From Conexibacter sp. CPCC 205762 (GTDB taxonomy: Bacteria > Actinomycetota > Thermoleophilia > Solirubrobacterales > Solirubrobacteraceae): a stretch of 64,000 nt of DNA. A program made the translations under genes and the position numbers. Of the stretch, positions 1 to 64,000 are shown piece after piece. The stretch is from contig NZ_JAUTDN010000001.1 of assembly GCF_030646155.1 (NCBI RefSeq), positions 1 to 64,000 of the forward strand, given 5' to 3'. The notes below the pieces were generated by a model. It had not been told where the DNA came from, ran no database searches, and saw only the letters and a list, made by a program, of their open reading frames with translations. The stretch's first letter is position 1. Each line of letters starts with the position of its first letter.

Positions 1-1
1 C

Positions 2-247
2 GGCTCGGGCCCGGCCGGACCGGCCGGCGTGACCGGCGCGAGCGGCCCGACTGGGGCGACCGGCCCGACCGGTCCCGCCGGCCCGGCCGGCGCGCGCGGC
101 CTCCGCGGCCGCGACGCGAAGCCGAGACGGGCGAAGCCGAGAGCGAAGGCGAAGACCAGACGGGCGAAGGCGAAGCGCGCGAAGCAGCCCAGACGAGCCC
201 GCCGCGCGCACGCCAGACGCACGAGCGCCCGCCGCGCGGCGCGCTGA
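2..247 (+). CDS. C-terminal end of a collagen-like repeat protein (5' truncated by window)
   Basis: The reading frame is open from the first bases of the window, so the start lies outside it. The visible part begins with about 13 Gly-X-Y triplets (GPT, GPA, GAT types), the signature of bacterial collagen-like surface proteins. It then changes abruptly into a 45-residue tail made almost only of Arg, Lys, Ala and Pro, like a histone H1 or nucleoid-protein tail. Arginine in the tail is largely encoded by AGA. The frame stops at a TGA 32 bases before the next start. A surface or spore-associated role is plausible for the family, but the basic tail could bind polyanions. The N-terminus is needed to decide. 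Confidence 0.7.
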   Translation, partial: GSGPAGPAGVTGASGPTGATGPTGPAGPAGARGLRGRDAKPRRAKPRAKAKTRRAKAKRAKQPRRARRAHARRTSARRAAR

Positions 248-279
248 GGAAGAGCTTGCCAACCAACGAAGGGGGACTC

Positions 280-1089
280 ATGTCCAGCTGGAACGGCGCG
301 CGCGGGGCGCGCACACTGCTGACCGCCGCGCTTGCCGCCTCGGCGTGCGCGATCGCGGCGCCGTCGGCGCTCGCCGCCAACGTGACGGTGCGGGTCGAGG
401 GCAGAAGCGGCACGCTGCTGTCGCAGACGACCGTCACGATCGGTGACGGGACGAGAACGGCGCACACGTGGAACAACGTCGGCTCGCTGCCGTACAGATG
501 CGCCGACGACACCGCCTATCAGGCGACCGAGCTGGCGCTGAGAGGCAACTGGGACAAGCAGACGTACGTCGAGACGCTCGCCGGCGAGTCGCACACCTGG
601 TCGCCGAACAGCGAGTACTGGATCCTCTACGACAACAACAACTACGCCGACTGGGGCGGCTGCGACCTGCACCTCGCCGACGGCGACACGGTGCTGTGGC
701 AGGCCGGCGTGTCGGGCGCCTCGCCGGACTTCATACCGGACTCGATCCCGGTCTTCCTGAACCGGGTGACGCCGGCGACGGGCAGCGTCAGACTCGGCAG
801 AACGCTGACGGTGAGACTGACGGCCTACCGTCCGACCGACATCTTCGGCACGCAGGACCCCAACGATCCCAACCACTGGATCATCCCGCCGAGCCCCGCG
901 ACCAACCCGGCCGGCTACACGGTCAGCATCGGCGGCGCGACCGCGGTCACCAACTCCAGTGGCGAGGCGACCGTGACGGTGCCGTCGACGAGAGGCGTCT
1001 ACGACGTCCAGGCGAGCGTGCCGGGCAGCTCGACGAACTGGAGCCGTTCGATCCCGATCCCGATCTGCGTCAGCAACACGACCTGCTGA
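280..1089 (+). CDS. Secreted protein with DUF4430-like domain
   Basis: Protein of 269 residues. I chose the ATG at 280 because a GAAGGGGGA ribosome site lies just before it; a TTG 24 bases earlier is in frame but has no such site. Residues 1-33 form a signal peptide ending Ala-Leu-Ala-Ala. Residues 34-150 resemble DUF4430 (transcobalamin-like) domains: beta-rich, with a YWILYDNNNY stretch followed by a 'DGDTVLW' strand. Residues 165-265 look like a second Ig-like beta domain ending in a Cys-rich C-terminus (ICVSNTTC). It follows the collagen-like gene on the same strand by 32 bases and may be co-transcribed. Exported; ligand unknown. Confidence 0.75.
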   Translation: MSSWNGARGARTLLTAALAASACAIAAPSALAANVTVRVEGRSGTLLSQTTVTIGDGTRTAHTWNNVGSLPYRCADDTAYQATELALRGNWDKQTYVETLAGESHTWSPNSEYWILYDNNNYADWGGCDLHLADGDTVLWQAGVSGASPDFIPDSIPVFLNRVTPATGSVRLGRTLTVRLTAYRPTDIFGTQDPNDPNHWIIPPSPATNPAGYTVSIGGATAVTNSSGEATVTVPSTRGVYDVQASVPGSSTNWSRSIPIPICVSNTTC

Positions 1090-1100
1090 TCGGCTGAGCT

Positions 1101-1139
1101 GGCGCCGGTGCCGCCGCGACCCGCGGTGGCACCGGCGCC
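1101..1139. terminator. Bidirectional hairpin terminator between convergent genes
   Basis: A 17-bp inverted repeat (arms 1101-1117 and 1123-1139, one G-T wobble) with a 5-base loop GACCC lies between the stop at 1089 and the stop of the opposing gene at 1142. There is no T-tract, as is usual in high-GC actinobacteria. Confidence 0.7.
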
Positions 1140-1141
1140 GC

Positions 1142-2401
1142 TCATCTCGTCACCTTCAGTCTCAGCGTCACGACCGCGCTCCTGGCTCTGGCCGCGTTCG
1201 TCAGCCGCAGCTGCAGGCGGTAGTCGCCGCGGGGGAGCGGGTGTCCTTTCGCGCGGCCGCTCAGCAGCAGCGTCACGACGCCCGCTCTGACCCGCTTGGA
1301 GTCGCGCGCGATCGTTCTCGTGACCGTGCAGCGTCTGCCGCTGCGGGCGCGGGTCGAGCAGCGATGCGCTCTGCCCGTGCGGCGGCCGGGCAGCACGCGC
1401 ACGAGCGTCAGCGCGACGGTGCCGGGGTCGCTCGTGCGGAAGCGCAGCCGCGTGCCCGTTCTGCCCGCGCGTCTGGCGATCAGCAGGCCGCCGCGATGGG
1501 CCGGTCGCACGCGTCTGGGCGACAGCGACGCGCGCGTGATCCGCGGCGCCGGCCGTCTCGCTCTGCCGCCGCCCGGCTGGCCTCTGCCGGGCTCGACCGG
1601 CGGCGCGACGATCGCGATCGTGCGCGTGAAGGAGGCGCCGTTGCCGAGCACGTCGGCGACGGTCACCGTCACCCGCTTCAGGCCCGGCTCGGCGTAGGCG
1701 TGCGAGGCGGTGTCGCCGCTCGCGCCGGCGCCGTCGCCGAACTCCCAGGCGGTGGGGGCCAGCGGCGAGAGGCGGTCGTGCGGCAGCACCGACACGGTCA
1801 CCGGCTCGCCGGCGAAGGCGCGCTCGGGCACCTGCAGCCCGTCCGCCGTCGGCGCGGTCGCGTCGGCGTCGGCGATGTAGGGGACTCTGTCTCTCGTCCA
1901 GGCGATTGTCGCGTCGCCGTCGGGCCCGACCGCAAGCTGCGGGTTGTAGGCCGTGACGAGCGTGCGGACCGGCCCGAAGCGCGAGTCGGGACCAGGGCCG
2001 CGCGTCGTCAGCTCGGCCAGCGTCTCCGGCTCGGCGTTGAACTCCATCACGAAGCCGCCGCGCGGATTGGCTGTGAGGTGCGGATGGTCGGAGTAGTGGC
2101 TCGGGTCGCTGACGTCGACCGCGCCGCCGAAGCTCGCCGCGCCGGCGGCGGCGAAGGCCGTCTGGACCCGTCGCGGCGGGGGCGGTGCGGCGGCGGGCTG
2201 GGCGGCGCCGGCCCGCGGCGCCGCGCCGGCTTGCGCTGACGTGCCCGCGCGCACCGCGGTTATGACCAGGCTGCCGATCGTGATGTCGGCGAGCGCGACG
2301 TCCCACGCGACGACGGCGTCGCCGTCGGGGTCGACCGCCAGCTCGGCGTTCGCCGCGCCGTTGTCGGCTCTCGGGTCGGAGAGCGTCTGCGCCGGGCCGA
2401 A
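1142..2401 (-). CDS. PKD-domain C-terminal part of a frameshifted secreted repeat protein
   Basis: About 420 residues, read in a different frame from the upstream part (2260-3417). The frame contains three more copies of the same short repeat seen upstream (ELAVDPDGDAVVAWD, then a degenerate copy, then QLAVGPDGDATIAWT). A PKD-like domain follows (WEFGDG...HAYAEPGLKRVTVTV), and then a basic C-terminal beta domain rich in Arg. The first usable start codon in this frame is a GTG at 2254, inside the repeat region, with no clear ribosome site. The sequence reads smoothly into the upstream gene if one base is restored near 2401-2412. It is therefore best read as the second half of one gene. Confidence 0.65.
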   Translation of the reverse strand, partial: FGPAQTLSDPRADNGAANAELAVDPDGDAVVAWDVALADITIGSLVITAVRAGTSAQAGAAPRAGAAQPAAAPPPPRRVQTAFAAAGAASFGGAVDVSDPSHYSDHPHLTANPRGGFVMEFNAEPETLAELTTRGPGPDSRFGPVRTLVTAYNPQLAVGPDGDATIAWTRDRVPYIADADATAPTADGLQVPERAFAGEPVTVSVLPHDRLSPLAPTAWEFGDGAGASGDTASHAYAEPGLKRVTVTVADVLGNGASFTRTIAIVAPPVEPGRGQPGGGRARRPAPRITRASLSPRRVRPAHRGGLLIARRAGRTGTRLRFRTSDPGTVALTLVRVLPGRRTGRAHRCSTRARSGRRCTVTRTIARDSKRVRAGVVTLLLSGRAKGHPLPRGDYRLQLRLTNAARARSAVVTLRLKVTR

Positions 2402-3417
2402 CGCGCCGCGCCGGGCAGCCGCCGCGCGACCTGGACGATGTCGGCGAGGCCGCTCGTCAGCTCGATCCAGGCGACCGTCACGCCGCCCTCAGGGCCCGCC
2501 GCGATGCGCGGGTGCTCGGCCGTGTCGGTCGTGGAGCTGCCGCCGCTGCCGTCGGCGGAGAGATTCTGCGGCGCCGACCAGGCGCTCTCGCCGGCGTCGC
2601 GGTGGGAGGCCTGGACGACGTCTCTGACCGGCTGGTTGGCACCGCCGAGGTCGCGGATCCAGGTCGCGGTCGCGGCGCCGGCCGCGTCGACGGCGACATG
2701 CACCTCGTTCGCGTGGCCGCCGTACGGCGCGACGGTCACCGGCGCGGAGAAGGCCGTCGCGCCGGCCGGCAGCGTCGCGGCGAGGACGGTCGACCTGGTG
2801 TCTCTGAGGCGGACCTCCTGCCAGACGACCGTGACGTCGCCGCGCGCGTCGACCGCGAGCGCCTCGGAGGCGATGAACTGGCCGGCCGCCTCGGGCGCGG
2901 CGGTGATCGGCAGGCCGTACGCCGCCGCGCCGGCCGGCTTCACCCGCACCGCCTCGTCGCCGCTCAGGTACCCCTTGCGGAAGAGGATCGCGCTGTCGCC
3001 GCCTGTGCCGGCCGCGAGCGCCTTGAACAGCCCCTGCTGGTCGGCCGGCAGCAGCGTGATCGGCGGCGCGAACGCGGCCGAGCCGGGCGAGCGCACCGTC
3101 GCGCTGCCGATCCACGGCGCGCTCAGGTGCGTCCAGGCGACGGTCGTCCCGCCGGCGCCGTCGATCGCGAGCGCGAGCGGGCTGGCGGCGTCGGCGTCGG
3201 CCGGCCCGATCGCGACCGGCTCGGCCTGAGCGGCCGGCGCGGCGAAGGCGAGGGCTGCGGCGGCGGCGAGCAGCGGCACGAACGCGGCGCGGCGGGCCGG
3301 CGTCGCGTCGCTGGCGGCGGGCGTCGCGCGGGGGCGGGCCGGCGTCGCGCGGCTGGCGGCGGGCATCGCGCGGGGGCGGGCCGGCGTCGCGCGGCTGGCG
3401 GGCGTCCGCCGCATCAT
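2260..3417 (-). CDS. Secreted repeat (beta-propeller-like) protein, N-terminal part, frameshifted
   Basis: Starts at an ATG at 3417 that overlaps the upstream stop (ATGA), so it is translationally coupled to the 3414-3941 gene. A basic 42-residue Pro/Arg/Ala leader, built on a DNA tandem repeat, precedes a hydrophobic export segment (PLLAAAAALAFAAPAAQA). Five repeats of the pattern ALAxDxxGxxTVxW follow, spaced about 45-60 residues apart, as in beta-propeller blades. After 'IVQVARRLPGAAR' the frame turns into Arg/Ser/Thr-rich nonsense and stops at 2260. The true continuation lies in the neighbouring frame (1142-2401). A single-base deletion, or a sequencing error in a GCGCGGCGCG run, would explain this. 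Confidence 0.65.
   Translation of the reverse strand: MMRRTPASRATPARPRAMPAASRATPARPRATPAASDATPARRAAFVPLLAAAAALAFAAPAAQAEPVAIGPADADAASPLALAIDGAGGTTVAWTHLSAPWIGSATVRSPGSAAFAPPITLLPADQQGLFKALAAGTGGDSAILFRKGYLSGDEAVRVKPAGAAAYGLPITAAPEAAGQFIASEALAVDARGDVTVVWQEVRLRDTRSTVLAATLPAGATAFSAPVTVAPYGGHANEVHVAVDAAGAATATWIRDLGGANQPVRDVVQASHRDAGESAWSAPQNLSADGSGGSSTTDTAEHPRIAAGPEGGVTVAWIELTSGLADIVQVARRLPGAARSARRRRSPTREPTTARRTPSWRSTPTATPSSRGTSRSPTSRSAAWS
3311..3394. repeat. 42-bp tandem direct repeat, two copies
   Basis: Copies at 3311-3352 and 3353-3394 differ by a single base. The length is divisible by three, so each copy adds 14 residues (Ala-Thr-Pro-Ala-Arg-Pro-Arg type) to the leader of the secreted repeat protein without breaking its frame. 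Copy number may vary by slippage. Confidence 0.85.
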
Positions 3418-3941
3418 GCGTCCGGGAAGGTCGGCGTGATCGCGAAGGCGCGCGCGGCGTGGTGGCCGGCGTCGTCGTGGGCGCGCACGTGGACGGTCAG
3501 GCGCGTCTGGACGCCGCCCGCGAAGCGGCCGGCGAGCGCGCGCAGCTGCGGCTCGCTCAGCGGCAGTCGCAGCGTGCGCGGCACGTCGCTCCCCAAGCGC
3601 ACGGTCCGCGCGGGGGTCTGGATCGTGATCGCCGGCAGGCCGAGCCCGGCGCGCGGCAGTCTCGCGCGGGCGCTCGCGACGGCGGTGCACGCCGTCAGCG
3701 GGCAGCGCACCCGCACGACCAGCGCCCGCGTCTTCAGCACCGCCTGCCGCGGCGCGCCGCTCACCTCCAGCGACAGCGGCCCGTCTGCCGCCGGGGCCGC
3801 CGCCGCGCTCGCGGCCGTCGCGCTCGCGCCCGACCCGGTGCCCGCGGCTCGCGTCGCCGCGTCGGCCGCCGTCATCCCCGCCAGCGCGACGCCGGCGGCC
3901 ACCGCCGTCGCCACGCACGCGCCCCTGCTCGCAGATCCCAT
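3414..3941 (-). CDS. Exported Ala-rich protein of unknown function
   Basis: 175 residues. The N-terminus is a signal peptide (about 28 residues, ending TAADA). A low-complexity Ala/Ser/Gly linker of about 25 residues leads into one beta-sandwich-like domain containing two Cys (RCPLTAC). This resembles the Arg-rich C-terminal domains of several other secreted proteins in the window (for example at 1142-2401 and 40882-44427). A GAGAGG ribosome site precedes the ATG. Its stop overlaps the start of the repeat-protein gene, so the two are probably made together. I do not recognise a named family. Confidence 0.65.
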   Translation of the reverse strand: MGSASRGACVATAVAAGVALAGMTAADAATRAAGTGSGASATAASAAAAPAADGPLSLEVSGAPRQAVLKTRALVVRVRCPLTACTAVASARARLPRAGLGLPAITIQTPARTVRLGSDVPRTLRLPLSEPQLRALAGRFAGGVQTRLTVHVRAHDDAGHHAARAFAITPTFPDA

Positions 3942-4027
3942 CCGCTCAGCCTCTCAGCGGCGCGGCGGCGGCACATCGGGTGCTTCCCTGAAATCGTCCG
4001 CCGCCGCGGGGGCGAGCGGGCGGCGCG

Positions 4028-4474
4028 TCAGCCCTGCTCGGCGCGCGTCTTCAGCTCTTCGGCGGCCCGCTCGATCAGCACCTCTCTGACGCGATCGACC
4101 GCGGGACCTCGCAGCAGCATCCCGAGCATCCGCCCCGGATCGACCTCGAGCGCGTACGTCGCGCGCGTGCGGTCGGGGCCGATCGCCTCGAACGTCCAGC
4201 GGCCGACGAGCGCCTTCAGCTCGCCCTTCTCCTGCACCGTGTCGATCCGCTCCGGCGGCGCGTAGCTGAAGCGCAGCACCGCTCTGATCGTCTTCATCTT
4301 CGCGTCGGAGACGGTCTCGACCAGCGTCGGGCGGCCCTCGCCGTCGCGCTCCAGCACGTCGACCGAGACGAGCGACGACTGCCACTCGGGCGCCCGCTCC
4401 AGGTCGGCGGCGATCTCGTAGCAGCGCTCGCGCGGCGCCGCCACCTCGACGGTGTGCTCTCCAGTCAGGGACAT
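4028..4474 (-). CDS. SRPBCC (polyketide cyclase/START-like) family protein
   Basis: 148 residues with the SRPBCC helix-grip pattern: an opening strand VEVAAPRERCYEIAADLERAPEW, a central beta-sheet (VSVDVLERDGEGRP), and a long C-terminal helix (MLGMLLRGPAVDRVREVLIERAAEEL). Members bind hydrophobic ligands or act as cyclases or coenzyme-Q-binding proteins. The ligand cannot be read from the sequence. It begins 18 bases after the stop of the WYL regulator on the same strand, so the two are probably one transcript. Confidence 0.8.
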   Translation of the reverse strand: MSLTGEHTVEVAAPRERCYEIAADLERAPEWQSSLVSVDVLERDGEGRPTLVETVSDAKMKTIRAVLRFSYAPPERIDTVQEKGELKALVGRWTFEAIGPDRTRATYALEVDPGRMLGMLLRGPAVDRVREVLIERAAEELKTRAEQG

Positions 4475-4492
4475 GCGCGGGAGCTTACGACC

Positions 4493-5461
4493 TCACCCCG
4501 CCGCGACCGCGAACCGCTCCGCCAAGGTCGCGAACGCGGCTCTCAGCTCGGGCGGCTCGACGACCTCGAACGGCACCCCGAGCATCACGATCCGCACCGC
4601 CAGCCAGTCCAGCTCGTCGCCGCTGGTGCGGAACTCGCAGCCGTCGGCGACGCCCTCGAAGCTGCCCCAGATCGTCGGGAAGCGGGCGTTCATCTCGGCC
4701 GTGGTCGCGCGCAGGCGCACGCGCGCCTGCCAGCGCTGCTGGCCCGCCGCGAACCGCTTCGCGGCGCTGAACCCCTCGGTCACATAGGCCGCCGGATCGC
4801 CGCCGGGCAGCTCGCGCGGGGCGAAGCGGGCGCCGGCCGGCGCGGGCCGCTCCAGCCGGTCGAGGCGGAAGCTGCGCCAGTCTCTGCGCTCGCAGTCCCA
4901 GGCGACCAGGTACCAGCGGCGGCCGAGGTTGACGAGGCTGTGCGGCTCGACTTGGCGGCGGCTCTCTGCCCCGTCGCGGCTGACGTACCTGAAGCGCAGC
5001 CGCTCGCGGTCGCGGCAGGCGGCGGCGAGCACGGTCAGCAGGTCGGGGTCGACGGTCGGCCCGGTCACGGCCGGGGTCGCGGTCGCCGAGCGCAGCGCGG
5101 TCACGCGCCGGCGCAGGTGCGACGGCAGCACCTGCTCGAGCTTCAGCAGCGCGCGCACCGACGTCTCCTCGATCCCCGCGACCGACGTGGAGGCGGCGGC
5201 GCTCAACCCCACCGCGACCGCGACCGTCTCGTCGTCGTCGAGCACCAGCGGCGGCATCGCCGTGCCGGCGCGCAGGCGGTAGCCGCCGGTCGGCCCGGTC
5301 AGCGCGTCGACCGGGTAGCCCAGCTCGCGCAGCCGCTCGACGTCGCGGCGGATCGTGCGGCAGGAGACGCCGAGCCGGTCTGCCAGCTCCTGACCGGCCC
5401 AGTCGCGCCTCGCCTGCAGCAGCGCGAGCAGCTTCAGCAGTCGTCCCGAGGTCTCCGTCAT
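4493..5461 (-). CDS. WYL-domain transcriptional regulator (DeoR/HTH_11 type)
   Basis: 322 residues. Residues 5-60 form an HTH_11 winged helix (LLALLQARRDWAGQELADRL, then VSCRTIRRDVERL). Residues 140-210 are a WYL domain (LRFRYVSRDG...EPHSLVNLGRRWYLVAWD), and a C-terminal WCX-like extension follows. This is the YafY family, in which WYL domains sense nucleotides or other ligands. The gene is transcribed divergently from the DrrAB exporter, with about 100 bases between them, so it is the likely regulator of that exporter and of itself. The ATG at 5461 was chosen because the winged helix starts directly after it. Confidence 0.88.
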   Translation of the reverse strand: MTETSGRLLKLLALLQARRDWAGQELADRLGVSCRTIRRDVERLRELGYPVDALTGPTGGYRLRAGTAMPPLVLDDDETVAVAVGLSAAASTSVAGIEETSVRALLKLEQVLPSHLRRRVTALRSATATPAVTGPTVDPDLLTVLAAACRDRERLRFRYVSRDGAESRRQVEPHSLVNLGRRWYLVAWDCERRDWRSFRLDRLERPAPAGARFAPRELPGGDPAAYVTEGFSAAKRFAAGQQRWQARVRLRATTAEMNARFPTIWGSFEGVADGCEFRTSGDELDWLAVRIVMLGVPFEVVEPPELRAAFATLAERFAVAAG

Positions 5462-5569
5462 CCTGCGCCGAACGATGTCAGGTATTGCGGTCACGATCTG
5501 GCCTAAACCGGTCATACGATGCGGCGCATGCCATCGCAAGCGCAGAATCAGAAGATGGAGAACCCACCC
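5462..5569. promoter_or_regulatory. Divergent control region, WYL regulator / ABC exporter
   Basis: The region is AT-richer than its surroundings. The 11-mer GGTCATACGAT at 5510-5520 holds a -10-like TACGAT and recurs at 36786-36796 before another gene. If TACGAT is the -10 element, transcription starts near 5527 and the exporter must start at a later codon than the ATG at 5519. Confidence 0.4.
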
Positions 5570-6547
5570 GTGACGGCCCACTCGGGAGACCTCGCGATCA
5601 GCGTCAGAGGTCTTGTCAAGTCGTTCGGGGAGGTGCGCGCGGTCGACGGCGTGGACTTGTCGGTCGAGACCGGCACCGTCCTCGGCCTGCTCGGCCCCAA
5701 CGGCGCCGGCAAGACGACGACGGTGCGGATGCTGACGACGCTGCTGAAGCCGGACGCGGGCGAGATCCGCGTCGCCGGGCTCGACGCCGTCCGCGACGCG
5801 GCCGCGCTGCGCGAGCGGATCGGCCTCGCCGGCCAGTACGCGGCCGTCGACGAGAACCTGACCGGGGCCGAGAATCTGACGATGGTCGGCCGCCTCTACG
5901 GCATGTCGCGCGCGCAGGCGAAGGAGCGCGCGGCGGAGCTGCTGGCGCGCTTCGACCTGACCGACGCCGCCAAGCGCGTCGCCAGAACCTACTCCGGCGG
6001 CATGCGCCGCCGGCTCGACCTCGCGGCCGCGCTCGTCGCGAGACCGCAGATCGTCTTCCTCGACGAGCCGACGACGGGGCTGGACCCGCGCAGCCGCCTC
6101 GGCCTGTGGGGGACGATCGAGGAGCTGGTCGCCGACGGCACGACCGTGCTGCTGACGACCCAGTACCTCGACGAGGCCGACCGCCTCGCCGACAAGATCG
6201 CGGTGATCGACCGCGGCACGGTGATCGCCGAGGGCACCTCGGACGAGCTGAAGGACCGCGTCGGCGGCGAGCGGCTGGAGGTGACGCTGGACGACCCGGC
6301 TCAGGTCGAGGCGGCGGTCGCGGCGCTGACGCCGCTGGCGGCCGAGCGGCCGGTGGTCGAGGACGGCATCGTGAAGCTGACCGTGCGCGAGCGGCGCGGT
6401 GTGATCGTGGACGCGGTCGAGCGGTTGAAGGCCGCCGGCCTCGGCGTCGACGACCTCGGCCTGCGCCGCCCGACGCTCGACGACGTGTTCCTGACGCTCA
6501 CCGGCCACGCGGCCGAGGCGGCCGACGACGAGGAGAAGCAGCAATGA
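5570..6547 (+). CDS. drrA: ABC transporter ATP-binding protein, DrrA type
   Basis: 325 residues from the GTG at 5570, which has GGAG 9 bases upstream. In-frame ATGs at 5519, 5528 and 5555 are alternatives. Walker A is GPNGAGKTT (residues 42-50), the signature is YSGGMRRRLDL, and Walker B is IVFLDEPTTGLDP followed by the switch His-equivalent region (TTQYLDEAD). The C-terminal third is the DUF4162-like extension typical of daunorubicin-resistance DrrA proteins. It powers export by the membrane protein encoded directly downstream, with which it shares an ATGA overlap. The substrate (drug or lipid) is not evident. Confidence 0.9.
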   Translation: MTAHSGDLAISVRGLVKSFGEVRAVDGVDLSVETGTVLGLLGPNGAGKTTTVRMLTTLLKPDAGEIRVAGLDAVRDAAALRERIGLAGQYAAVDENLTGAENLTMVGRLYGMSRAQAKERAAELLARFDLTDAAKRVARTYSGGMRRRLDLAAALVARPQIVFLDEPTTGLDPRSRLGLWGTIEELVADGTTVLLTTQYLDEADRLADKIAVIDRGTVIAEGTSDELKDRVGGERLEVTLDDPAQVEAAVAALTPLAAERPVVEDGIVKLTVRERRGVIVDAVERLKAAGLGVDDLGLRRPTLDDVFLTLTGHAAEAADDEEKQQ

Positions 6548-7311
6548 GGCGGCTCGTTTCCGACACGCTCGTGATCGCCGAGCGCAACCTGGTGCGGCTG
6601 CCGCGCTCGCCCGACCTGCTGCTGGCGTTCACCGTCCAGCCGGTCATGTTCGTGCTGCTGTTCGTCTACGTCTTCGGCGGCGCGATCACGACGCCGGGCT
6701 ACGACTACGTCGACTTCCTGATCCCCGGCATCATCGTCCAGAACATCGCCTTCGGCGGCTTCGTGACGGCGCTCGGGCTGTCGGAGGACCTCAGCAAGGG
6801 GCTGATCGACCGCTTCCGCTCGCTGCCGATGGCGCGCGCGGCGGTGCTCGCCGGCCGCACGCTGGCTGACGTCGTCACGAACGCGCTGTCGGTGCTGGTG
6901 CTGCTCGTGACCGGCCTGATCATCGGCTTCTCGTTCCACTCCAGCATCGGCGAGGTGCTGCTCGGCTTCCTGCTGCTGCTCGCCTTCGGCTACGCCTTCT
7001 CGTGGATCTTCGCGCTGCTGGGCCTGGTCGTCTCCTCGCCGGAGGCGGCCAACTCGCTCGGCTTCATCGCGGTCTTCCCGCTGACCTTCATCTCGTCGGC
7101 GTTCGTCCCGGTCGACTCGATGCCGGCGGCGCTGAAGTGGTTCGCGGACGTCAACCCGTTCACGATCGTCGTCGACGCGATGCGCTCGCTGTGGCTCGGC
7201 GCACCGGCCGGGAACAGCGTCTGGGGCGGGTTCGTGTGGTCCGCGGTGCTGATCGCGATCTTCGCTCCGCTGGCGGTCGCGCGCTACCGCCGCGCGGCCG
7301 GCAGAGCCTAG
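6544..7311 (+). CDS. drrB: ABC-2 type transporter permease, DrrB type
   Basis: 255 residues with six predicted membrane segments of the ABC-2 family. Loop motifs are typical of DrrB: RSLPMARAAVLAGRTLAD after the second helix and FVPVDSMPAALKWFADVNPFT before the last. Its ATG overlaps the drrA stop (ATGA), so the two subunits are translationally coupled and form one exporter. A perfect 12-bp hairpin follows the stop. Confidence 0.9.
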   Translation: MRRLVSDTLVIAERNLVRLPRSPDLLLAFTVQPVMFVLLFVYVFGGAITTPGYDYVDFLIPGIIVQNIAFGGFVTALGLSEDLSKGLIDRFRSLPMARAAVLAGRTLADVVTNALSVLVLLVTGLIIGFSFHSSIGEVLLGFLLLLAFGYAFSWIFALLGLVVSSPEAANSLGFIAVFPLTFISSAFVPVDSMPAALKWFADVNPFTIVVDAMRSLWLGAPAGNSVWGGFVWSAVLIAIFAPLAVARYRRAAGRA

Positions 7312-7324
7312 AAAGCTGGCGCAT

Positions 7325-7353
7325 GGACGCGGCGGCGACTGGCCGCCGCGTCC
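7325..7353 (+). terminator. Hairpin terminator after drrAB
   Basis: Perfect 12-bp stem GGACGCGGCGGC (7325-7336 and 7342-7353) with loop GACTG, 13 bases after the drrB stop. There is no U-tract. Confidence 0.65.
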
Positions 7354-7421
7354 AACGACCGGGACAAATGTGCAATCAGCGGGACTGGAAGTGCAGTGGC
7401 CGTTCTGTTTACGGTCGGGGG

Positions 7422-9887
7422 ATGAGGAGATGTCCCCCCGCGGGGCGCGTGCTCGCATTGAGCGCCGCTGCCCTGCTGTCGCTGCCGGCCGTCGCGTCCG
7501 CCAAGGACTACGCCGGCACAGCGTTGAACGTGATCCCGTCGGGCCAGTGGGGCGGGATCGGCGCGCCGCCGGCCTCGTCTGACCAGGCGAGAATGTACGA
7601 CGGCCTCACGCCGTTGTTCGACCAGGTCACCGACGGCGACCTGACGAAGTACTTCAAGCCGGAGACCTTCGGCACCGCGGGCCAGTGCCCGTGCACGGAG
7701 GAGAAGGTGCCGCGCAAGGGCGTCAGAATCGTCCGCGACGCGCAGAACGTCCCGCACGTCACCGGCCGCAACCGGATCGACCTCGACTGGGCCGCCGGCT
7801 GGATCCTCGTGCAGGACCGCGCGCTGCTGCTGGCCGCCGGCCGCTACCCGGCCCGCTTCGCCGCGCTCGACGCGCCCGGCATCAGCGCCTTCGGGCTCGT
7901 GACGACGCTGACGGCGGTCAAGCCGAGCGCGCAGGCCGACAAGATCATCGACAGAGAGCAGACCTCCGCGCTGCTCAGACGCGGCGCCGAGGGCAGAGCG
8001 CTGCTGAGAGACGTCGACGCCTACGTCGCCGGCATGAACGCCCGGCTCAGATTCGAGGGCTCGTCGGTCGAGCCGTACACGCGCGTCGACGTCTACTCGC
8101 TCAACGCGCTCGCCGGCCAGATCTTCGGCCAGGGCGGCGGCGACGAGACGCGCCGCGCGATGCTGCTCGACGGCCTGCGCAAGAAGCTCGGGACCGAGAA
8201 GGGTACGCAGGTGTGGAACGACCTCAGCGAGCACGTCGACGACGACACGCCGGTGACGATCTCCAAGCGCTTCCCGTACGAGCAGGTGCCGGCCGGCAGA
8301 ACGCCCGGCAGCGTCGTCGTCGACAACGGCTCGATGACGCAGGCCGGCGTCGCCGCGACCGCCAACGCGACGCGCGCGCACAGAAACATGTCGAACTTCC
8401 TGATCCTGTCCGCGAACCGCTCCACGACCGGCCACCCGCTGTTCGTCGGCGGCCCGCAGATCGGCTACTTCTACCCGGGCCTGACGCTGGAGATGGACCT
8501 GAAGGCGCCGGGGATCGAGGCGCGCGGCGCGGCGATGCCCGGCGGCGCCGGCAACATCCTGATCGGCCGCGGGCAGGACTTCGCCTGGTCGCTGACCTCG
8601 GCCGGCTCGGACACGAACGACCAGTTCGTCGAGACGCTCTGCGGCGGCTCGGACACGAAGTACCGCTACAAGGGCAGATGCCGCGCGATGGAGCGGATCA
8701 ACGCCGGCACGATCCTGACCAGAGGGCCGGTCGTCTTCTACCGCACCGTCCACGGCCCGGTGCTCGGCTACGCGAGAGCCGGCGGCAAGCGCGTCGCGAT
8801 CTCGTTCAAGCGCTCCAGCTACGGCCAGGACATCGCCTGGCAGATCGCCTTCAAGCGCTTCACCGACGGCACGGTGACGGGCGTCAGATCGTTCTACGAC
8901 GCGGCCGCGACCTCGCCGTTCACGTTCAACGTCGGCTACGCCGACGACAAGGACATCGCGATGTACTCGACCGGCGCGCTGCCGCTGCGCGACAAGCGCG
9001 TCGACCCGCGCCTGCCGACGAAGGGCACCGGCGAGTACGAGTGGAAGGGCTGGCTGGCCGCGAAGGACCATCCGCACGTCGCGAACCCGAAGTCGGGCGC
9101 GCTGATCAACTGGAACAACAAGCCGGCGGCCGGCTTCGGCTCCGCCGACGACAACTGGGAGCAGGGCTCGACCCAGCGCGTCGCGATGCTGCGGGCCGGG
9201 ATCGCGAAGAGAGAGAAGCACGACCTCGCCTCCGTCACGTCGGCGATGAACGCGGCGGCGACGCAGGACCTGCGCGTCCAGGGCCCGCTGCTCGACGGCG
9301 TCCACGCGCTGCTGGCGAACACGCCGGCCCCGAGCTGGCGGGCGCAGCGGATGTACGACCTGCTGCGCGCCTGGCGCGCGTCCGGCTCCAGCCGCCTCGA
9401 CCGCGACCTCAACGGCCTGATGGACGCCGGCGCGGCGCCGGTGATCATGGACACGTTCTATCCGCTGCTGGCCGACGCGGTCCTGACGCCGGTGCTCGGC
9501 GCCGACCTCAACACGCAGCTGATCGGCCTCGCGGGCAGAACGAACGCGACCACCAGCGGCTTCACCGGTGGCCGCATCAACTACGTCGACAAGGACCTGC
9601 GCGCGCTGACGGGGACGAGATTCCGCTCGCCGTTCGCGACCAGATTCTGCGGTGGGGGCGATCTCGCCGCCTGCCGCGCCTCCGTCTGGAGCGCGCTCGA
9701 CCAGGCCGGCGCCGCGCTCGCCGCCGCCAGAGGCAGCGAGGATCCGGACACGTGGACCTCGGACGCGACCGCCGAGCGGATCAGATTCGCGCCCGGGATC
9801 TTCACGACGACGATCCGCTACACGAACCGCCCGAGCGGGATCCAGCAGGTGATCTCCTTCGACGGTCACCGCAAGCAGCGCAAGTAG
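7422..9887 (+). CDS. Exported penicillin acylase family (peptidase S45) hydrolase
   Basis: 821 residues. A signal peptide (residues 1-26, ending VASA) argues for the ATG at 7422. The alpha-chain region contains the family pattern 'GVRIVRDAQNVPHVTGR...DLDWAAGWILVQDRALLL'. The beta-chain would begin at the Ser in NMSNFLILSANRS: in this Ntn-hydrolase family autocleavage exposes that Ser as nucleophile. Conserved Asn-rich stretches follow (GGAGNILIGRGQDFAWSLTSA). Relatives hydrolyse penicillins, cyclic lipopeptides or acyl-homoserine lactones; which applies here cannot be told. The gene is alone between two hairpins. Arg is often AGA. Confidence 0.85.
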   Translation: MRRCPPAGRVLALSAAALLSLPAVASAKDYAGTALNVIPSGQWGGIGAPPASSDQARMYDGLTPLFDQVTDGDLTKYFKPETFGTAGQCPCTEEKVPRKGVRIVRDAQNVPHVTGRNRIDLDWAAGWILVQDRALLLAAGRYPARFAALDAPGISAFGLVTTLTAVKPSAQADKIIDREQTSALLRRGAEGRALLRDVDAYVAGMNARLRFEGSSVEPYTRVDVYSLNALAGQIFGQGGGDETRRAMLLDGLRKKLGTEKGTQVWNDLSEHVDDDTPVTISKRFPYEQVPAGRTPGSVVVDNGSMTQAGVAATANATRAHRNMSNFLILSANRSTTGHPLFVGGPQIGYFYPGLTLEMDLKAPGIEARGAAMPGGAGNILIGRGQDFAWSLTSAGSDTNDQFVETLCGGSDTKYRYKGRCRAMERINAGTILTRGPVVFYRTVHGPVLGYARAGGKRVAISFKRSSYGQDIAWQIAFKRFTDGTVTGVRSFYDAAATSPFTFNVGYADDKDIAMYSTGALPLRDKRVDPRLPTKGTGEYEWKGWLAAKDHPHVANPKSGALINWNNKPAAGFGSADDNWEQGSTQRVAMLRAGIAKREKHDLASVTSAMNAAATQDLRVQGPLLDGVHALLANTPAPSWRAQRMYDLLRAWRASGSSRLDRDLNGLMDAGAAPVIMDTFYPLLADAVLTPVLGADLNTQLIGLAGRTNATTSGFTGGRINYVDKDLRALTGTRFRSPFATRFCGGGDLAACRASVWSALDQAGAALAAARGSEDPDTWTSDATAERIRFAPGIFTTTIRYTNRPSGIQQVISFDGHRKQRK

Positions 9888-9898
9888 GTACGCGCGTA

Positions 9899-9925
9899 CG
9901 CGCCCGCCCTGCACGGGCGGGCGCG
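9899..9925 (+). terminator. Hairpin terminator after acylase gene
   Basis: Perfect 11-bp stem CGCGCCCGCCC (9899-9909 and 9915-9925) with a 5-base loop TGCAC, 12 bases after the stop. Confidence 0.7.
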
Positions 9926-10007
9926 CCCGGCGCGGCGCCGCGGGGCGGCTGACCGGCTCCTGACGCGAAGCCGTGCAGCCGCGCGCGCACGGGAGTAGGG
10001 TCGGCCG

Positions 10008-12293
10008 ATGAGCCGCACCGCATTCCGGACCTGCCCGCTGTGCGAGGCGACCTGCGGGCTGGAGCTGACGGTCGAGGACGACGGCGCCGTCACGCGCGTG
10101 CGCGGTGACGAGCAGGACGTCTTCTCGCACGGCTACGTCTGCCCGAAGGCGCTGTCGCTGCCGCAGCTGCACGACGACCCCGACCGGCTGCGCACGCCGC
10201 TGCGGCGCAACGACGCCGGCGAGCTGGAGCCGTGCACGTGGGAGCAGGCGCTCGCCGCGATCGACGCCGGCCTGCGCGGCGTGCAGGAGCGCGGCGGCCG
10301 CGACGCGGTCGCGCTCTACATCGGCAACCCGAGCGTCCACAACCTGTCGGCGCCGCTCTACGGCCGCGTGCTGGCGAAGGCGCTCGGGAGCAGAAACGTC
10401 TACTCCGCCAGCACCGTCGACCAGTACCCGAAGCAGCTCGCCTCGGCGCTGCTGTTCGGCGGCGGGCTGACGGTCGCCGTCCCCGACCTCGACCGCACCG
10501 ACCACCTGCTGCTGCTCGGCGCCAACCCGCTCGTCTCCAACGGCTCGCTGATGACCGCGCCGGACGTGCGCGGCCGGCTGCGCGCGATCCAGCGCCGCGG
10601 CGGGCGCGTCGTCGTGGTCGACCCGCGCCGCTCCCGCACCGCCGAGGTCGCCGACGAGCACCTCCCGATCCGCCCCGGCGGCGACGCGCTGCTGCTGGCG
10701 GCGATGGCGGCGACGCTGTTCGCGGAGCGGCTGGTGAGACCCGGGCGGCTGACGCCGCACCTCAGCGGGCTCGACGAGCTGCGCGAGCTGCTGCAGCCGT
10801 TCACGCCCGAGCTGGTCGCGCCGGCGGTCGGGATCGACGCGGCGACGATCCGCCGCCTCGCGCGCGAGCTGGCCGCCGCCGAGCGGGCCGTCGTCTACGG
10901 CCGCATGGGCACGACGACGCAGACGTTCGGCACGACCGCCTCGTGGCTGATCGACGTCCTCAACGTGCTGACGGGCAACCTCGACGAGCCCGGCGGCGCG
11001 ATGTTCCCGCTGCCGGCGACCGGCGGCGCCAACGTCCGCGGCACGCCCGGCAGCGGCCGCGGCGCGCGCGTCGGGCGCTGGGCCAGCCGCGTGCGCGGGC
11101 TGGAGGAGGTCTTCGGCGAGCTGCCGGTCGCCTGCCTGGCGGAGGAGATCGAGACGCCCGGCGAGGGCCAGGTGCGCGCGCTGATCACGCTCGCCGGCAA
11201 CCCGGTCGTCTCGACGCCCAACAGCGCCCGCCTCGACGCGGCGCTCGCGTCGCTGGACTTCGTCGTCTCGCTCGACCTCTACGTGACCGAGACGAGCCGC
11301 CACGCCGACGTGATCCTGCCGGCGCCCTCGCCGCTGGAGCGCTCCCACTACGACATCGCGCTGTACGGCTTCGCGGTCCGCAACGTCGCCAACTACTCGC
11401 CGCCGCTGCTGCCGCTGCCCGCCGGGCTGCAGGACGAGTGGCGGACGCTGCTGGCGCTGACCGGGATCGTCACCGGCCAGGGGCCGGCGATCGACGTCGA
11501 CGCGCTCGACGACTTCGTCGCGCTGGAGCTGGTGCGGCGCGACGCGGCCGACCCCTCCTCGCCGGTCGCCGGCCGCGACCCGCAGCAGCTGCTGGCCGCG
11601 CTGGCGCCGCGCCGCGGCCCCGAGCGGCTGCTCGACGCGATGCTGCGGACGGGGCCCTACGGCGACCACTTCGGCGCGGCACCGGGCGGCCTGTCGCTGG
11701 CGGCGCTGGAGGCGGCGCCGCACGGGATCGACCTCGGTCCGCTGGAGCCGCGGCTGCCGGCGGCGCTGCGGACGGCGAGCGGGACGGTCGAGCTGGCGCC
11801 GCAGCGGGTCGTCGCCGACCTGCCGCGGCTGGAGCAGGCGCTCGCCGAGGCGGAGGCCGAGGCCGGCGGCGCGGAGCGCCCGATGGTGCTCGTCGGCCGT
11901 CGCGACCTGCGCTCGAACAACTCGTGGATGCACAACCTGCCGCTGCTGGCCGGCGGCCCCGGCCGCTGCACCGCGCTGCTGCACCCCGACGACGCCGCCC
12001 GCCTCGGCCTGCGCGACGGCGCCCCGGTGCGCGTGCGCTCGCGCGTGGGGGAGATCGAGCTGCCGGCGCAGCTGGACGACGGCATCATGCCCGGCGTCGT
12101 CTCGATCCCGCACGGCTGGGGCCACGGCGTCGACGGCGTCGGCTGGCGCCGCGCCGCGGCCGCCGGCGGCGTCAACGCCAACCTGCTCGCCGACGAGCTG
12201 CTGGTCGACCCGCTCTCCGGCAACGCCGTCCTCAACGGCATCCCGGTGGCTCTCGCGCCGGTCGCGGTGGAGCCCGTCGGCTCGGCGGGGTAG
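10008..12293 (+). CDS. Molybdopterin-dependent oxidoreductase (formate dehydrogenase/BisC-like)
   Basis: 761 residues. The N-terminus carries the 4Fe-4S ligand pattern C9-x2-C12-x3-C16-x28-C45 (CPLCEATC...CPK). Molybdopterin-binding blocks follow (LLLLGANPLVSNGS, VVVVDPRRSRTA, TLAGNPVVS). The C-terminal dinucleotide-binding domain (residues 610-740) contains DLRSNNSWMHN and SIPHGWGHG. At the usual Mo-ligand position the sequence reads SASTVDQYPKQ, with no Cys or Sec, so a Ser/Thr or no protein ligand is possible. No partner subunits or cofactor chaperone are nearby. The substrate is unknown. It sits 11 bases upstream of the sigma factor gene and may share its transcript. Confidence 0.85.
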   Translation: MSRTAFRTCPLCEATCGLELTVEDDGAVTRVRGDEQDVFSHGYVCPKALSLPQLHDDPDRLRTPLRRNDAGELEPCTWEQALAAIDAGLRGVQERGGRDAVALYIGNPSVHNLSAPLYGRVLAKALGSRNVYSASTVDQYPKQLASALLFGGGLTVAVPDLDRTDHLLLLGANPLVSNGSLMTAPDVRGRLRAIQRRGGRVVVVDPRRSRTAEVADEHLPIRPGGDALLLAAMAATLFAERLVRPGRLTPHLSGLDELRELLQPFTPELVAPAVGIDAATIRRLARELAAAERAVVYGRMGTTTQTFGTTASWLIDVLNVLTGNLDEPGGAMFPLPATGGANVRGTPGSGRGARVGRWASRVRGLEEVFGELPVACLAEEIETPGEGQVRALITLAGNPVVSTPNSARLDAALASLDFVVSLDLYVTETSRHADVILPAPSPLERSHYDIALYGFAVRNVANYSPPLLPLPAGLQDEWRTLLALTGIVTGQGPAIDVDALDDFVALELVRRDAADPSSPVAGRDPQQLLAALAPRRGPERLLDAMLRTGPYGDHFGAAPGGLSLAALEAAPHGIDLGPLEPRLPAALRTASGTVELAPQRVVADLPRLEQALAEAEAEAGGAERPMVLVGRRDLRSNNSWMHNLPLLAGGPGRCTALLHPDDAARLGLRDGAPVRVRSRVGEIELPAQLDDGIMPGVVSIPHGWGHGVDGVGWRRAAAAGGVNANLLADELLVDPLSGNAVLNGIPVALAPVAVEPVGSAG

Positions 12294-12304
12294 GCTGACG
12301 AACA

Positions 12305-13312
12305 GTGGAAGGCGGCACGCTCCAGACCACGCCGGACTTCGCGGCGCTCGAACGCCACCGGCGCGAGCTGACGGCCTACTGCTACCGGATGCTCGGCTCG
12401 CCGTTCGAGGCCGAGGACGCGGTGCAGGAGACACTGCTGCGCGCGTGGAGAGCGCTCGACCGCTTCGAGGGGCGGGCGCAGCTGCGCTCGTGGCTCTACC
12501 GGATCGCGACGAACGTCTGCCTCGACATGCTCGACGGGCGCAAGCGGCGGGCGCGGCCGATGGATCTCGGCCCGGCCTACAACCCGGAGGGCCCGATCGG
12601 CGGGCAGCGCTCCGCGATCGAGTGGGTCGAGCCGGTCCCCGACAGCCTCGTCACCAGCGCCGAGGACGATCCGGCCGCCGTCGCCGAGTCGCGTGAGACG
12701 CTGCGACTCGCCTTCGTCGCCGCGCTCCAGCACCTGCCGCCGCGCCAGCGCGCCGCGCTGATCCTCTGCGAGGTGCTGCGCTGGAAGGCGGCCGAGGCGG
12801 CCGAGCTGCTGGACACCAGCGTCGCCTCGGTCAACAGCGCGCTGCAGCGGGCGCGCGCGACGATCGACGCGAACGAGCTGCAGCCCGGCAAGGCCGCCGC
12901 CGACCTCGACGACGACGATCGCAGGCTGCTGGCCGACTACGTGCAGGCGTTCGAGGCCTACGACATCGAGCAGCTGACCGCGCTGATCCAGGAGGACGCG
13001 GCGCAGTCGATGCCGCCGTACGAGCTGTGGCTGCGCGGCCGCGCCGACATCATGACGTGGTGGTTCGGCCCGGGGCTCGGCTGCGTCGGCTCGCGGATGG
13101 TCGCGCTGCCGCCGGTCAACGGCTCGCCGGCCTTCGCGCAGTACCGCAGAGCGAGCGACGGCGACGGTCACGCGGCGTGGGGCCTGCAGGTGCTCGAGCT
13201 GAAGGACGGCCGCATCGGCGAGTTCGCGATCTTCCTCGACGTCGCCTCGCTGTTCCCGCTGCTCGGGCTGCCGCTGCGGCTGCCGGCCGGCGCGCCCGAC
13301 CCGGCCCTCTAG
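12305..13312 (+). CDS. ECF RNA polymerase sigma factor with C-terminal SnoaL-like domain (SigG/SigX5-like)
   Basis: 335 residues, GTG start. Region 2 (YCYRMLGSPFEAEDAVQETLLRAWRALDRFEG...LRSWLYRIATNVCLD) and region 4 (LQHLPPRQRAALILCEVLRW...SVNSALQRARATI) are clear. After residue 205 comes an NTF2/SnoaL-like domain (LADYVQAFEAYDIEQLTALI...), as in the SigG/TIGR02960 group, where the extra domain controls activity instead of a classical anti-sigma factor. The gene faces a STAS-domain gene; the two stop codons share the bases CTAG. Confidence 0.9.
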   Translation: MEGGTLQTTPDFAALERHRRELTAYCYRMLGSPFEAEDAVQETLLRAWRALDRFEGRAQLRSWLYRIATNVCLDMLDGRKRRARPMDLGPAYNPEGPIGGQRSAIEWVEPVPDSLVTSAEDDPAAVAESRETLRLAFVAALQHLPPRQRAALILCEVLRWKAAEAAELLDTSVASVNSALQRARATIDANELQPGKAAADLDDDDRRLLADYVQAFEAYDIEQLTALIQEDAAQSMPPYELWLRGRADIMTWWFGPGLGCVGSRMVALPPVNGSPAFAQYRRASDGDGHAAWGLQVLELKDGRIGEFAIFLDVASLFPLLGLPLRLPAGAPDPAL

Positions 13313-13635
13313 GGCGGCCGCGGCTCGGCGGGCGGGCGCGGCTCGCTCACGAGCACGTTCGTCAGCCCCATCAGCGCGACCAGCGCCCGCAGCTCGCCCT
13401 CCATCCCCGTCAGCGTGACGGTGCAGTTCGCGCGGCGGGCGGCGAGCTGCATCCGCGCGAGCGCGTCGACCGCGACCGCGTCGGGCGCGACGCCGGCGAC
13501 GTCGCAGAGGACCCGCGCCGGGGCGTGCTCGCCGACGAGCGCGCAGAAGCGGTCGTAGAGCGCCGGCAGGTCGTCGCGTGCGAGCGGCCCGCGGATCGAG
13601 AAGCGCATCGTGCCGGGGGATGCGGGGCCTGTCAT
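13309..13635 (-). CDS. STAS-domain protein (anti-sigma factor antagonist-like)
   Basis: 108 residues with a single STAS domain: an opening strand MRFSIRGPLARDDLPALYDRFCALV, then VLCDVAGVAPDAVAVDALARMQLAARR, then a strand VTLTGMEGELRALVALMGL. The usual phosphorylatable Ser position appears altered (GVAPDAVAVDAL), so it may not be a classic SpoIIAA-type switch. It is convergent with the sigma factor and overlaps it by four bases. An ATG at 13608 is an alternative start. A functional link with the neighbouring sigma factor is possible but unproven. Confidence 0.7.
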   Translation of the reverse strand: MTGPASPGTMRFSIRGPLARDDLPALYDRFCALVGEHAPARVLCDVAGVAPDAVAVDALARMQLAARRANCTVTLTGMEGELRALVALMGLTNVLVSEPRPPAEPRPP

Positions 13636-13644
13636 CGCAACTAG

Positions 13645-13682
13645 GACGGCCCCGGCGCGAGAAACTCATCGCCGGGGCCGTC
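13645..13682 (-). terminator. Hairpin terminator of the secreted repeat gene
   Basis: Perfect 13-bp stem GACGGCCCCGGCG (13645-13657 and 13670-13682) with a 12-base loop. It lies 20 bases after the stop at 13702 and just before the STAS gene. Confidence 0.7.
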
Positions 13683-13701
13683 GCGGTCGGGTGCGGCTGA
13701 T

Positions 13702-14613
13702 TCAGAGCTGCTGCCACTGCACGTTGACGAAGACGGCGCTGCCGTTGGTGCCGGCGCAGGCGAGGAAGGGGATCCGCTGCGTCAGGCTCGGGCGCGTCGA
13801 GCCGTAGAGCGCCGTCATCTGGTCGGCGGTCATCGTCTTGCCGGGGGCGAGCGTGGTGACGGCGTTGTCGCTGCCGCACTCGCTCGTCGAGTGGCCGGGC
13901 TTGACGAACGCCAGCGGCGTGCCGTTGGCCGGGTTGCTGACCTTCGTCAGGACGGCGTTGAAGCCGGGGCCGCCGCCGAAGTAGCCGAGGAACGGCACGA
14001 AGCCCTGCACGACCGGCTGCGCGCTCATCGTGACGCTCGCGTCGTGGAGCGAGCCGGGCGCGTTCTGCTGCGCGTCTCTGCGGACGTCCTTCAGCCAGCG
14101 CAGGTTGATCCCGAGCGGCCGCTGGCCGTAGGCGACGTAGTCGTTCTCGACCGTGTTGAAGAGCGCGGCGTTGCCGGTCGCCGGGTCGCTGCCGATCTTC
14201 CACTGGTAGGAGGGGCGGCTGGACCAGGTCAGGTTGATGCCGAACGTCTGGCTGCCGTAGACGAGGTAGCGGCGCGTGCTGCTGTTGTAGATCGCGACCT
14301 TCTCGCCGGGGTTCATCGCGCGTCTGCGGTGGTCGCGGATGTTCGGGGAGCCGGTGTCGGGCAGGAAGGTCCACTGCGCCGAGGAGGAGCCCCAGACGAG
14401 GTCGACGCCCCAGGTTCGCTTGCCGTAGTCGACGTAGCTGTTGTTGATCAGGTTCTTGAACGAGTAGCTGACGTTGACCGACGGTCTGCTCGTGCCGAGC
14501 GACCACTGCGCCGCGTCGGTGGTGGAGACCGCACCAGCGGCGGAGGGCAGGGCCGCCGCGAGCAGGGCGGCGACGACGACGGCGAGCAGGGCGGTGAGGC
14601 GGGTGGGGCGCAT
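13702..14613 (-). CDS. Secreted protein with three beta-trefoil-like repeats
   Basis: 303 residues. A clear signal peptide (residues 1-28, LAVVVAALLAAALPSAAGA) is followed by three copies of a repeat of about 35-45 residues: NNSYVDYGKRTWGVDLVW, TRRYLVYGSQTFGINLTW and ENDYVAYGQRPLGINLRW. The pattern Y-x-Y-G-x-x-x-x-G-[IV]-[ND]-L-x-W is characteristic and looks like three lobes of a lectin-like fold. The remaining 120 residues (Gly-rich, two Cys) may be a second domain. I do not recognise a named family. A carbohydrate-binding or toxin-like role is only a guess. It is transcribed alone. Confidence 0.7.
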   Translation of the reverse strand: MRPTRLTALLAVVVAALLAAALPSAAGAVSTTDAAQWSLGTSRPSVNVSYSFKNLINNSYVDYGKRTWGVDLVWGSSSAQWTFLPDTGSPNIRDHRRRAMNPGEKVAIYNSSTRRYLVYGSQTFGINLTWSSRPSYQWKIGSDPATGNAALFNTVENDYVAYGQRPLGINLRWLKDVRRDAQQNAPGSLHDASVTMSAQPVVQGFVPFLGYFGGGPGFNAVLTKVSNPANGTPLAFVKPGHSTSECGSDNAVTTLAPGKTMTADQMTALYGSTRPSLTQRIPFLACAGTNGSAVFVNVQWQQL

Positions 14614-14731
14614 GAGCTGTCTCCTTGTGCGATTCGGAGGGGCCTTGGACTGCGCTCCACTCTGCTCTCGCCCCGCCCGCCGGTCGTTCGCCTCCGCGAC
14701 GCTCGCTGTGTCGACTGCGCGACAGTTCGAG

Positions 14732-15451
14732 TCAGGCCGGCGCGGTCGTCATGCCGAGGCCGTCGAAGGAGGCCAGCTCCTGCTCGACCGCGGCGCGGAT
14801 CGCTCGCAGCGCCGGCTGGCGTGCGCGCAGCTTGGTCGCGTGGTGGGCGGCCATGTTGAGCTGCTTCAGCTCGCTCGCGGCGGCGAGCGCCTCGGCGCGG
14901 ACCTGCTCGGGCGCGACGATCCGGTCGAGGAAGCCGGCGGCGACGGCGGCGGCCGGGTCGTAGCCGTGCCCGAGCACGACGGCGCGGTCGAAGTCGGCGG
15001 TCGTGAGCCGCTGGCGCGCGAGCGCGATCGCCCACCACGGCACGGTCAGGCCGATCTTGACCTCGTTCATGCCGAGCTGGAAGGCGCCGTCGGCGCCGAT
15101 GCGGACGTCGGCGGCGAGCGCCAGGAACGAGCCGGCGGCGATCGCGTGGCCGGTGCAGCCGATCACGACCGGGGTGGGGAAGGAGAGGATCCGCTCCGCC
15201 AGCGTCGCGCCGAGCCGCAGCATCTCCAGCACCGCCTCGCCGTCGCCGGCCTGGAAGACCTTCAGGTCGAAGCCGGCCGAGAAGCGGCCCTCGCGACCGG
15301 TCAGCAGCACGATCGCGCCGTCGCGCTCGGCCGCGTCGAACAGCTCGTGCAGCCGCGTCAGCATCGCGATCGAGAGCGCGTTCGCCTTGCCGTCGTCGAG
15401 CGCGATCGTCGCGATCCCGTCGTCGAGCGTGTAGGTCGCCAGCTCGGTCAT
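14732..15451 (-). CDS. Enoyl-CoA hydratase/isomerase (crotonase) family protein
   Basis: 239 residues. The crotonase fold is shown by the oxyanion-hole segments FSAGFDLKVF and GHAIAAGSFLALAADVRIG and by the following ELGMNEVKIGL-type strand (here QLGMNEVKIGLTVPWWA). The two usual catalytic Glu positions are not both evident, so the reaction (hydration, isomerisation or hydrolysis of an acyl-CoA) is open. It is divergent from a TetR regulator, with a palindromic operator candidate between them, which suggests control by fatty-acyl-type effectors. Confidence 0.87.
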   Translation of the reverse strand: MTELATYTLDDGIATIALDDGKANALSIAMLTRLHELFDAAERDGAIVLLTGREGRFSAGFDLKVFQAGDGEAVLEMLRLGATLAERILSFPTPVVIGCTGHAIAAGSFLALAADVRIGADGAFQLGMNEVKIGLTVPWWAIALARQRLTTADFDRAVVLGHGYDPAAAVAAGFLDRIVAPEQVRAEALAAASELKQLNMAAHHATKLRARQPALRAIRAAVEQELASFDGLGMTTAPA

Positions 15452-15538
15452 CGGTTCTCCTCAGGATCGGAGCCCGCCGCGCGGCGGGCCCGGGTCTGCG
15501 CCCACGCGGCTCGCGCTCCGCGGGCTCGGGTCGATTTC

Positions 15539-15564
15539 GTGACAAGGTTACGGAACGCTGTCAC
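15539..15564. promoter_or_regulatory. Candidate TetR operator in divergent promoter
   Basis: GTGACA (15539-15544) and TGTCAC (15559-15564) form an inverted repeat. Two imperfect 13-bp direct repeats overlap it (15549-15561 and 15560-15572), sharing the core ACGGAA. It lies between the crotonase gene and the TetR gene it probably regulates. Confidence 0.5.
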
Positions 15565-15585
15565 GGAATGCGCTAGCCTGCCGCC

Positions 15586-16179
15586 ATGCCGCGCGCCAAA
15601 CAGCGCACGCCGGAGCTGCGCGAGCGGCTGCTGGCGGCCGCGATCGAGCTGCTCGCCAGCGACGGCCCCGCCGCGCTGACCGCGCGTGCCGTCGCCGCCG
15701 CCGCCGGCACCTCGACGCCGGCCGTCTACGAGCTGTTCGGCGACAAGGGCGGGCTCGTGCGGGCGGTCTTCTTCGCCGGCTTCGGCCGCCTGCACGCGCT
15801 GCTCGACGCGGTCCCGCTGACCGACGACCCGCGCGCCGACGCGCTCGCGACCGCGCGCGCCTACCGCGCCTTCGTCGTCGCCAACCCGGCGCTGGCGGAG
15901 GTGATGCTGTCGCGCCCGTTCACCGACTTCGCGCCTGGGCCGCAGGAGCTGAAGCGCAGCGGCTCGGTGCGGACGCTGATCGTCGCGCGCTGCCAGCGGG
16001 CGATCGACGCCGGCCTGATCGCGGGCGACGCGGCCGACGTCGCGCACGCCTTCGTCGCGCTGCTGCAAGGCCTCGCCGCGGCCGAGAACGGCCGCCGCCT
16101 CGGCACGTCGAGCGCCTCGATCGACCGCCGCTGGGAGCTGGCCGTCGGCGCGCTGCTCGACGGCCTGGCGCCGCGCTGA
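15586..16179 (+). CDS. TetR family transcriptional regulator
   Basis: 197 residues. The N-terminal helix-turn-helix reads RERLLAAAIELLASDGPAALTARAVAAAAGTSTPAVYELFGDKGGLVRAVF, the standard TetR pattern. The C-terminal domain (residues 80-195) belongs to the TetR_C WHG-like type (LATARAYRAFVVANPALAEVMLSRPF). It is divergent from the crotonase gene, its likely target, with the GTGACA/TGTCAC operator candidate between them. Confidence 0.9.
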   Translation: MPRAKQRTPELRERLLAAAIELLASDGPAALTARAVAAAAGTSTPAVYELFGDKGGLVRAVFFAGFGRLHALLDAVPLTDDPRADALATARAYRAFVVANPALAEVMLSRPFTDFAPGPQELKRSGSVRTLIVARCQRAIDAGLIAGDAADVAHAFVALLQGLAAAENGRRLGTSSASIDRRWELAVGALLDGLAPR

Positions 16180-16222
16180 GGCCGCCGCGCGCGTCGCGCC
16201 GCCGCCCGCCGCCGCGCTGACG

Positions 16223-16783
16223 CTAGGCCCGCATCCCGCGCAGCACCAGCTCCGCGAGCCGGTGCGCGGCGGGGGCGCCGGTCGGCGACAGCTCGCGCAG
16301 GGAGCAGAAGAGGATCCGCAGATCCTCGTGCGTGGTGTCGGCGGCGAGCAGGTCGGCCTCGCGTGCGCGGGCGACCATCAGCGCCAGCGCGGAGGTCGCG
16401 CCGGCGCGCGCGGCGGCGACCGCCTCGCTCGCGAAGGCCGCCTCGTCCCAGGCGGTCTGCGTGACGGCGTCGGCGAGGCAGTCGTCGACGGTCGCGTGCG
16501 TCGCCGCGACCAGCGCCTCCCACGGATCGCCGGCGTCGAGCGCGGCGAGGAAGCGCTCGCGCAGGATCGTCGCGCGGGCGATCACGAGCGCGGCGATCAC
16601 CTCGTCCTTTCTGCCGACCTGCCGGTAGATCGAGCCGACGCCGACCCCGAGCGCCTCCGCCAGCGCCGGCATCGGCAGCCCGATCCCCTCGCGGGCGAAC
16701 AGCTCGCCGGCGACCTCGAGCGCCCGCGAGCGCTTCTCGGACGCGCTCAGCCGCTCCCACGGGGTTGAGGCCGGAATGGGCAT
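16223..16783 (-). CDS. TetR family transcriptional regulator
   Basis: 186 residues. The HTH is RALEVAGELFAREGIGLPMPALAEALGVGVGSIYRQVGRKDEVIAALV. The C-terminal ligand domain ends GAPAAHRLAELVLRGMR. It is divergent from ilvD with about 90 bases between. A perfect palindrome (16772-16787) overlaps its start codon, which suggests tight autorepression, or a true start further in. Whether it also controls ilvD is unknown. Confidence 0.87.
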   Translation of the reverse strand: MPIPASTPWERLSASEKRSRALEVAGELFAREGIGLPMPALAEALGVGVGSIYRQVGRKDEVIAALVIARATILRERFLAALDAGDPWEALVAATHATVDDCLADAVTQTAWDEAAFASEAVAAARAGATSALALMVARAREADLLAADTTHEDLRILFCSLRELSPTGAPAAHRLAELVLRGMRA

Positions 16784-16787
16784 TCCG
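16772..16787. promoter_or_regulatory. Palindromic operator CGGAATG-GG-CATTCCG
   Basis: Perfect 7+7 inverted repeat with a 2-base centre. The ATG of the TetR gene at 16783 is part of it, so bound repressor would block the initiation region directly. CTAGTCTA follows and could hold a promoter element. Confidence 0.6.
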
Positions 16788-16875
16788 CTAGTCTACGCGG
16801 ACCGCCCGAGCAGCACCACCAGCCACGAGCGGCCGCCGCGCCCACGGCGGTCACAGCCACAAGAGGAGCCTTGCG

Positions 16876-18765
16876 ATGCCACCGTTGAAGTCCCGCACCG
16901 TCACCCACGGCCGCAACATGGCCGGCGCCCGCGCCCTCCTGCGCGCGGCCGGGGTAGCGCGCGAGGACTTCGGCAAGCCGATCGTCGCGATCGCGAACTC
17001 GTACACGCAGTTCGTGCCCGGCCACACGCACCTCGCGCCGGTCGGCGAGGTCGTCGCGGCGGCGGTGCAGGAGGCCGGCGGGATCCCGCGCGAGTTCAAC
17101 ACGATCGCCGTCGACGACGGCATCGCGATGGGCCACGGCGGCATGCTCTACTCGCTGCCCTCGCGCGAGCTGATCGCCGACAGCGTCGAGTACATGGTCA
17201 ACGCCCACTGCGCCGACGCGCTCGTCTGCATCTCCAACTGCGACAAGATCACGCCGGGGATGCTGAACGCCGCGCTGCGGCTCAACATCCCGACCGTCTT
17301 CGTCTCCGGCGGCCCGATGGAGGGCGGCACCGCGACGCTCGTCGACGGCACCGTCCGCAAGGGCCTCAACCTGATCACCGCGATGGCGGAGGCCGTCTCG
17401 CCGTCGGTCAGCGACGACGACATGGCGCTGATCGAGGAGGCCGCCTGCCCGACCTGCGGCTCCTGCTCGGGCATGTTCACCGCCAACTCGATGAACTGCC
17501 TGACGGAGGCGCTCGGCCTGTCGCTGCCCGGCAACGGCTCGACGCTCGCGACGCACACGATGCGCAAGCGGCTGTACGAGGACGCCGGCCGCACCGCCGT
17601 CGAGATCGCGCTGCGCCACTACCACGAGGACGACGAGTCGGTGCTGCCGCGCGCGATCGCCACCCGCGAGGCGTTCGACAACGCGATGACGCTCGACATC
17701 GCGATGGGCGGCTCGACCAACACCGTGCTGCACCTGCTCGCCGCCGCGCAGGAGGCCGAGCTGGACTTCACGATGGCCGACATCGACGCGCTCAGCCGCA
17801 GAGTCCCGTGCCTGACGAAGGTCGCGCCCAACGGCGTCTACCTGATGGAGGACGTCCACCGCGCCGGCGGCATCCCCGCGATCCTCGGCGAGCTGCAGCG
17901 CGGCGGCCTGCTGCACGAGGACGTCCACACCGTCTTCGCGCGCACGATGGACGAGTGGCTCGGCGCCTGGGACATCCGCAGCCCGAAGCCCTCGGAGGCG
18001 GCGCTCGACCTGTTCCACGCCGCGCCCGGCTGCGTCCGCTCGGCGAGAGCGTTCTCGCAGTCGGAGCGGTGGGAGTCGCTCGACACCGACGCCGCCGACG
18101 GCTGCATCCACGACGTCGAGCACGCGCACTCGCTCGACGGCGGCCTGGCGATCCTCTACGGCAACATCGCCGAGCGCGGCTGCGTCGTGAAGACGGCCGG
18201 CGTCGACGACTCGATCCTCAGATTCAGCGGGCCGGCGGTCGTGTTCGAGTCGCAGGACGACGCGGTCGACGGGATCCTCAGAGGCGACGTCAGATCGGGC
18301 GACGTCGTCGTGATCCGCTACGAGGGGCCCAGAGGCGGGCCGGGCATGCAGGAGATGCTCTACCCGACCTCCTACCTGAAGGGCCGCGGCCTCGGCAAGG
18401 AGTGCGCGCTGCTGACCGACGGCCGCTTCTCCGGCGGTACCTCCGGCCTGTCGATCGGCCACGTCTCGCCCGAGGCGGCCTCCGGCGGCCTGATCGCGCT
18501 GGTCGAGAGCGGCGACACGGTCGCGATCGACATCCCCGGCCGCACGATCGAGCTGGAGGTCGGAGCCGACGAGCTGGCCTCGCGCCGCGCCGCGCTGGAG
18601 ACCTCCGGCGGCTACCAGCCGGCCGCGCGCGAGCGCTACGTCTCGCAGGCGCTGCGCGCCTACGCCGCGATGGCGACCTCGGCCGACACCGGCGGCGTCC
18701 GCGACGTCGGCGCGATCGAGCGCGCTGCGGCGACGCTCAACAGCGCGACGGCGCAGCCGGCCTGA
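16876..18765 (+). CDS. ilvD: Dihydroxy-acid dehydratase
   Basis: 629 residues, close to the length of the E. coli 4Fe-4S enzyme. It catalyses the dehydration of dihydroxyisovalerate and dihydroxymethylvalerate in valine and isoleucine synthesis. Diagnostic segments are [25 protein letters not shown] (cluster Cys and metal-binding Lys), [19 protein letters not shown] (cluster Cys), [11 protein letters not shown] and [28 protein letters not shown] ribosome site (at about 16863) precedes the ATG. No other branched-chain gene is nearby. A hairpin follows the stop. Confidence 0.96.
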
Positions 18766-18778
18766 GCCCGCGCCGCGC

Positions 18779-18813
18779 CGCGCCCGCCGCTGCCGCGCGC
18801 GGCAGCGGGCGCG
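18779..18813 (+). terminator. Hairpin terminator after ilvD
   Basis: Stem CGCGCCC/GGGCGCG plus GCTGCCG/CGGCAGC, separated by a 3-base bulge, with loop CGCG. It lies 14 bases after the ilvD stop. Confidence 0.6.
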
Positions 18814-18855
18814 ATCGTGCGGGCCGCGGCGCCGTACGGCGCTAGGGTGCCGTCC

Positions 18856-19830
18856 ATGGCGGAGGAGCGCGAGGTCGAGCTGACCAACCTCGACCAGCCG
18901 TTGTTCGACGGCGCCGAGGCGACCAAGCGCGATCTCGTGACGTACCTGGAGGCGGTCCAGGAGCCGCTCCTGAACGGGCTGCGGGGACGGCCGCTGTCGG
19001 TGATGCGGGCGCTGCGCGGGCGCAGACCGTTCATGCAGAAGAACGTGCCGAGATACCTGCCGGAGTGGGTGCGGACGGCGACGATCTGGGCCGAGGCGAG
19101 CAGACGCGACGTCACCTACGCGCTCTGCGACGACTGGCCGACGCTGAAGTGGTTCGCCAACCAGCGCGCGATCGAGTACCACCCGGCGCTCGTGCGGATC
19201 GACGCCGAGCCGCCGCGGCAGACCCACCTCGTGCTCGACCTCGATCCGCCCGAGGGCGCGCCGTTCGCCGCCGTCGTCGCGGTCGCGGAGCTGGTGCGGC
19301 AGGCGCTGGCCGAGGCGGGGCTGAGCGGCGCGCTCAAGACGAGCGGCGCGAAGGGCGTCCACATCCTCGTGCCGATCGCGCAGCCGGCCAGCGGCGAGCA
19401 GATCGCCGCCGCGACGCGCGCGCTCGCCGCCCGCGCCGAGCGGCTGGACCGGTCGCTCGCGACGACCGCCTACGTGCTCGCCGAGCGCGGCGGGAGAGTG
19501 TTCGTCGACGCCACGCGCGCCTACGGCGCGACGATCGCCGCCGCCTACAGCCCGCGCCTGCGCCCCGGCGCGACCGTCTCCTTCCCGCTCGCCTGGGACG
19601 CGCTCGCGGACGCCGATCCGCACGAGTTCACGATCAAGACGGTGCCGGCGCTGCTCGACGGCGGCGACCCGTGGGCGGCGCTGCTGCCCGCGCCGCAGCC
19701 GCTGCCGGCGGAGCTGGTGGAGGAGGGGCGCGAGATCCCCGTCGCGCGCGTCGCGGCGATGCACGAGGGCAAGCGGCGCGCCCGCGCCAGACGCGAGGCG
19801 GCGGCGGACGCTCCCGCGAGAGACGCCTGA
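18856..19830 (+). CDS. Stand-alone LigD polymerase-domain (PolDom) protein, copy 1
   Basis: 324 residues of the archaeo-eukaryotic-primase-like PolDom found in LigD. Family patterns are LTNLDQPLF...KRDLVTYLEAV, RPFMQKNVPRYLPEWV, the catalytic Asp pair in LVLDLDPPEG, KTSGAKGVHILVPI, and a third acidic residue in RVFVDATRA. In bacterial NHEJ this domain fills gaps with ribonucleotides at double-strand breaks. It lacks ligase and phosphoesterase domains. A second, diverged copy follows 22 bases downstream, so both are probably made together. Neither Ku nor a ligase lies in the window. Confidence 0.88.
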   Translation: MAEEREVELTNLDQPLFDGAEATKRDLVTYLEAVQEPLLNGLRGRPLSVMRALRGRRPFMQKNVPRYLPEWVRTATIWAEASRRDVTYALCDDWPTLKWFANQRAIEYHPALVRIDAEPPRQTHLVLDLDPPEGAPFAAVVAVAELVRQALAEAGLSGALKTSGAKGVHILVPIAQPASGEQIAAATRALAARAERLDRSLATTAYVLAERGGRVFVDATRAYGATIAAAYSPRLRPGATVSFPLAWDALADADPHEFTIKTVPALLDGGDPWAALLPAPQPLPAELVEEGREIPVARVAAMHEGKRRARARREAAADAPARDA

Positions 19831-19852
19831 CCCGCTCGCTAGGATCGCGCTC

Positions 19853-21007
19853 GTGGCCAGAAGCGAACACACGATGCTCGAGCTGGCGGGACGCGAGGTG
19901 CGCCTCTCCAACCCGGCGAAGGTCTATTTCCCGAAGCCCGGCTGGACGAAGCTCGACCTCGTCGAGTACTACGTCGCGGTCGCCGACGCCGCGCTGATCC
20001 ACCTGCGCGAGCGGCCGACCGTGATGAAGCGGTTCGTCAACGGCATCAACGAGGACCCGATCTGGCAGAAGCGGGTGCCGTCGAGAGTGCCCGACTGGCT
20101 GGAGACGACGACCGTCGCCTTCCCCTCCGGCCGCACCGCCGAGGAGCTGGTCGCCAACGACGTCGCCCACCTCGCCTGGGCCGTCAACCTCGGCGTGATC
20201 GACTTCAACCCGTGGCCGGCCCGCCGCGCGGAGCTGGACGCGCCCGACGAGCTGCGCGTCGACCTCGACCCGGGCGAGGGCGTCGGCTGGGACGCGGTCC
20301 GCAGAACGGCGCTGGTCGTGCGCGACGTGCTGGAGGAGCACGGCCTGCGCGGCTACCCGAAGACGTCGGGCTCGAAGGGGATCCACGTGATGGTCCGGCT
20401 GGAGCCGGAGTGGGACTTCCTCGGCGTGCGCCGCGCGGCGCTGGCGCTGGCGCGCGAGGTCGAGCGGCGCGCGCCGGACCTCGCCACCAGCAAGTGGTGG
20501 AAGGAGGAGCGGCACGGCGTCTTCGTCGACTACAACCAGAACGCGCGCGACCGCACCGTCGCCTCCTGCTACTCGGTCCGCCCGACCGTCGACGCGCGCG
20601 TCTCCTGCGCGCTCGAATGGGACGAGGTCGCCGACGTCGAGCCCGGCGACCTGCGGCTCGACACCGTCCCCGAGCGGCTGAAGACGGTCGGCGACCCGGC
20701 CGCGACGATCGACGCGAACGCCGGCACGCTCGACGGCCTGCTCGAGCTCGCCCGCCGCGACGAGGAGGAGGGGATCGGCGACGCTCCCTGGCCGCCCCAC
20801 TTCCCGAAGCAGAGAGGCGAGCCCAAGCGCGTCCAGCCGAGCCGCGACAAGGACCGCCCGACCCAGCGCGGCCGCGCCGGCGACCCCCAGCCCGGCGGCC
20901 CGCCGCCCGGCGTCAGAGGGGGACTCAACAAGGCCCCCAAACCCACCCAGTTCGGCGCCAAGCCCCGCACCGGCCAGGGCTACGCGCACGAGTTCGACGA
21001 GGAGTGA
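19853..21007 (+). CDS. Stand-alone LigD polymerase-domain (PolDom) protein, copy 2
   Basis: 384 residues, GTG start. It has the same fold as copy 1: RLSNPAKVYFPKPGWTKLDL, PIWQKRVPSRVPDW, catalytic RVDLDPGEG, KTSGSKGIHVMVRL, FVDYNQNARDRT and DLRLDTVPERL. It also carries a C-terminal extension of about 80 residues that is rich in Pro, Gly, Lys and Arg (residues 305-384, including HFPKQRGEPKRVQ). That extension looks disordered and may bind DNA or partners. The two copies differ throughout, so this is an old duplication. It is likely to act in NHEJ-type repair together with a ligase encoded elsewhere. Confidence 0.9.
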   Translation: MARSEHTMLELAGREVRLSNPAKVYFPKPGWTKLDLVEYYVAVADAALIHLRERPTVMKRFVNGINEDPIWQKRVPSRVPDWLETTTVAFPSGRTAEELVANDVAHLAWAVNLGVIDFNPWPARRAELDAPDELRVDLDPGEGVGWDAVRRTALVVRDVLEEHGLRGYPKTSGSKGIHVMVRLEPEWDFLGVRRAALALAREVERRAPDLATSKWWKEERHGVFVDYNQNARDRTVASCYSVRPTVDARVSCALEWDEVADVEPGDLRLDTVPERLKTVGDPAATIDANAGTLDGLLELARRDEEEGIGDAPWPPHFPKQRGEPKRVQPSRDKDRPTQRGRAGDPQPGGPPPGVRGGLNKAPKPTQFGAKPRTGQGYAHEFDEE

Positions 21008-21069
21008 GACGGCCGCCGCGCCGCTTGCCTGGCCGCGAAGCCGACAGGGCGACCCGCTACGTTGAGCGG

Positions 21070-21393
21070 ATGCAGGACGAGCTTCCGACCTTCTCGTACA
21101 CGCTCGAACCGCTTCCGCCGAGCCGGCTCGGCCGCCGCTGGCGCTGGTCGCTCTACCGCGGCGAGCGGCTGCTCGCGGCCGGCTGGCACTACGGCCAGCG
21201 CCAGGCGATCGGCGCGCTGCGGACCGCGACCTCGCGAGCCGCGCACGAGCTCGCCGGCCTGACCGCGCTGCGCCCCGAGCGCGCCGCGACCGAGGGCCGC
21301 TTCATCGCCGGCGCGACCGTCCAGCTCGACTGCGGCGCGCTGCGCTGCGTGCTGGCGCCGCGCGTCGAGGCGGCCGAGTCGAGCGCGGCGTAG
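21070..21393 (+). CDS. Small conserved-looking protein of unknown function
   Basis: 107 residues. The sequence is compact with many aromatic residues near the start (FSYTLEPLPPSRLGRRWRWSLYRGERLLAAGWHYGQRQAIGALRTA), suggesting a small alpha/beta domain. Two Cys sit near the C-terminus (DCGALRC). It lies 62 bases after the second PolDom gene on the same strand. I recognise no family. Typical codon use for the window supports it as a real gene. Confidence 0.6.
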   Translation: MQDELPTFSYTLEPLPPSRLGRRWRWSLYRGERLLAAGWHYGQRQAIGALRTATSRAAHELAGLTALRPERAATEGRFIAGATVQLDCGALRCVLAPRVEAAESSAA

Positions 21394-21452
21394 GCAGGTC
21401 CCGCGCAGCGCGCCTTCCGGTCGACGCCCGCCCGCCCGCCCGACGCCGCGTC

Positions 21453-22085
21453 CTACGCCTCCGCGATCGTGTACGCCCGCACGACCGCGAGGAACAGCTC
21501 CCGGCGACGCGACCGCACGGCGGGGTCGTCCGGCTCGATCAGGCACTGGATCGCGGTGCCGTCGTGGACGGCGACGAGCGCCGCCGCGAACGCCTCGCGG
21601 TCGACCACGCGCCGCCCGACGCGCGCGACCGCGCGGTCGATGAACGGCAGCAGCGCGGCCGCGATCTGCGCCTCGCGCGCCGCCATCGCGGCGCGCAGCG
21701 ACGGCACCCGCAGCGCGTGCGCGGTGAACTCGGACTCGACCCGCTGCCAGTGGTCGTCGAGCGGCAGCAGCGCGAGCAGCTGGTCGATCCCGTCCTCCAG
21801 CGACACGAGCGCCTCGCCGGGGGTCGCGTCCAGCGCGGCCGCGAGCGCACCCAGCATCGCCGTCGAGCGCTGCTCCCACATCGCCAGGAACAGCTCGTCG
21901 AGCGAGCCGAAGTTGGAGTAGAAGGCGCCGCGCGTGTAGCCGGCCCGCTCGCAGACCTCCTCGACGCTGGCGCGGCCGAAGCCCTCCTCGGCGAAGACGT
22001 GCAGCGCGGCGTCGAGCAGCCGCTGACGCGTCTCGGCGCGCCGTCTGGTGACGCGCCGAGGTCTGGCAGGCGCGGCCTCGCTCAC
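21453..22085 (-). CDS. TetR family transcriptional regulator
   Basis: 210 residues. The HTH is RQRLLDAALHVFAEEGFGRASVEEVCERAGYTRGAFYSNFGSLDELFLAM. Its GTG start overlaps the stop of the upstream flavoprotein gene (GTGA), so the pair forms one operon and the regulator probably controls it. The C-terminal region (LLPFIDRAVARVGRRV...IQCLIEPDD) is a TetR ligand domain of unknown effector. Confidence 0.9.
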   Translation of the reverse strand: MSEAAPARPRRVTRRRAETRQRLLDAALHVFAEEGFGRASVEEVCERAGYTRGAFYSNFGSLDELFLAMWEQRSTAMLGALAAALDATPGEALVSLEDGIDQLLALLPLDDHWQRVESEFTAHALRVPSLRAAMAAREAQIAAALLPFIDRAVARVGRRVVDREAFAAALVAVHDGTAIQCLIEPDDPAVRSRRRELFLAVVRAYTIAEA

Positions 22086-23779
22086 GCCGTCGCGGCTCCC
22101 GCGCGCGCCGCGCCCGCGTCGCCCAGCTCCCGTGCCAGCGCCAGCCCGGCCGCCCGCCCCGAGAAGATGCAGCCGCCGACGAACGTGCCCTCCAGCGCGT
22201 TGTAGCCGTGCACGCCGCCGCCGCCGAAGCCGGCGACCTCGCCGGCCGCGTAGAGGCCGGGGAAGGGAGAGCCGTCGGCGCGCATCACCTGCGAGTCGAG
22301 GTTGGTCTCCAGCCCGCCGAGCGTCTTGCGCGTGCAGACGTTCAGCCGCACGGCGATCAGCGGCCCGTGCTTGGGGTCGAGGATCCGGTGCGGCTTGGCG
22401 ACGCGCATTCTGTCGCCGCGGATGCGGCGCGCGTTGGCGATCCCCATCAGCTGCGCGTCCTTGGAGTACTTGTTGTCGACCTCGCGGTCGCGCGCGACGA
22501 CCTGGCGCTCGATCTGCGCGTAGTCCAGCGCGGGTCCGCGCGCGATCTCGTTCATGCCGGCGACCAAGTCGTGGAGATTGTCGCGCACGACGAAGTCGAC
22601 GCCGTTGCGCTTGAACGCCTCGACCGGCCCGGTCGCGCCCTTCGCCAGCCGCGAGCGGATCAGCAGCTTGATGTCCTTGCCGGTCACGTCGGGGTTCTGC
22701 TCGGAGCCCGAGAGCGAGAACTCCTTGCCGATGATCGACTCGTTGAGGATGAACCAGGAGTAGTCGTGGCCGGTCTGGAGGATCCGTCTGAGCGTCGCGA
22801 GCGTGTCGAAGCCGGGGAAGCAGGGCGCCTCGAGCCGCTCGCCGAGCGCGTCGAACCACAGCGACGACGGCCCGGGGATGATCCGGATCGCGTGCTGCGG
22901 CCAGATCGGGTCCCAGTTGTGGATCCCCTCGGTGTAGTGCCACATGCGGTCGCGGTTGACGATGTTGCCGCCGGCCTCCTCGGCGATCCCGATCATCCGC
23001 CCGTCGACGTACGCGGGCACGCCCGAGATCATCGTCTGCGGCGGCTCGCCGAGCCGCTCGCGCGGCCAGTTGCGGCGGATCAGCTCGAAGTTGTGGCCGA
23101 TCCCGCCGGAGCTGACGACGACCGCCTGCGCGCGCAGCTCGAACTCGCCGGCCGCCTCGCGCGGCGAGGCGACGCCGCGCTCCAGCTCGTCGCAGGCGAC
23201 CAGCTCGGTGCCGCGCACGCCGACGACGGCGCCGTCCTCGACGACGAGGTCGTCGACCTGGTGGCGGAAGGCGAAGCTGACGAGCCCGCGCCGCTCGGCC
23301 TCGAGGATCGGCTCGAGGAAGACGCGCACCAGCTCGGGGCCGGTGCCCCAGGTGAGGTGGAAGCGGGGGACCGAGTTGCCGTGTCCCAGCGCGTCGCCGC
23401 CGCCGCGCTCGGCCCAGCCGACGGTCGGCACGACGCGCAGGCCGAGGTCGAACAGGTATCTGCGCTTCTCGGTCGCGGCGAAGCGGACGTACGCCTCGGC
23501 CCACTGGCGCGGCCAGTGGTCCTCGACGTCGCGGTCGAAGCCGGCCGAGCCGAGCCAGTCCTGCAGCGCCAGCTCGTAGGAGTCCTTGATCCCCATCCGC
23601 CGCTGCTCGGGGCTGTCGACGAAGAAGAGGCCGGCAAGCGACCAGAAGGCCTGGCCGCCGAGGTTTCTGCGGTTCTCCTGGTCGAGCACGAGCACCCGTC
23701 GCCCGGCCTTGACCAGTTCATGCGTGGCGACGAGGCCGGCGAGGCCCGCGCCGACGACGATCACATCGGGGTCGTTCAT
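22082..23779 (-). CDS. FAD-binding dehydrogenase (fumarate reductase/KstD-like family)
   Basis: 565 residues. The N-terminal FAD Rossmann motif is DVIVVGAGLAGLVATHELVKAG, followed by VLVLDQENRRNLGGQA. The C-terminal FAD block reads GLYAAGEVAGFGGGGVHGYNALEGTFVGGCIFSGRAAG. In the fumarate-reductase/3-ketosteroid-dehydrogenase superfamily these enzymes remove or add hydrogens at a C-C bond. The substrate is unknown; co-transcription with a TetR regulator suggests an inducible catabolic step. Upstream of the ATG the sequence ATGCA occurs three times (from 23781, 23799 and 23810), possible regulator contacts. Confidence 0.88.
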   Translation of the reverse strand: MNDPDVIVVGAGLAGLVATHELVKAGRRVLVLDQENRRNLGGQAFWSLAGLFFVDSPEQRRMGIKDSYELALQDWLGSAGFDRDVEDHWPRQWAEAYVRFAATEKRRYLFDLGLRVVPTVGWAERGGGDALGHGNSVPRFHLTWGTGPELVRVFLEPILEAERRGLVSFAFRHQVDDLVVEDGAVVGVRGTELVACDELERGVASPREAAGEFELRAQAVVVSSGGIGHNFELIRRNWPRERLGEPPQTMISGVPAYVDGRMIGIAEEAGGNIVNRDRMWHYTEGIHNWDPIWPQHAIRIIPGPSSLWFDALGERLEAPCFPGFDTLATLRRILQTGHDYSWFILNESIIGKEFSLSGSEQNPDVTGKDIKLLIRSRLAKGATGPVEAFKRNGVDFVVRDNLHDLVAGMNEIARGPALDYAQIERQVVARDREVDNKYSKDAQLMGIANARRIRGDRMRVAKPHRILDPKHGPLIAVRLNVCTRKTLGGLETNLDSQVMRADGSPFPGLYAAGEVAGFGGGGVHGYNALEGTFVGGCIFSGRAAGLALARELGDAGAARAGAATA

Positions 23780-23900
23780 GATGCAAGAACGTATCCGATG
23801 CACTTCTGTATGCAAAGCGGGAACCGTCGCAAGGTCTGGCGCGCGCCCGTTCGGGTATGACCACAGGCGGATCGCGTTCCCGTCGCAAGGAGTCCCCGAA

Positions 23901-24977
23901 GTGAGAGCAGTTCGCTGGAGCCTGCCGATCGCGCTGGTCGCGGCAGTCGCCGTCGTGCCCGCGACAGCGACGGCGAAGTCGGCGGTGCGCGTCTCGGCGC
24001 AGCCGCTCGCCGCGAGACTGACGACGAGAGCGGCGAAGACGGCGATCGTCGTCAGCAACCCCGGCAGAGCGCGGCTGACCGGGCTGACGCTCGCGGTCGT
24101 CGCGCCGAAGGGCGTCAAGGTGACGCTCGCGGGCGCGAAGCGCGGGAAGACGAGCCGCGCGCTGCCGGCGCTGAAGGGGAGAGGATCGGCGCGCGTGACG
24201 GTCGCGCTCAGCCGCACCGCCAGAGGCCCGGCGAGAGGCCGGCTGACGGTCAAGGTGACGCGCGGGGGCAAGACGCTCGGCTCGGCCCGGCTCGCCTTCG
24301 GCAGCGGCAGAAGATCGGCCGGCAGAACCGGACCCGCGCAGCCGCCGGCCGACCCGAACGACCTCAGCGGCCGCTACTTCTGGGGCACGCAGTACACGAT
24401 CAGCGGCATCCTCATGCACACGCTCTATTTCACGAGCAAGCAGTTCGTCTGGGTCGACGACGTCGAGGGCACGTGGCCGTCCTGCGCCGCCGCCAGCGAG
24501 CAGTGCAAGCCGTACACGTACGACGCCGCCAGCAACACGCTGACGATCGACGGCAGACCGGCGGCGCTGAAGCCCGACCACTCGATCGACTACGACGACG
24601 ACAACTACGGCGAGTTCGGCTACCCGGCGCCGGGCACGCGCTGGACCACGTACGTCACCTACGCGAACTCCTCCGGCCTCTGCCCGCTGTACTGCAGCTA
24701 CTACACGGAGAACCTCGAGTTCCGCCCGGACGGCACGTTCATCCGCGACGCCGTCGCCTCCGGCAGCGGGCCGATAAGCGACTACGCGATCGTCCCGGCC
24801 GACAGCAAGGGCACCTACGAGGTCCGCGCCGACAGAACGCTGCGGCTCGCGTTCGCCGACGGCAGAGAGCGGATCGAGACCGTCGCGCTCTACCTGACCG
24901 ACGACGGCAGAGCGCTGAGACCGGTCGGCGACGGCCTGCTGCTCGACGGCGACGGCTACTTCGACATCCGCGACTAG
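23901..24977 (+). CDS. Secreted beta-rich protein of unknown function
   Basis: 358 residues. The GTG at 23901 is preceded by a strong AAGGAG (23887-23892), which decides the start. A signal peptide (residues 1-25, ending ATATA) is followed by an Arg/Ala-rich Ig-like domain of about 120 residues (VVSNPGRARLTGLTLAVVAPKGV type), similar to NPCBM-associated or Big-type domains. The second half is Tyr/Asp-rich with four Cys in two pairs, resembling a META/lipocalin-like barrel (LTIDGRPAAL, FRPDGTFIRDA, DSKGTYEVRADRTL). Its stop shares the bases CTAG with the opposing hydrolase gene. Confidence 0.7.
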   Translation: MRAVRWSLPIALVAAVAVVPATATAKSAVRVSAQPLAARLTTRAAKTAIVVSNPGRARLTGLTLAVVAPKGVKVTLAGAKRGKTSRALPALKGRGSARVTVALSRTARGPARGRLTVKVTRGGKTLGSARLAFGSGRRSAGRTGPAQPPADPNDLSGRYFWGTQYTISGILMHTLYFTSKQFVWVDDVEGTWPSCAAASEQCKPYTYDAASNTLTIDGRPAALKPDHSIDYDDDNYGEFGYPAPGTRWTTYVTYANSSGLCPLYCSYYTENLEFRPDGTFIRDAVASGSGPISDYAIVPADSKGTYEVRADRTLRLAFADGRERIETVALYLTDDGRALRPVGDGLLLDGDGYFDIRD

Positions 24978-25795
24978 CTCCCGCTCGTCTGCGCGGCGGC
25001 CGGCGCGAGCGTCAGCTCCTCGCCGGTCGCCAGCACGCGCGCCGCGACGCCGGCCTCCTGCGCGGCGGTGAGGAAGCGCTCGGCCGGCTGCTTCACCTGC
25101 TCGTAGCGCGGCGGGGAGTCGATCGTGTCGTAGTGGATCGGCACGGCCAGCCGCGCGCCGAGGACCGCGGCCGCGGCAGCCGCCTGCTCCGGCGTCATCG
25201 CGGCCGGGAGCGGGCTCGGCGGCTGGCGGTGGGGGAGGCTGACGCGTGGGCCGTTGGCCGGCAGGAAGACGGCGTCGAAGTCGCCCAGCCGCAGCTTCGC
25301 CAGCCACCACGCGCCGTGGAAGAGCGTGTCGCCGGCGTGCAGGATCCGCACGCCGCCGGCCGCGACCGCCCACGACACCTGCGGGTCGCCGAAGCCGTCG
25401 ACGGCCGGCACGGCGGTGAACGTGAACGGCCCGCGCGTGACCGACTCCCACGGCGCGAGCACCTGCGTCGCGAGCCCGCGCTCGGCGATCCCCTGCTCGG
25501 CGTAGAGCAGCGCGCCGTCCTCCAGCACGCCGCCGTCGGGCGCCGGCGCGGGACGCAGCAGCAGGCCGTCGGGCGCCAGCGCGGCGGCGATCGCGCCCGG
25601 GTCGCAGTGGTCGGCGTGCAGGTGGGTGACGAGCGCGGTCGCGATCGCGCCCGCGCCGGCCGGCGGCGGCAGCGGCCCGTGCACCGGCCCGGTGAACGGC
25701 TCCAGCGGCTCGTTGTGCTGGAACAGGTCGACGACGACGTGCTCGCCCTCTGCCTCCAGCTCCAGCCCAGCCCAGCCCAGTCGGCGGATCCGCAT
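24974..25795 (-). CDS. Metallo-beta-lactamase-fold hydrolase (UlaG-like)
   Basis: 273 residues. The metal motif is VTHLHADHCDPG, with further ligands in ILHAGDTLFHG and VPIHYDTID, as in the UlaG/L-ascorbate-6-phosphate-lactonase branch of the MBL fold. The N-terminus (MRIRRLGWAGLELEAEGEHV) is typical for it. The substrate is unknown. It is divergent from a TetR gene, with an operator-like palindrome between them, and overlaps the convergent secreted-protein gene by four bases. Confidence 0.87.
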   Translation of the reverse strand: MRIRRLGWAGLELEAEGEHVVVDLFQHNEPLEPFTGPVHGPLPPPAGAGAIATALVTHLHADHCDPGAIAAALAPDGLLLRPAPAPDGGVLEDGALLYAEQGIAERGLATQVLAPWESVTRGPFTFTAVPAVDGFGDPQVSWAVAAGGVRILHAGDTLFHGAWWLAKLRLGDFDAVFLPANGPRVSLPHRQPPSPLPAAMTPEQAAAAAAVLGARLAVPIHYDTIDSPPRYEQVKQPAERFLTAAQEAGVAARVLATGEELTLAPAAAQTSGS

Positions 25796-25883
25796 CTCTC
25801 GCTCCTCGGTAGCCGGCGTCGCGCGGGCGGGTCGGGGCCGCCTCGGGAGCGCGCCCGCCGCGCCTCCGCGACGCCATTTAGCA

Positions 25884-25906
25884 AACGATCGTTCGTAATC
25901 TATACT
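25884..25906. promoter_or_regulatory. TetR-type operator and -10 box in MBL/TetR divergent region
   Basis: Perfect palindrome AACGATCGTT (25884-25893) is followed by TATACT (25901-25906). If TATACT is the -10 element, transcription of the TetR gene begins within a few bases of its ATG at 25915, giving an almost leaderless message. Confidence 0.55.
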
Positions 25907-25914
25907 GCTGCGCC

Positions 25915-26514
25915 ATGAGCCCGCGCCGATCGGCCGCAGCAGCCCTCCAGACGCGCGGCGAGATCGTCGCCCGTGCCGTCGCCGTCGCCTCCACCGACGG
26001 TCTCGAAGGCCTCACGATCGGCCGCCTCGCCGGCGACCTGTCGATGAGCAAGGCCGGCGTGATCGGCCACTTCGGCAGCAAGCAGCAGCTGCAGCTGGAT
26101 GCGCTGGAGGAGGCGATCGCGATCTTCACGCGCGAGGTCTGGCTGCCGATCGCCGACCGCCCCGCCGGGCGCGAGCGGCTGCTGGCGATCTGCGAGGCGT
26201 GGATCGCCCACCTGCAGAGCGGCGTCTTCCCCGGCGGCTGCTTCCTGACCGCGGCCTCGATGGAGTTCGACGGCCGCGACGGCCCGGTCCGCGACCGCGT
26301 CGTCGCCGCGCTGGAGCTGTGGCGCGATGTGATCGAGCACGACGTGCGCGTCGCGCTCGACGCCGGCGACCTCGCGCCCGACGTCGACCCGGCGCAGGTC
26401 GCGTTCGAGTGGAACGCGCTCGCGGTCGGCCTCAACCAGGCGATCCAGCTGTTCGGCGACCCCGCCGCGCCCGCCCGCGCACGCCGCGCGATGCACCGCT
26501 CGCTCGGCCTCTGA
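25915..26514 (+). CDS. TetR family transcriptional regulator
   Basis: 199 residues. The HTH is ARAVAVASTDGLEGLTIGRLAGDLSMSKAGVIGHFGSKQQLQLDALEEA. The C-terminal region is of the TetR_C_6/YcdC kind (FPGGCFLTAASMEFDGRDGPVRDRV...FEWNALAVGLNQAIQLFGD). It lies divergent from the MBL hydrolase, its likely target, and has the AACGATCGTT palindrome in front of it. Confidence 0.9.
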   Translation: MSPRRSAAAALQTRGEIVARAVAVASTDGLEGLTIGRLAGDLSMSKAGVIGHFGSKQQLQLDALEEAIAIFTREVWLPIADRPAGRERLLAICEAWIAHLQSGVFPGGCFLTAASMEFDGRDGPVRDRVVAALELWRDVIEHDVRVALDAGDLAPDVDPAQVAFEWNALAVGLNQAIQLFGDPAAPARARRAMHRSLGL

Positions 26515-26555
26515 GCGCGTCTACGCGCCGGCACTCGCCAAAGCTCCATTTTCCG

Positions 26556-26585
26556 TTGACTCGTTTCCGGTCTCTGGCGTAGCAT
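26556..26585 (+). promoter_or_regulatory. Sigma-70-like promoter of the ATP-grasp operon
   Basis: TTGACT (26556-26561), an 18-base spacer and TAGCAT (26580-26585) stand in an AT-richer stretch after the TetR gene. It would give a leader of about 45 bases before the GTG at 26636, which has a GAAGAAGGGGA ribosome site. Confidence 0.6.
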
Positions 26586-26635
26586 CGCCGCCGCCGGGGG
26601 CCGCTGGCGGCCTCACCTGACGAAGAAGGGGACCC

Positions 26636-26953
26636 GTGGCGAGAGTCGCGCGTGACGCGCTCGTCCGCAGCTGGACGCGCGCGCAGGAGGACGACAGCGA
26701 GGGCTGCCTCGTCTATCGCCCGTCCGACGCCGACCTGCCGCCGGCGCGCGCGCCGCGCAGCGGCCTCGAGCTGGGCGCCGACGGCGCGCTGCGCGAGCTG
26801 ACGCCAGGCCCGGCCGACAAGCGGGAGGCGACCGGCGGCAGCTGGGAGCTGGACGGGGAGCAGCTGACGCTGCGGGTCGAGGGCGGCCCGTCACGCCGGT
26901 ACGGAGTGGAGCGGGCCGACGAGCACGAGCTGCGCCTGCGCGAACTGGGCTGA
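26636..26953 (+). CDS. Small lipocalin-like protein, first gene of the ATP-grasp operon
   Basis: 105 residues, GTG start. No signal peptide. The pattern LVRSWTRAQEDDSEGCLVYRP, then PPARAPRSGLELGADGALREL, PGPADKREATGGSWELDG and a closing strand HELRLRELG suggests a single small beta-barrel of the lipocalin-like type (RxGLELxxDGxL...GxW). It stands 20 bases before the metalloprotease gene and shares its promoter. It could be a carrier, inhibitor or chaperone for the operon's product. It is not an obvious peptide precursor. Confidence 0.65.
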   Translation: MARVARDALVRSWTRAQEDDSEGCLVYRPSDADLPPARAPRSGLELGADGALRELTPGPADKREATGGSWELDGEQLTLRVEGGPSRRYGVERADEHELRLRELG

Positions 26954-26973
26954 ATCGCGAAAGGGACGACCGC

Positions 26974-28326
26974 ATGGCTGACGACGACCTGCCGAGAACA
27001 CGCAGCTGCGGGACGATGCCGGTGCACGAGCGCCTGCTCCGCACCGACTCCTCCTACCTGCACGCGCGCGCACGCAGCGAGACCAACGCCTGGGAGGTGG
27101 AGGCGGCCGGCGGCGCCGTCGCGCGCAGAGGGATCACGGTGATCCCGACGGTCGTGCACGTCGTCTACAGAACGGCCGCGCAGAACATCTCCGACGCGCA
27201 GATCCAGAGCCAGATCGACGTCCTCAACAGAGACTTCCGCATGACCAACGCGGACGTCAGATCGCTCCCGGCGGTCTTCGCGCCGCTCGCGGCCGACGCG
27301 CGGATCGAGTTCGAGCTGGCCAGAAGAGACCCCAGCGGCAGAGCGACGAGCGGCATCACGCGCACGAGAACGTCGGCCGCGTCGTTCAGCGACGACGACA
27401 GAGTGAAGTCGTCGAGAACCGCCGGCGTCAACGCCTGGCCGAGCGACAGATATCTGAACCTGTGGGTCTGTCAGCTCGGCGGCGGCCTGCTCGGCTACGC
27501 CCAGTTCCCCGGCGGCGCGGCGGCGACCGACGGCGTCGTGATCCGGCAGAGCGCGTTCGGCACCACCGGCACCGCGGCGGCGCCGTTCAACCTCGGCCGC
27601 ACCGCGACCCACGAGATCGGCCACTGGCTCAACCTGCGCCACGTCTGGGGCGACGACGGCACCGGCTGCAGCGGCGACGACTTCGTCGCCGACACGCCCA
27701 ACTGCGCCGGCTCCAACGGCGGCATCCCGGCGTTCCCGCATGTCACCTGCAGAAACGGCCCCAATGGTGACTTGTTCATGAATTACATGGACTACACCGA
27801 CGACGCCGGCATGTTCATGTTCACCGCCGGCCAGGTCGCGCGGATGCAGGCGTCGCTGGACGCCGACCGCCCGACGATCGGCTACCAGAAGGCCGGGCCG
27901 AAGTTCAAGATCGCCGACGACCCGATAACGCTGAAGTTCCGCGACGACATACCGAAGCTGCAGATACTCGACCAGGGGATACCGAAGCTCCCCGCCGCCG
28001 ACATACCCAGAATACCGATAAGAAGACCGATACCCGAGATACTGATAAACCCGGTGGGCCCGGTCGCAGGCCGCGCCGCGACGCCGTTCGTGCTCTCGAC
28101 GCCGCACCACTCGCAGGCGTGGAGCCGCTCGTTCCCGGGCGCCTTCCAGCAGCAGCTCGCCCAGCTCGCGGAGCAGATCGGCCAGTACGAGCAGGTGCTG
28201 GGGCAGTACCAGCAGGCGCATGCCGCCGGGCAGCTCGCGCCGGCCGACGTCGAGGCGTTCGGCCAGCTGTCGGCCGCGTACGGCCAGCTGGTCGAGGAGT
28301 ACCAGCGGCTGGCGGCGGGCGGTTGA
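26974..28326 (+). CDS. M43-type (pappalysin-like) zinc metalloprotease with long C-terminal tail
   Basis: 450 residues. The extended zinc motif HEIGHWLNLRHVWGD (from residue 213) and the Met-turn NYMDY (about 270) identify the M43 metzincin family. Cys pairs (C232/C244, C259) are as in exported relatives, yet no signal peptide is seen: it begins MADDDLPRTRSCGTMPVHERL. After the catalytic domain a linker of Ile-Pro repeats (318-358) contains ten ATA codons. It is followed by a segment with PFVLSTPHHSQAW (371-383) and a Gln-rich helical end (389-447). The ATP-grasp gene starts 5 bases after its stop. The tail may be the substrate of that ligase, or the protease may mature a modified peptide. 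Confidence 0.85.
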   Translation: MADDDLPRTRSCGTMPVHERLLRTDSSYLHARARSETNAWEVEAAGGAVARRGITVIPTVVHVVYRTAAQNISDAQIQSQIDVLNRDFRMTNADVRSLPAVFAPLAADARIEFELARRDPSGRATSGITRTRTSAASFSDDDRVKSSRTAGVNAWPSDRYLNLWVCQLGGGLLGYAQFPGGAAATDGVVIRQSAFGTTGTAAAPFNLGRTATHEIGHWLNLRHVWGDDGTGCSGDDFVADTPNCAGSNGGIPAFPHVTCRNGPNGDLFMNYMDYTDDAGMFMFTAGQVARMQASLDADRPTIGYQKAGPKFKIADDPITLKFRDDIPKLQILDQGIPKLPAADIPRIPIRRPIPEILINPVGPVAGRAATPFVLSTPHHSQAWSRSFPGAFQQQLAQLAEQIGQYEQVLGQYQQAHAAGQLAPADVEAFGQLSAAYGQLVEEYQRLAAGG

Positions 28327-28330
28327 CGCC

Positions 28331-29323
28331 GTGACCGTCCTGATCCTCGCGCCGGAGACCGACGAGCACGCGCTCGCGGTCGCCGGCCGCCTGCGCGACC
28401 TCGGCGGCGAGGTCACGATCGTCGACCTCGCCGACTTCCCCCAGCGGGCGAGCCTGTCGGCCAGCTACGCCTGCTGCGCCGACTGCGGCGGGCGCGGCTT
28501 CGCGCTCGAGCTGGAGCGCGGCCGGCTCGACCTCGGCGAGGTCGGGGCGGTCTGGTGGCGCCGGCCGCAGTGGCCGGAGCCGAGCCCGCAGATCGCCGAC
28601 GACGGCCATCGCCTGTTCGCGGCCAACGAGGCGCAGGAGGCGCTGAGCGGGATGTGGCACTCGCTCGACGCCTTCTGGATCAACGACCCGGCGCGCGACC
28701 AGGTCGCGCACCGCAAGGCGTTCCAGCTGTCGGTCGCGCAGGACGTCGGCCTGCGGATCCCGCACACGCTGATCACCAACGACCCGGTGCGGGCGCGCGC
28801 CTTCGTCGACCAGCGCGGCTACCGCGCGGTGATCTACAAGTCGTTCTCCGCGACCGAGCGCGACTGGCGCGAGACGCGCCTGCTGCGGCCCGAGGAGCTG
28901 GAGCTGCTCGACAACGTCAAGTACGCGCCGGTGATCTTCCAGGAGTACGTCGAGGCGGTCTACGACCTGCGCGTCACCGTCGTCGGCGAGGAGCTGTACG
29001 CGGTCGCGATCCACTCCCAGGAGACCGACTACAAGGTCGACTTCCGCATGGACGTCGCGCGGGCGCGGATGGAGGCGGTCGAGCTGCCGGCCGAGGTCCA
29101 GCGCGGCCTCAGCGCGCTGATGGCCCGCCTCGGCCTCGTCTACGGCGCGATCGACATGCGCCTCACGCCGGACGGCAGACACGTCTTCCTGGAGGTCAAC
29201 CCAGCGGGGCAGTGGCTGTTCGTCGAGGAGCCCTCCGGCCAGCCGATCGCCGACGCGATGGCGCGGCTGCTGCACGCGCGCGACCGAGCGAGGAGAGACG
29301 TGCGCGCGGTCGCGGTGCGGTAG
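28331..29323 (+). CDS. MvdC/MvdD-type ATP-grasp ligase (graspetide synthetase-like)
   Basis: 330 residues, GTG start 5 bases after the protease stop. The pre-ATP-grasp domain (residues 1-100) contains the family mark WWRRP (75-79). The ATP-grasp core has KSFSATERDW, the hinge strand VIFQEYVEAVYDLRVTVVG and the metal-binding end FLEVNPAGQWLFVEEPSGQPI. In microviridin-type systems such enzymes make ester or amide links between side chains of a precursor peptide. No short precursor gene is evident next to it, so the substrate may be the tail of the upstream protein or a distant peptide. A role in another peptide ligation is possible. Confidence 0.85.
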   Translation: MTVLILAPETDEHALAVAGRLRDLGGEVTIVDLADFPQRASLSASYACCADCGGRGFALELERGRLDLGEVGAVWWRRPQWPEPSPQIADDGHRLFAANEAQEALSGMWHSLDAFWINDPARDQVAHRKAFQLSVAQDVGLRIPHTLITNDPVRARAFVDQRGYRAVIYKSFSATERDWRETRLLRPEELELLDNVKYAPVIFQEYVEAVYDLRVTVVGEELYAVAIHSQETDYKVDFRMDVARARMEAVELPAEVQRGLSALMARLGLVYGAIDMRLTPDGRHVFLEVNPAGQWLFVEEPSGQPIADAMARLLHARDRARRDVRAVAVR

Positions 29324-29390
29324 CCGCCCGCCAGCCCGGTTGCGGCGACGGGCGCCGTCGCGGCATCGGGTCTGGCAGGATTGGCAGATC

Positions 29391-30035
29391 GTGCGGGTCG
29401 TGATCGGCGAGGACCAGGTGCTGATGCGCGAGGGGCTGCGGCTCGTGCTGGAGGGCGCCGGGTTCACGATCGAGGCGCTCGCGGAGGACGCGCGCGACCT
29501 CGTCCGCCGCGCGCTCGGCCTCAGGCCCGACCTCGTGATCGCCGACATCCGCATGCCGCCCGACCTGACCGACGACGGCCTGCGCGCGGTCCTGCAGCTG
29601 CGCGCCGAACGGCCTGAACAGCCGGTGATGGTGCTCTCCCAGCACGTCCACCGGCGCTACGCGGTCGAGCTGCTGCGCGGCGGCGACCGCGGCGTCGGCT
29701 ACCTGCTGAAGGAGCGGATCGCCGACCTCGAGTCGTTCATCGCCGACCTCCACCGCGTGCTCGACGGCGGCACCGTCCTGGACCCGGTCGTCGTCGCCGC
29801 GATGATCGACCGGCCGCGCCCCGGCGACCCGCTGGCGGACCTCACGAGACGCCAGCGCGAGGTGCTCGCGCTGATGGCCGAGGGCCGCAGCAACGCGGCG
29901 ATCGCGGGCCGGCTGCACATCACCGAGAAGTCGGTCGTCGGGCACATCTCGCTCGTCTACGACGCGCTCGGGATCGACCAGAGCAGCGACGACCACCGGC
30001 GCGTGCTGGCGGTCGTGCGGTACCTGTCGAGCTGA
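29391..30035 (+). CDS. NarL/LuxR family response regulator (orphan)
   Basis: 214 residues from the GTG at 29391, with AGGA upstream. The receiver domain reads RVVIGEDQVLMREGLRLVLEGAGF and has the phosphoacceptor Asp in LVIADIRMPPD; the later Lys is in YLLKERI. The C-terminal LuxR-type HTH is LTRRQREVLALMAEGRSNAAIAGRLHITEKSVVGHISLVYDALGI. No histidine kinase lies near. It follows the ATP-grasp gene by 67 bases on the same strand and might regulate that operon, though this is only positional evidence. Confidence 0.88.
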   Translation: MRVVIGEDQVLMREGLRLVLEGAGFTIEALAEDARDLVRRALGLRPDLVIADIRMPPDLTDDGLRAVLQLRAERPEQPVMVLSQHVHRRYAVELLRGGDRGVGYLLKERIADLESFIADLHRVLDGGTVLDPVVVAAMIDRPRPGDPLADLTRRQREVLALMAEGRSNAAIAGRLHITEKSVVGHISLVYDALGIDQSSDDHRRVLAVVRYLSS

Positions 30036-30052
30036 GGCGGCGCTCGCGCCGG

Positions 30053-30305
30053 CTACTGCGCGGCGTAGTGCGCGCGCGTGTCGCGGAAGAGCGAGCTGAG
30101 GATCCGCCGGTTGATCGGCGTCGTCAGCTTCGCCGGCGGCTGCGGCTCGAAGGCGATCGTCCACGTCACCCGCGCCGACCTCTCGCCGACCGGCTCGACC
30201 AGGCAGTCCTCCGCGAAGCGACGGAACAGCGGCCCGCTGCTGCGAACGGCGTAGAACGACTTGCGCCGCCGCGAGCGACTCGTCGCCGACCAGCTCCGCC
30301 CACAC
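30053..30305 (-). pseudogene. Degraded SRPBCC-family gene
   Basis: The 3' part reads well in one frame (RRKSFYAVRSSGPLF, EDCLVEPVGERSARVTWTIAF, LTTPINRRILSSLFRDTRAHYA, then stop at 30053), typical of the second half of a polyketide-cyclase/SRPBCC protein. The 5' part (DAAQEVWAELVGDES) continues in another frame and has a stop just ahead of it. So the gene has lost its N-terminus and suffered a frameshift near 30255. It is a relic. Confidence 0.6.
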
Positions 30306-30344
30306 CTCCTGCGCCGCGTCCTGTGCGTGTCACCGTGACATTAC

Positions 30345-30372
30345 TTGCTTAACCCGATCGGGTTAGTGTAGT
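30345..30372 (+). promoter_or_regulatory. Promoter with embedded 16-bp palindromic operator
   Basis: Perfect palindrome TAACCCGATCGGGTTA (30350-30365) occupies the spacer between a -35-like TTGCTT (30345-30350) and a -10-like TGTAGT (30367-30372), about 70 bases before the MBL gene. A repressor bound here would exclude RNA polymerase. No regulator gene is adjacent. Confidence 0.65.
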
Positions 30373-30441
30373 TTCACGCGCTCTGGCGCGCCGACGGTCC
30401 ACTGCGCACCCGCCACCGCTGATAGGAGACGGACGAGCAGC

Positions 30442-31482
30442 ATGCGGTTCTATGAGATCACCACGCCCGACGGGTGGGGCATCCCGGGCATCCACGGCAA
30501 CTGGGCCGAGGACGAGCTGGACGGCAACGTCCAGGGCGCCGTCTTCCTGATCCGCAGCGGCGACGAGGCGCTGCTGATCGACAGCGGCAACCGCGTCCCC
30601 GGCAGCGACGTCTCGATGGGGCCGACGATCGTCGAGAAGCTCGAACGCGACGGCGTCACGCTGAAGTACCTGCTGATCTCGCACTTCCACTACGACCACA
30701 CCGGCAACGCCGCCGAGATCAAGCAGCGCTTCGGCCCGGAGGTGCTCGCGCACGCGCTCGACCGGCCGGTGATCGAGGACCCGCTGATCCTCGCCAGCCC
30801 AGAGAACGCGCTGCGCTTCGGCGTCACGCCCGAGCAGCTGCTGGCCGACTTCAACCTCGCGCCCGGCGAGAGCCTCGGCCTCTCCGACCCCGCGGTGATC
30901 GACAGATACTGGAACTTCCCCGTCGCGGTCGACAGAGAGGTCGCCGACGGCGACGTCCTGCACGTCGGCGAGCTGGAGCTGCAGGTCGTCCACCTGCCCG
31001 GCCACGCGCCCGGCCAGGTCGGGATCTGGAACCCCGCCACGCGCAGCCTCTACTGCGCCGACATCGTCCACTACCCGAGCCCGCTGTCGCCGTATCCGAT
31101 CGGCAACGCCGCCGACCAGATCGCGACGCTGGAGAAGTGCCTCGCGTTCGGCGCCGAGTACCTGTGGGAGGGGCACTACCTCGGCGCCTACGACGCGCCG
31201 GCCGTCAAGCGGCGGCTCGAGCACCTGCTGCGCGCCCAGCACGACACCGCCGACCGGCTGCTGACGCTGCTGGGCCGCGGCGAGGGGCCGCAGACGATCC
31301 TCGAGCTGCTGCCGGAGGTCTTCCCGATCAAGACCGACCTCAACTACGAGGTCTCCAGCGGCCCGGGGCACCGCTGGGCGTACGCCGAGGCGTGCATCCA
31401 GACGCACCTGCAGCGGCTCGTCGAGCTGGGCCGCGTCCAGCGCGTCAGCGCGGCGGGCGTCGTCCGCTTCGCGCTCGTCTGA
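30442..31482 (+). CDS. Metallo-beta-lactamase-fold hydrolase, first gene of uptake operon
   Basis: 346 residues. The metal motif is ISHFHYDHTGN; further ligands are in VVHLPGHAPGQVG, LYCADIVHY and WEGHYLG. The C-terminal 100 residues are a winged-helix-like extension (QTILELLPEVFP...QTHLQRLVELGRVQRV) as in LACTB2-like MBL proteins. It heads an operon with an ABC importer and a HisD-type dehydrogenase, so it probably hydrolyses a lactone, ester or thioester intermediate of the imported compound. Confidence 0.85.
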   Translation: MRFYEITTPDGWGIPGIHGNWAEDELDGNVQGAVFLIRSGDEALLIDSGNRVPGSDVSMGPTIVEKLERDGVTLKYLLISHFHYDHTGNAAEIKQRFGPEVLAHALDRPVIEDPLILASPENALRFGVTPEQLLADFNLAPGESLGLSDPAVIDRYWNFPVAVDREVADGDVLHVGELELQVVHLPGHAPGQVGIWNPATRSLYCADIVHYPSPLSPYPIGNAADQIATLEKCLAFGAEYLWEGHYLGAYDAPAVKRRLEHLLRAQHDTADRLLTLLGRGEGPQTILELLPEVFPIKTDLNYEVSSGPGHRWAYAEACIQTHLQRLVELGRVQRVSAAGVVRFALV

Positions 31483-31565
31483 GCGGCGAGCAGCACAGCG
31501 CAGCGCAGCCAGCCGCGGCGAGCCGCGGCCTGTCACTCCCACCCATCCCGAAGAAAGGCCTCTCC

Positions 31566-32909
31566 ATGTCCGGCAGATCGGACGCGGTCGACGACATCCT
31601 GTCGCGGCTCGACACGCGCGGCGTCAGCCGCCGCTCGCTGCTGAAGCTGATCGGCGCAGGCGCCACGGCGGCCGCCGCCGGCGGGCTGCTCGCCGCCTGC
31701 GGCGACGACGGCGCGACCGCCACCACCGGCGGCGCCGCGGCCACCGGCACCGGCACGACCGTCGTCGCCGACGGCTCGCTCGCGTTCCTGGTGATGACCA
31801 ACCAGCTCGAGTACGACGTGCTGCTCGACAGAGCGGCGGCCGGCCTCGCCGAGCAGCTCGGCTTCGACTACGCCAGCTTCGACGGCAGACTCGACGCCAG
31901 CCTGCAGCTGACGCAGTTCCAGCAGGCGGCCGCGAGAGGCGTCAAGGGGATCCTGCTGCACTCTCCCGACGGCTCGAACGTCGAGAGCATCGCGAGAGCC
32001 TCCCAGCAGCAGAGAATCTGGCTCGCGAACGTCTGGAACACGCGCGCCTTCTACACCCCGTTCGACGTCGGCGACTACTGGACGCTGTACGCGCAGCCGG
32101 ACGAGTACATGGTGCAGGGCAGAGTCACGCAGCTGCTGATCGACGCGCTCGACGGCAAGGGCGAGATCGTGCGCGTGACCGGCGTCGTCGGCTCCAGCGC
32201 CGACACGATCCGCACGGCCGGCGCCAACGCCGTGCTGAAGCGAAACCCCGGCGTCAGACTGGTCGGCGAGCAGACCGGCAGATGGAACCCGGAGGAGTCG
32301 CAGAAGGCGATGGAGAGCCTGCTGTCGCGCTTCCCCGGCACGAAGGGCGTGATCGCCCAGAACGACGACATCGCGACCGGCGTGATCGCGGCGATCAGAG
32401 CGGCCGGCAAGCGGCCGGGCGAGGACATCCTCGTCGTCGGCGCCGACGGCACCGACCTCGCCGCCGAGCGGATCAAGAGCGGCGAGCAGCTCGGCACGAC
32501 GGCGAACGTCCCGTCCTACTCCGGCTACCTGCTGCTGGCGCGGCTGTACGACCTGCAGAACGGCTGGAGACCGCGCACGCCCGAGCGGATGCTGCAGTGG
32601 GAGTCGGTGATCCTGACGAGAGAGAACGTCGAGCCGTACCTCCAGCGGTACGTCGGCGACCCGAGCGTCGCGCCGTTCTCGATCGACCTGCTGTCGCACG
32701 TCAGAGCCGGCGACAGATGGGATCCGCAGGCGAGCCTCTACCCGATCTCCGACCTCGACCAGCTGTGGGAGGGCAACAGAAAGCCGTCCGGCTGGGAGCC
32801 GCCGAAGGAGTTCGTCGCGGCGCAGCAGAGCGGCGAGTTCGACGCCGTCAGAGCGGAGTACGTCGCCGCCTACAGAGCCGATGTCCTCGGTCCCTCGCCG
32901 GCCGCCTGA
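31566..32909 (+). CDS. Tat-exported sugar-type ABC substrate-binding lipoprotein
   Basis: 447 residues. The N-terminus has a twin-Arg motif SRRSLLKLIGAGA and then a lipobox LLAAC, so it is a Tat lipoprotein. The body is a periplasmic-binding-protein type 4 fold (FLVMTNQLEYDVLLDRAAAGLAEQLG, GVKGILLHSPDGSNVESIARAS, GVIAQNDDIATGVIAAIRAAG, ILVVGADGTDLAAERI), as in ribose/autoinducer-type importers. An extra C-terminal 90 residues is unusual. Arginine is largely AGA. Its 3' end overlaps the ATPase gene by 29 bases. Confidence 0.88.
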   Translation: MSGRSDAVDDILSRLDTRGVSRRSLLKLIGAGATAAAAGGLLAACGDDGATATTGGAAATGTGTTVVADGSLAFLVMTNQLEYDVLLDRAAAGLAEQLGFDYASFDGRLDASLQLTQFQQAAARGVKGILLHSPDGSNVESIARASQQQRIWLANVWNTRAFYTPFDVGDYWTLYAQPDEYMVQGRVTQLLIDALDGKGEIVRVTGVVGSSADTIRTAGANAVLKRNPGVRLVGEQTGRWNPEESQKAMESLLSRFPGTKGVIAQNDDIATGVIAAIRAAGKRPGEDILVVGADGTDLAAERIKSGEQLGTTANVPSYSGYLLLARLYDLQNGWRPRTPERMLQWESVILTRENVEPYLQRYVGDPSVAPFSIDLLSHVRAGDRWDPQASLYPISDLDQLWEGNRKPSGWEPPKEFVAAQQSGEFDAVRAEYVAAYRADVLGPSPAA

Positions 32910-34458
32910 GGCGGGCGCCGCGCTCGCGGCGCGCGCCGTCGTCAAGCGCTATCCGGGTGTCGTCGCGCTCGACGGCGTGACCGTCGAGCTGCGCGACGGC
33001 GAGGTGCTCGGCGTCGTCGGCGAGAACGGCGCCGGCAAGTCGACGCTGCTCGACGTCCTCTCGGGCGTCGTCGCGCCCGACGCCGGCGCGGTCGAGCTGC
33101 ACGGCGCGGAGGCCGCCTTCGGCTCGCATCGCGCGGCCAACGCGCGCGGCGTCTTCCGCGTCTTCCAGGAGCAGGCGCTGATCCCGAACCTGCGCGTCGA
33201 CGAGAGCCTGCTGCTCGGCCACGAGCGGCGGCTGCGGCGCGGGCCGCTGCTGGCGCGCCGCGCGATCCAGCGGCGCGCGCAGACGCTGCTCGACGAGCTG
33301 GGCGTGCCGGTCGACGCGCGCGCCCGCGTCGAGACGCTCGACCTCGGCCACCGGCAGGCGGTCGAGATCGCGCGGGCGCTGCTGCTCGCCGAGCTGCTCG
33401 GGATCGAGCGCCCCGTCGTGCTGTTCGACGAGGCGACCGCGGCGCTCGACCGCGCGCAGGTCGCCGCCTTCCTCGGCTGGGTGCGCGCGCTGCGCGGGCG
33501 CGCCTCGGTCGTGCTCGTCTCGCACTTCCTGCCGGAGGTGCTCGCGACCGCCGACCGGATCGTCGTGCTGAAGGACGGCGCGGTCGTGACGCAGGCGCCG
33601 GCCGCGGAGCTGGACGAGCCGCGGCTGCACGCGCTGATGGTCGGCCGCGAGCGCGCCGCCGACCACCACCGCGAGGACCTGCAGCGGCCGGCCGGCGCGC
33701 AGCCGCTGCTGCGCGTGCGCGAGCTGTCGCTGCCCGGCGGATCGGTCGCCGGCGTCTCGCTCGACGTCCACGCCGGCGAGATCGTCGGCGTCGGCGGCCT
33801 GCTCGGCAGCGGCAAGTCCGACCTCGTGCGGGCGATCGCCGGCGCGCTGCCGGGCGCGACCGGGACGGTCCAGCTGGGGGAGGGTCCGCCGGCGCGCCCG
33901 CGGCTGCGGCGCCTGCTCGCCGCCGGCCTCGGCTTCGTGCCGGCCGAGCGCGGCACGGAGGGGCTGGTGCTCGACGCCTCGCTGCTGGCGAACCTGCAGC
34001 TGCCGTCGCTGCAGGACCGCTTCGCACCGCGCGGCTGGTGGCGGCGCGGGCGGGCGCGGGCGGCGACGCGCGCGTGGATCGAGCGGCTCGCGATCGCGGC
34101 GCCGGGGCCGGGCACGCTCGCCGGCGCGCTCAGCGGCGGCGGCCAGCAGAAGCTGGTGCTGGCGAAGTGGCTGGAGCGCTCGCCGCGCGTGCTGCTGCTC
34201 GACAGCCCGACGCGCGGCGTCGACACCGGTGCGCGCGAGGCGATCTACACGCTGCTGCGCGAGCAGTCGCAGCAGGGCCGCGCGGTGCTGCTCGCGAGCG
34301 ACGACCTGACCGAGCTGATCGGCCTCTCGCACCGCGTCGTCGTGATGGCGCGCGGGCGCGTCGCGGCGGTCGTGGAGGCACCGGCGGAGGCGAAGCCGAG
34401 CGAGCAGCGGATCGTGACCCTGATGAGCGCAGCACCCGAGCAGGAGGTCGCCGCATGA
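32881..34458 (+). CDS. ABC importer ATP-binding protein, RbsA/MglA type (two ATPase domains)
   Basis: 525 residues with tandem ATPase domains. The first has Walker A GENGAGKST and Walker B VVLFDEATAALD, with a degenerate signature (LDLGHRQAVEIARAL). The second has Walker A GLLGSGKSD, signature LSGGGQQKLVLAKWL and Walker B LLLDSPTRGVD. This is the arrangement of sugar importers of the RbsA family. It overlaps the binding-protein gene by 29 bases and the permease gene by 4 (ATGA). Confidence 0.92.
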   Translation: MSSVPRRPPEAGAALAARAVVKRYPGVVALDGVTVELRDGEVLGVVGENGAGKSTLLDVLSGVVAPDAGAVELHGAEAAFGSHRAANARGVFRVFQEQALIPNLRVDESLLLGHERRLRRGPLLARRAIQRRAQTLLDELGVPVDARARVETLDLGHRQAVEIARALLLAELLGIERPVVLFDEATAALDRAQVAAFLGWVRALRGRASVVLVSHFLPEVLATADRIVVLKDGAVVTQAPAAELDEPRLHALMVGRERAADHHREDLQRPAGAQPLLRVRELSLPGGSVAGVSLDVHAGEIVGVGGLLGSGKSDLVRAIAGALPGATGTVQLGEGPPARPRLRRLLAAGLGFVPAERGTEGLVLDASLLANLQLPSLQDRFAPRGWWRRGRARAATRAWIERLAIAAPGPGTLAGALSGGGQQKLVLAKWLERSPRVLLLDSPTRGVDTGAREAIYTLLREQSQQGRAVLLASDDLTELIGLSHRVVVMARGRVAAVVEAPAEAKPSEQRIVTLMSAAPEQEVAA

Positions 34459-35447
34459 GCGCCGAGACGGTCGAGCGACCCGTGCCGGAGCGGCTGGACG
34501 ACGGCCGCCGTCGCGAGCTGGCGCGGTCGCTGCTGGCGCCGGCGGCGCTGGTGCTGCTGGTGGTCTACTTCTCGCTCCGCAGCGACACCTTCCTGTCGTG
34601 GGGCAACGTGACCGCGTTCAGCGGCCAGGCGGGGCCGCTGCTGTTCGTCGCGCTCGGCGCGACCTTCGTCGTCGTGATGGGGTCGATCGACCTCTCCGTC
34701 GGCGCCGTCGCGCTGTTCTGCGGCGCGGTCGCGGCGTGGCTGCTGTCGGACGGGGCGCTCGGCGGCTTCGCGGTCCCGGCCGCGATCCTCGCCGGGGCCG
34801 GCGTCGGCGCGATCAGCGGCGCCGTCGTCGCCTACGGCGGCGTGCCGTCGTTCGTCGCGACGCTCGGCGCGATGTCGATCCTCAGCGGCGTCGCGCTGAA
34901 GATCCTCAGAGGCAGCCCGCTGCCGTTCACGAGCCCCGCGACCTCCGACCTGGCGATCGGGCAGATCGTCCCGCACGTGCAGAACGCCGGCCTGTGGGCG
35001 CTGATCGCGTGGGCGCTGTTCGTCGTCGTCGGGCTGCGCACGCGCTTCGGCCTGTACGTCTATGCGATCGGCGGCGGCGAGCCGGTCGCGCGGCTGTCGG
35101 GCGTGCGCGTGCGCGCCGTCAAGGTCGCCGCCTTCGCGCTCTCGGGCGCGACCGCGGCGTGCGCCGGCGTGCTGCTGGTCGCGCAGCTCGGCTCGGGCGG
35201 CCCGACGGTCGGCTCGACGCTGCTGCTCGACTCGCTGGCGGCGATCGTCGTCGCCGGCACGTCGCTCTCCGGCGGCCGCGGCGGCGTCCATCGCACGCTG
35301 CTCGGCGTGCTGCTGATCAGCGTGCTCGCGAACGGGCTCAACCAGATCGGCGCCGACGACTACACCCAGCAGATCATCAAGGGCGCGGTGATCGTCGGAG
35401 CGGTCCTGCTCGCGACGGCGCGGCGCCGTGGAGAGGTGACGAAGTGA
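34455..35447 (+). CDS. ABC importer permease, RbsC type
   Basis: 330 residues with 8-10 membrane segments and the family loop GSIDLSVGAVALFCGAV near residue 75. The conserved end includes VGSTLLLDSLAAIVVAGTSLSGGRGGV and LLISVLANGLNQIGADDYTQQIIKGAVIV. It forms the channel for the binding protein and the double ATPase encoded upstream. Its stop overlaps the start of the dehydrogenase gene (GTGA). Confidence 0.92.
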   Translation: MSAETVERPVPERLDDGRRRELARSLLAPAALVLLVVYFSLRSDTFLSWGNVTAFSGQAGPLLFVALGATFVVVMGSIDLSVGAVALFCGAVAAWLLSDGALGGFAVPAAILAGAGVGAISGAVVAYGGVPSFVATLGAMSILSGVALKILRGSPLPFTSPATSDLAIGQIVPHVQNAGLWALIAWALFVVVGLRTRFGLYVYAIGGGEPVARLSGVRVRAVKVAAFALSGATAACAGVLLVAQLGSGGPTVGSTLLLDSLAAIVVAGTSLSGGRGGVHRTLLGVLLISVLANGLNQIGADDYTQQIIKGAVIVGAVLLATARRRGEVTK

Positions 35448-36688
35448 GCAGCGAGACGAACGAGCGCGACGCGGTGCGGACGACGGTCGAGCAGATCCTG
35501 GGGGAGGTGCGCGCGCAGGGCGAGCCGGCGATCCGGCGCTGGTCGCAGCGGTTCGACGGCTGGTCGCCGCCGAGCTTCCGGCTGACCGGCGAGCAGGCGC
35601 GCGAGCTGGCGGCGCGGGCGCCGGCCGACGTGCGCGCCGCGCTCGACGTCGCGGCCGCGAACGTGCGCCGCTTCGCCGAGGCGCAGCGGGCGGCGCTGCG
35701 CGACGTCGACGTCGAGGTCGCGCCCGGCCTCCATGCCGGTCACCGCCTGGTGCCGGTCGGGGCGGTCGGCGCGTACGTCCCGGGCGGGCGCTACCGGCTC
35801 GTCTCCTCGGCGCTGATGAGCGTGCTGACGGCGAAGGTCGCGGGCGTGCCGCGCGTCGTCGCGGTCTTCCCGCCGGCCGGCGCGGAGGGGCCGTCGCCGG
35901 CGACCGTCCACGCCGCGCTGCTGGCCGGCGCCGACGAGCTGGTCGTGCTCGGCGGCGTGCAGGCGATCGGCGCGCTCGCCTACGGCGGCCTGCCGGACGT
36001 CGCGCCGGTCGACATGGTCGTCGGCGCCGGCAACGCCTACGTCACCGAGGCCAAGCGCCAGGTCTTCGGCCAGGTCGGGATCGACCTGCTCGCCGGGCCG
36101 ACCGAGATCCTCGTGATCGCCGACGAGACCGCGACGCCCGCGCTGGTCGCGATCGACCTGCTGAGCCAGGCCGAGCACGGCCCGACCTCGCCGGCGGTGC
36201 TGGTGAGCACGTCGGCCGCGCTCGCGGAGGCGGTCGTCGCGGAGGTCGAGCGGCGGCTGCCGGAGTTCCCCGACGACGGCACCGCCGCGACCGCCTGGCG
36301 CGAGCACGGCGAGGTCGTCGTCGTCGCGACGCCCGAGCAGGCGGTCGCCGCCGCCGACGCCCGCGCGCCCGAGCACCTCGAGGTCCACACCGCCGACCCC
36401 GGCTGGTACCACGCGCGGCTGCGCAACTACGGCGCGCTCTTCCTCGGCGAGCAGACGACCGTCACCTTCGGCGACAAGGCGGCAGGGCCGAACCACACCC
36501 TGCCGACCGGCCTCGCGGCGCGCTACACCGGAGGCCTCTGGGCCGGCTCGTTCCTGAAGGTCCTGACCTACCAGCGCGCGACCGCCGCCGGCGCCGCCGC
36601 GCTGGCCCCGGTCGCCGCCGGCATCTCACGCGCGGAGGGGCTGCTCGGCCACGCCGCGGCGGCGGAGGCGCGCGCAGCGTTCAGATGA
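35444..36688 (+). CDS. Histidinol dehydrogenase family (HisD/HpsN-like) dehydrogenase
   Basis: 414 residues. HisD-family marks are present: VGAVGAYVPGGRYRLVSSALM, GAGNAYVTEAKRQVFG, the metal ligands in LLSQAEHGP, the catalytic Glu-His in RAPEHLEV, an Asp in FGDKAAGPNH and a C-terminal metal His (LLGHAA). So the active site seems intact. It is co-transcribed with an ABC importer and an MBL hydrolase, not with histidine genes. A catabolic NAD-dependent alcohol dehydrogenase role, as for HpsN on sulfonated diols, is more likely than histidine synthesis. The substrate is unknown. Confidence 0.85.
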   Translation: MSSETNERDAVRTTVEQILGEVRAQGEPAIRRWSQRFDGWSPPSFRLTGEQARELAARAPADVRAALDVAAANVRRFAEAQRAALRDVDVEVAPGLHAGHRLVPVGAVGAYVPGGRYRLVSSALMSVLTAKVAGVPRVVAVFPPAGAEGPSPATVHAALLAGADELVVLGGVQAIGALAYGGLPDVAPVDMVVGAGNAYVTEAKRQVFGQVGIDLLAGPTEILVIADETATPALVAIDLLSQAEHGPTSPAVLVSTSAALAEAVVAEVERRLPEFPDDGTAATAWREHGEVVVVATPEQAVAAADARAPEHLEVHTADPGWYHARLRNYGALFLGEQTTVTFGDKAAGPNHTLPTGLAARYTGGLWAGSFLKVLTYQRATAAGAAALAPVAAGISRAEGLLGHAAAAEARAAFR

Positions 36689-36785
36689 TTGCCATGTCCG
36701 TATTGCTTTTCGCGCTCTGTCCGGTTGCGGCGAGCGAAGATTCGCCGTGACAGCTTGGGTATGCCGAGAAATACACATCGATAAC

Positions 36786-36796
36786 GGTCATACGAT
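36786..36796 (+). promoter_or_regulatory. Promoter-like motif GGTCATACGAT before MNT gene
   Basis: It lies in an AT-richer 120-base gap (36689-36808). The same 11-mer occurs at 5510-5520. TACGAT would serve as the -10 element, placing the transcript start a few bases before the GTG at 36809. Confidence 0.35.
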
Positions 36797-36808
36797 CCTG
36801 ATCTAGCG

Positions 36809-37258
36809 GTGGTCGTGGACCCCGGAGAGCTGGCGTACCTGGATGGTCATTGGGACCTGCTGGCCGGGCTCACCGGAGCGTTCCGGACCGAGCCGAACGT
36901 CAGCCTCGCGGTGCTCTACGGATCCGCTGCGCGGGGCGACGATCGCGCCTCGTCAGACATCGATCTGCTCGTCAGCTTCCGTGACGACGTCGATGCGTCG
37001 AGCTCGTCACTGGCGCGGCGCCTCGAACGCCGCCTTCGCAGACCAGTCGACGTCGCTCGCTACTCGCGGGTGCGCAGGGAGGCGCCGTTCCTGCTGCTGC
37101 AAGCGGTTGACGAGGGCCGCGTGCTCGTTGACCGTGACGACACCTGGGCGTCATTGCGCGCCGCGCGGGAGACGATCGCCCGCGCGAGCCGCCGCCGGCA
37201 GGCCAGCAGCCGTGCGCAGGCTCGCGCCGCGCTCGACCTGCTCGGCGGCGAGGAGTGA
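36809..37258 (+). CDS. MNT-type nucleotidyltransferase domain protein
   Basis: 149 residues, GTG start (a second GTG lies at 36815). The minimal nucleotidyltransferase motif is LYGSAARGDDRASSDIDLLV, with the third acidic residue in PVDVARYSR. Such MNT proteins usually act as antitoxins that AMPylate an adjacent HEPN toxin. Here no HEPN gene is adjacent: an uptake operon lies before and an opposing gene after. It may be an orphan antitoxin or a stand-alone enzyme. Codon use (more CGT, GTT) differs from neighbours, suggesting transfer. Confidence 0.8.
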   Translation: MVVDPGELAYLDGHWDLLAGLTGAFRTEPNVSLAVLYGSAARGDDRASSDIDLLVSFRDDVDASSSSLARRLERRLRRPVDVARYSRVRREAPFLLLQAVDEGRVLVDRDDTWASLRAARETIARASRRRQASSRAQARAALDLLGGEE

Positions 37259-37345
37259 GCGAGCGTCAGAGCCCCTCCGCCGGCCCGCGCCGTCGTGGCC
37301 ACACACCTGTCAAGCAGGTCTGCGCCGCGCGGCTGCGGCGGCCGG

Positions 37346-40300
37346 TCAGGAGGAGACGACGAGCGGGAGCGAGACGAGCGCGGTGCCGACGCGGATGCGC
37401 ACGATCGCGGAGCCCGTCCGCGGGCGGGCGACGGTCACCGCGATGCGGCGCGGGCCGCCGGCGCGCGCGGCGGCGGCGATGCGGGGGCGGGCGACCTGGC
37501 GCAGCAGTCCGCAGCCGACGCGGCGCTCGACGATCGCCGTGCTCGCGGAACGCCTCGCGCCGCCGCTCAGCGTCGCCTCGACGCGGACCTTGCCGCGGCC
37601 GATCGAGCGCACCCGCACGATCCGCAGCGGCTGAGCCAGCGAGACCGGCTCAGAGCGGGCGCTGCCGGCGGTCGCGACGTAGACGACGTCGGCGGGCTCC
37701 AGACCTCGAGGCCGGGCGACCGCGACCGACCAGCCGCCGTTCACGTTGACCCGCGGCCGGGCGACGGTGCGTCCCGCCTGCACGATCGCGATGCGCGTGC
37801 CGGCGAGGTCGGTGGCGGCGACGCCGCGCAGACGCACCCGCGCGCCGCTGACGGCCACCGAGGCGATCGCCAGCGAGCGCGTGCACAGCAGCGGCGAGCG
37901 CTCGGCGGCCGCGACCTGCCGCGGCGTCAGCACGGGCGGACGCGCGTCCGTTCCCGTCCCGGGGACGACGGCCGCGTCCGGGCCGGCGATCCACTGCGTC
38001 AGCTGCGCGTCGACGCGCGTGAAGCCGGGAGCGCCGAGGTATGAGGCGCGCACGAGGTGGGCGCCGGCGCGCAGGCCGGCGACCGGCGGGGAGACGGCCG
38101 TCGCGCCGGCGATCGCGACCGGCGGCCCGTACGGACGGCCGTCGACGGCGAACTGGACGCTGCCGCCGGGCGTGCCGAACGCGGGCGGGGCGATCCCCAG
38201 CTGCATCGTGAAGCGCGGCGCGCCGCCGAGTCTCGCGTCGGGCGCCGAGCTGCGGATCGTGCTCAGCGTCGCCGCCGGGTCGACGCCCTGCGTCGCGCCG
38301 GCAGCGTTCGCGAGGAAGCTGGCGTCGCCGCCGTAGCTGGCGCGCAGCACGTGCGGCCCGGCGGCGAGCGCCGGGATCGCGATCGAGTCGGCGCGGCCGT
38401 CGCGCAGCGGCACCGGCTGGCCGATCGCGATGCCGTCGACGGTGAAGCTGACGGCGCCGGTCGGCTCGCCGGTCGCGGCGCCGGCGGCGGCGACCTGCGC
38501 GTGCAGCTGCACCGGCTCGCCGAAGACGGACGGATCGGGCGTCGCCTCCAGCGTGACGGTCGTGCGGCCCTGGCCGACCAGCTGGGCGAGCGCGCCGCGC
38601 GAGGGCGAGAAGTCGAGGCTGCCCGGCTCGTAGCGGGCGGTGATCTGGTGGGCGCCCGGCAGCGACGGGGCCGTCACGGCGCAGGTCGCTCTCGCGGCGA
38701 CGAGCGTGACGCCGTCGCAGACGACGATCCCGTCGACGAGCACGTCGACGCCGCCGCTCGGGACCGCGGCCGGGCTCGCCGACGGCGGCTTCACGGTCAC
38801 GCGAATCAGCGACGCCTGTCCGACGACGGGGCTGCGCGGGTCGGCGGTCAGCTCGGTCGCGGTCGCCGTCGCGCCGACCGACTGGACCGCGTCCGCGGTG
38901 GCCGGCGCGTAGTGCGGCGAGCCGTCGTAGGTGACGGTCACGTCGTGGGTGCCGGCGGGCAGCGCGAGCGCGCTCGATCTCGCCGACCCGTCGGTCAGCG
39001 CGACCGGGCCGCCGAGCGGAGACCCGTCGACCACGAACGTGACGCTGCCCGTCGGCGTGCCGGCGCCGGGCGCGAGCGCCGCCACGTCGGCGGTGAAGCT
39101 GACCGGCTCGTCGTCCCCCGACGGGTTCGCCGAGGAGCGGACGTCGATCGCGGTGCCGGCGCGCAGCACGCGCTGCGTCATCGTCCCGCTGCTGCCGGCG
39201 AACTGGCCGTCGGAGCGGAAGCGGGCGGTGACGGTCGCGTCCTCGGACAGCTGGACCGGGATCGACAGCGCGGCGCCGTCGGCGTCGAGCGGCACCGCCG
39301 CGCCGACACGTCTGCCGTCGATCTCGTAGACGACCGTCCCGGCGGGCGTCGGCGCGCTCGACGGCGACTGCACGACCTGCGCGAGGAAGCGCACCTGCTC
39401 GCCCGTCACCGACGGGTTGCCGGGTGCGGTCGAGAGCGAGGTCGCCGTCACGGCCGGCTGGTTGGTGAGCGCGTAGCGGGCCGGCTGGGCGACGCCGGCG
39501 ACCGCCGCGGTCGCGGAGAAGGCACCGGCGGCGGTGCCCGCGACCAGCGGCGGCGCGGTCGCGACGCCGGCGGCGTCGGTCGTCACCGTGACGCTGCGCG
39601 GGGCGGTGGCGCTGCCGTCGTCGAAGCTGCCGCTGGCGCCGCTCGCCGGCAGCGTGAAGGTGACCGACAGGCCCGGGATCGGCGCGTCGTTTGCGGCGGT
39701 CACGCGCGCCTGCAGCAGGCCCGGGTAGCGGGAGCCGATCGTCGTCTCCTGGACGGCGCCGCCGGCTGCGGTGACCGCGCCGACGTCGATCGACCAGTCC
39801 AGCTCGATCGCGCCCTCACAGGCGGGGAACTGGCCGCCGTTCGGCGGGCAGGTGCCCTGGTCGACGGTGAAGGCCGGGTCGACCGCGGACGGGTCGGCGA
39901 ACGAGTCGCCGCCGGCTCCGCCACCGCCGCCGAAGCCGTAGGTGAGGTCGGCGCAGCCGGGCACGGCGGCCCGCAGCACGCCCTTCGCACGGGTCCAGCT
40001 GCGCGCGAAGTCGGGCGTGGCGGGGAAGTCTGGGTTCTGCCAGGTCGGGTCGACTCTGTCCTCGGTCGGGTCGAAGCGGCTGCCGGCGCCGCCGCCGGAG
40101 ATGCCGCCGCCTCCTCCGCCGCCCCCGCCGGAGTTGAGACCGCAGTCGAACGGGGCGTAGCGGTCGGAGTCGCCGCCGTTGCTGCCGCTGCCGTGCTGGG
40201 GCAGCCCGAAGACGTCGCGCTCCGAGGTTCTCGACTGCGCGGTCGGCGGCTGCGATCCGGCACCGCCCTGCGGTGTGCCGGCCCCGCGCCCGCCGGCGCC

Positions 40301-40885
40301 GTCGCCGCCAGCGCCGCCCGGCAGCCCGTCTCTCTGGTCCTCCCAGCGGGCGCCGTTGCCGCCCGCGCCCCCGCCGCCGCCGGCGACGACCAGCGGCGTG
40401 CCGCCGTCAGGCCCGAAGGCGCTGCCGCCACCGCCGCGGTTGCCGTCGGACGCGAACGGGCCGCCCTTGCCCTGGCCGCCGCCGCTGCCGTAGCCGAAGC
40501 CGCCGTCATAGCCGCCGACGGTGACGCCGAGGCAGCCGCCGGCCGGGACCGGCACGACACCCGTCACGACGCCGGGCCGGCCGCCCGCGCCGGTCTTTCC
40601 GGCCGAGCTGCCGCCGTGCGCGCCGCGCACGCTGAAGCGGACCTTGTCGACGAACGCCGGGACCGCGAAGTGCTGCGTGAAGCCGGTGTAGCCGAAGCGC
40701 TGCGTCGTCTGGCTCGCGGGCGGCGCGTCCGGGCAGATGCCGGCGGCCGCGGCGCCGCCGGGCAGTGCGGCGACGGCGAGCGCGGCGAGGGCGGCCACGG
40801 AGCCTGCGAGCACGTGCGGGCGGCGGCGCCGGCCGCGTGGCGCGTGCTGCGCGTGGGCGGCGGCGGTGCGGCGAACGGCGCTCAT
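37346..40885 (-). CDS. Large secreted protein, Gly-rich head and Ig-like repeat array (copy 1)
   Basis: 1179 residues. ATG with a GAGGAG site, overlapping the stop of the upstream paralogue (ATGA). A signal peptide is followed by a domain of about 330 residues starting FGYTGFTQHFAVPAFVDKVR and continuing as Gly-rich stretches (VVAGGGGGAGGNG and similar), like the Gly_rich domain of ALK-type receptors and bacterial surface proteins. After that come one 'invasin-like' Ig domain (LQARVTAANDAPIPGLSVTF) and five Big_3-type Ig repeats with the pattern TGSVTFVVDGSPLGGPVAL...AGTHDVTVTY. Two basic Ig-like end domains follow. No cell-wall sorting motif is seen, so it is probably released or wall-associated. 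Confidence 0.8.
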   Translation of the reverse strand: MSAVRRTAAAHAQHAPRGRRRRPHVLAGSVAALAALAVAALPGGAAAAGICPDAPPASQTTQRFGYTGFTQHFAVPAFVDKVRFSVRGAHGGSSAGKTGAGGRPGVVTGVVPVPAGGCLGVTVGGYDGGFGYGSGGGQGKGGPFASDGNRGGGGSAFGPDGGTPLVVAGGGGGAGGNGARWEDQRDGLPGGAGGDGAGGRGAGTPQGGAGSQPPTAQSRTSERDVFGLPQHGSGSNGGDSDRYAPFDCGLNSGGGGGGGGGISGGGAGSRFDPTEDRVDPTWQNPDFPATPDFARSWTRAKGVLRAAVPGCADLTYGFGGGGGAGGDSFADPSAVDPAFTVDQGTCPPNGGQFPACEGAIELDWSIDVGAVTAAGGAVQETTIGSRYPGLLQARVTAANDAPIPGLSVTFTLPASGASGSFDDGSATAPRSVTVTTDAAGVATAPPLVAGTAAGAFSATAAVAGVAQPARYALTNQPAVTATSLSTAPGNPSVTGEQVRFLAQVVQSPSSAPTPAGTVVYEIDGRRVGAAVPLDADGAALSIPVQLSEDATVTARFRSDGQFAGSSGTMTQRVLRAGTAIDVRSSANPSGDDEPVSFTADVAALAPGAGTPTGSVTFVVDGSPLGGPVALTDGSARSSALALPAGTHDVTVTYDGSPHYAPATADAVQSVGATATATELTADPRSPVVGQASLIRVTVKPPSASPAAVPSGGVDVLVDGIVVCDGVTLVAARATCAVTAPSLPGAHQITARYEPGSLDFSPSRGALAQLVGQGRTTVTLEATPDPSVFGEPVQLHAQVAAAGAATGEPTGAVSFTVDGIAIGQPVPLRDGRADSIAIPALAAGPHVLRASYGGDASFLANAAGATQGVDPAATLSTIRSSAPDARLGGAPRFTMQLGIAPPAFGTPGGSVQFAVDGRPYGPPVAIAGATAVSPPVAGLRAGAHLVRASYLGAPGFTRVDAQLTQWIAGPDAAVVPGTGTDARPPVLTPRQVAAAERSPLLCTRSLAIASVAVSGARVRLRGVAATDLAGTRIAIVQAGRTVARPRVNVNGGWSVAVARPRGLEPADVVYVATAGSARSEPVSLAQPLRIVRVRSIGRGKVRVEATLSGGARRSASTAIVERRVGCGLLRQVARPRIAAAARAGGPRRIAVTVARPRTGSAIVRIRVGTALVSLPLVVSS

Positions 40886-43800
40886 CGGGTGCTCCTCGCG
40901 GACGCGCTGACGGTGACGGTGCGGCGCGTGGTCGTCGCGCGCCCGGCGGAGATCTCGGTCGTCGCCTGCAGCCGCAGCCGCTGTCGCCCGGATCTGGCGA
41001 GCGCGCGCCGCGCCGTCTCGCTCAGCCGCAGGCGCACCGTCCGCACGGCGCCGCCGCCGACGTCGAAGCGCGCGCGGGCGGCCGCAGGAGCGCCGCCGAG
41101 CGTCAGCTGTCCCGCGCAGCGCGCCCACGCCGGGCAGCGGACCCGGACCGCGAGCGACCCGTCGCGACCGGCGGGGAGCGCGGCGCCGCTGAGCCACAGC
41201 GCCGGCGCACGTCGCGCCACCACGCGCAGCGGCCGCGTCACGGTCGCCTCGGCGGCGTCGAGCGGCACCGCGGTCGCGGACAGCCGCAGGTCGCCCTGCG
41301 CGATCAGGACCCGCTCGGCCGCGCGGGTGAGCCGGATGCGGACCGCGCGCAGCTCGCCGGCGGCGACGCTGTAGCGCGCGGTGCCGAGCACGACGCCGGC
41401 ACGGCGCCAGCCGCGCGCGCTCGCGCCGTCGAGCAGGCGGGCGGGAAGGCGGGTGCGGCTCGTCAGCGTGAGGCGGCCGGAGCAGCCCGCGCCGACCGGC
41501 GCGCGGCAGCCGATCACGACGTTCGCGACGCCGTCCGGCCCGGCCTCGACGAGCGCGGTCGTGAGCGAGGCGAGCGGCCGCTCGGCGGCATCCGCGGCGG
41601 CTGCGGCGGCGGCTTCGGCCGGCGTCACCGCGGGCGGCGGCGTGAACGGCGGCGGGGGCGAGACGTGCTGCGTGAAGGTGGCGACCGCGGGCGCGAAGCG
41701 GGTCCCGCCGTTGAGCTGGGCCACGACCGCGTGCGCGCCGGCCGCGAGCCGCAGCGGCGCCGACTGCGCGAGCCCGTCGCGCAACGGCACCGCGTCGCCG
41801 ACGGCGGCGCCGTCGACGAGGAACTGGACGTTGCCGGAGACCGCGCCCGCGTCGCCGCCGGCCGCGGCGCGGGCCGTCAGCACGACGGGATGCGCGGCCG
41901 GGGCCGGCTGGGCGTCGGAGGCGATCGCGAGCGTCGTCGTCGCTCGCCCGACGGTGAAGCTGAGCGCGCCGCTGCTGGAGCGCATCGAGACCGGGTCGCC
42001 GTCGTCCTCGTAGGCGGCCTCGATCCGGTGCGCGCCGACCGTCAGCCCCGCGATCGGGTCCGAGGTCGCGACGCCGCGGACGACCTCGACGGGCAGCCCG
42101 ACGGCGAGGTCGTCGACGAGGAACTGGACGGTGCCGTTGGCGAGGCCGGCGCCGGGCGCGACGGGAGCGACCCGCGCGCGCACGCGCACGTCGCTGCCGT
42201 AGACGCCGGTCGACGGGGTCGCGGTGAGCGTCGTCGCCGTTCGCGCCGCGACGACCTGCTGCGTCAGCGAGCCCTGGCTCGGGTCGTAGCCGCCGGCCGG
42301 ATCGGGGTCGCTGAAGGCGACGGTGACGAGGTTCGGCCGGGCCTCCAGGCCGCCCGCGACGACGCAGGTCGCGACGCCGTCGCCGTCGTCGGGGTCGTCG
42401 TCCTCGCGGACCGGGGTGGCGGGGCAGAGCGCTCTGCCGCCGGCGCTGAAGGTGACGGTGCCGACCGGCGCGGAGCCGGCGTCGCTCGCGCGGCCGACGG
42501 TCGCGGTCAGCGTGAACGGCTCGCCCGAGACGGACGGGTTGACGCTGCTGGTGACGAGCGTGGAGGTCGCGGCCGGGCCGACGTTCTGCGTCGCGGTCCC
42601 GCTGCTGGCCGCGAAGCCGGCGCTGCCGGAGAACTCGACGCGGACGTCGTAGGAGCCGGGCGCGCCCAGCGGGCTCGTGACGAAGACGGCGCGGCCGGCT
42701 GCGTCCAGCTCGACGCCCTGGCGGGCCAGGACGGCCGGCGCGCCCGGCGCGGGGGAGACCCAGAAGTCGACCGCCCCGGACGGGATCGCCCCGCCGGCGG
42801 CGCTCTCCGCTCTGACCTGCGCCGTCAGCGTCACCGCCTCGCCGGTGTCCGAGACGCGCGGCGAGCTGGTGACCGCGGTCGCGGTGGCGGCGGGCACGAC
42901 GGTCTGGGTGACGACGTTCGATCTGCTGCCGAGGTGGTTGCCGTCGCCGCCGTAGACGGCCTGGACGGTGTGGGTGCCGACGCTGGAGCCGTCGATCCCG
43001 AAGCGGGTCGAGAAGGTCGCGGCGTCGCCGTCGTCGCCGACGTGCACCGGTGCGCCGACGGGAGCGCCGTCGAGCAGGAACTGCACGCTGCCGGTCCAGT
43101 TGGCGTAGGGCGTGGTGGCGGTGGCGACCTTCGCGCTGAAGGTGACGGGCTCGCCGGCGACGGAGGTCGTCGCGGCGCTGCTGAGGTGGGTGACGCTCGG
43201 CGCGGGGGCGTTGGTCAGCTTGAAGGCGGTCGAGCCGATGTCGGCCGCGGCGGCGGTCGCGCGCCACGGCCCGGCGCTGCCGTTGGCCTCCAGCGAGGGC
43301 GAGACGGCGCGCCCGTCGGGACCGGTGAGCACGGTCGCGCTCGTCGCCGGCCCGTGCGCGAAGCGCGCGCCCGCGCCGGCGCCCGGAAGCGTGAAGGTGA
43401 CGGCGACGCCGTCGACCGGCTGCTGCTCGGCGTTGGTGACGAGCGCGGTCAGCGGCAGCGGGAAGCTGCTGCCGGCCGTGACCTGCTGGCCGTCGCCGCT
43501 GACGACGGCGACGTCGGTCGGCCGGTTGTCCCAGGAGAGCGTGACGCGCCCGTCGCAGTCGGCGGCGGCGCCGTCGGGCCACGCGCAGGCGCGGTCGCTG
43601 GCGCCGATGCTGTCGACCGTCACGCCGGGAGCGGTGTAGGACTCGCCGGCCCCGCCGCCTCCGCCGCCGCCGAGCGGCGCGCCGTTGCCGCCGGCGCCGG
43701 AGTACGGATAGCCGCCGCCCCCGCCGCCGCCCGCGCCCGACGGGCTGACGGAGTCGCCGCCCGAGGTGCCGTTGGGGCCGACGCGGCAGCCGCTGCAGCC

Positions 43801-44427
43801 GCCGGAGCCGCCGCCGCTGCCGGCGAACGCGCCGGTGCCCGACGTGCCCGGCAGCAGCGACTTCCCGCCGTCCGCGCCCGGTCCGCCGGCATGCTGCCCG
43901 TTCCCGCCGCCGGCCCCGCCGCCGCCCGCGACGATCAGATACGAGATCGCGCCGCTTCTGCCGTCGTAGCTGGAGACGATCGTGCCGCTGCCGCCGCCGT
44001 ACCCGTCGCGGCCGCTGCCGGAGCTGGCGTCGCCGCGCGCACCGCCGTGCGCGATCCCGCAGCCGCCGCTGGAGCTGGCGTTGCCCCACTGGCCGACGTT
44101 GATCGCGAGCTGGTCGCCGGGACTGACCTGGATATCGGCGACCACCGACGCCCCGAGCCCGCCGTGCCCCGTGTGCTTGCTGTGCCCGCCGGCCCCGCCG
44201 ACGACCGTCGCGGTCACCAGCGTCACGTCGGCCGGCACGGTCCAGTAGCGGTAGGTGCAGCCGCCGTCGTTGCCGAACGCGACCGAGCCGGTCACGGCAG
44301 CCTGCGTGCTCGCGGCGGGCGCGGCCAGCAGCAGCGCGAGCGTCAGCGTCAGCGCCGCGAGCACGCCGACCGCATGCGCTCGAATCCCGCCGGCGACTGA
44401 CCGTCCGTGGTCAGGTCGTCCCTCCAT
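40882..44427 (-). CDS. Large secreted protein, Gly-rich head and Ig-like repeat array (copy 2)
   Basis: 1181 residues and the same architecture as copy 1: a signal peptide, a Gly-rich head of about 270 residues (YLIVAGGGGAGGGNG, three further poly-Gly runs), one Ig domain with VVSGDGQQVTAGSSFPLPLTALV, then five to six Big_3-type Ig repeats (TGSVQFLLDGAPVGAPV...VGTHTVQAVY) and a tail of two Arg-rich Ig-like domains separated by a Pro/Ala stretch. The start at 44427 has no good ribosome site; a slightly later start is possible. It is the first gene of a two-gene operon. The pair arose by duplication; a function in adhesion or surface coating is likely for such architecture. Confidence 0.8.
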   Translation of the reverse strand: MEGRPDHGRSVAGGIRAHAVGVLAALTLTLALLLAAPAASTQAAVTGSVAFGNDGGCTYRYWTVPADVTLVTATVVGGAGGHSKHTGHGGLGASVVADIQVSPGDQLAINVGQWGNASSSGGCGIAHGGARGDASSGSGRDGYGGGSGTIVSSYDGRSGAISYLIVAGGGGAGGGNGQHAGGPGADGGKSLLPGTSGTGAFAGSGGGSGGCSGCRVGPNGTSGGDSVSPSGAGGGGGGGYPYSGAGGNGAPLGGGGGGGAGESYTAPGVTVDSIGASDRACAWPDGAAADCDGRVTLSWDNRPTDVAVVSGDGQQVTAGSSFPLPLTALVTNAEQQPVDGVAVTFTLPGAGAGARFAHGPATSATVLTGPDGRAVSPSLEANGSAGPWRATAAAADIGSTAFKLTNAPAPSVTHLSSAATTSVAGEPVTFSAKVATATTPYANWTGSVQFLLDGAPVGAPVHVGDDGDAATFSTRFGIDGSSVGTHTVQAVYGGDGNHLGSRSNVVTQTVVPAATATAVTSSPRVSDTGEAVTLTAQVRAESAAGGAIPSGAVDFWVSPAPGAPAVLARQGVELDAAGRAVFVTSPLGAPGSYDVRVEFSGSAGFAASSGTATQNVGPAATSTLVTSSVNPSVSGEPFTLTATVGRASDAGSAPVGTVTFSAGGRALCPATPVREDDDPDDGDGVATCVVAGGLEARPNLVTVAFSDPDPAGGYDPSQGSLTQQVVAARTATTLTATPSTGVYGSDVRVRARVAPVAPGAGLANGTVQFLVDDLAVGLPVEVVRGVATSDPIAGLTVGAHRIEAAYEDDGDPVSMRSSSGALSFTVGRATTTLAIASDAQPAPAAHPVVLTARAAAGGDAGAVSGNVQFLVDGAAVGDAVPLRDGLAQSAPLRLAAGAHAVVAQLNGGTRFAPAVATFTQHVSPPPPFTPPPAVTPAEAAAAAAADAAERPLASLTTALVEAGPDGVANVVIGCRAPVGAGCSGRLTLTSRTRLPARLLDGASARGWRRAGVVLGTARYSVAAGELRAVRIRLTRAAERVLIAQGDLRLSATAVPLDAAEATVTRPLRVVARRAPALWLSGAALPAGRDGSLAVRVRCPAWARCAGQLTLGGAPAAARARFDVGGGAVRTVRLRLSETARRALARSGRQRLRLQATTEISAGRATTTRRTVTVSASARSTR

Positions 44428-44552
44428 CGAGCGGGGGACTGTGACAGGCGGCGGCCGATCCTGCGCGGCGCCGACGGCAGCGATGACATCCCGGTCAACG
44501 GACCGGCGAAGCTGCCGATAACCGCGGGACGAGCGGCTCGCTGAGCGGCGTC

Positions 44553-44750
44553 TCAGCGCTCGTCCGCGCGCTCGCTGTCCGCGAGCAGCCTGCGCAGCGC
44601 GGCGAGCGCGGCGTCGCGCCGGTCGAGCAGCACGGCCAGCTCGTCGGGCGACGGCGCCGGCAGGAAGCCGCCGCCCCGCTTGACGCCGAGCCTGCCGGCG
44701 GCGACCAGGTCGCTGACGGCGCGCGGGACGGCGAACGCCTCCCCGTGCGC
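44553..44750 (-). pseudogene. 3' fragment of an unidentified gene
   Basis: Reads toward lower coordinates as FAVPRAVSDLVAAGRLGV, then KRGGGFLPAPSPDELAVLL, DRRDAALAALRRLLADSERADER and stop at 44553. The sequence looks like a genuine helical C-terminus with normal codon use, but it has no start and ends abruptly at about 44750, where an opposite gene fragment begins. Confidence 0.5.
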
Positions 44751-44756
44751 GGCGCA

Positions 44757-45015
44757 GAGCGCGCGCGACGGCTACGCGCTGGAGGACGAGGAGGAGTACG
44801 AGGAGATCGCCTGCGTCGCCGCGCCGGTCTTCGACGCGACCGGCCGCTGCTGCGGCGGGATCTCGGTCACCGGCTGCCGCGCCGACGTGCTCGGCGACGA
44901 GCGGCGGATGCGCGTGATCGAGGCCGTCTGCGCCACCGCCGCGGGCGTCTCGACCGCGATGGGCGCCCCGGCCCGCGTGCTCACGACCCTCACCGCCGTC
45001 GGCAGACGCGCCTGA
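44757..45015 (+). pseudogene. 3' fragment of an IclR family regulator
   Basis: The sequence ARDGYALEDEEEYEEIACVAAPVFDATGRCCGGISVTGCRAD... is the last third of an IclR effector domain. The HTH and the first part of the effector domain are missing. The open frame extends upstream to 44680 but that part is not IclR-like. It joins the opposite-strand fragment at about 44750, so one deletion seems to have removed the 5' ends of both genes. Confidence 0.6.
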
Positions 45016-45037
45016 GCGCTCCCGCCGCGCCGGCCGG

Positions 45038-45448
45038 TCAGCGCAGCGCCTGCCCGATCCCGAGCAGGTTGCCCTCGCTGTCGTGGAACCAGACGCCGCG
45101 CTCGCCGTGGGAGCGCTTGCTCGGGTAGTTGCCGGCGATCTCGGCGATGCCGGCGTCGTCGATCGGGACGCCGGGCAGCTCGTAGCGCTCGAAGACGACG
45201 CCGCGGGCGCGCAGCTCGTTGACGACCGCGTCGATGTCGTCGACCTCGAACCCCATCTGGGTGTGGTCGCCGGACGGTCTGCCGCTGGTCGCGAACAGCG
45301 CGAACTCCCCGCTCCCGGTCCGGTAGAGCAGCCCGCCGGGCCGCTCGTCGACCGGTTCGAGCCCGAGCTTCTCCGCATAGAACGCCCGCGCCCGCGCGAG
45401 ATCCTGCGCCGGCAGCCGCGTCGCGACGCTGCTGTTGGAAAGGGTCAT
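45038..45448 (-). CDS. VOC (glyoxalase/bleomycin-resistance) family protein
   Basis: 136 residues. Two beta-alpha-beta-beta-beta modules are seen: SSVATRLPAQDLARARAFYAEKLGLEPVDE...LLYRTGSGEFALFATSG and HTQMGFEVDDIDAVVNELRARGVVFERYELPG...WFHDSEGNLLGIGQ. VOC proteins bind a metal and act as lyases, dioxygenases or resistance proteins; the reaction is unknown here. The ATG overlaps the stop of the upstream gene (ATGA), so the two form one operon. Confidence 0.87.
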   Translation of the reverse strand: MTLSNSSVATRLPAQDLARARAFYAEKLGLEPVDERPGGLLYRTGSGEFALFATSGRPSGDHTQMGFEVDDIDAVVNELRARGVVFERYELPGVPIDDAGIAEIAGNYPSKRSHGERGVWFHDSEGNLLGIGQALR

Positions 45449-46050
45449 GTCAGAGAGGATCGCCGACGGCCGCCGCGCGCATGCGCCCCGGCGGCCTGGC
45501 CGCGCGGGGGAGGGTCGAGCTGCACCCGCAGCGTGTTGAGCGTCATCGCGAGCATCTCGTAGTGCCCGATGAGGAGGCACAGCTCGATCAGCTCCCGCTC
45601 GTCGAACGCCGCCGCCAGCTCCGCCCACAGCGCGTCCCCGATCACGCCGTCGGCGTGCAGCGCGTCGGCGGCCCGCAGCACGAGCCGCTTGCGCCCGCTC
45701 CAGTCCGCGCCGCCGGTCGCCTCGTTCCGCACCCGCTCGATCTCCGCGGCTGTGAGCCCGGCCCGCCGCCCGATCCGCTCGTGGTGGTCCCACTCGTACG
45801 CGCAATCGGTGTTGTGCGCGACCCGCAGGATCGCCAGCTCGGTCTCCTCCCGCAGCAGCTTCCCGCCCGGCATCAGCCCGCCGGCGAAGACGAGCCAGCG
45901 GCGGAAGAGCCCGGGGTGACGCGCGAGGGTCGTGAAGACGTTCGGCACCGGCCGCCCGATCACCGCCCCCGCAACGCGCACGACGGCGGTGTTGAGCAGG
46001 CCGATCTGGCGCCGGCCGCCGGGCGCGATCCGAGGTCCAGGAGCTGACAT
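45445..46050 (-). CDS. Carboxymuconolactone decarboxylase/AhpD-like family protein
   Basis: 201 residues. The CMD domain is shown by ETELAILRVAHNTDCAYEWDHHERIGRRAGLTAAEIERVR and by the closing helix ELIELCLLIGHYEMLAMTLNTLRV. The Cys in DCAYEW is present, but the usual second Cys is replaced, so a peroxidase-type disulfide cycle is unlikely. It forms an operon with the VOC protein. An inverted repeat lies directly upstream, suggesting TetR-type control. Confidence 0.85.
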   Translation of the reverse strand: MSAPGPRIAPGGRRQIGLLNTAVVRVAGAVIGRPVPNVFTTLARHPGLFRRWLVFAGGLMPGGKLLREETELAILRVAHNTDCAYEWDHHERIGRRAGLTAAEIERVRNEATGGADWSGRKRLVLRAADALHADGVIGDALWAELAAAFDERELIELCLLIGHYEMLAMTLNTLRVQLDPPPRGQAAGAHARGGRRRSSLT

Positions 46051-46057
46051 CGGACTA

Positions 46058-46075
46058 CGGTATTCCGGTGTACCG
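46058..46075. promoter_or_regulatory. Inverted repeat CGGTA-N8-TACCG upstream of CMD/VOC operon
   Basis: The arms at 46058-46062 and 46071-46075 resemble a TetR operator (CGGTAtt..gTACCG) and lie 8 bases before the ATG at 46050. No regulator gene is next to it. Confidence 0.45.
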
Positions 46076-46246
46076 ACGGGTGTCAATCGGCACCTGTCGT
46101 CCGGGCGAGCAGTTGGAGCTCGCCCGCGCCGGCGCAGCCGCCGGGCAGGAGCACGAGCCGGGTTCTGGCGGAGGCGGGCTCCGTTACTCGTCCAGATAGT
46201 CGTGGTTCGGGAGCCCATGGTGGCGCGTGCGCGTTACCCTCGGCCG

Positions 46247-49033
46247 ATGGACCCCCGCGCGACGCTCGTAGTGATTCGGGCGGCCAAGTCCGCGACATGG
46301 GAGGACAAGACGTCCGAGATCGCCGACATCGCCCACCTCGGCTCCCACGTGAAGGTCCGGTTCGTCAGACCCGCCAAGCAATACAGATACGGCGCAGACC
46401 GGATCCGCACGTTCGCCGATCCCGTGCTGGTGCCGATCCCACCAGAGGCGCGCCTGCGTGTCCGGGGCATCCTGTGGGGCCCGCGGGATCCGCTCGATCT
46501 CGAGCTGCGGGAGTTCGGCTGCCCGCCTGACGCGTGGCGCACGGTCACGTACCGCAACGGGCAGACCTACAAGCACCGGAGCTACCCGGCCGACGACGTC
46601 CAGGTGGTGCCGGACGCCGCGGGTGAGGGCGCTGCCAAGGAGGTCATGGACTACTGGCGCCGGCATGTCGAGAGCCGTGAGGGGGAGGACCCGCTCGTGG
46701 TCGCCTACGGCTCGCTGAGACACATCGACCCCGAGAGCGTGCTGGCGACGTATCTGAACGGTGAGGCTCCGGCACGTCGCAGCGCTCCCGACGCGCTCGT
46801 GTTCCCGTTCTCCTGCAACCTGAGCCAGCGCGACGCGGTCCGGTGCGGGCTGAGTCATGCGCTGTCGGTGATCGAGGGTCCTCCGGGCACCGGCAAGACG
46901 CAGACGATCTTGAACCTGGTGGCCAACATCGTCACGGCGGACCTGGGGAGCGTCGGCGTCGTCTCGCTCGGCAACAGCGCGGTCGACAACGTCGCCGACA
47001 AGCTGACGGCCGAGGGCTTCGGCCACATCTTCGCGCGATTGGGAAACCGCGAGATGATGCAGGCGTTCCGGGATGGGCGGGAGACGCGCGAAGCGCTGGT
47101 CGAGCAGTTCCTGGCCACCGCACCGGCCGAACCGGTGACGCCAGCGGAGCTGACCGCCGCCGCCCGGCGGCTGACGCGAGCGCTCGACGCCGAGCGCAGA
47201 GGCGCGCAGCTGCGCGCCCGCATCGACGCCTACGCGCTGGAGCAACGTCATTTCGAGCGCCACCTCGGCGCCGGCACCGTGCCCGAGCTGGGTGATCTGC
47301 CGCTGTTTCGTCGTTCTCCGCGCCGCATTCTCGAGTTGGTCGCCGAAACCCAGCTCGACCGGGAGACGAGGCCTCCCGGCTTGCTGCGCCGGATCCGGCG
47401 GTACCTTCGCTACGGCTCGTTGAGAGACCTGGACACTGCCGACTCCGAGGTCGTGCTGGCGTTGCAGCGGACGTTCTACGCGCGCCGGATCGCGGAGCTC
47501 GAACGCCAGCTCGCCGCTGTCGAGCGCGAACTCGATGCAGCGGACATCAAGGCACTCGCCGAAGCGAACCGCGAGCTGTCCGTGAAGGCGCTCGCGGCAG
47601 CGGTCGCGTCACGTCACCGGGACGCCCCGCGGGCGGTGCGATCCGGCGACGTTCCCCGCGACGCCGCGAGATTCGCCGCGTTCTGCAGAACCCATCCGGT
47701 GATCCTCAGCACCTGCCATTCGCTGCGCCGACAGCTTCCGGACGGCTACCTGCTGGACTACCTGATCATCGACGAGGCGTCGCAGGTCGACCTGTTGACG
47801 GCGAGCCTCGCGATGGCGTCGTGCCGCAACCTGATCGTGGTCGGAGACCGGCGCCAGCTGCCGCACATCCCCGGCAAGCCTGTCGATGGCGTCACCGCTC
47901 CGGCACCGGCCTACGACTGCCAGCAGCACAGCGTGCTCACGTCGGTCGGCGAGCTGTACGGCGACGACGTCCCGGTGACGCTGTTGCGCGAGCACTACCG
48001 CTGCCATCCGGCGATCATCGGCTTCTGCAACACGGCCTTCTACGGCGACGAGCTGATCCCTTACACGGAGACGGAGGGCCGGTCAGAGCCGGCGATGTGG
48101 GTGCATGCCACCGTCGCCGGCAACCACATGCGCAGGCTCAGCGGTCGCGGCCGCTTCAATCAGCGCGAGCTCGAGGTCATCGAGCAGGAGGTGATCGACC
48201 AGGCGCCGGTCAAGGTCGATGCGGCTGACGTCGCCGTCGCGGCTCCTTTCCGGCTCCAGGCCGACAAGGCAGCGGAGGCGCTGAAGGAGGTCGCCGGGAG
48301 CGCCGACACCGTGCACAAGCTTCAGGGCCGCGAGCGGCGGATGGTCATCATGACGACGGTGCTCTCCGAGAACGCCGAGGGACGCCGCGGGCTGCGGTTC
48401 GTCGACGACCCGCGGCTCGTCAACGTCGCGGTCTCGCGGGCGACCGATCACTTCGTGCTGGTGACCAATCACGAGAAGCTCGCCAACAGCCGTCACCTGC
48501 GAGACCTGATCGGCTACATCGAGCACCGCTACCCCGACCACCAGCCGGATGCCAGCCGGATCGTCTCGGTCTTCGACCTGCTCTATGCCGAGTACGACGA
48601 CGTCTTGAGAACGCTGGCGGCGCGGCTGCCCGGCCGTGACGGGTCTCCGGCCGAGCAGATCGTCGACGCCGTTCTCGACGACGTCCTGGCGGAGCCCGCG
48701 CATGCGCATCTGCGCGTCGAGCGCCAGGTGCTCCTGCGCAACCTCGTGCCCGATCCGGACGCGCTCGGCGACGCGCAGCGCGCGTTCGTCCGGAGGCGGT
48801 CCTCGATCGACTTCGTCATCGCCAACCGCATCACGCGACGGCCGCTGCTCGCGATCGAGGTCGACGGGTTCGAGTTCCACGAGAACCGCCCTGAGCAGCG
48901 GCGACGCGACGCGCTCAAGGACGGCGTTCTCGAGCACGTCGGCATTCCGCTGCTGCGCCTCGCTACGACCGACAGCGACGAGGAGCGGCGAATCCGCGAG
49001 GCGCTGACGAGCGCCGAGCGCGTTCCGCTGTAG
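46247..49033 (+). CDS. SF1 (DNA2/UPF1-like) helicase with C-terminal nuclease-like domain
   Basis: 928 residues. An N-terminal region of about 180 residues has no recognised domain. Helicase motifs: Walker A IEGPPGTGKTQT (about 208-219), QxxA-like NLSQRDAVRCGL, DEAS box LIIDEASQVD (about 505), motif III VVGDRRQLP, motif IV LREHYRCHPAIIGF, motif V-VI TVHKLQGRERRMVI and LVNVAVSRATDHFVLV. After residue 790 a restriction-endonuclease-like domain follows (RSSIDFVIANR...LLAIEVDGFEFHENRPEQRRRDALKDGVL), with D-E-x-D-type acidic residues as in DUF559/DUF2726 proteins. Codon use (more CGT, TTG, GAT) differs from neighbours, suggesting transfer. A defence or DNA-repair role is plausible. Confidence 0.85.
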   Translation: MDPRATLVVIRAAKSATWEDKTSEIADIAHLGSHVKVRFVRPAKQYRYGADRIRTFADPVLVPIPPEARLRVRGILWGPRDPLDLELREFGCPPDAWRTVTYRNGQTYKHRSYPADDVQVVPDAAGEGAAKEVMDYWRRHVESREGEDPLVVAYGSLRHIDPESVLATYLNGEAPARRSAPDALVFPFSCNLSQRDAVRCGLSHALSVIEGPPGTGKTQTILNLVANIVTADLGSVGVVSLGNSAVDNVADKLTAEGFGHIFARLGNREMMQAFRDGRETREALVEQFLATAPAEPVTPAELTAAARRLTRALDAERRGAQLRARIDAYALEQRHFERHLGAGTVPELGDLPLFRRSPRRILELVAETQLDRETRPPGLLRRIRRYLRYGSLRDLDTADSEVVLALQRTFYARRIAELERQLAAVERELDAADIKALAEANRELSVKALAAAVASRHRDAPRAVRSGDVPRDAARFAAFCRTHPVILSTCHSLRRQLPDGYLLDYLIIDEASQVDLLTASLAMASCRNLIVVGDRRQLPHIPGKPVDGVTAPAPAYDCQQHSVLTSVGELYGDDVPVTLLREHYRCHPAIIGFCNTAFYGDELIPYTETEGRSEPAMWVHATVAGNHMRRLSGRGRFNQRELEVIEQEVIDQAPVKVDAADVAVAAPFRLQADKAAEALKEVAGSADTVHKLQGRERRMVIMTTVLSENAEGRRGLRFVDDPRLVNVAVSRATDHFVLVTNHEKLANSRHLRDLIGYIEHRYPDHQPDASRIVSVFDLLYAEYDDVLRTLAARLPGRDGSPAEQIVDAVLDDVLAEPAHAHLRVERQVLLRNLVPDPDALGDAQRAFVRRRSSIDFVIANRITRRPLLAIEVDGFEFHENRPEQRRRDALKDGVLEHVGIPLLRLATTDSDEERRIREALTSAERVPL

Positions 49034-49079
49034 GGCGTCGTCGCGGCCGCCGGTCCTCGCGCGCCCTGCGCCTCGCCGT

Positions 49080-50360
49080 TCAGCCGGAGACGAACAGCGA
49101 GCGGGCGACCTCGATGGCGGCTCGGCCGGTTCCGAGCTGCGCGCTGAGGTCGAGCATCGTGTCGATCGGGCCGCCGTGGCGGCCGCCGGGGATGATCGTC
49201 CCGTGGACGACCGGGCCGCCGAGGTTGTCGAGCAGGTCGCCCCAGTCGTGGCCGCCCGTGCCGGTCAGCGGCGGTGGGTGGATCCCCGCGCCGAGCGTGT
49301 CGAGCACCTCGCCCGCGCCGCCGATCGGCTGGCCGGCGGCGATCGCGGCGGCGATGCGGTCCAGCCACGGGCCGAGCCGGCCCGCGGCGTCGCCGAGGGC
49401 GTCCAGCTCCTCGTTGTCGTGGCCGCCGGCGGCGCGCAGCAGGCGGCGCACGAGGTCGCGGTCGAGCACGCCGTCGGGATTGCCCTCGACGGTGCCGGGT
49501 GTGTCGTCGCCGACGGGTGAGGAGGTGGGGTGGGGATGCTCGGGGTCTTCCTCGCCCGAGGGGCCGGCGCCGCCGCTGGACGCGGGCCCGTGAACCTCCT
49601 TCGTGTAGTCGTCGGTGACCGTCCCGTCCTTCTTGCCGGCGGTGACGTGGTCCGTGCCGTTGCCGTCCTTGTCGACCGTGAGCGTATGGTCCTCCCAGCT
49701 GCCGTCCTGCGACGTCACCCGGTAGGACTCGGAGTGGTTGCCCGCGGCGTCCCGCGCGCCGTAGCCCTCGATGTCGTGACCGTCGCTGTAGTGCTCCTCG
49801 CGCCACCACGTCGAGGAGCCGTCCGGCTTGTAATCGACGCCGGTCGTGTACTGCGACGACACGCCGTTGGAGAACTTCATGCTGCCGTACTCGATCGTGC
49901 CGCGGCCCCCGTCCTTGGGCCCGATCGCGTTGCGCCCGTCGTGGGGCACGTAGATCTTCAGCCAGTCGTACGCCGGGTCCAGCGGGCTCGTCGGCACGCT
50001 GTGGCCGACTTCGTGGAAGTGCCCCGCGCCGTCGTTGTAGCGGGTGACGTCGATCGTGTCGCCGCTGCTCCCCGGCCGGTGGATGACGATCGGCGGCGTA
50101 GCGGCGGCAGGCGGGGCCAGGTCGACCCCCACGCCGTTGACGCCCACCTGGAGCGTGCCGGTGCCGTCGCCGGCGATGGTCACCGTCCCGCCCTCGCTGA
50201 CGATGACCCCCTGAAACCGGTCCGAGGCAGTGGAGATCGTGACCGGATGGGCGTGCGCGGGCGGCTGGTAGAGATACGTCGTCTCGCCCTCCTCGTCCGT
50301 CATGGACATCAGGTAGCGGCCACCGCCGCCCCACATGAGGGTCTCGATTCCGTCAGCCAT
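49080..50360 (-). CDS. Large repeat-rich protein of unknown function
   Basis: 426 residues without a signal peptide. The first half is Gly/Asp/Thr-rich and beta-like (VTIAGDGTGTLQVGVNG), with short repeats of the type DGSSTWWREEHYSDGHDIEG and DGSWEDHTLTVDKDGNGTDHV, similar to Rhs/YD-type strands. The middle is a Pro/Ser/Gly linker, and the C-terminal 130 residues are helical (VLDRDLVRRLLRAAGGHDNEELDALGD). It may be a surface or toxin-type carrier, but I recognise no family. Its start lies 69 bases from the left repeat of the tRNA-Ala island. It converges with the helicase gene. Confidence 0.6.
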   Translation of the reverse strand: MADGIETLMWGGGGRYLMSMTDEEGETTYLYQPPAHAHPVTISTASDRFQGVIVSEGGTVTIAGDGTGTLQVGVNGVGVDLAPPAAATPPIVIHRPGSSGDTIDVTRYNDGAGHFHEVGHSVPTSPLDPAYDWLKIYVPHDGRNAIGPKDGGRGTIEYGSMKFSNGVSSQYTTGVDYKPDGSSTWWREEHYSDGHDIEGYGARDAAGNHSESYRVTSQDGSWEDHTLTVDKDGNGTDHVTAGKKDGTVTDDYTKEVHGPASSGGAGPSGEEDPEHPHPTSSPVGDDTPGTVEGNPDGVLDRDLVRRLLRAAGGHDNEELDALGDAAGRLGPWLDRIAAAIAAGQPIGGAGEVLDTLGAGIHPPPLTGTGGHDWGDLLDNLGGPVVHGTIIPGGRHGGPIDTMLDLSAQLGTGRAAIEVARSLFVSG

Positions 50361-50428
50361 CGTGCGACGCTATCGAAGGTCCGGAACGCGGTGCAACTCC
50401 TGCTTGGCGTTCGCCCGCCCCCCCCAAT

Positions 50429-50508
50429 ACGACGGAACCCCCGCATCTGCGAGGGTTTCGTTCCGGTGGAGCTAGTCGGGCTCGAACCGACGACCTTTGC
50501 GCTGACAG
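50429..50508. repeat. Left attachment-site repeat: partial copy of tRNA-Ala 3' end and its terminator
   Basis: Aligns without gaps, at a constant offset of 7113 bases, with 57542-57621. The identical core is 31 bases (50467-50497, equal to 57580-57610), covering the T-arm and 3' acceptor of tRNA-Ala. The adjoining hairpin (50429-50460) matches with a few changes. The rest of the tRNA is missing, so this is the att copy left by integration and not a working tRNA. Confidence 0.85.
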
Positions 50509-50554
50509 GCGACGATCGTGCTCGCACGGCACCTCGCCGAGCGGACCGGGCCGT

Positions 50555-50950
50555 TCAGTGCATGCGCTGTGGTGCGGAAACGCGGATGAGGTCCTCGATG
50601 ATCTTGAAGTCCTTCAGGTTGTGCGTGACGAGCAGCGCGTCGTGGACGTTCGCGGTCGCTGCGATCGCGAGGTCGGCGTTTCGGCCACGGGGGCTTCCGC
50701 CTCGTCTTGCGACCGCGGCCTGCAGTCGTCCCCATTCGCGTGCGACGCGATCGTCGACCGGCAGCGGATCGGGATAGCGTGCCTCGAGCAGGCCGAGCCG
50801 CGCTGCGCGCAGCGCTCGCGTCTGGTCGTCAGCGGCGACGAGCAGGCCGAAGTGCAACTCGGCGATCGAGACGGTGCTGATCGCTGATTGAAGGCCGGGC
50901 GCAAGCGCCTCGCCGCCGATCAGCACCGAGGTGTCGAGCAGAACGTGCAC
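50555..50950 (-). CDS. vapC: VapC-type PIN-domain toxin
   Basis: 131 residues from the GTG at 50950; the longer frame from 50968 overlaps vapB. PIN-domain acidic residues are visible: MHVLLDTSVLIGG (first Asp), SIAELHFGLL (Glu) and RNADLAIAATA (Asp), ending LLVTHNLKDF. VapC toxins are ribonucleases that cut tRNA or rRNA. It starts 5 bases after the vapB stop and is neutralised by that antitoxin. It sits in the restriction island, where it may add stabilisation. Confidence 0.87.
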   Translation of the reverse strand: MHVLLDTSVLIGGEALAPGLQSAISTVSIAELHFGLLVAADDQTRALRAARLGLLEARYPDPLPVDDRVAREWGRLQAAVARRGGSPRGRNADLAIAATANVHDALLVTHNLKDFKIIEDLIRVSAPQRMH

Positions 50951-50955
50951 CGCGG

Positions 50956-51201
50956 CTAGCCAGCCCACGGGTCACGCAGACCTGCGTCGAACGCCTGCAC
51001 ATCCTGTGCGAGCGCCGGGTCCGGTGGCAGGTCCCAGAGATCACCGAGGCTCGCAGTGTCGACCCAGCGGCGGCTGCGCACTGGACCGAGCTCCGCGACG
51101 GGCCGCCCCGAGACCGTGATCGTGATGTGCTCGCCAGCCTCGGCGCGGCGGAGCACGTCACCGACGTTGTTGCGCAGCTCTCTTTGGGGGACTGTTGCCA
51201 T
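50956..51201 (-). CDS. vapB: Phd/YefM-type antitoxin of the VapBC pair
   Basis: 81 residues. The N-terminal DNA-binding domain is VPQRELRNNVGDVLRRAEAGEHITITVSGRPVAELGPV, typical of the Phd/YefM fold, and the acidic C-terminus (SLGDLWDLPPDPALAQDVQAF) would wrap the toxin. A perfect palindrome at 51211-51226 just before the ATG is the probable autoregulatory operator. Confidence 0.87.
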   Translation of the reverse strand: MATVPQRELRNNVGDVLRRAEAGEHITITVSGRPVAELGPVRSRRWVDTASLGDLWDLPPDPALAQDVQAFDAGLRDPWAG

Positions 51202-51210
51202 GAGGCCACC

Positions 51211-51226
51211 GTAGCAGTTCTGCTAC
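51211..51226. promoter_or_regulatory. VapB operator palindrome GTAGCAG-TT-CTGCTAC
   Basis: Perfect 7+7 inverted repeat between the hsdR stop (51235) and the vapB start (51201). It is placed for repression of vapBC by the antitoxin. The promoter must overlap it or the end of hsdR. Confidence 0.7.
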
Positions 51227-51234
51227 TGGCCGTG

Positions 51235-54200
51235 TCAGAGCGTGTCGTCTGTCCACTCGCCGGCGATCTCCGGATAACGGCGGTAGAGCACCCTGGCCTG
51301 CTGGAACACCCGCTCCGCGACGCCCTCGATGCCACCGTTGCGTTCGGGCACCGCGAATCTGTGCCTCCGCAGGAGGCGCTTGATGCTCGCACGGACCCTG
51401 GCCTCGAGGTTCGCGCGCTCGGTCCAGTCGACGGCGAGCTCGCGCCGAACCTGCTCGACGATCGCTCTTGCGAGGTCCCTGAGCCGCGGATCATCGACCC
51501 AGTCGTCGCCGGCGCTGACGATCGCGTCGTAGAAGGCGGTCTCCTCGCGAGACAGGCCCAAGGCGTCGTTCCGAAGCGTCTGGCTGCGGATGCTCTTGGC
51601 GAGGTCGACCATTCCCTTGATGACCTCGGCTGAGCTGAGCTGCTGCTCGTTGTAGCGGGACAGCAGTGCGCCCAGCTCGTCGCTGAAGCGCTTGTGCTGC
51701 GTGCGGTTCGTGGAGAGCCGAGCTCTGATCTGCCCCGCAAGGAGCTTCTTGAGCAGGGCGATCTGCAGCTCCGGCCGTCTGACCTTCGCGCCGAGGTCAT
51801 CGAGGAACTCGTCCGACAGGACGGATATCTCGGGACGCTCCTCGCCAGCCACGGCGAAGACGTCGATGATCTCGCCGCCCGAGAGGCCATCTGAGAAGAA
51901 CTGCTCCACCGCCCGTCGCGCCTCCGGCGAGGCGCCGTCGCCACCATCGGACCCGTCGGTCCGTGCGAGCCGCAGGTACTTGGCGACCGTCGCGAAGAAG
52001 TCATGGTCGTACCGCTGCGCGGTCGACGGCTCGTTCGGAGAGACGAGCGCGAACCACTTGGCGTACTGCGCTTGCTCATCGAGGAAGCGTCTGCTGGCGT
52101 CGTCGTCCAGGACGGAGCGCGCGACCGACTCCTGCGTCGCGAGCGCAAGGACGGTCGCCCGTTGGGCGTGACTCGCGTCCTCTGGCGGGCGAAACGCAAT
52201 GCCGTGGAGAAGGTCGCACATAACCTCGTGTCTCTCGACGAGGTGGCGGCGTGCGACATCGAGCGGGATGACTACGTCGTCGACGTCACCCTGGGCGTAG
52301 GCCTTCAGCCCCGCGCGCAGGTCGTCGCCGATGCCGATGTAGTCGACGACCAGTCCTCCGGGCTTCGCTTCGAAGACGCGATTGACGCGGGCGATCGCCT
52401 GGAGGAGCCCGTGGTCGCGCATCGGCTTGTCGATGTACAGCGTGTGCAGGACGGGAGCGTCGAAGCCGGTCAGCCACATGTTCTTGACGACGATGACGCG
52501 AAGCGGCGACTCCGGGTCCTTGAACCGCTTTTCCAACGCCTTCAGCTGCTGCTTGGACTTACGGAAGTCGCTGATCGGGCTCCCGTCAGTGGCTGACGCG
52601 TTCATCACCGCGTCGACGGCGTTGTCACCCAGCCGCCCGCGCAGCCGCAGCGCGTACTCGCAGGCTGCGCGGCGGCTGTACGCGACGAGCATCGCCTTCC
52701 CCGGGAGGGTGCGGCAGCGGTCTTCGAAGTGAGCGACGAGGTCGTCGACGACACGATCGATGCGATCCGGCGCGCCGATGATCGCGTCCATGCGGGCGAA
52801 CTCGCTCGTCGCCTCGGTCTGCCCTTCGTCGGTCTCCTGATCGAGGATGGCCTGGACGCGCTCCATCTCCTCGCGGTTGGCGGCGATAGGCACCTGGCGC
52901 GAGTCGTAATAGATGGGGACGGTCGCGCCATCCTCCTGAGCCTGCGCCATTCGGTACACGGAGATGTAGTCGCCGAAGGCGTTTCTCGTCGACCGGTCGG
53001 CGCGCTCGATCGGCGTCCCAGTGAAGCCGATGCGCGTCGCGTTGGGCAGCGCTCGCGTGATGTTCTGGGCGAGTGATCTGTACTGGCTGCGGTGTGCCTC
53101 GTCGGCGATGACGATCACGTTTTCACGAGCGGAGATGATCGGCATCGGGCCGTCCTCTCTCTCGCGCCGGCCGAACTTCTGGATCGTCGTGAACACGATG
53201 CCGTTGGCCGGGACGTCGAGCAGCCTGTAGAGGCTCTTCGGGTCGCGCTCGCCATCGATGCTCTCCGCCTGGTCGACCGCCGCCCGCAGGTGCTCCTGGC
53301 GGCTGAACGTCTCCGAGAGCTGATTGTCCAGGTCGTTCGTGTCCGTGACACAGACGATCGTGGGATTGGCGAAGCGCCGGTCGCGGCGCAGTTTTGTGAC
53401 GTAGAAGACCATCGAGTAGCTCTTGCCGGCACCCTGGGTGTGCCAGACCACTCCGGCCCGGCGAGTCTTGTCGGCCATCGCTTCGGCGGTCGCCTCCACC
53501 GCCCGATTCACGGCGTCGACCTGGTGGTACTTCGCCATCACCTTCCACGTCTTCGCGCCAGAGCTCTCGAAGAGCACGAAGTTGCGGATCAGGTCGAGCA
53601 GGCCGGCGGGCGAGAAGACGCTGCGGATGAGGATCTCGAGCTGCGAGCGCTGTCTTGACTCCTCGGGGTCCATCGACTTCCACTCGGCGAAATGCGCGGC
53701 GGGCGTCGTCACCGTGCCCACTCGCGCGTGAAGGAGGTCGGAAACGCCGATCACCTCGACGTAGCGGTAGAGCCCGGGGATCGTCTTGCTGTAGTGGTGG
53801 ACCTGGTTGACGGCCTTCGTCGGTCCATCCTCGTTCAGCGCCGGATTCTTCAGCTCGAGTTGCCCGAGCGGAAGCCCGTTGACGTAGAGCAGAACATCTG
53901 GCCGCCGGTTGTGTCCACCCTGCACGATCGTCAGCTGGTTGATGGCCGTGAACTCGTTGTTCCACGGCGTCTCCCAGTCGATGAGCTTCGCTCTCGTCGA
54001 CCGCTCACCGTCCTCGTCGATCCAGGTGACGGGAATGCCGGACAGCAGCATGTCGTGAAACCGCTTGTGATCGACGATTGGCGTCGGGTGCTCCGACGTC
54101 ATCGCCAGCTCGACGACCCGCCGCACGGCGGCGGCCGGAAGCTCCGGGTTGAGCCGAGCGACCGACCGCTCGAGCGTCGCGCGCAACACCACGTCGCTAT

Positions 54201-54330
54201 CGAGCTGCCGCTCCGGTGCGCCCGGCGCTGCGATCAGTCCGGTGCCGTGGAGGTAACCCCATCCGACCTCCTGCAACCACTCGAGTGCCGGCTGTTCCGC
54301 GTACGCGTCCTCCGACACCCCGCCGTTCAT
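51235..54330 (-). CDS. hsdR: Type I restriction enzyme, endonuclease/translocase subunit
   Basis: 1031 residues, the usual HsdR length. The PD-(D/E)xK nuclease lies in the first 165 residues (RPDVLLYV with D145; QLELK with E159 and K161). The SF2 translocase follows, with Walker A TQGAGKS (298-304), DEAH box VIADEAHRSQYR and motif III GFTGTPIE; later motifs include KNMWLTGFDAPVLHTLYIDKPM and QAIARVNR. The C-terminal helical region binds the methylase. The ATG at 54330 overlaps the hsdS stop (ATGA). It cuts DNA far from unmethylated target sites after ATP-driven translocation. Confidence 0.95.
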   Translation of the reverse strand: MNGGVSEDAYAEQPALEWLQEVGWGYLHGTGLIAAPGAPERQLDSDVVLRATLERSVARLNPELPAAAVRRVVELAMTSEHPTPIVDHKRFHDMLLSGIPVTWIDEDGERSTRAKLIDWETPWNNEFTAINQLTIVQGGHNRRPDVLLYVNGLPLGQLELKNPALNEDGPTKAVNQVHHYSKTIPGLYRYVEVIGVSDLLHARVGTVTTPAAHFAEWKSMDPEESRQRSQLEILIRSVFSPAGLLDLIRNFVLFESSGAKTWKVMAKYHQVDAVNRAVEATAEAMADKTRRAGVVWHTQGAGKSYSMVFYVTKLRRDRRFANPTIVCVTDTNDLDNQLSETFSRQEHLRAAVDQAESIDGERDPKSLYRLLDVPANGIVFTTIQKFGRREREDGPMPIISARENVIVIADEAHRSQYRSLAQNITRALPNATRIGFTGTPIERADRSTRNAFGDYISVYRMAQAQEDGATVPIYYDSRQVPIAANREEMERVQAILDQETDEGQTEATSEFARMDAIIGAPDRIDRVVDDLVAHFEDRCRTLPGKAMLVAYSRRAACEYALRLRGRLGDNAVDAVMNASATDGSPISDFRKSKQQLKALEKRFKDPESPLRVIVVKNMWLTGFDAPVLHTLYIDKPMRDHGLLQAIARVNRVFEAKPGGLVVDYIGIGDDLRAGLKAYAQGDVDDVVIPLDVARRHLVERHEVMCDLLHGIAFRPPEDASHAQRATVLALATQESVARSVLDDDASRRFLDEQAQYAKWFALVSPNEPSTAQRYDHDFFATVAKYLRLARTDGSDGGDGASPEARRAVEQFFSDGLSGGEIIDVFAVAGEERPEISVLSDEFLDDLGAKVRRPELQIALLKKLLAGQIRARLSTNRTQHKRFSDELGALLSRYNEQQLSSAEVIKGMVDLAKSIRSQTLRNDALGLSREETAFYDAIVSAGDDWVDDPRLRDLARAIVEQVRRELAVDWTERANLEARVRASIKRLLRRHRFAVPERNGGIEGVAERVFQQARVLYRRYPEIAGEWTDDTL

Positions 54331-55556
54331 GCCAGCGCCTCGATCGCCGCCCCGACCTGCTCCTCGGGATCGTTGGACAGCGGGACGCGAAGCTGGCCGG
54401 AGACGAGCTTGGCGAGGAGGGCGTGCCGGATCTTGGTGAGGGTGCGGCTCTCGCACGCCAGTGCAGCGATGTGTGTGATGATCGGTTCCGCCATGGCATC
54501 ATGCGCTTTAAGTGCAGCGGGGCCCGGCAGCGAGCACTCAACGCCCTTGAAGTTCGTTTTGTTCACCTCGGGAAACGTTGAGCCACCAGCTCTCGCGTTA
54601 ATTCTGTTCCGGCACCGCATGAGAGTTGAATATACAAACGAAGAACTCAATCTTGGTCGCGGAACTATGGAAATAAAGCCCTGGTTGGTCGCAAGCGGCT
54701 GCTGGGCGATTGCGATGATTCCAAGTGTGGCTCGCGACGTGTAAAGAACTGTTCCCGCTGGGAGCAGCTTCGCCGACGATCTAGCGAGCCCAGAACGAGA
54801 GATTCCGCGCTCGCCAGACCATACGCACGGCACGCCGCGCAATGCCGTCATGTCCTTCGGAGTGAGCCACGGAACGTCGGGTGGTTGCCAGTATTCCGCA
54901 ACGGACGTCTTAGGCGTTCCACCTCCGGAAATCTCACCAAGGTCTCCGAGTGATACTTGATCGGCGTCTATAATCGCATGGTCGTGTACCCGATCAAGGG
55001 CGAGTGAGTAAGCGTCAATGAGTCTGACGTTGCTCTGGATCTTGCCGTCGATTGAACCCAGGATCGCGATGATCTGTGTTTGTGCCTCGAGCGGGGGGAG
55101 CCGTACCTTCATGTGTCGAAGGTGAGAGGGGCCAAGATGTTGCATTACGCTCCCGGCGCCCATCGCGCTTACCTGTGAGGTGAATCCGGGGTCTTCCAAC
55201 AAGTACTGGACATAGTCCGGGAGCAGCGACGAGCTCCGCGGACGCATGCGGATGATGCCGGTGTACGGGATTGCTCCCTCGGCCGAAGCGTCGACACGCG
55301 CTACTCGCCCGAGTGACGCAGAAGTGCTCAGCAAGGTGTCCCCTATCTCCAGGCGGAAGTGGGACCATCTCGTCTCAACCTTCGCGGCATCGAGATAGTT
55401 GCAGCCGTCGAGCAACGACCGCCCAGTCAGCCCTGCCAGCCGCAGTAAGGGCACGCCTTCGTCACGAAAGTCTCTGGCCAGAATGCCGGGACCTTCACGA
55501 AAGTCGATCACATCAGGGAGAGGAGTCTCCGTCCAATACCGGCGGTCGTTAGCCAT
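54327..55556 (-). CDS. hsdS: Type I restriction-modification specificity subunit
   Basis: 409 residues with two target-recognition domains and two conserved helices (LPPLEAQTQIIAILGSIDGKIQSNVRLIDAY near 155-185; ACESRTLTKIRHALLAKLVSGQLRV near the end). TRD1 covers residues 1-150 and TRD2 about 205-350 (LGEISGGGTPKTSVAEYWQPPDVPWLTPKDM). GC content falls to about 45% in parts of the TRD2 coding sequence (about 54,580-54,730), far below the flanks, as expected for exchanged recognition cassettes. It overlaps hsdM by 8 bases and hsdR by 4. Confidence 0.93.
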   Translation of the reverse strand: MANDRRYWTETPLPDVIDFREGPGILARDFRDEGVPLLRLAGLTGRSLLDGCNYLDAAKVETRWSHFRLEIGDTLLSTSASLGRVARVDASAEGAIPYTGIIRMRPRSSSLLPDYVQYLLEDPGFTSQVSAMGAGSVMQHLGPSHLRHMKVRLPPLEAQTQIIAILGSIDGKIQSNVRLIDAYSLALDRVHDHAIIDADQVSLGDLGEISGGGTPKTSVAEYWQPPDVPWLTPKDMTALRGVPCVWSGERGISRSGLARSSAKLLPAGTVLYTSRATLGIIAIAQQPLATNQGFISIVPRPRLSSSFVYSTLMRCRNRINARAGGSTFPEVNKTNFKGVECSLPGPAALKAHDAMAEPIITHIAALACESRTLTKIRHALLAKLVSGQLRVPLSNDPEEQVGAAIEALA

Positions 55557-57111
55557 ACTGCACTCGCCTAAGCGCGCGGCGGACCTCGTTCGTCAACCGC
55601 TCATTCTCCGCCATCTCACCCTCGAGTCTCTCGACCAGTTCAGCCATCCGCTCCTCGAACGCGATCTCGTCTTCCTCCTCCTCGGGCGCGCCGACGTAGC
55701 GGCCGGGGGAGAGGATAAAGCTGGCGGCCTCGATGTCGGCGAGCTTCACGGCGGCTGCGAACCCGGGCTCATCCTCGTACTCGCCGGCGCCGTCGTGGCC
55801 ACGCCAGGCGTGGTAGGTATCCACGATCAGCCGGAGTTCTTCGTCGCCGAGCTCGATCTGCGTGCGGCTGATTCTCTGGCCCATAGAGCGAGCGTCGATG
55901 AAGAGGGTCTCGCCCCGACGGGCGCGCTCGCCGCTGGACGTCTTGTTGCGGTCGAGGAACCACAGGCAGACTGGGATTCCCGTGGTGTAGAAGAGGCCGG
56001 GCGGGAGGGCGACGATGCAGTCGACAAGATCGTCTCTGATGAGCGCCTCACGGATCGCTCCCTCACCGGACTGTGTCGACGTCAGCGAGCCGTTCGCAAG
56101 CACGAAACCGGCGCGGCCGTCCGGTGCCAGGTGGGAGGCGAAGTGCTGGATCCACGCGTAGTTGGCGTTGCCGTCGGGGGGCAAACCCCACTTCCAGCGC
56201 ACATCGTCCTTGACGCTCGACGCGCCCCATCTCTTCTGGTTGAAAGGCGGGTTCGCGATCACAAAGTCCGCCTTGAGCGTCTGATGCTGGTCGTCGAGCA
56301 AGGAGTTCGCCAGCTTGACGTCGCCGCCGAGACCGTGGATCGCAAGGTTCATCCGGCCGATGCGCCAGGTTGCCTGGTTCATCTCCTGTCCGTAGATCGA
56401 CAGCTCCTCGGGGCGCCCGGCGTGGGCCTTGATGAACGCGGCGGACTGGATGAACATGCCGCACGATCCGCATGCCGGGTCGAAGATGCGGCCCCTGTAT
56501 GGCTCGAGCATCTCGACGAGCAGTTGCACGACGTTGGCGGGCGTGTAGAACTCTCCGCCGCGGTGGCCCTCTCTGCGGGCGAACTCCTTAATGAAATATT
56601 CGTAGACCCGTCCGAGGACGTCACGGGCCTTGTCGGGATCGTCGCCAAAGCCGATCTGAGCGATCGTCGAGACGAGCGTGCCCAGCGTCTCGGGACTCAT
56701 CGCCGCACGGGCGTAGATCTTCGGGAGAGCGTCTCTGAGCGGAACGTTCTCACGTTCGATGAGTTCGAGCGCTCTGTCGATCTGCACACCGAGGTCCGGC
56801 AACGAGCCGAGCGCGAGGATGGCGTCCCAGCGTGCCTCGCGCGGGATCCAGAACACGTTCTCCGCCTCGTACTCGTCGCGCTCTTCGAGCAGCGCAATGC
56901 GGTCGGTGTCGTCCTCGAGGAACCACTCGGACTCCGGATCACGGCTGAGCCGGTCCAGCTCGCCCCGGCGGACCGCAAAGGTGTCCGACACGTACTTCAG
57001 GAAGACGAGGCCGAGCACGAGGTGCTTGTACTCCGCTGACTCCACGCTGCCGCGCAGCGCGTCCGCGGCTTCGAACAAAATCTTCTCTTCGGGTAAGTCA
57101 GCGTGCTTCAC
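55549..57111 (-). CDS. hsdM: Type I restriction-modification DNA adenine methyltransferase subunit
   Basis: 520 residues, GTG start. An N-terminal helical HsdM_N domain (LVLGLVFLKYVSD) precedes the methylase core with SAM motif FDPACGSCGMF (210-220) and catalytic NPPF (287-290). This is an N6-adenine methylase. The C-terminal part (SFILSPGRYVGAPEEEED and coiled coil) contacts hsdS. It is the first gene of the hsdM-hsdS-hsdR operon. Confidence 0.95.
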   Translation of the reverse strand: MKHADLPEEKILFEAADALRGSVESAEYKHLVLGLVFLKYVSDTFAVRRGELDRLSRDPESEWFLEDDTDRIALLEERDEYEAENVFWIPREARWDAILALGSLPDLGVQIDRALELIERENVPLRDALPKIYARAAMSPETLGTLVSTIAQIGFGDDPDKARDVLGRVYEYFIKEFARREGHRGGEFYTPANVVQLLVEMLEPYRGRIFDPACGSCGMFIQSAAFIKAHAGRPEELSIYGQEMNQATWRIGRMNLAIHGLGGDVKLANSLLDDQHQTLKADFVIANPPFNQKRWGASSVKDDVRWKWGLPPDGNANYAWIQHFASHLAPDGRAGFVLANGSLTSTQSGEGAIREALIRDDLVDCIVALPPGLFYTTGIPVCLWFLDRNKTSSGERARRGETLFIDARSMGQRISRTQIELGDEELRLIVDTYHAWRGHDGAGEYEDEPGFAAAVKLADIEAASFILSPGRYVGAPEEEEDEIAFEERMAELVERLEGEMAENERLTNEVRRALRRVQYG

Positions 57112-57541
57112 GTGCGTTCCTGGTCGTTGACCGCCGCATTCTCGCGCTTGCGTGAGGATCGCCGCTCCGCCACGACGGCGAGGCGGTTCGCCACCCCAAT
57201 GCCCCGCGAGCAGGCTGATAGTGCGGGGCGGCGCCGGAGGCGGGATCCCGCGTTTGTATTGTCGGCTCTATTCGCGATGGAGGACGAGGGCCCGTCGTGG
57301 ATGTTTGACTCCCGGCCATGCGTGTCGATCAATGACATCCCCTTCTGTCGCTTGCTGCAACTACTTCTCCGGTCGCCACTGCCGCCGGCAGCCCTCGGAA
57401 GCGTGCCAGATCTGAGGGCCGTGGGCCAACATGACGTGGCGTGCAGCGGAACGAACGCACGTCCTGGCGGTAGGACAGCCGTCTGGTACTCCCTGGTGGT
57501 ACCCCCGCCGCCGAACCCACCCAAGTTCGCTTCCCCCTAAA
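57112..57541. other. Intergenic region upstream of hsdM, no gene supported
   Basis: Four hundred and thirty bases between the hsdM start and the tRNA-Ala terminator, with lower GC than the flanks. Short open frames exist on both strands but none has convincing composition or a ribosome site. The hsdM promoter must lie here, near 57120-57200. An integrase is absent. Confidence 0.5.
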
Positions 57542-57544
57542 ACG

Positions 57545-57574
57545 ACGAAACCCCCGCATGTGCGGGGGTTTCGT
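57545..57574 (-). terminator. Terminator of tRNA-Ala
   Basis: Perfect 14-bp stem ACGAAACCCCCGCA/TGCGGGGGTTTCGT with a 2-base centre, 5 bases beyond the tRNA 3' end. It also forms part of the att repeat. Confidence 0.8.
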
Positions 57575-57579
57575 GTGAA

Positions 57580-57652
57580 TGGAGCTAGTCGGGCTCGAAC
57601 CGACGACCTTCGCGCTGCCAGCGCGACGCTCTCCCAGCTGAGCTATAGCCCC
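57580..57652 (-). tRNA. tRNA-Ala, anticodon GGC
   Basis: A 73-base cloverleaf on the minus strand. Acceptor GGGGCTA/TAGCTCC (one G-T pair), D-arm GCTC...GAGC, anticodon stem TCGCG/CGCGA with loop CTGGCAG (anticodon GGC), and T-arm GTCGG-TTCGAGC-CCGAC. The discriminator is A. The 3' CCA is not encoded. Its 3' half is repeated at 50467-50508. Confidence 0.93.
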
Positions 57653-57730
57653 GGGGAAGGAGAAGTGTACAACGCCCGCGCGCGAGATGCCGGCTGACCT
57701 GCGGCACCCGCTGGGACCGGGCGGAATCCC

Positions 57731-58465
57731 CTATCGCTGCGGGATGAACTCGGGTACGTCGAGGTCGTCGTCGGCCCGTCGGCGGGTGCCGTTGCGGGGT
57801 GCGGAGTCGCGCGACGAACGGGGGAGATCACGCTCCCGTTCGCGGCGGCGCGGCGACGAATCAACCGCGGCCGGGCCCGGGTCGACGTGGTCGATGTGGG
57901 CGGCGAGCTGGTGGTGGACCTTGACGATGTCGCGCATCAGGCGCTCGGCGTTCGATCTGAGCGAGCCGCCCAGCTCGCGCAGGTTCTCGGTCAGCTCGAG
58001 GCCCTCGGCGCGGACCTCGCCGGCGACGACGCGGGCCTCGCTGGCCAGGTCGCGGGCGCGGCGCTCGCCGTCGGCGCGTCTCTCGGCCGCCCAGGCCTCG
58101 GCCTCGCGTCTGATCTCGCGGGCCTCCTGCTCGGCCACTGCTCTGATCTCGCCGGACTCGGCGCCGGCGAGCGTCTTCATCCGTGCGGCCTCACCTCTCG
58201 CCTCCAGGACCAGCCGCTCGGCGATTCTTCTCGCCTCGGCGATGATCTCCGCCGCCTCGTCCTCCGCCGCCGTCACGCGGTTGTCGGCCGCGCGGTCGGC
58301 CTCGGCGATCCGCTCGCGCAGCCGCTGCTCGGCGTCCTCGCGCAGCCTCGCCGCGGTGTCCTCGGCGGCCGAGATGATCGCGGCGACGCGGTTGGCGGAG
58401 ACGGAGGCCGGGCCGCGCTGCTGAGGTTTGGCGGCCTGCTCGGTGGGGGAAGACTCGTCGGCCAT
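57731..58465 (-). CDS. Coiled-coil protein (DivIVA/ATP-synthase-B-like)
   Basis: 244 residues from the ATG at 58465; an upstream start at 58513 is less likely. Residues 28-180 form one long Ala/Glu/Arg coiled coil (AEDTAARLREDAEQRLRERI...AEEIIAEARRIAERLVLEAR), as in DivIVA/Wag31-like or ATP synthase b-like proteins. The tail is Pro/Arg/Asp-rich. No membrane segment is seen. A role in polar growth, septation or scaffolding is the usual one for such proteins; this is inferred from the fold type only. It is followed by the tRNA-Ala. Confidence 0.7.
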   Translation of the reverse strand: MADESSPTEQAAKPQQRGPASVSANRVAAIISAAEDTAARLREDAEQRLRERIAEADRAADNRVTAAEDEAAEIIAEARRIAERLVLEARGEAARMKTLAGAESGEIRAVAEQEAREIRREAEAWAAERRADGERRARDLASEARVVAGEVRAEGLELTENLRELGGSLRSNAERLMRDIVKVHHQLAAHIDHVDPGPAAVDSSPRRRERERDLPRSSRDSAPRNGTRRRADDDLDVPEFIPQR

Positions 58466-58562
58466 CGTCGGGATGGTAATCGGCCAGGCGTCCAGGTTCC
58501 CTGATCGTGACACCGGAATGACCTGGACAGCTCTGGACGCCGACGCGCCAGACTCTGGGTGA

Positions 58563-59720
58563 TCAGGCCGTCGCGACCGGCGCTCGCCGCGCCACCGTCA
58601 GCACCGCCAGCGCGCCGCCGAGCAGCGCCGCCAGCAGCAGCCACGTGACGGCTTCCGACCACGCGTCGGCGATCCCCGACCCGGCCACCGCGCCGACCAC
58701 CTGGCCGCCGGCCCACACCAGGTTCACGAGCGCGAACGCCATCCCCTGCGCCAGCCCGGCCGCCGCCGCGCCGTCGGACAGCAGCGCCATCGCGGGCGTG
58801 TACAACGACCCGACGACCACGAACGACAGGACGATCGCCGGCACCAGCGCCACCACCGACCCGGGCAGCGTCAGCAGCAGCATGCAGAGGCACGATCCCG
58901 CCAGGCTCACGCGCAGGAACAGCACCCGCCCGTGCCGGTCCGACGCTCGCCCGACGACCAGCTGCACCGCCGCCTCGATCGCCGCCGCCACCAGATAGAC
59001 GGCGCCGACGAGCAGCCCGCCCGCGCCGAGCCGGTCCAGCTCCAGCGGCGTCAGCACGTTCATCGCGCCGAACGCGAGCGCCGGCAGCAGCACGAACGCC
59101 ATCCCGCCGCGCACCCGTCGCGTGCGCCAGGCATCTCGCACGCGCGCGCCCGCGAGGCCCGCGCCCGCCTCGGCGCCCGCCAGCGCAAGCGGCGTCCGCA
59201 TCGCCACCGCCATCAGCACGACGCCGATCACCGCGATCGACGCGAACGGCACCTCCGGCCCGAGCGCCCGCGCCAGCGTCCCCAGCACCGGCCCGAGCAG
59301 GATCCCGACGACGCCGGCGACCATCGCCGCGCCGATCGTCTCCCCGCGCCGCTCAGGCGCGGTCGACGACAGCAGCCAGCCCATCCCGCCCGCGTACGAG
59401 CAGGCCCCGCCGACACCCTGCAGGAAGCGGGTCGCGTCGAGCAGCAGCACCGTTCTGCCGAACGCGAAGCCGAGGCTCGCGACGGCCATCAGCGCCAGCC
59501 CGAGCAGCACCGTCCGGCGCGGTCCCCAGCGCACCGCGAGCAGCCCGCTCGGCAGCGCGGCGATCAGCGTTCCGGCCGCATAGGCGGCGCCGAGCAGGCC
59601 GGCCTGCGACGTCGACAGGCCGTAGCGGTCGGCGTAGTCGGGCAGCAGCGGCGTGATCGCCGCATAGAAGGTCATGTCGACGAGGACGATCGTCCCGACG
59701 AGGAGCAGCAGCCGACGCAC
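58563..59720 (-). CDS. MFS transporter
   Basis: 385 residues with twelve predicted membrane segments. The GTG at 59720 fits a short cytoplasmic start before the first helix ([33 protein letters not shown]). The MFS loop 2-3 motif is [12 protein letters not shown] and the central loop is [12 protein letters not shown]. It resembles drug-efflux members with a GxxxGPxxGG-type motif replaced by [13 protein letters not shown]. The substrate is unknown. It is divergent from leuS with 27 bases between. Confidence 0.88.
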
Positions 59721-59747
59721 CGGCTCACGGTAGCCTGTCGTGCACCG

Positions 59748-62216
59748 ATGAGCGATTTGCGCGAGCTGAGATACGAGCCGAAGGCGATCGAGCCGAAGTG
59801 GCAGCAGGTGTGGGCGGACGAGCACACCTGGGAGGTCTCCAACGAGGACGACGGCCGCGAGGCCTACTACGTGCTCGAGATGCTGCCCTACCCGAGCGGC
59901 GAGCCGCACATGGGCCATCTGAAGAACTACGCCCTCGGCGACGCGGTCGCGCACTTCAGCCGCCGCAGCGGCAAGCGGGTCCTGCACCCGATGGGCTACG
60001 ACGCCTTCGGCCTGCCGGCCGAGAACAACGCGATCAAGACCGGCGTCCATCCGCGCGACGCGACGGCCGCCTCGATCGCCTCCTTCCAGCGCCAGTTCCG
60101 CGAGTGGGGCATCTCGATCGACTGGACGCGCGAGTTCGGCACGCACGAGCCGCGCTACTACAGATGGACCCAGTGGCTGTTCCTGCAGCTGTTCAAGCGC
60201 GGGCTCGCCTACAAGAGAGAGGGCTCGGTCAACTGGGACCCGGTCGAGGAGACCGTGCTCGCGAACGAGCAGGTGATCGACGGCCGCGGCGAGCGCTCCG
60301 GCGCGCTGGTCGAGATCCGCCAGCTCGAGCAGTGGTACTTCCGCATCACCGACTACGCCGACCGGCTGCTCGACGACCTCGACAAGATCCAGTGGCCGGA
60401 TCACGTCAAGACGATGCAGCGCAACTGGATCGGCCGCTCGGTCGGCGCGCACGTCACCTTCCGCAACGAGGAGCTGGGCAAGGACTACGAGGTCTTCACG
60501 ACCCGTCCCGACACGCTCTTCGGCGCCACCTTCTTCGTCATGTCGCCCGAGCACCCGGACGTGCTCGCGCTCGCCGAGGGCACCTCGCAGGAGGAGGCGG
60601 TCCGCGACTACGTCAGAAGAGCGCTGCTGGAGTCCAACGAGGACCGCGGCGCCGCCGACAAGGCGAAGACCGGCGTCCCGCTCGGCCGCAGCGTCGTCAA
60701 CCCGGTCAACGGCGAGGCGATCCCGATGTACGTCGCCGACTACGTGCTGATGGAGTACGGCACCGGCGCGATCATGGCCGTCCCCGCCCACGACGAGCGC
60801 GACTTCGAGTTCGCGACCGTGCACGGCCTCCCGATCCGCCAGGTGATCGCCTCCGCGCCCGGCGCCGAGGACGAGCTGCCGCTGTCTGCCGACGGCGTGC
60901 TCGTCAACTCCGACGCCCGCTTCGACGGCAAGCCCAACCGCGAGGCGCTGGAGCAGATCGTCGCCTGGCTCGACGGCGAGGGCAGAGGCAGAAGAGCGAT
61001 CAACTACCGCCTGCGCGACTGGCTCGTCTCACGCCAGCGCTACTGGGGCTGCCCGATCCCGATCGTCTACTGCGAGCAGCACGGCGCGGTGGCGGTGCCA
61101 GAGGACCAGCTGCCGGTCGAGCTGCCCGACGTCACCGACTACAAGCCGAGAGGCCGCTCGCCGCTCGCGGCCGTCGAGGAGTGGGTCGCGACGACCTGCC
61201 CGGAGTGCGGCGGCCCCGCCCGCCGCGAGACCGACACGATGGACACGTTCGTCGACTCCTCCTGGTACTTCCTGCGCTACACCGACGCGTCGAACGACAC
61301 GGCGCCGTGGGATCGCGCCGTCGCCGACAGCTGGATGCCGGTCGACCAGTACATCGGCGGCGTCGAGCACGCGATCCTGCACCTGCTCTACGCGCGCTTC
61401 TTCACGAAGGCCTTCCACGACATCGGCCTGCTGAGCGCCGACGAGCCGTTCCAGGCGCTCTTCACGCAGGGGATGATCACGCGCGACGGCGCGAAGATGT
61501 CGAAGTCGAAGGGCAACGTGATCGCGCCCTCCGCCTACGTCGACAGATACGGCGCCGACACGGCCCGCTGCTACATCCTCTTCATCGGCCCGCCCGACCA
61601 GGACGCCGACTGGTCCGACGAGGGCGTCGAGGGCGTCCACCGCTTCCTCGCGCGCCTCTGGCGGCTGGGGATCGAGGTCGGCCGCGGCCCGGCTGACTCG
61701 CCGCACGCCGGCGACTTCGCCAACGACGCCGACGCCGTGCTGACGCGCAAGGCGCACTGGGCGATCGACAAGGTCACGCACGACCTCGGCGACCGCCGCT
61801 TCGCCTTCAACACGGCGATCTCGGCCGTGATGGAGCTGGTCAACGAGGCCTACCGCCAGCGCGAGAGCGCCTCTCCCGAGGTGCTCCGCTTCGCCGCCGC
61901 GACCGGCGCGTCGCTGATCTTCCCGTTCGCGCCGCACACCGCCTCCGAGGTCTACGAGAACGCGACCGGCGCGCGCGTGTGGGAGACGCCGTGGCCCGCC
62001 GCCGACCCGGCGATGCTGGTCGCGGACACGTTCGAGCTGGTGGCGCAGGTCAACGGCAAGGTGCGCGACCGCCTGACGGCGCCGGCCGACGCCTCGCGTG
62101 AGGACCTGGAGGCGCTGGCGCGCTCGGCTCCGAACGTGCAGGCCCATCTCGAGGGCAGACAGGTCGTGAAGGTGATCGTCGTGCCGGGCAAGCTCGTCAA
62201 CATCGTCGTCCGGTAG
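59748..62216 (+). CDS. leuS: Leucyl-tRNA synthetase
   Basis: 822 residues. The class I signatures are present: HIGH-equivalent PHMGHLKN at about 50 and KMSKSKGNV near 584. The editing domain ([20 protein letters not shown] ... [12 protein letters not shown]) is intact, including the Thr-rich and Asp segments that hydrolyse mischarged tRNA. The C-terminal tRNA-binding part ends [25 protein letters not shown]. It charges leucine to tRNA-Leu. The ATG is 27 bases from the divergent MFS start. Confidence 0.97.
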
Positions 62217-62227
62217 GGCGATTTGCG

Positions 62228-62827
62228 GTGACCGTGTCGGGCGACGGCGGGGGCGACGGGGGCGTGCGCGTCGTCGCGCGCCCGCACGTCGCCGTGATCG
62301 GCGCCTCGCAGGCGGGGCCGGTCGAGTCGGCGCTCGCATTCACGGTCGGCGACCTGCTCGTGCGCGCGGGCGCGGTGATCGTCTGCGGCGGCGGGGGCGG
62401 CGTGATGGAGGCCGCCTGTCGCGGCGCCCAGCTCGCGGCGGAGGGCCTCTCGCGCGGCGGGCATCCCGAGCCGGAGAGCGGCCGCGCGCCGTTGGATCGC
62501 GCGGCGGAGATCGTCACGATCGGGATCCTCCCGGGCCTCGACCGCGCCGCCGCCAACCCCTACGTCGACGTCGCGATCCCGACCGGCATGGGCGAGCTGC
62601 GCAACGGCCTGATCGTCCGCGCCGTCGACGCGGTCGTCGCGGTCGGCGGCGCCTACGGGACGCTGTCGGAGATCGCGCTGGCGCTGCGCGCCGGCAAGCG
62701 GGTCGTCGGCCTGCAGACGTGGGAGCTGTCGCCCGAGCAGCTGCCCGACGACGGCTTCGTCGTGGCCGCGGAGGCGGAGGAGGCGGTCGCGATCGCCCTC
62801 GACGCCGCCCGCTCGGCGAAGCTCTGA
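62228..62827 (+). CDS. LOG-like (TIGR00725/SLOG) family protein
   Basis: 199 residues, GTG start 11 bases after leuS. The Rossmann-like LOG fold is shown by VIGASQAGPVES, VCGGGGGVMEAACRGA and VAVGGAYGTLSEIALALRAGKRVVG. In the LOG family the PGGxGTxxE motif hydrolyses nucleotide-sugar bonds; here it reads GGAYGTLSE. It may be a phosphoribohydrolase or a nucleotide-binding protein, but its role is unknown. It probably forms one transcript with leuS. Confidence 0.85.
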   Translation: MTVSGDGGGDGGVRVVARPHVAVIGASQAGPVESALAFTVGDLLVRAGAVIVCGGGGGVMEAACRGAQLAAEGLSRGGHPEPESGRAPLDRAAEIVTIGILPGLDRAAANPYVDVAIPTGMGELRNGLIVRAVDAVVAVGGAYGTLSEIALALRAGKRVVGLQTWELSPEQLPDDGFVVAAEAEEAVAIALDAARSAKL

Positions 62828-62963
62828 GCGACATCGGATGTGACAGGCGTCGCGCGCTTTGCGACGTCCTGCGCAGTCTCCGCACTCTTGTCGCAGAGCC
62901 TGCGCTGAATCGGCACTGATCGCGTCTAGCGCTGTCACAGCGGCCGGCCATAGCTTGCGGGAC

Positions 62964-63758
62964 ATGCCGCAGCCGACCCGTCCCCAGCTCGCCCTCTATG
63001 CCGCATTCGCGATCGCCGTCCTCCTGATCGGCGGTCGGTTCCTGCGGTCGGGCGATGCGGGGACGGCCGGCAGCGGCCCAGACGGCGGCGCTTCCCCCGG
63101 CGTCGTCGCTCCGGATGGCGCCGGCGGACCTCGTGCCGCCGGCGCCTCCGGAGATCCCTCTGCTGGCGGAGGCGCCGCCGGCGACGGCTCGGCCGATGCT
63201 GGCGCGGCGGCCGGCGGCGCTGGCGCCGGTGGCGCGGCGCGTGGCGATGGCGCGGCGGGCGCCGGCGGCGACGCGGCGCTTGGCGCTGCCGGTGCGGGCG
63301 GCGCGGTCGTGGACGTGAAGGGCGCGGTGCGCCATCCGGGCGTCTACCGCGTCGCCGACGGGGCGCGCGTCCTCGACGCGGTCGACCGTGCCGGCGGTCT
63401 CACGGCCCGCGCCGACCGCCGCGGCGTCAACCTCGCGGCGAGAGTGACCGACGGCGGCGAGGTCGTCGTGCCGCGGCGGGGCGAGCGGGCCGGCGCGATG
63501 GCGCCGGCGGGCGCGGGCGGGACGTCGGCCGCGGCGGCGGACGGGACTGCCGCGGCCGATGTGCCGCTCGCACTCGACATCAACACCGCCTCCGCAACCG
63601 AGCTGGAGCAGCTCGACGGCGTCGGCCCGGCGACAGCGGCGAAGATCGTCTCCTACCGCGAGCAGAACGGCCCGTTCAGCTCGATCGAGGAGCTGGACGC
63701 CGTCTCCGGCATCGGCGAGGCGAAGCTGGCCGCGATCCGCGCCCAGCTCGGCAGATGA
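62964..63758 (+). CDS. comEA: Competence protein ComEA
   Basis: 264 residues. One membrane helix at the N-terminus (LALYAAFAIAVLLIGGRFL) is followed by a low-complexity Gly/Ala linker of about 85 residues. A SLBB domain comes next (VDVKGAVRHPGVYRVADGARVLDAVDRAGG), and then a helix-hairpin-helix pair (DINTASATELEQLDGVGPATAAKIVSYREQNGPFSSIEELDAVSGIGEAK). It binds incoming double-stranded DNA at the membrane and hands it to ComEC. The ATG overlaps no gene; its stop overlaps the comEC start (ATGA). The extra long linker is unusual. Confidence 0.93.
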   Translation: MPQPTRPQLALYAAFAIAVLLIGGRFLRSGDAGTAGSGPDGGASPGVVAPDGAGGPRAAGASGDPSAGGGAAGDGSADAGAAAGGAGAGGAARGDGAAGAGGDAALGAAGAGGAVVDVKGAVRHPGVYRVADGARVLDAVDRAGGLTARADRRGVNLAARVTDGGEVVVPRRGERAGAMAPAGAGGTSAAAADGTAAADVPLALDINTASATELEQLDGVGPATAAKIVSYREQNGPFSSIEELDAVSGIGEAKLAAIRAQLGR

Positions 63759-64000
63759 GCGCGGCGGCCCGCGCGGTCGGTGTCGTCGAGGAGGCGCTGG
63801 ACCAGCTCCGCGCCCATCCCCGCCACCTCGTGCTCGGCGCGCTCGTCGCCGGCCTGCTCGCGATCAGAGTCGGGTCCGGCGGCGTGCTGCTGCTGGCGCT
63901 GACGGCGGGGGCGCTGGCCGGCCGTCCGGTGGTCGCCGTCGCTGCGCTCGCGGCGGTGCTGATCGGCGCGATCGGCGGCCAGGCGCGCCTCGCCGCGCTC
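63755..64000 (+). CDS. comEC: ComEC/Rec2 family DNA uptake channel, N-terminal fragment (truncated by window)
   Basis: The first 82 residues are in the window. They hold a short cytoplasmic start and a hydrophobic hairpin (HLVLGALVAGLLAIRVG, then LLLALTAGALAGRPVVAVAALAAVLIGAIGG). The ATG overlaps the comEA stop (ATGA), the normal comEA-comEC order, which supports the call. The rest lies beyond the end. Confidence 0.75.
   Translation, partial: MSAAARAVGVVEEALDQLRAHPRHLVLGALVAGLLAIRVGSGGVLLLALTAGALAGRPVVAVAALAAVLIGAIGGQARLAAL

Follow-up and report, generated by a model that had tools for sequence, protein, structure and literature searches.

Ordinary graspetides have an N-terminal leader that holds the ligase during the joining of side chains in the core, with Lys used for lactams and Thr for lactones. 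Precursors of the microviridin/plesiocin type are short and carry their leader at the N-terminus, and the recognition motif in graspetide leaders is described as a proline plus two hydrophobic residues (PMC8939145). In corallotide, a group 15 graspetide, a TIGR04187-matching ligase joins the Lys and Asp of KIVAD repeats in a large precursor, CorA, which apparently has no enzyme domain, needs its N-terminal part and is also hydroxylated (PMC13097080). The fuscimiditide synthetase ThfB is reported to work even with the leader moved to the C-terminus (PMC13003496) and to cyclise fluorescent proteins (PMC12291112). For ligase branches 7 and 8, Makarova et al. 2022 report that no precursor was predictable; these branches occur with peptidases of several unrelated families, and the peptidases were guessed to supply peptides from other proteins (PMC8939145). 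For group 32, Carter et al. 2026 suggest that the varied proteases encoded nearby may serve in maturation or resistance (PMC13097080). Matched by description, these branches and this group are probably the loci studied here. The relevant passages of the two papers do not describe peptidases bearing the substrate as a tail, and a search of the main text of open-access papers returned no report of a tail as substrate.

We analyzed a window of 64,000 nucleotides from Conexibacter sp. CPCC 205762 (contig NZ_JAUTDN010000001.1, positions 1 to 64,000). As the first-pass annotation of this DNA had noted, three genes lie together on its forward strand (26636-29323), encoding a small lipocalin-like protein, a tailed M43 metalloprotease and an MvdC/D-type ATP-grasp ligase, with intergenic gaps of 20 and 4 bases:

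26556..26585, forward strand: sigma-70-like promoter match, TTGACT-18-TAGCAT, 5' of the operon (consensus match only)
26636..26953, forward strand: small lipocalin-like beta-barrel protein, 105 aa (structure and fold comparison)
26974..28326, forward strand: M43 (pappalysin-type) metalloprotease with C-terminal tail, 450 aa (Pfam PF05572)
27610..27642, forward strand: zinc site HEIGHWLNLRH, residues 213-223 of the protease (sequence; alignment)
27889..28083, forward strand: repetitive tail, residues 306-370, predicted modified region (sequence)
27901..28002, forward strand: four [K/T]x4D units, K310-D315, T319-D324, K328-D333 and K338-D343, predicted ring closures (shuffle test)
28084..28323, forward strand: C-terminal region with the PFVLSTPHHSQAW motif and a helical hairpin, residues 371-450, predicted ligase-binding "follower" (sequence, model)
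28331..29323, forward strand: ATP-grasp ligase, MvdC/MvdD (graspetide synthetase) family, 330 aa (profile and structure matches)

It is very likely, judging from sequence comparisons, that this ligase is a graspetide synthetase and that it acts on the C-terminal tail of the protease whose gene immediately precedes its own. The earlier annotation had proposed the protease tail as a candidate substrate, and this proposal is supported by the joint presence of tail and ligase on the M43 scaffold, a leader-type motif, a Lys/Thr-Asp/Glu spacing code, and the recurrence of such tails on unrelated enzymes. As in the microviridin/plesiocin type, we find the same ligase family, a proline-hydrophobic-hydrophobic motif, and Thr, Ser or Lys placed before Asp or Glu. 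However, the carrier is a 450-aa enzyme rather than a short precursor, and the motif is C-terminal instead of lying in an N-terminal leader. Like corallotide, with its five Lys-Asp repeats (KIVAD in ...VKIVADDPLR), the window has a large substrate with related repeat units (KIADDP in the window, KFRDDP in the sister genome described below), but in this case the repeats lie at the end of a protease, ahead of the recognition motif. ThfB also accepts a C-terminal leader and modifies whole fluorescent proteins, although its substrates are laboratory constructs, whereas the window holds what is apparently a natural version.

Pfam matches of the ligase are to the MvdD pre-ATP-grasp domain and to RimK (3.2e-05). 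Against TIGR04187 (GRASP_SAV_5884) it scores 268 bits, below the curated cut-off of 350, and against the MvdD and MvdC models 196 and 192 bits, respectively. Among solved structures, its relatives are ATP-grasp ligases (5ig9, 5ig8, 7m4s, 9bou, 7mgv and 7drm), several of them known as graspetide ligases, and the conserved ATP-grasp residues K129, R214, D275, E288 and N290 are invariant in 10 aligned ligases.

The protease matches M43 over residues 153-296 (2.3e-13; 50.8 bits vs a cut-off of 23), and both the HExxHxxxxxH site (H213, E214, H217 and H223) and the Met-turn (Y271-M272-D273) are invariant in the protease alignment, consistent with M43 membership. Cys12, invariant in 19 aligned rows, is a possible cysteine switch. 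No signal peptide was seen in the 450 residues. From residue ~305 onward, Pfam returns chance-level weak matches only. The tail reads KFKIADDPITLKFRDDIPKLQILDQGIPKLPAADIP and contains four [K/T]x4D units vs 0.67 expected (p 0.00085; 20,000 shuffles), or p 0.0024 when either Asp or Glu is counted as the acid; it is short, and its periodicity is weak (p 0.02). These units are predicted to be the sites of ring closure, the exact pairs being putative. Within residues 388-447, helices are predicted with a pLDDT of about 80; the structure model is poor elsewhere and was used for these helices alone.

The operon is sporadic, since a ligase relative was found in only 9 of 145 other genomes of the same family, at identities of 40% or less. 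Class- and phylum-level searches recovered the same three-gene order in one genome from another family of the class (G152), with ligase and protease 66% and 67% identical to those of the window. There, the tail is a tandem repeat of an 11-residue unit, KFRDDPVGTAV, and variants thereof, with a weak enrichment in +5 units (7 vs 3.2, p 0.02). After the repeats, both tails share PFVL(S/A)TPHHS(Q/M)AW followed by a helical end. A profile of this C-terminal region, run against 396 genomes of the phylum, matched at full length only in the window and G152, with three weak partial matches. One local peculiarity concerns codons: all 10 Ile codons for residues 318-358 (27925-28047) are ATA, while the 13 others of the gene are ATC, as are the Ile codons throughout the sister protease gene, and ATA accounts for 21 of 637 Ile codons across 54 crudely predicted genes of the window.

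We then compared M43 proteases with and without a neighbouring ligase. The tail was present in all 21 M43 proteases adjacent to a ligase (the 21st on a Burkholderia stagnalis megaplasmid) and in none of the 24 without a ligase in the examined stretch, although these 45 cases are related and thus not independent, and at 7 of the 24 loci less than 0.45 kb was available beyond the gene (one gene runs off), so that a ligase could be missed there. At least 1.3 kb was available at 14 of these loci and ~0.7 kb at 3. The ligase-less set comprised 2 proteins from the window's own phylum, 16 from 246 genomes of another phylum and 6 from plasmids (7 of 9 plasmid matches were examined); three loci were dropped as repeats (L164-L166, of L044, L049 and L104) and L167 as a likely repeat of L045, whose tail it shares. 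Proteases without the ligase stop at the catalytic domain or bear unrelated extensions. Specifically, in two genomes of the phylum sample (G710 and G481) the protease stops just past the catalytic domain and the small gene is kept, with no ligase, and at L174 the motif pattern falls inside an unrelated 381-aa extension in which none of 31 Lys/Thr follow the +5 code described below.

To look beyond M43, we used a five-row ligase alignment to scan a single genome of each species, which gave at least 486 stretches with a relative, and kept the best 80 (41-59% identity), many of them from metagenome bins. According to record and tree labels, these 80 loci fall in Planctomycetota, Chloroflexota, Actinomycetota, Verrucomicrobiota, Pseudomonadota, Acidobacteriota, Bacteroidota and Krumholzibacteriota. 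In the ligase tree, they form one branch with the window and G152 (82 ligases, SH-aLRT 96), which also includes a degenerate ligase whose EVNP motif is lost (L140), and M43-linked ligases fall in few clusters (3 changes vs 18.9 in shuffles). The first-pass annotation had named ligase homologues that always lack a protease partner as evidence against its reading; on the contrary, 77 of these best 80 loci have a separate same-strand ORF directly upstream of the ligase, and these ORFs are mostly enzymes from unrelated families. Across 79 proteins (the 77 upstream ORFs, the window and G152), Pfam assigned astacin to 24, Trypsin_2 to 21 and Trypsin to 10 (overlapping sets), M43 to 20, subtilase to 3 and tyrosinase to 2, the remainder matching none of these. 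No Pfam or NCBIfam model covers the tail as a named domain in these 79 proteins (E 0.001), bar one low-complexity Cornifin match. The three exceptions among the 80 are L076, which has no upstream ORF and in whose genome a narrow tail profile found nothing convincing, L096, which lies at a contig end, and L120, a fused ORF. This last ORF (L120:3816-5867, one metagenome bin) encodes a trypsin-like domain, a T..D tail with a PFVQ motif, and the ligase; it is possibly a natural fusion, or possibly a deletion artefact because the ligase lacks its first residues. Four upstream ORFs beside ligases of this same clade (L069, L074, L090 and L110) begin with a small domain that is not a protease and continue into a PF-motif tail.

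A strict PF-hydrophobic motif, of the proline-hydrophobic-hydrophobic type that graspetide ligases recognise, occurs in the last 140 residues of 77 of 79 proteins (the 77 upstream ORFs, the window and L036), compared to 3.4 expected from shuffles; it is absent from L083 and L110. Since the first choice of ORFs had favoured PF, the choice was repeated blind to it. Selection by codon-position bias gave an identical ORF for each of the 78 loci with an upstream ORF, and the motif was present in 75 (the failures being L083, L110 and, at L120, a spurious frame); selection by sheer length gave the same ORF in 74 cases, with the motif in 71. At L102 and L077 the repeats go on beyond the PF motif, so the recognition element may have cores on both sides. 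In a phylum sample of 26 further ligase loci (L126-L151), a tailed enzyme was never the best upstream ORF, and 9 of the ligases adjoin a short ORF of 63-99 aa that ends in TTTSTAGS.THFDD and has PF[AT]L close to its beginning or middle.

Next, we evaluated residue spacing after thinning the 78 tails to one per 70% ligase identity, which left 54. The pattern [K/T]x4[D/E] occurred 425 times vs 141 in shuffles, and 46% of tail Lys/Thr have an acid at +5. Over all 20 residues, an acid at +5 was most enriched after Lys (z 25) and Thr (z 13), followed by Leu (z 5), while Ser was neutral (z 0.7) and Arg depleted (z -4); these z-values are not probabilities because repeats inside one tail are not independent. 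The tails thus place a repeated nucleophile, Lys or Thr but not Ser, N-terminal to an acid. Enrichment was also seen at +3 and +4 (z 10 and 7) and at +13 (z 17), the last as expected of repetitive tails; the best distance was 5 in 30 of the 54 tails, 3 or 4 in 16 and another in 8, and one tail (L064) has no +5 unit. Catalytic parts showed no excess of the +5 code (92 vs 106 in shuffles), and the weaker excess in the stretch after the motif (51 vs 30) arises because some tails extend past the motif. Periodicity exceeded shuffles at p 0.05 in 61 of 78 tails, leaving 17 non-periodic, vs 2 of 73 catalytic parts. Finally, 75 of 79 tails could be labelled K, T or mixed, and across the ligase tree this label switches at least 10 times.

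Three other explanations were weighed against these patterns. The protease might instead mature a separate precursor encoded elsewhere, which would be the ligase's target, with the tail a flexible linker with a coiled coil. This lies near the published guesses of proteases as maturation or resistance genes (PMC13097080) or as peptide producers (PMC8939145), but two tyrosinases bear the tail too, tail and ligase are absent together, and both the leader-type motif and the preference for Lys/Thr over Arg/Ser at a fixed acid distance would be left unexplained, making this account improbable. A slightly less probable alternative accepts the tail as substrate and has the ligase link tails between enzyme molecules, or to a polymer, into cross-linked assemblies: this would call for the very same residues and motif, and repeat number does vary widely, yet the short, fixed nucleophile-acid spacing within one chain, as in corallotide KIVAD (PMC13097080), argues for rings inside the chain. 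Addition of free amino acids to tail carboxylates, a RimK-like glutamylation suggested by the RimK domain match, is scarcely credible given the much stronger matches to ribosomal-peptide maturase models and solved ATP-grasp ligases (5ig9, 5ig8), and it offers no reason for Lys/Thr at a fixed distance.

With the tail as substrate of the neighbouring ligase, the C-terminal PFVL motif and the helical hairpin would hold the ligase in a leader-like manner but at the opposite end of the protein. The ligase would then activate Asp (or Glu) side chains in the repeats, to be joined to Lys as a lactam or Thr as a lactone ~5 residues upstream, so that the window tail would hold as many as four small rings. 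When 68 of the 79 proteins were scanned crudely for hydropathy, one, from an ORF with an over-extended start, came up to the level of the lowest-scoring of three secreted controls. Modification would therefore take place in the cytoplasm, with rings closing on the whole enzyme. The result may be a stiff stalk, resistant to digestion, by which the enzyme is anchored, sorted or protected, but a role as stalk or sorting device is put forward only tentatively. Self-inhibition of proteases is unlikely as a general role since two tyrosinases bear the tail. No secretion or transport gene was recognised among recurring neighbours (one example per recurring cluster); separately, a gene family ~3 kb upstream of the ligase, with a longest ORF of 552 codons, recurs in eight M43 loci (L103, L104, L107, L115, L116, L117, L121 and L123).

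The proposed step is chemically ordinary, because corallotide already pairs Lys with Asp in KIVAD (PMC13097080) and ThfB works with a C-terminal leader (PMC13003496) or on fluorescent proteins (PMC12291112); by this comparison, what is new here would be the carrier and the direction, not the chemistry. We consider it likely that, across at least eight phyla and on unrelated enzymes, a C-terminal graspetide ladder, closed by lactams or lactones through a follower-recruited ligase, is the missing substrate of the protease-linked ligases. This would offer an answer to the question of the missing precursor of these branches, as raised in PMC8939145, and would take graspetide chemistry out of small peptides and into integral parts of large enzymes. 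If true, it would represent a natural, leader-at-end means of putting covalent rings into protein tails, and genome mining for short precursors would tend to miss the class.

The first-pass annotation had also considered the small first gene as the ligase substrate. Its product is a small beta barrel resembling solved lipocalin-like proteins (VIA-align 2), with Potempin E from Tannerella forsythia (8ehc/8ehd) and lipocalin-like barrels as closest known. Among 83 loci searched, relatives occur at 16 of 19 other tailed M43 loci and at both tail-less M43 loci, and none was found beside tailed enzymes other than M43. We rejected the small protein as substrate because its relatives adjoin tail-less M43 genes without a ligase. 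Its distribution points to a partner of the M43 protease, with or without the tail, and its role would be that of an inhibitor or chaperone.

A separate ligase clade (L020, L021, L022, L025 and L043), in which several members have truncated ATP-grasp partners, adjoins small K/E-rich proteins or K/E-rich tails, the latter on a tyrosinase (L043) and a subtilisin-like protein (L025), among others. These tails and neighbours do not clearly follow the +5 rule, and the clade was set apart from the main sample; three cases have an RPDL..AL..EPD motif, and the clade is perhaps a second, independent enzyme-tail system.
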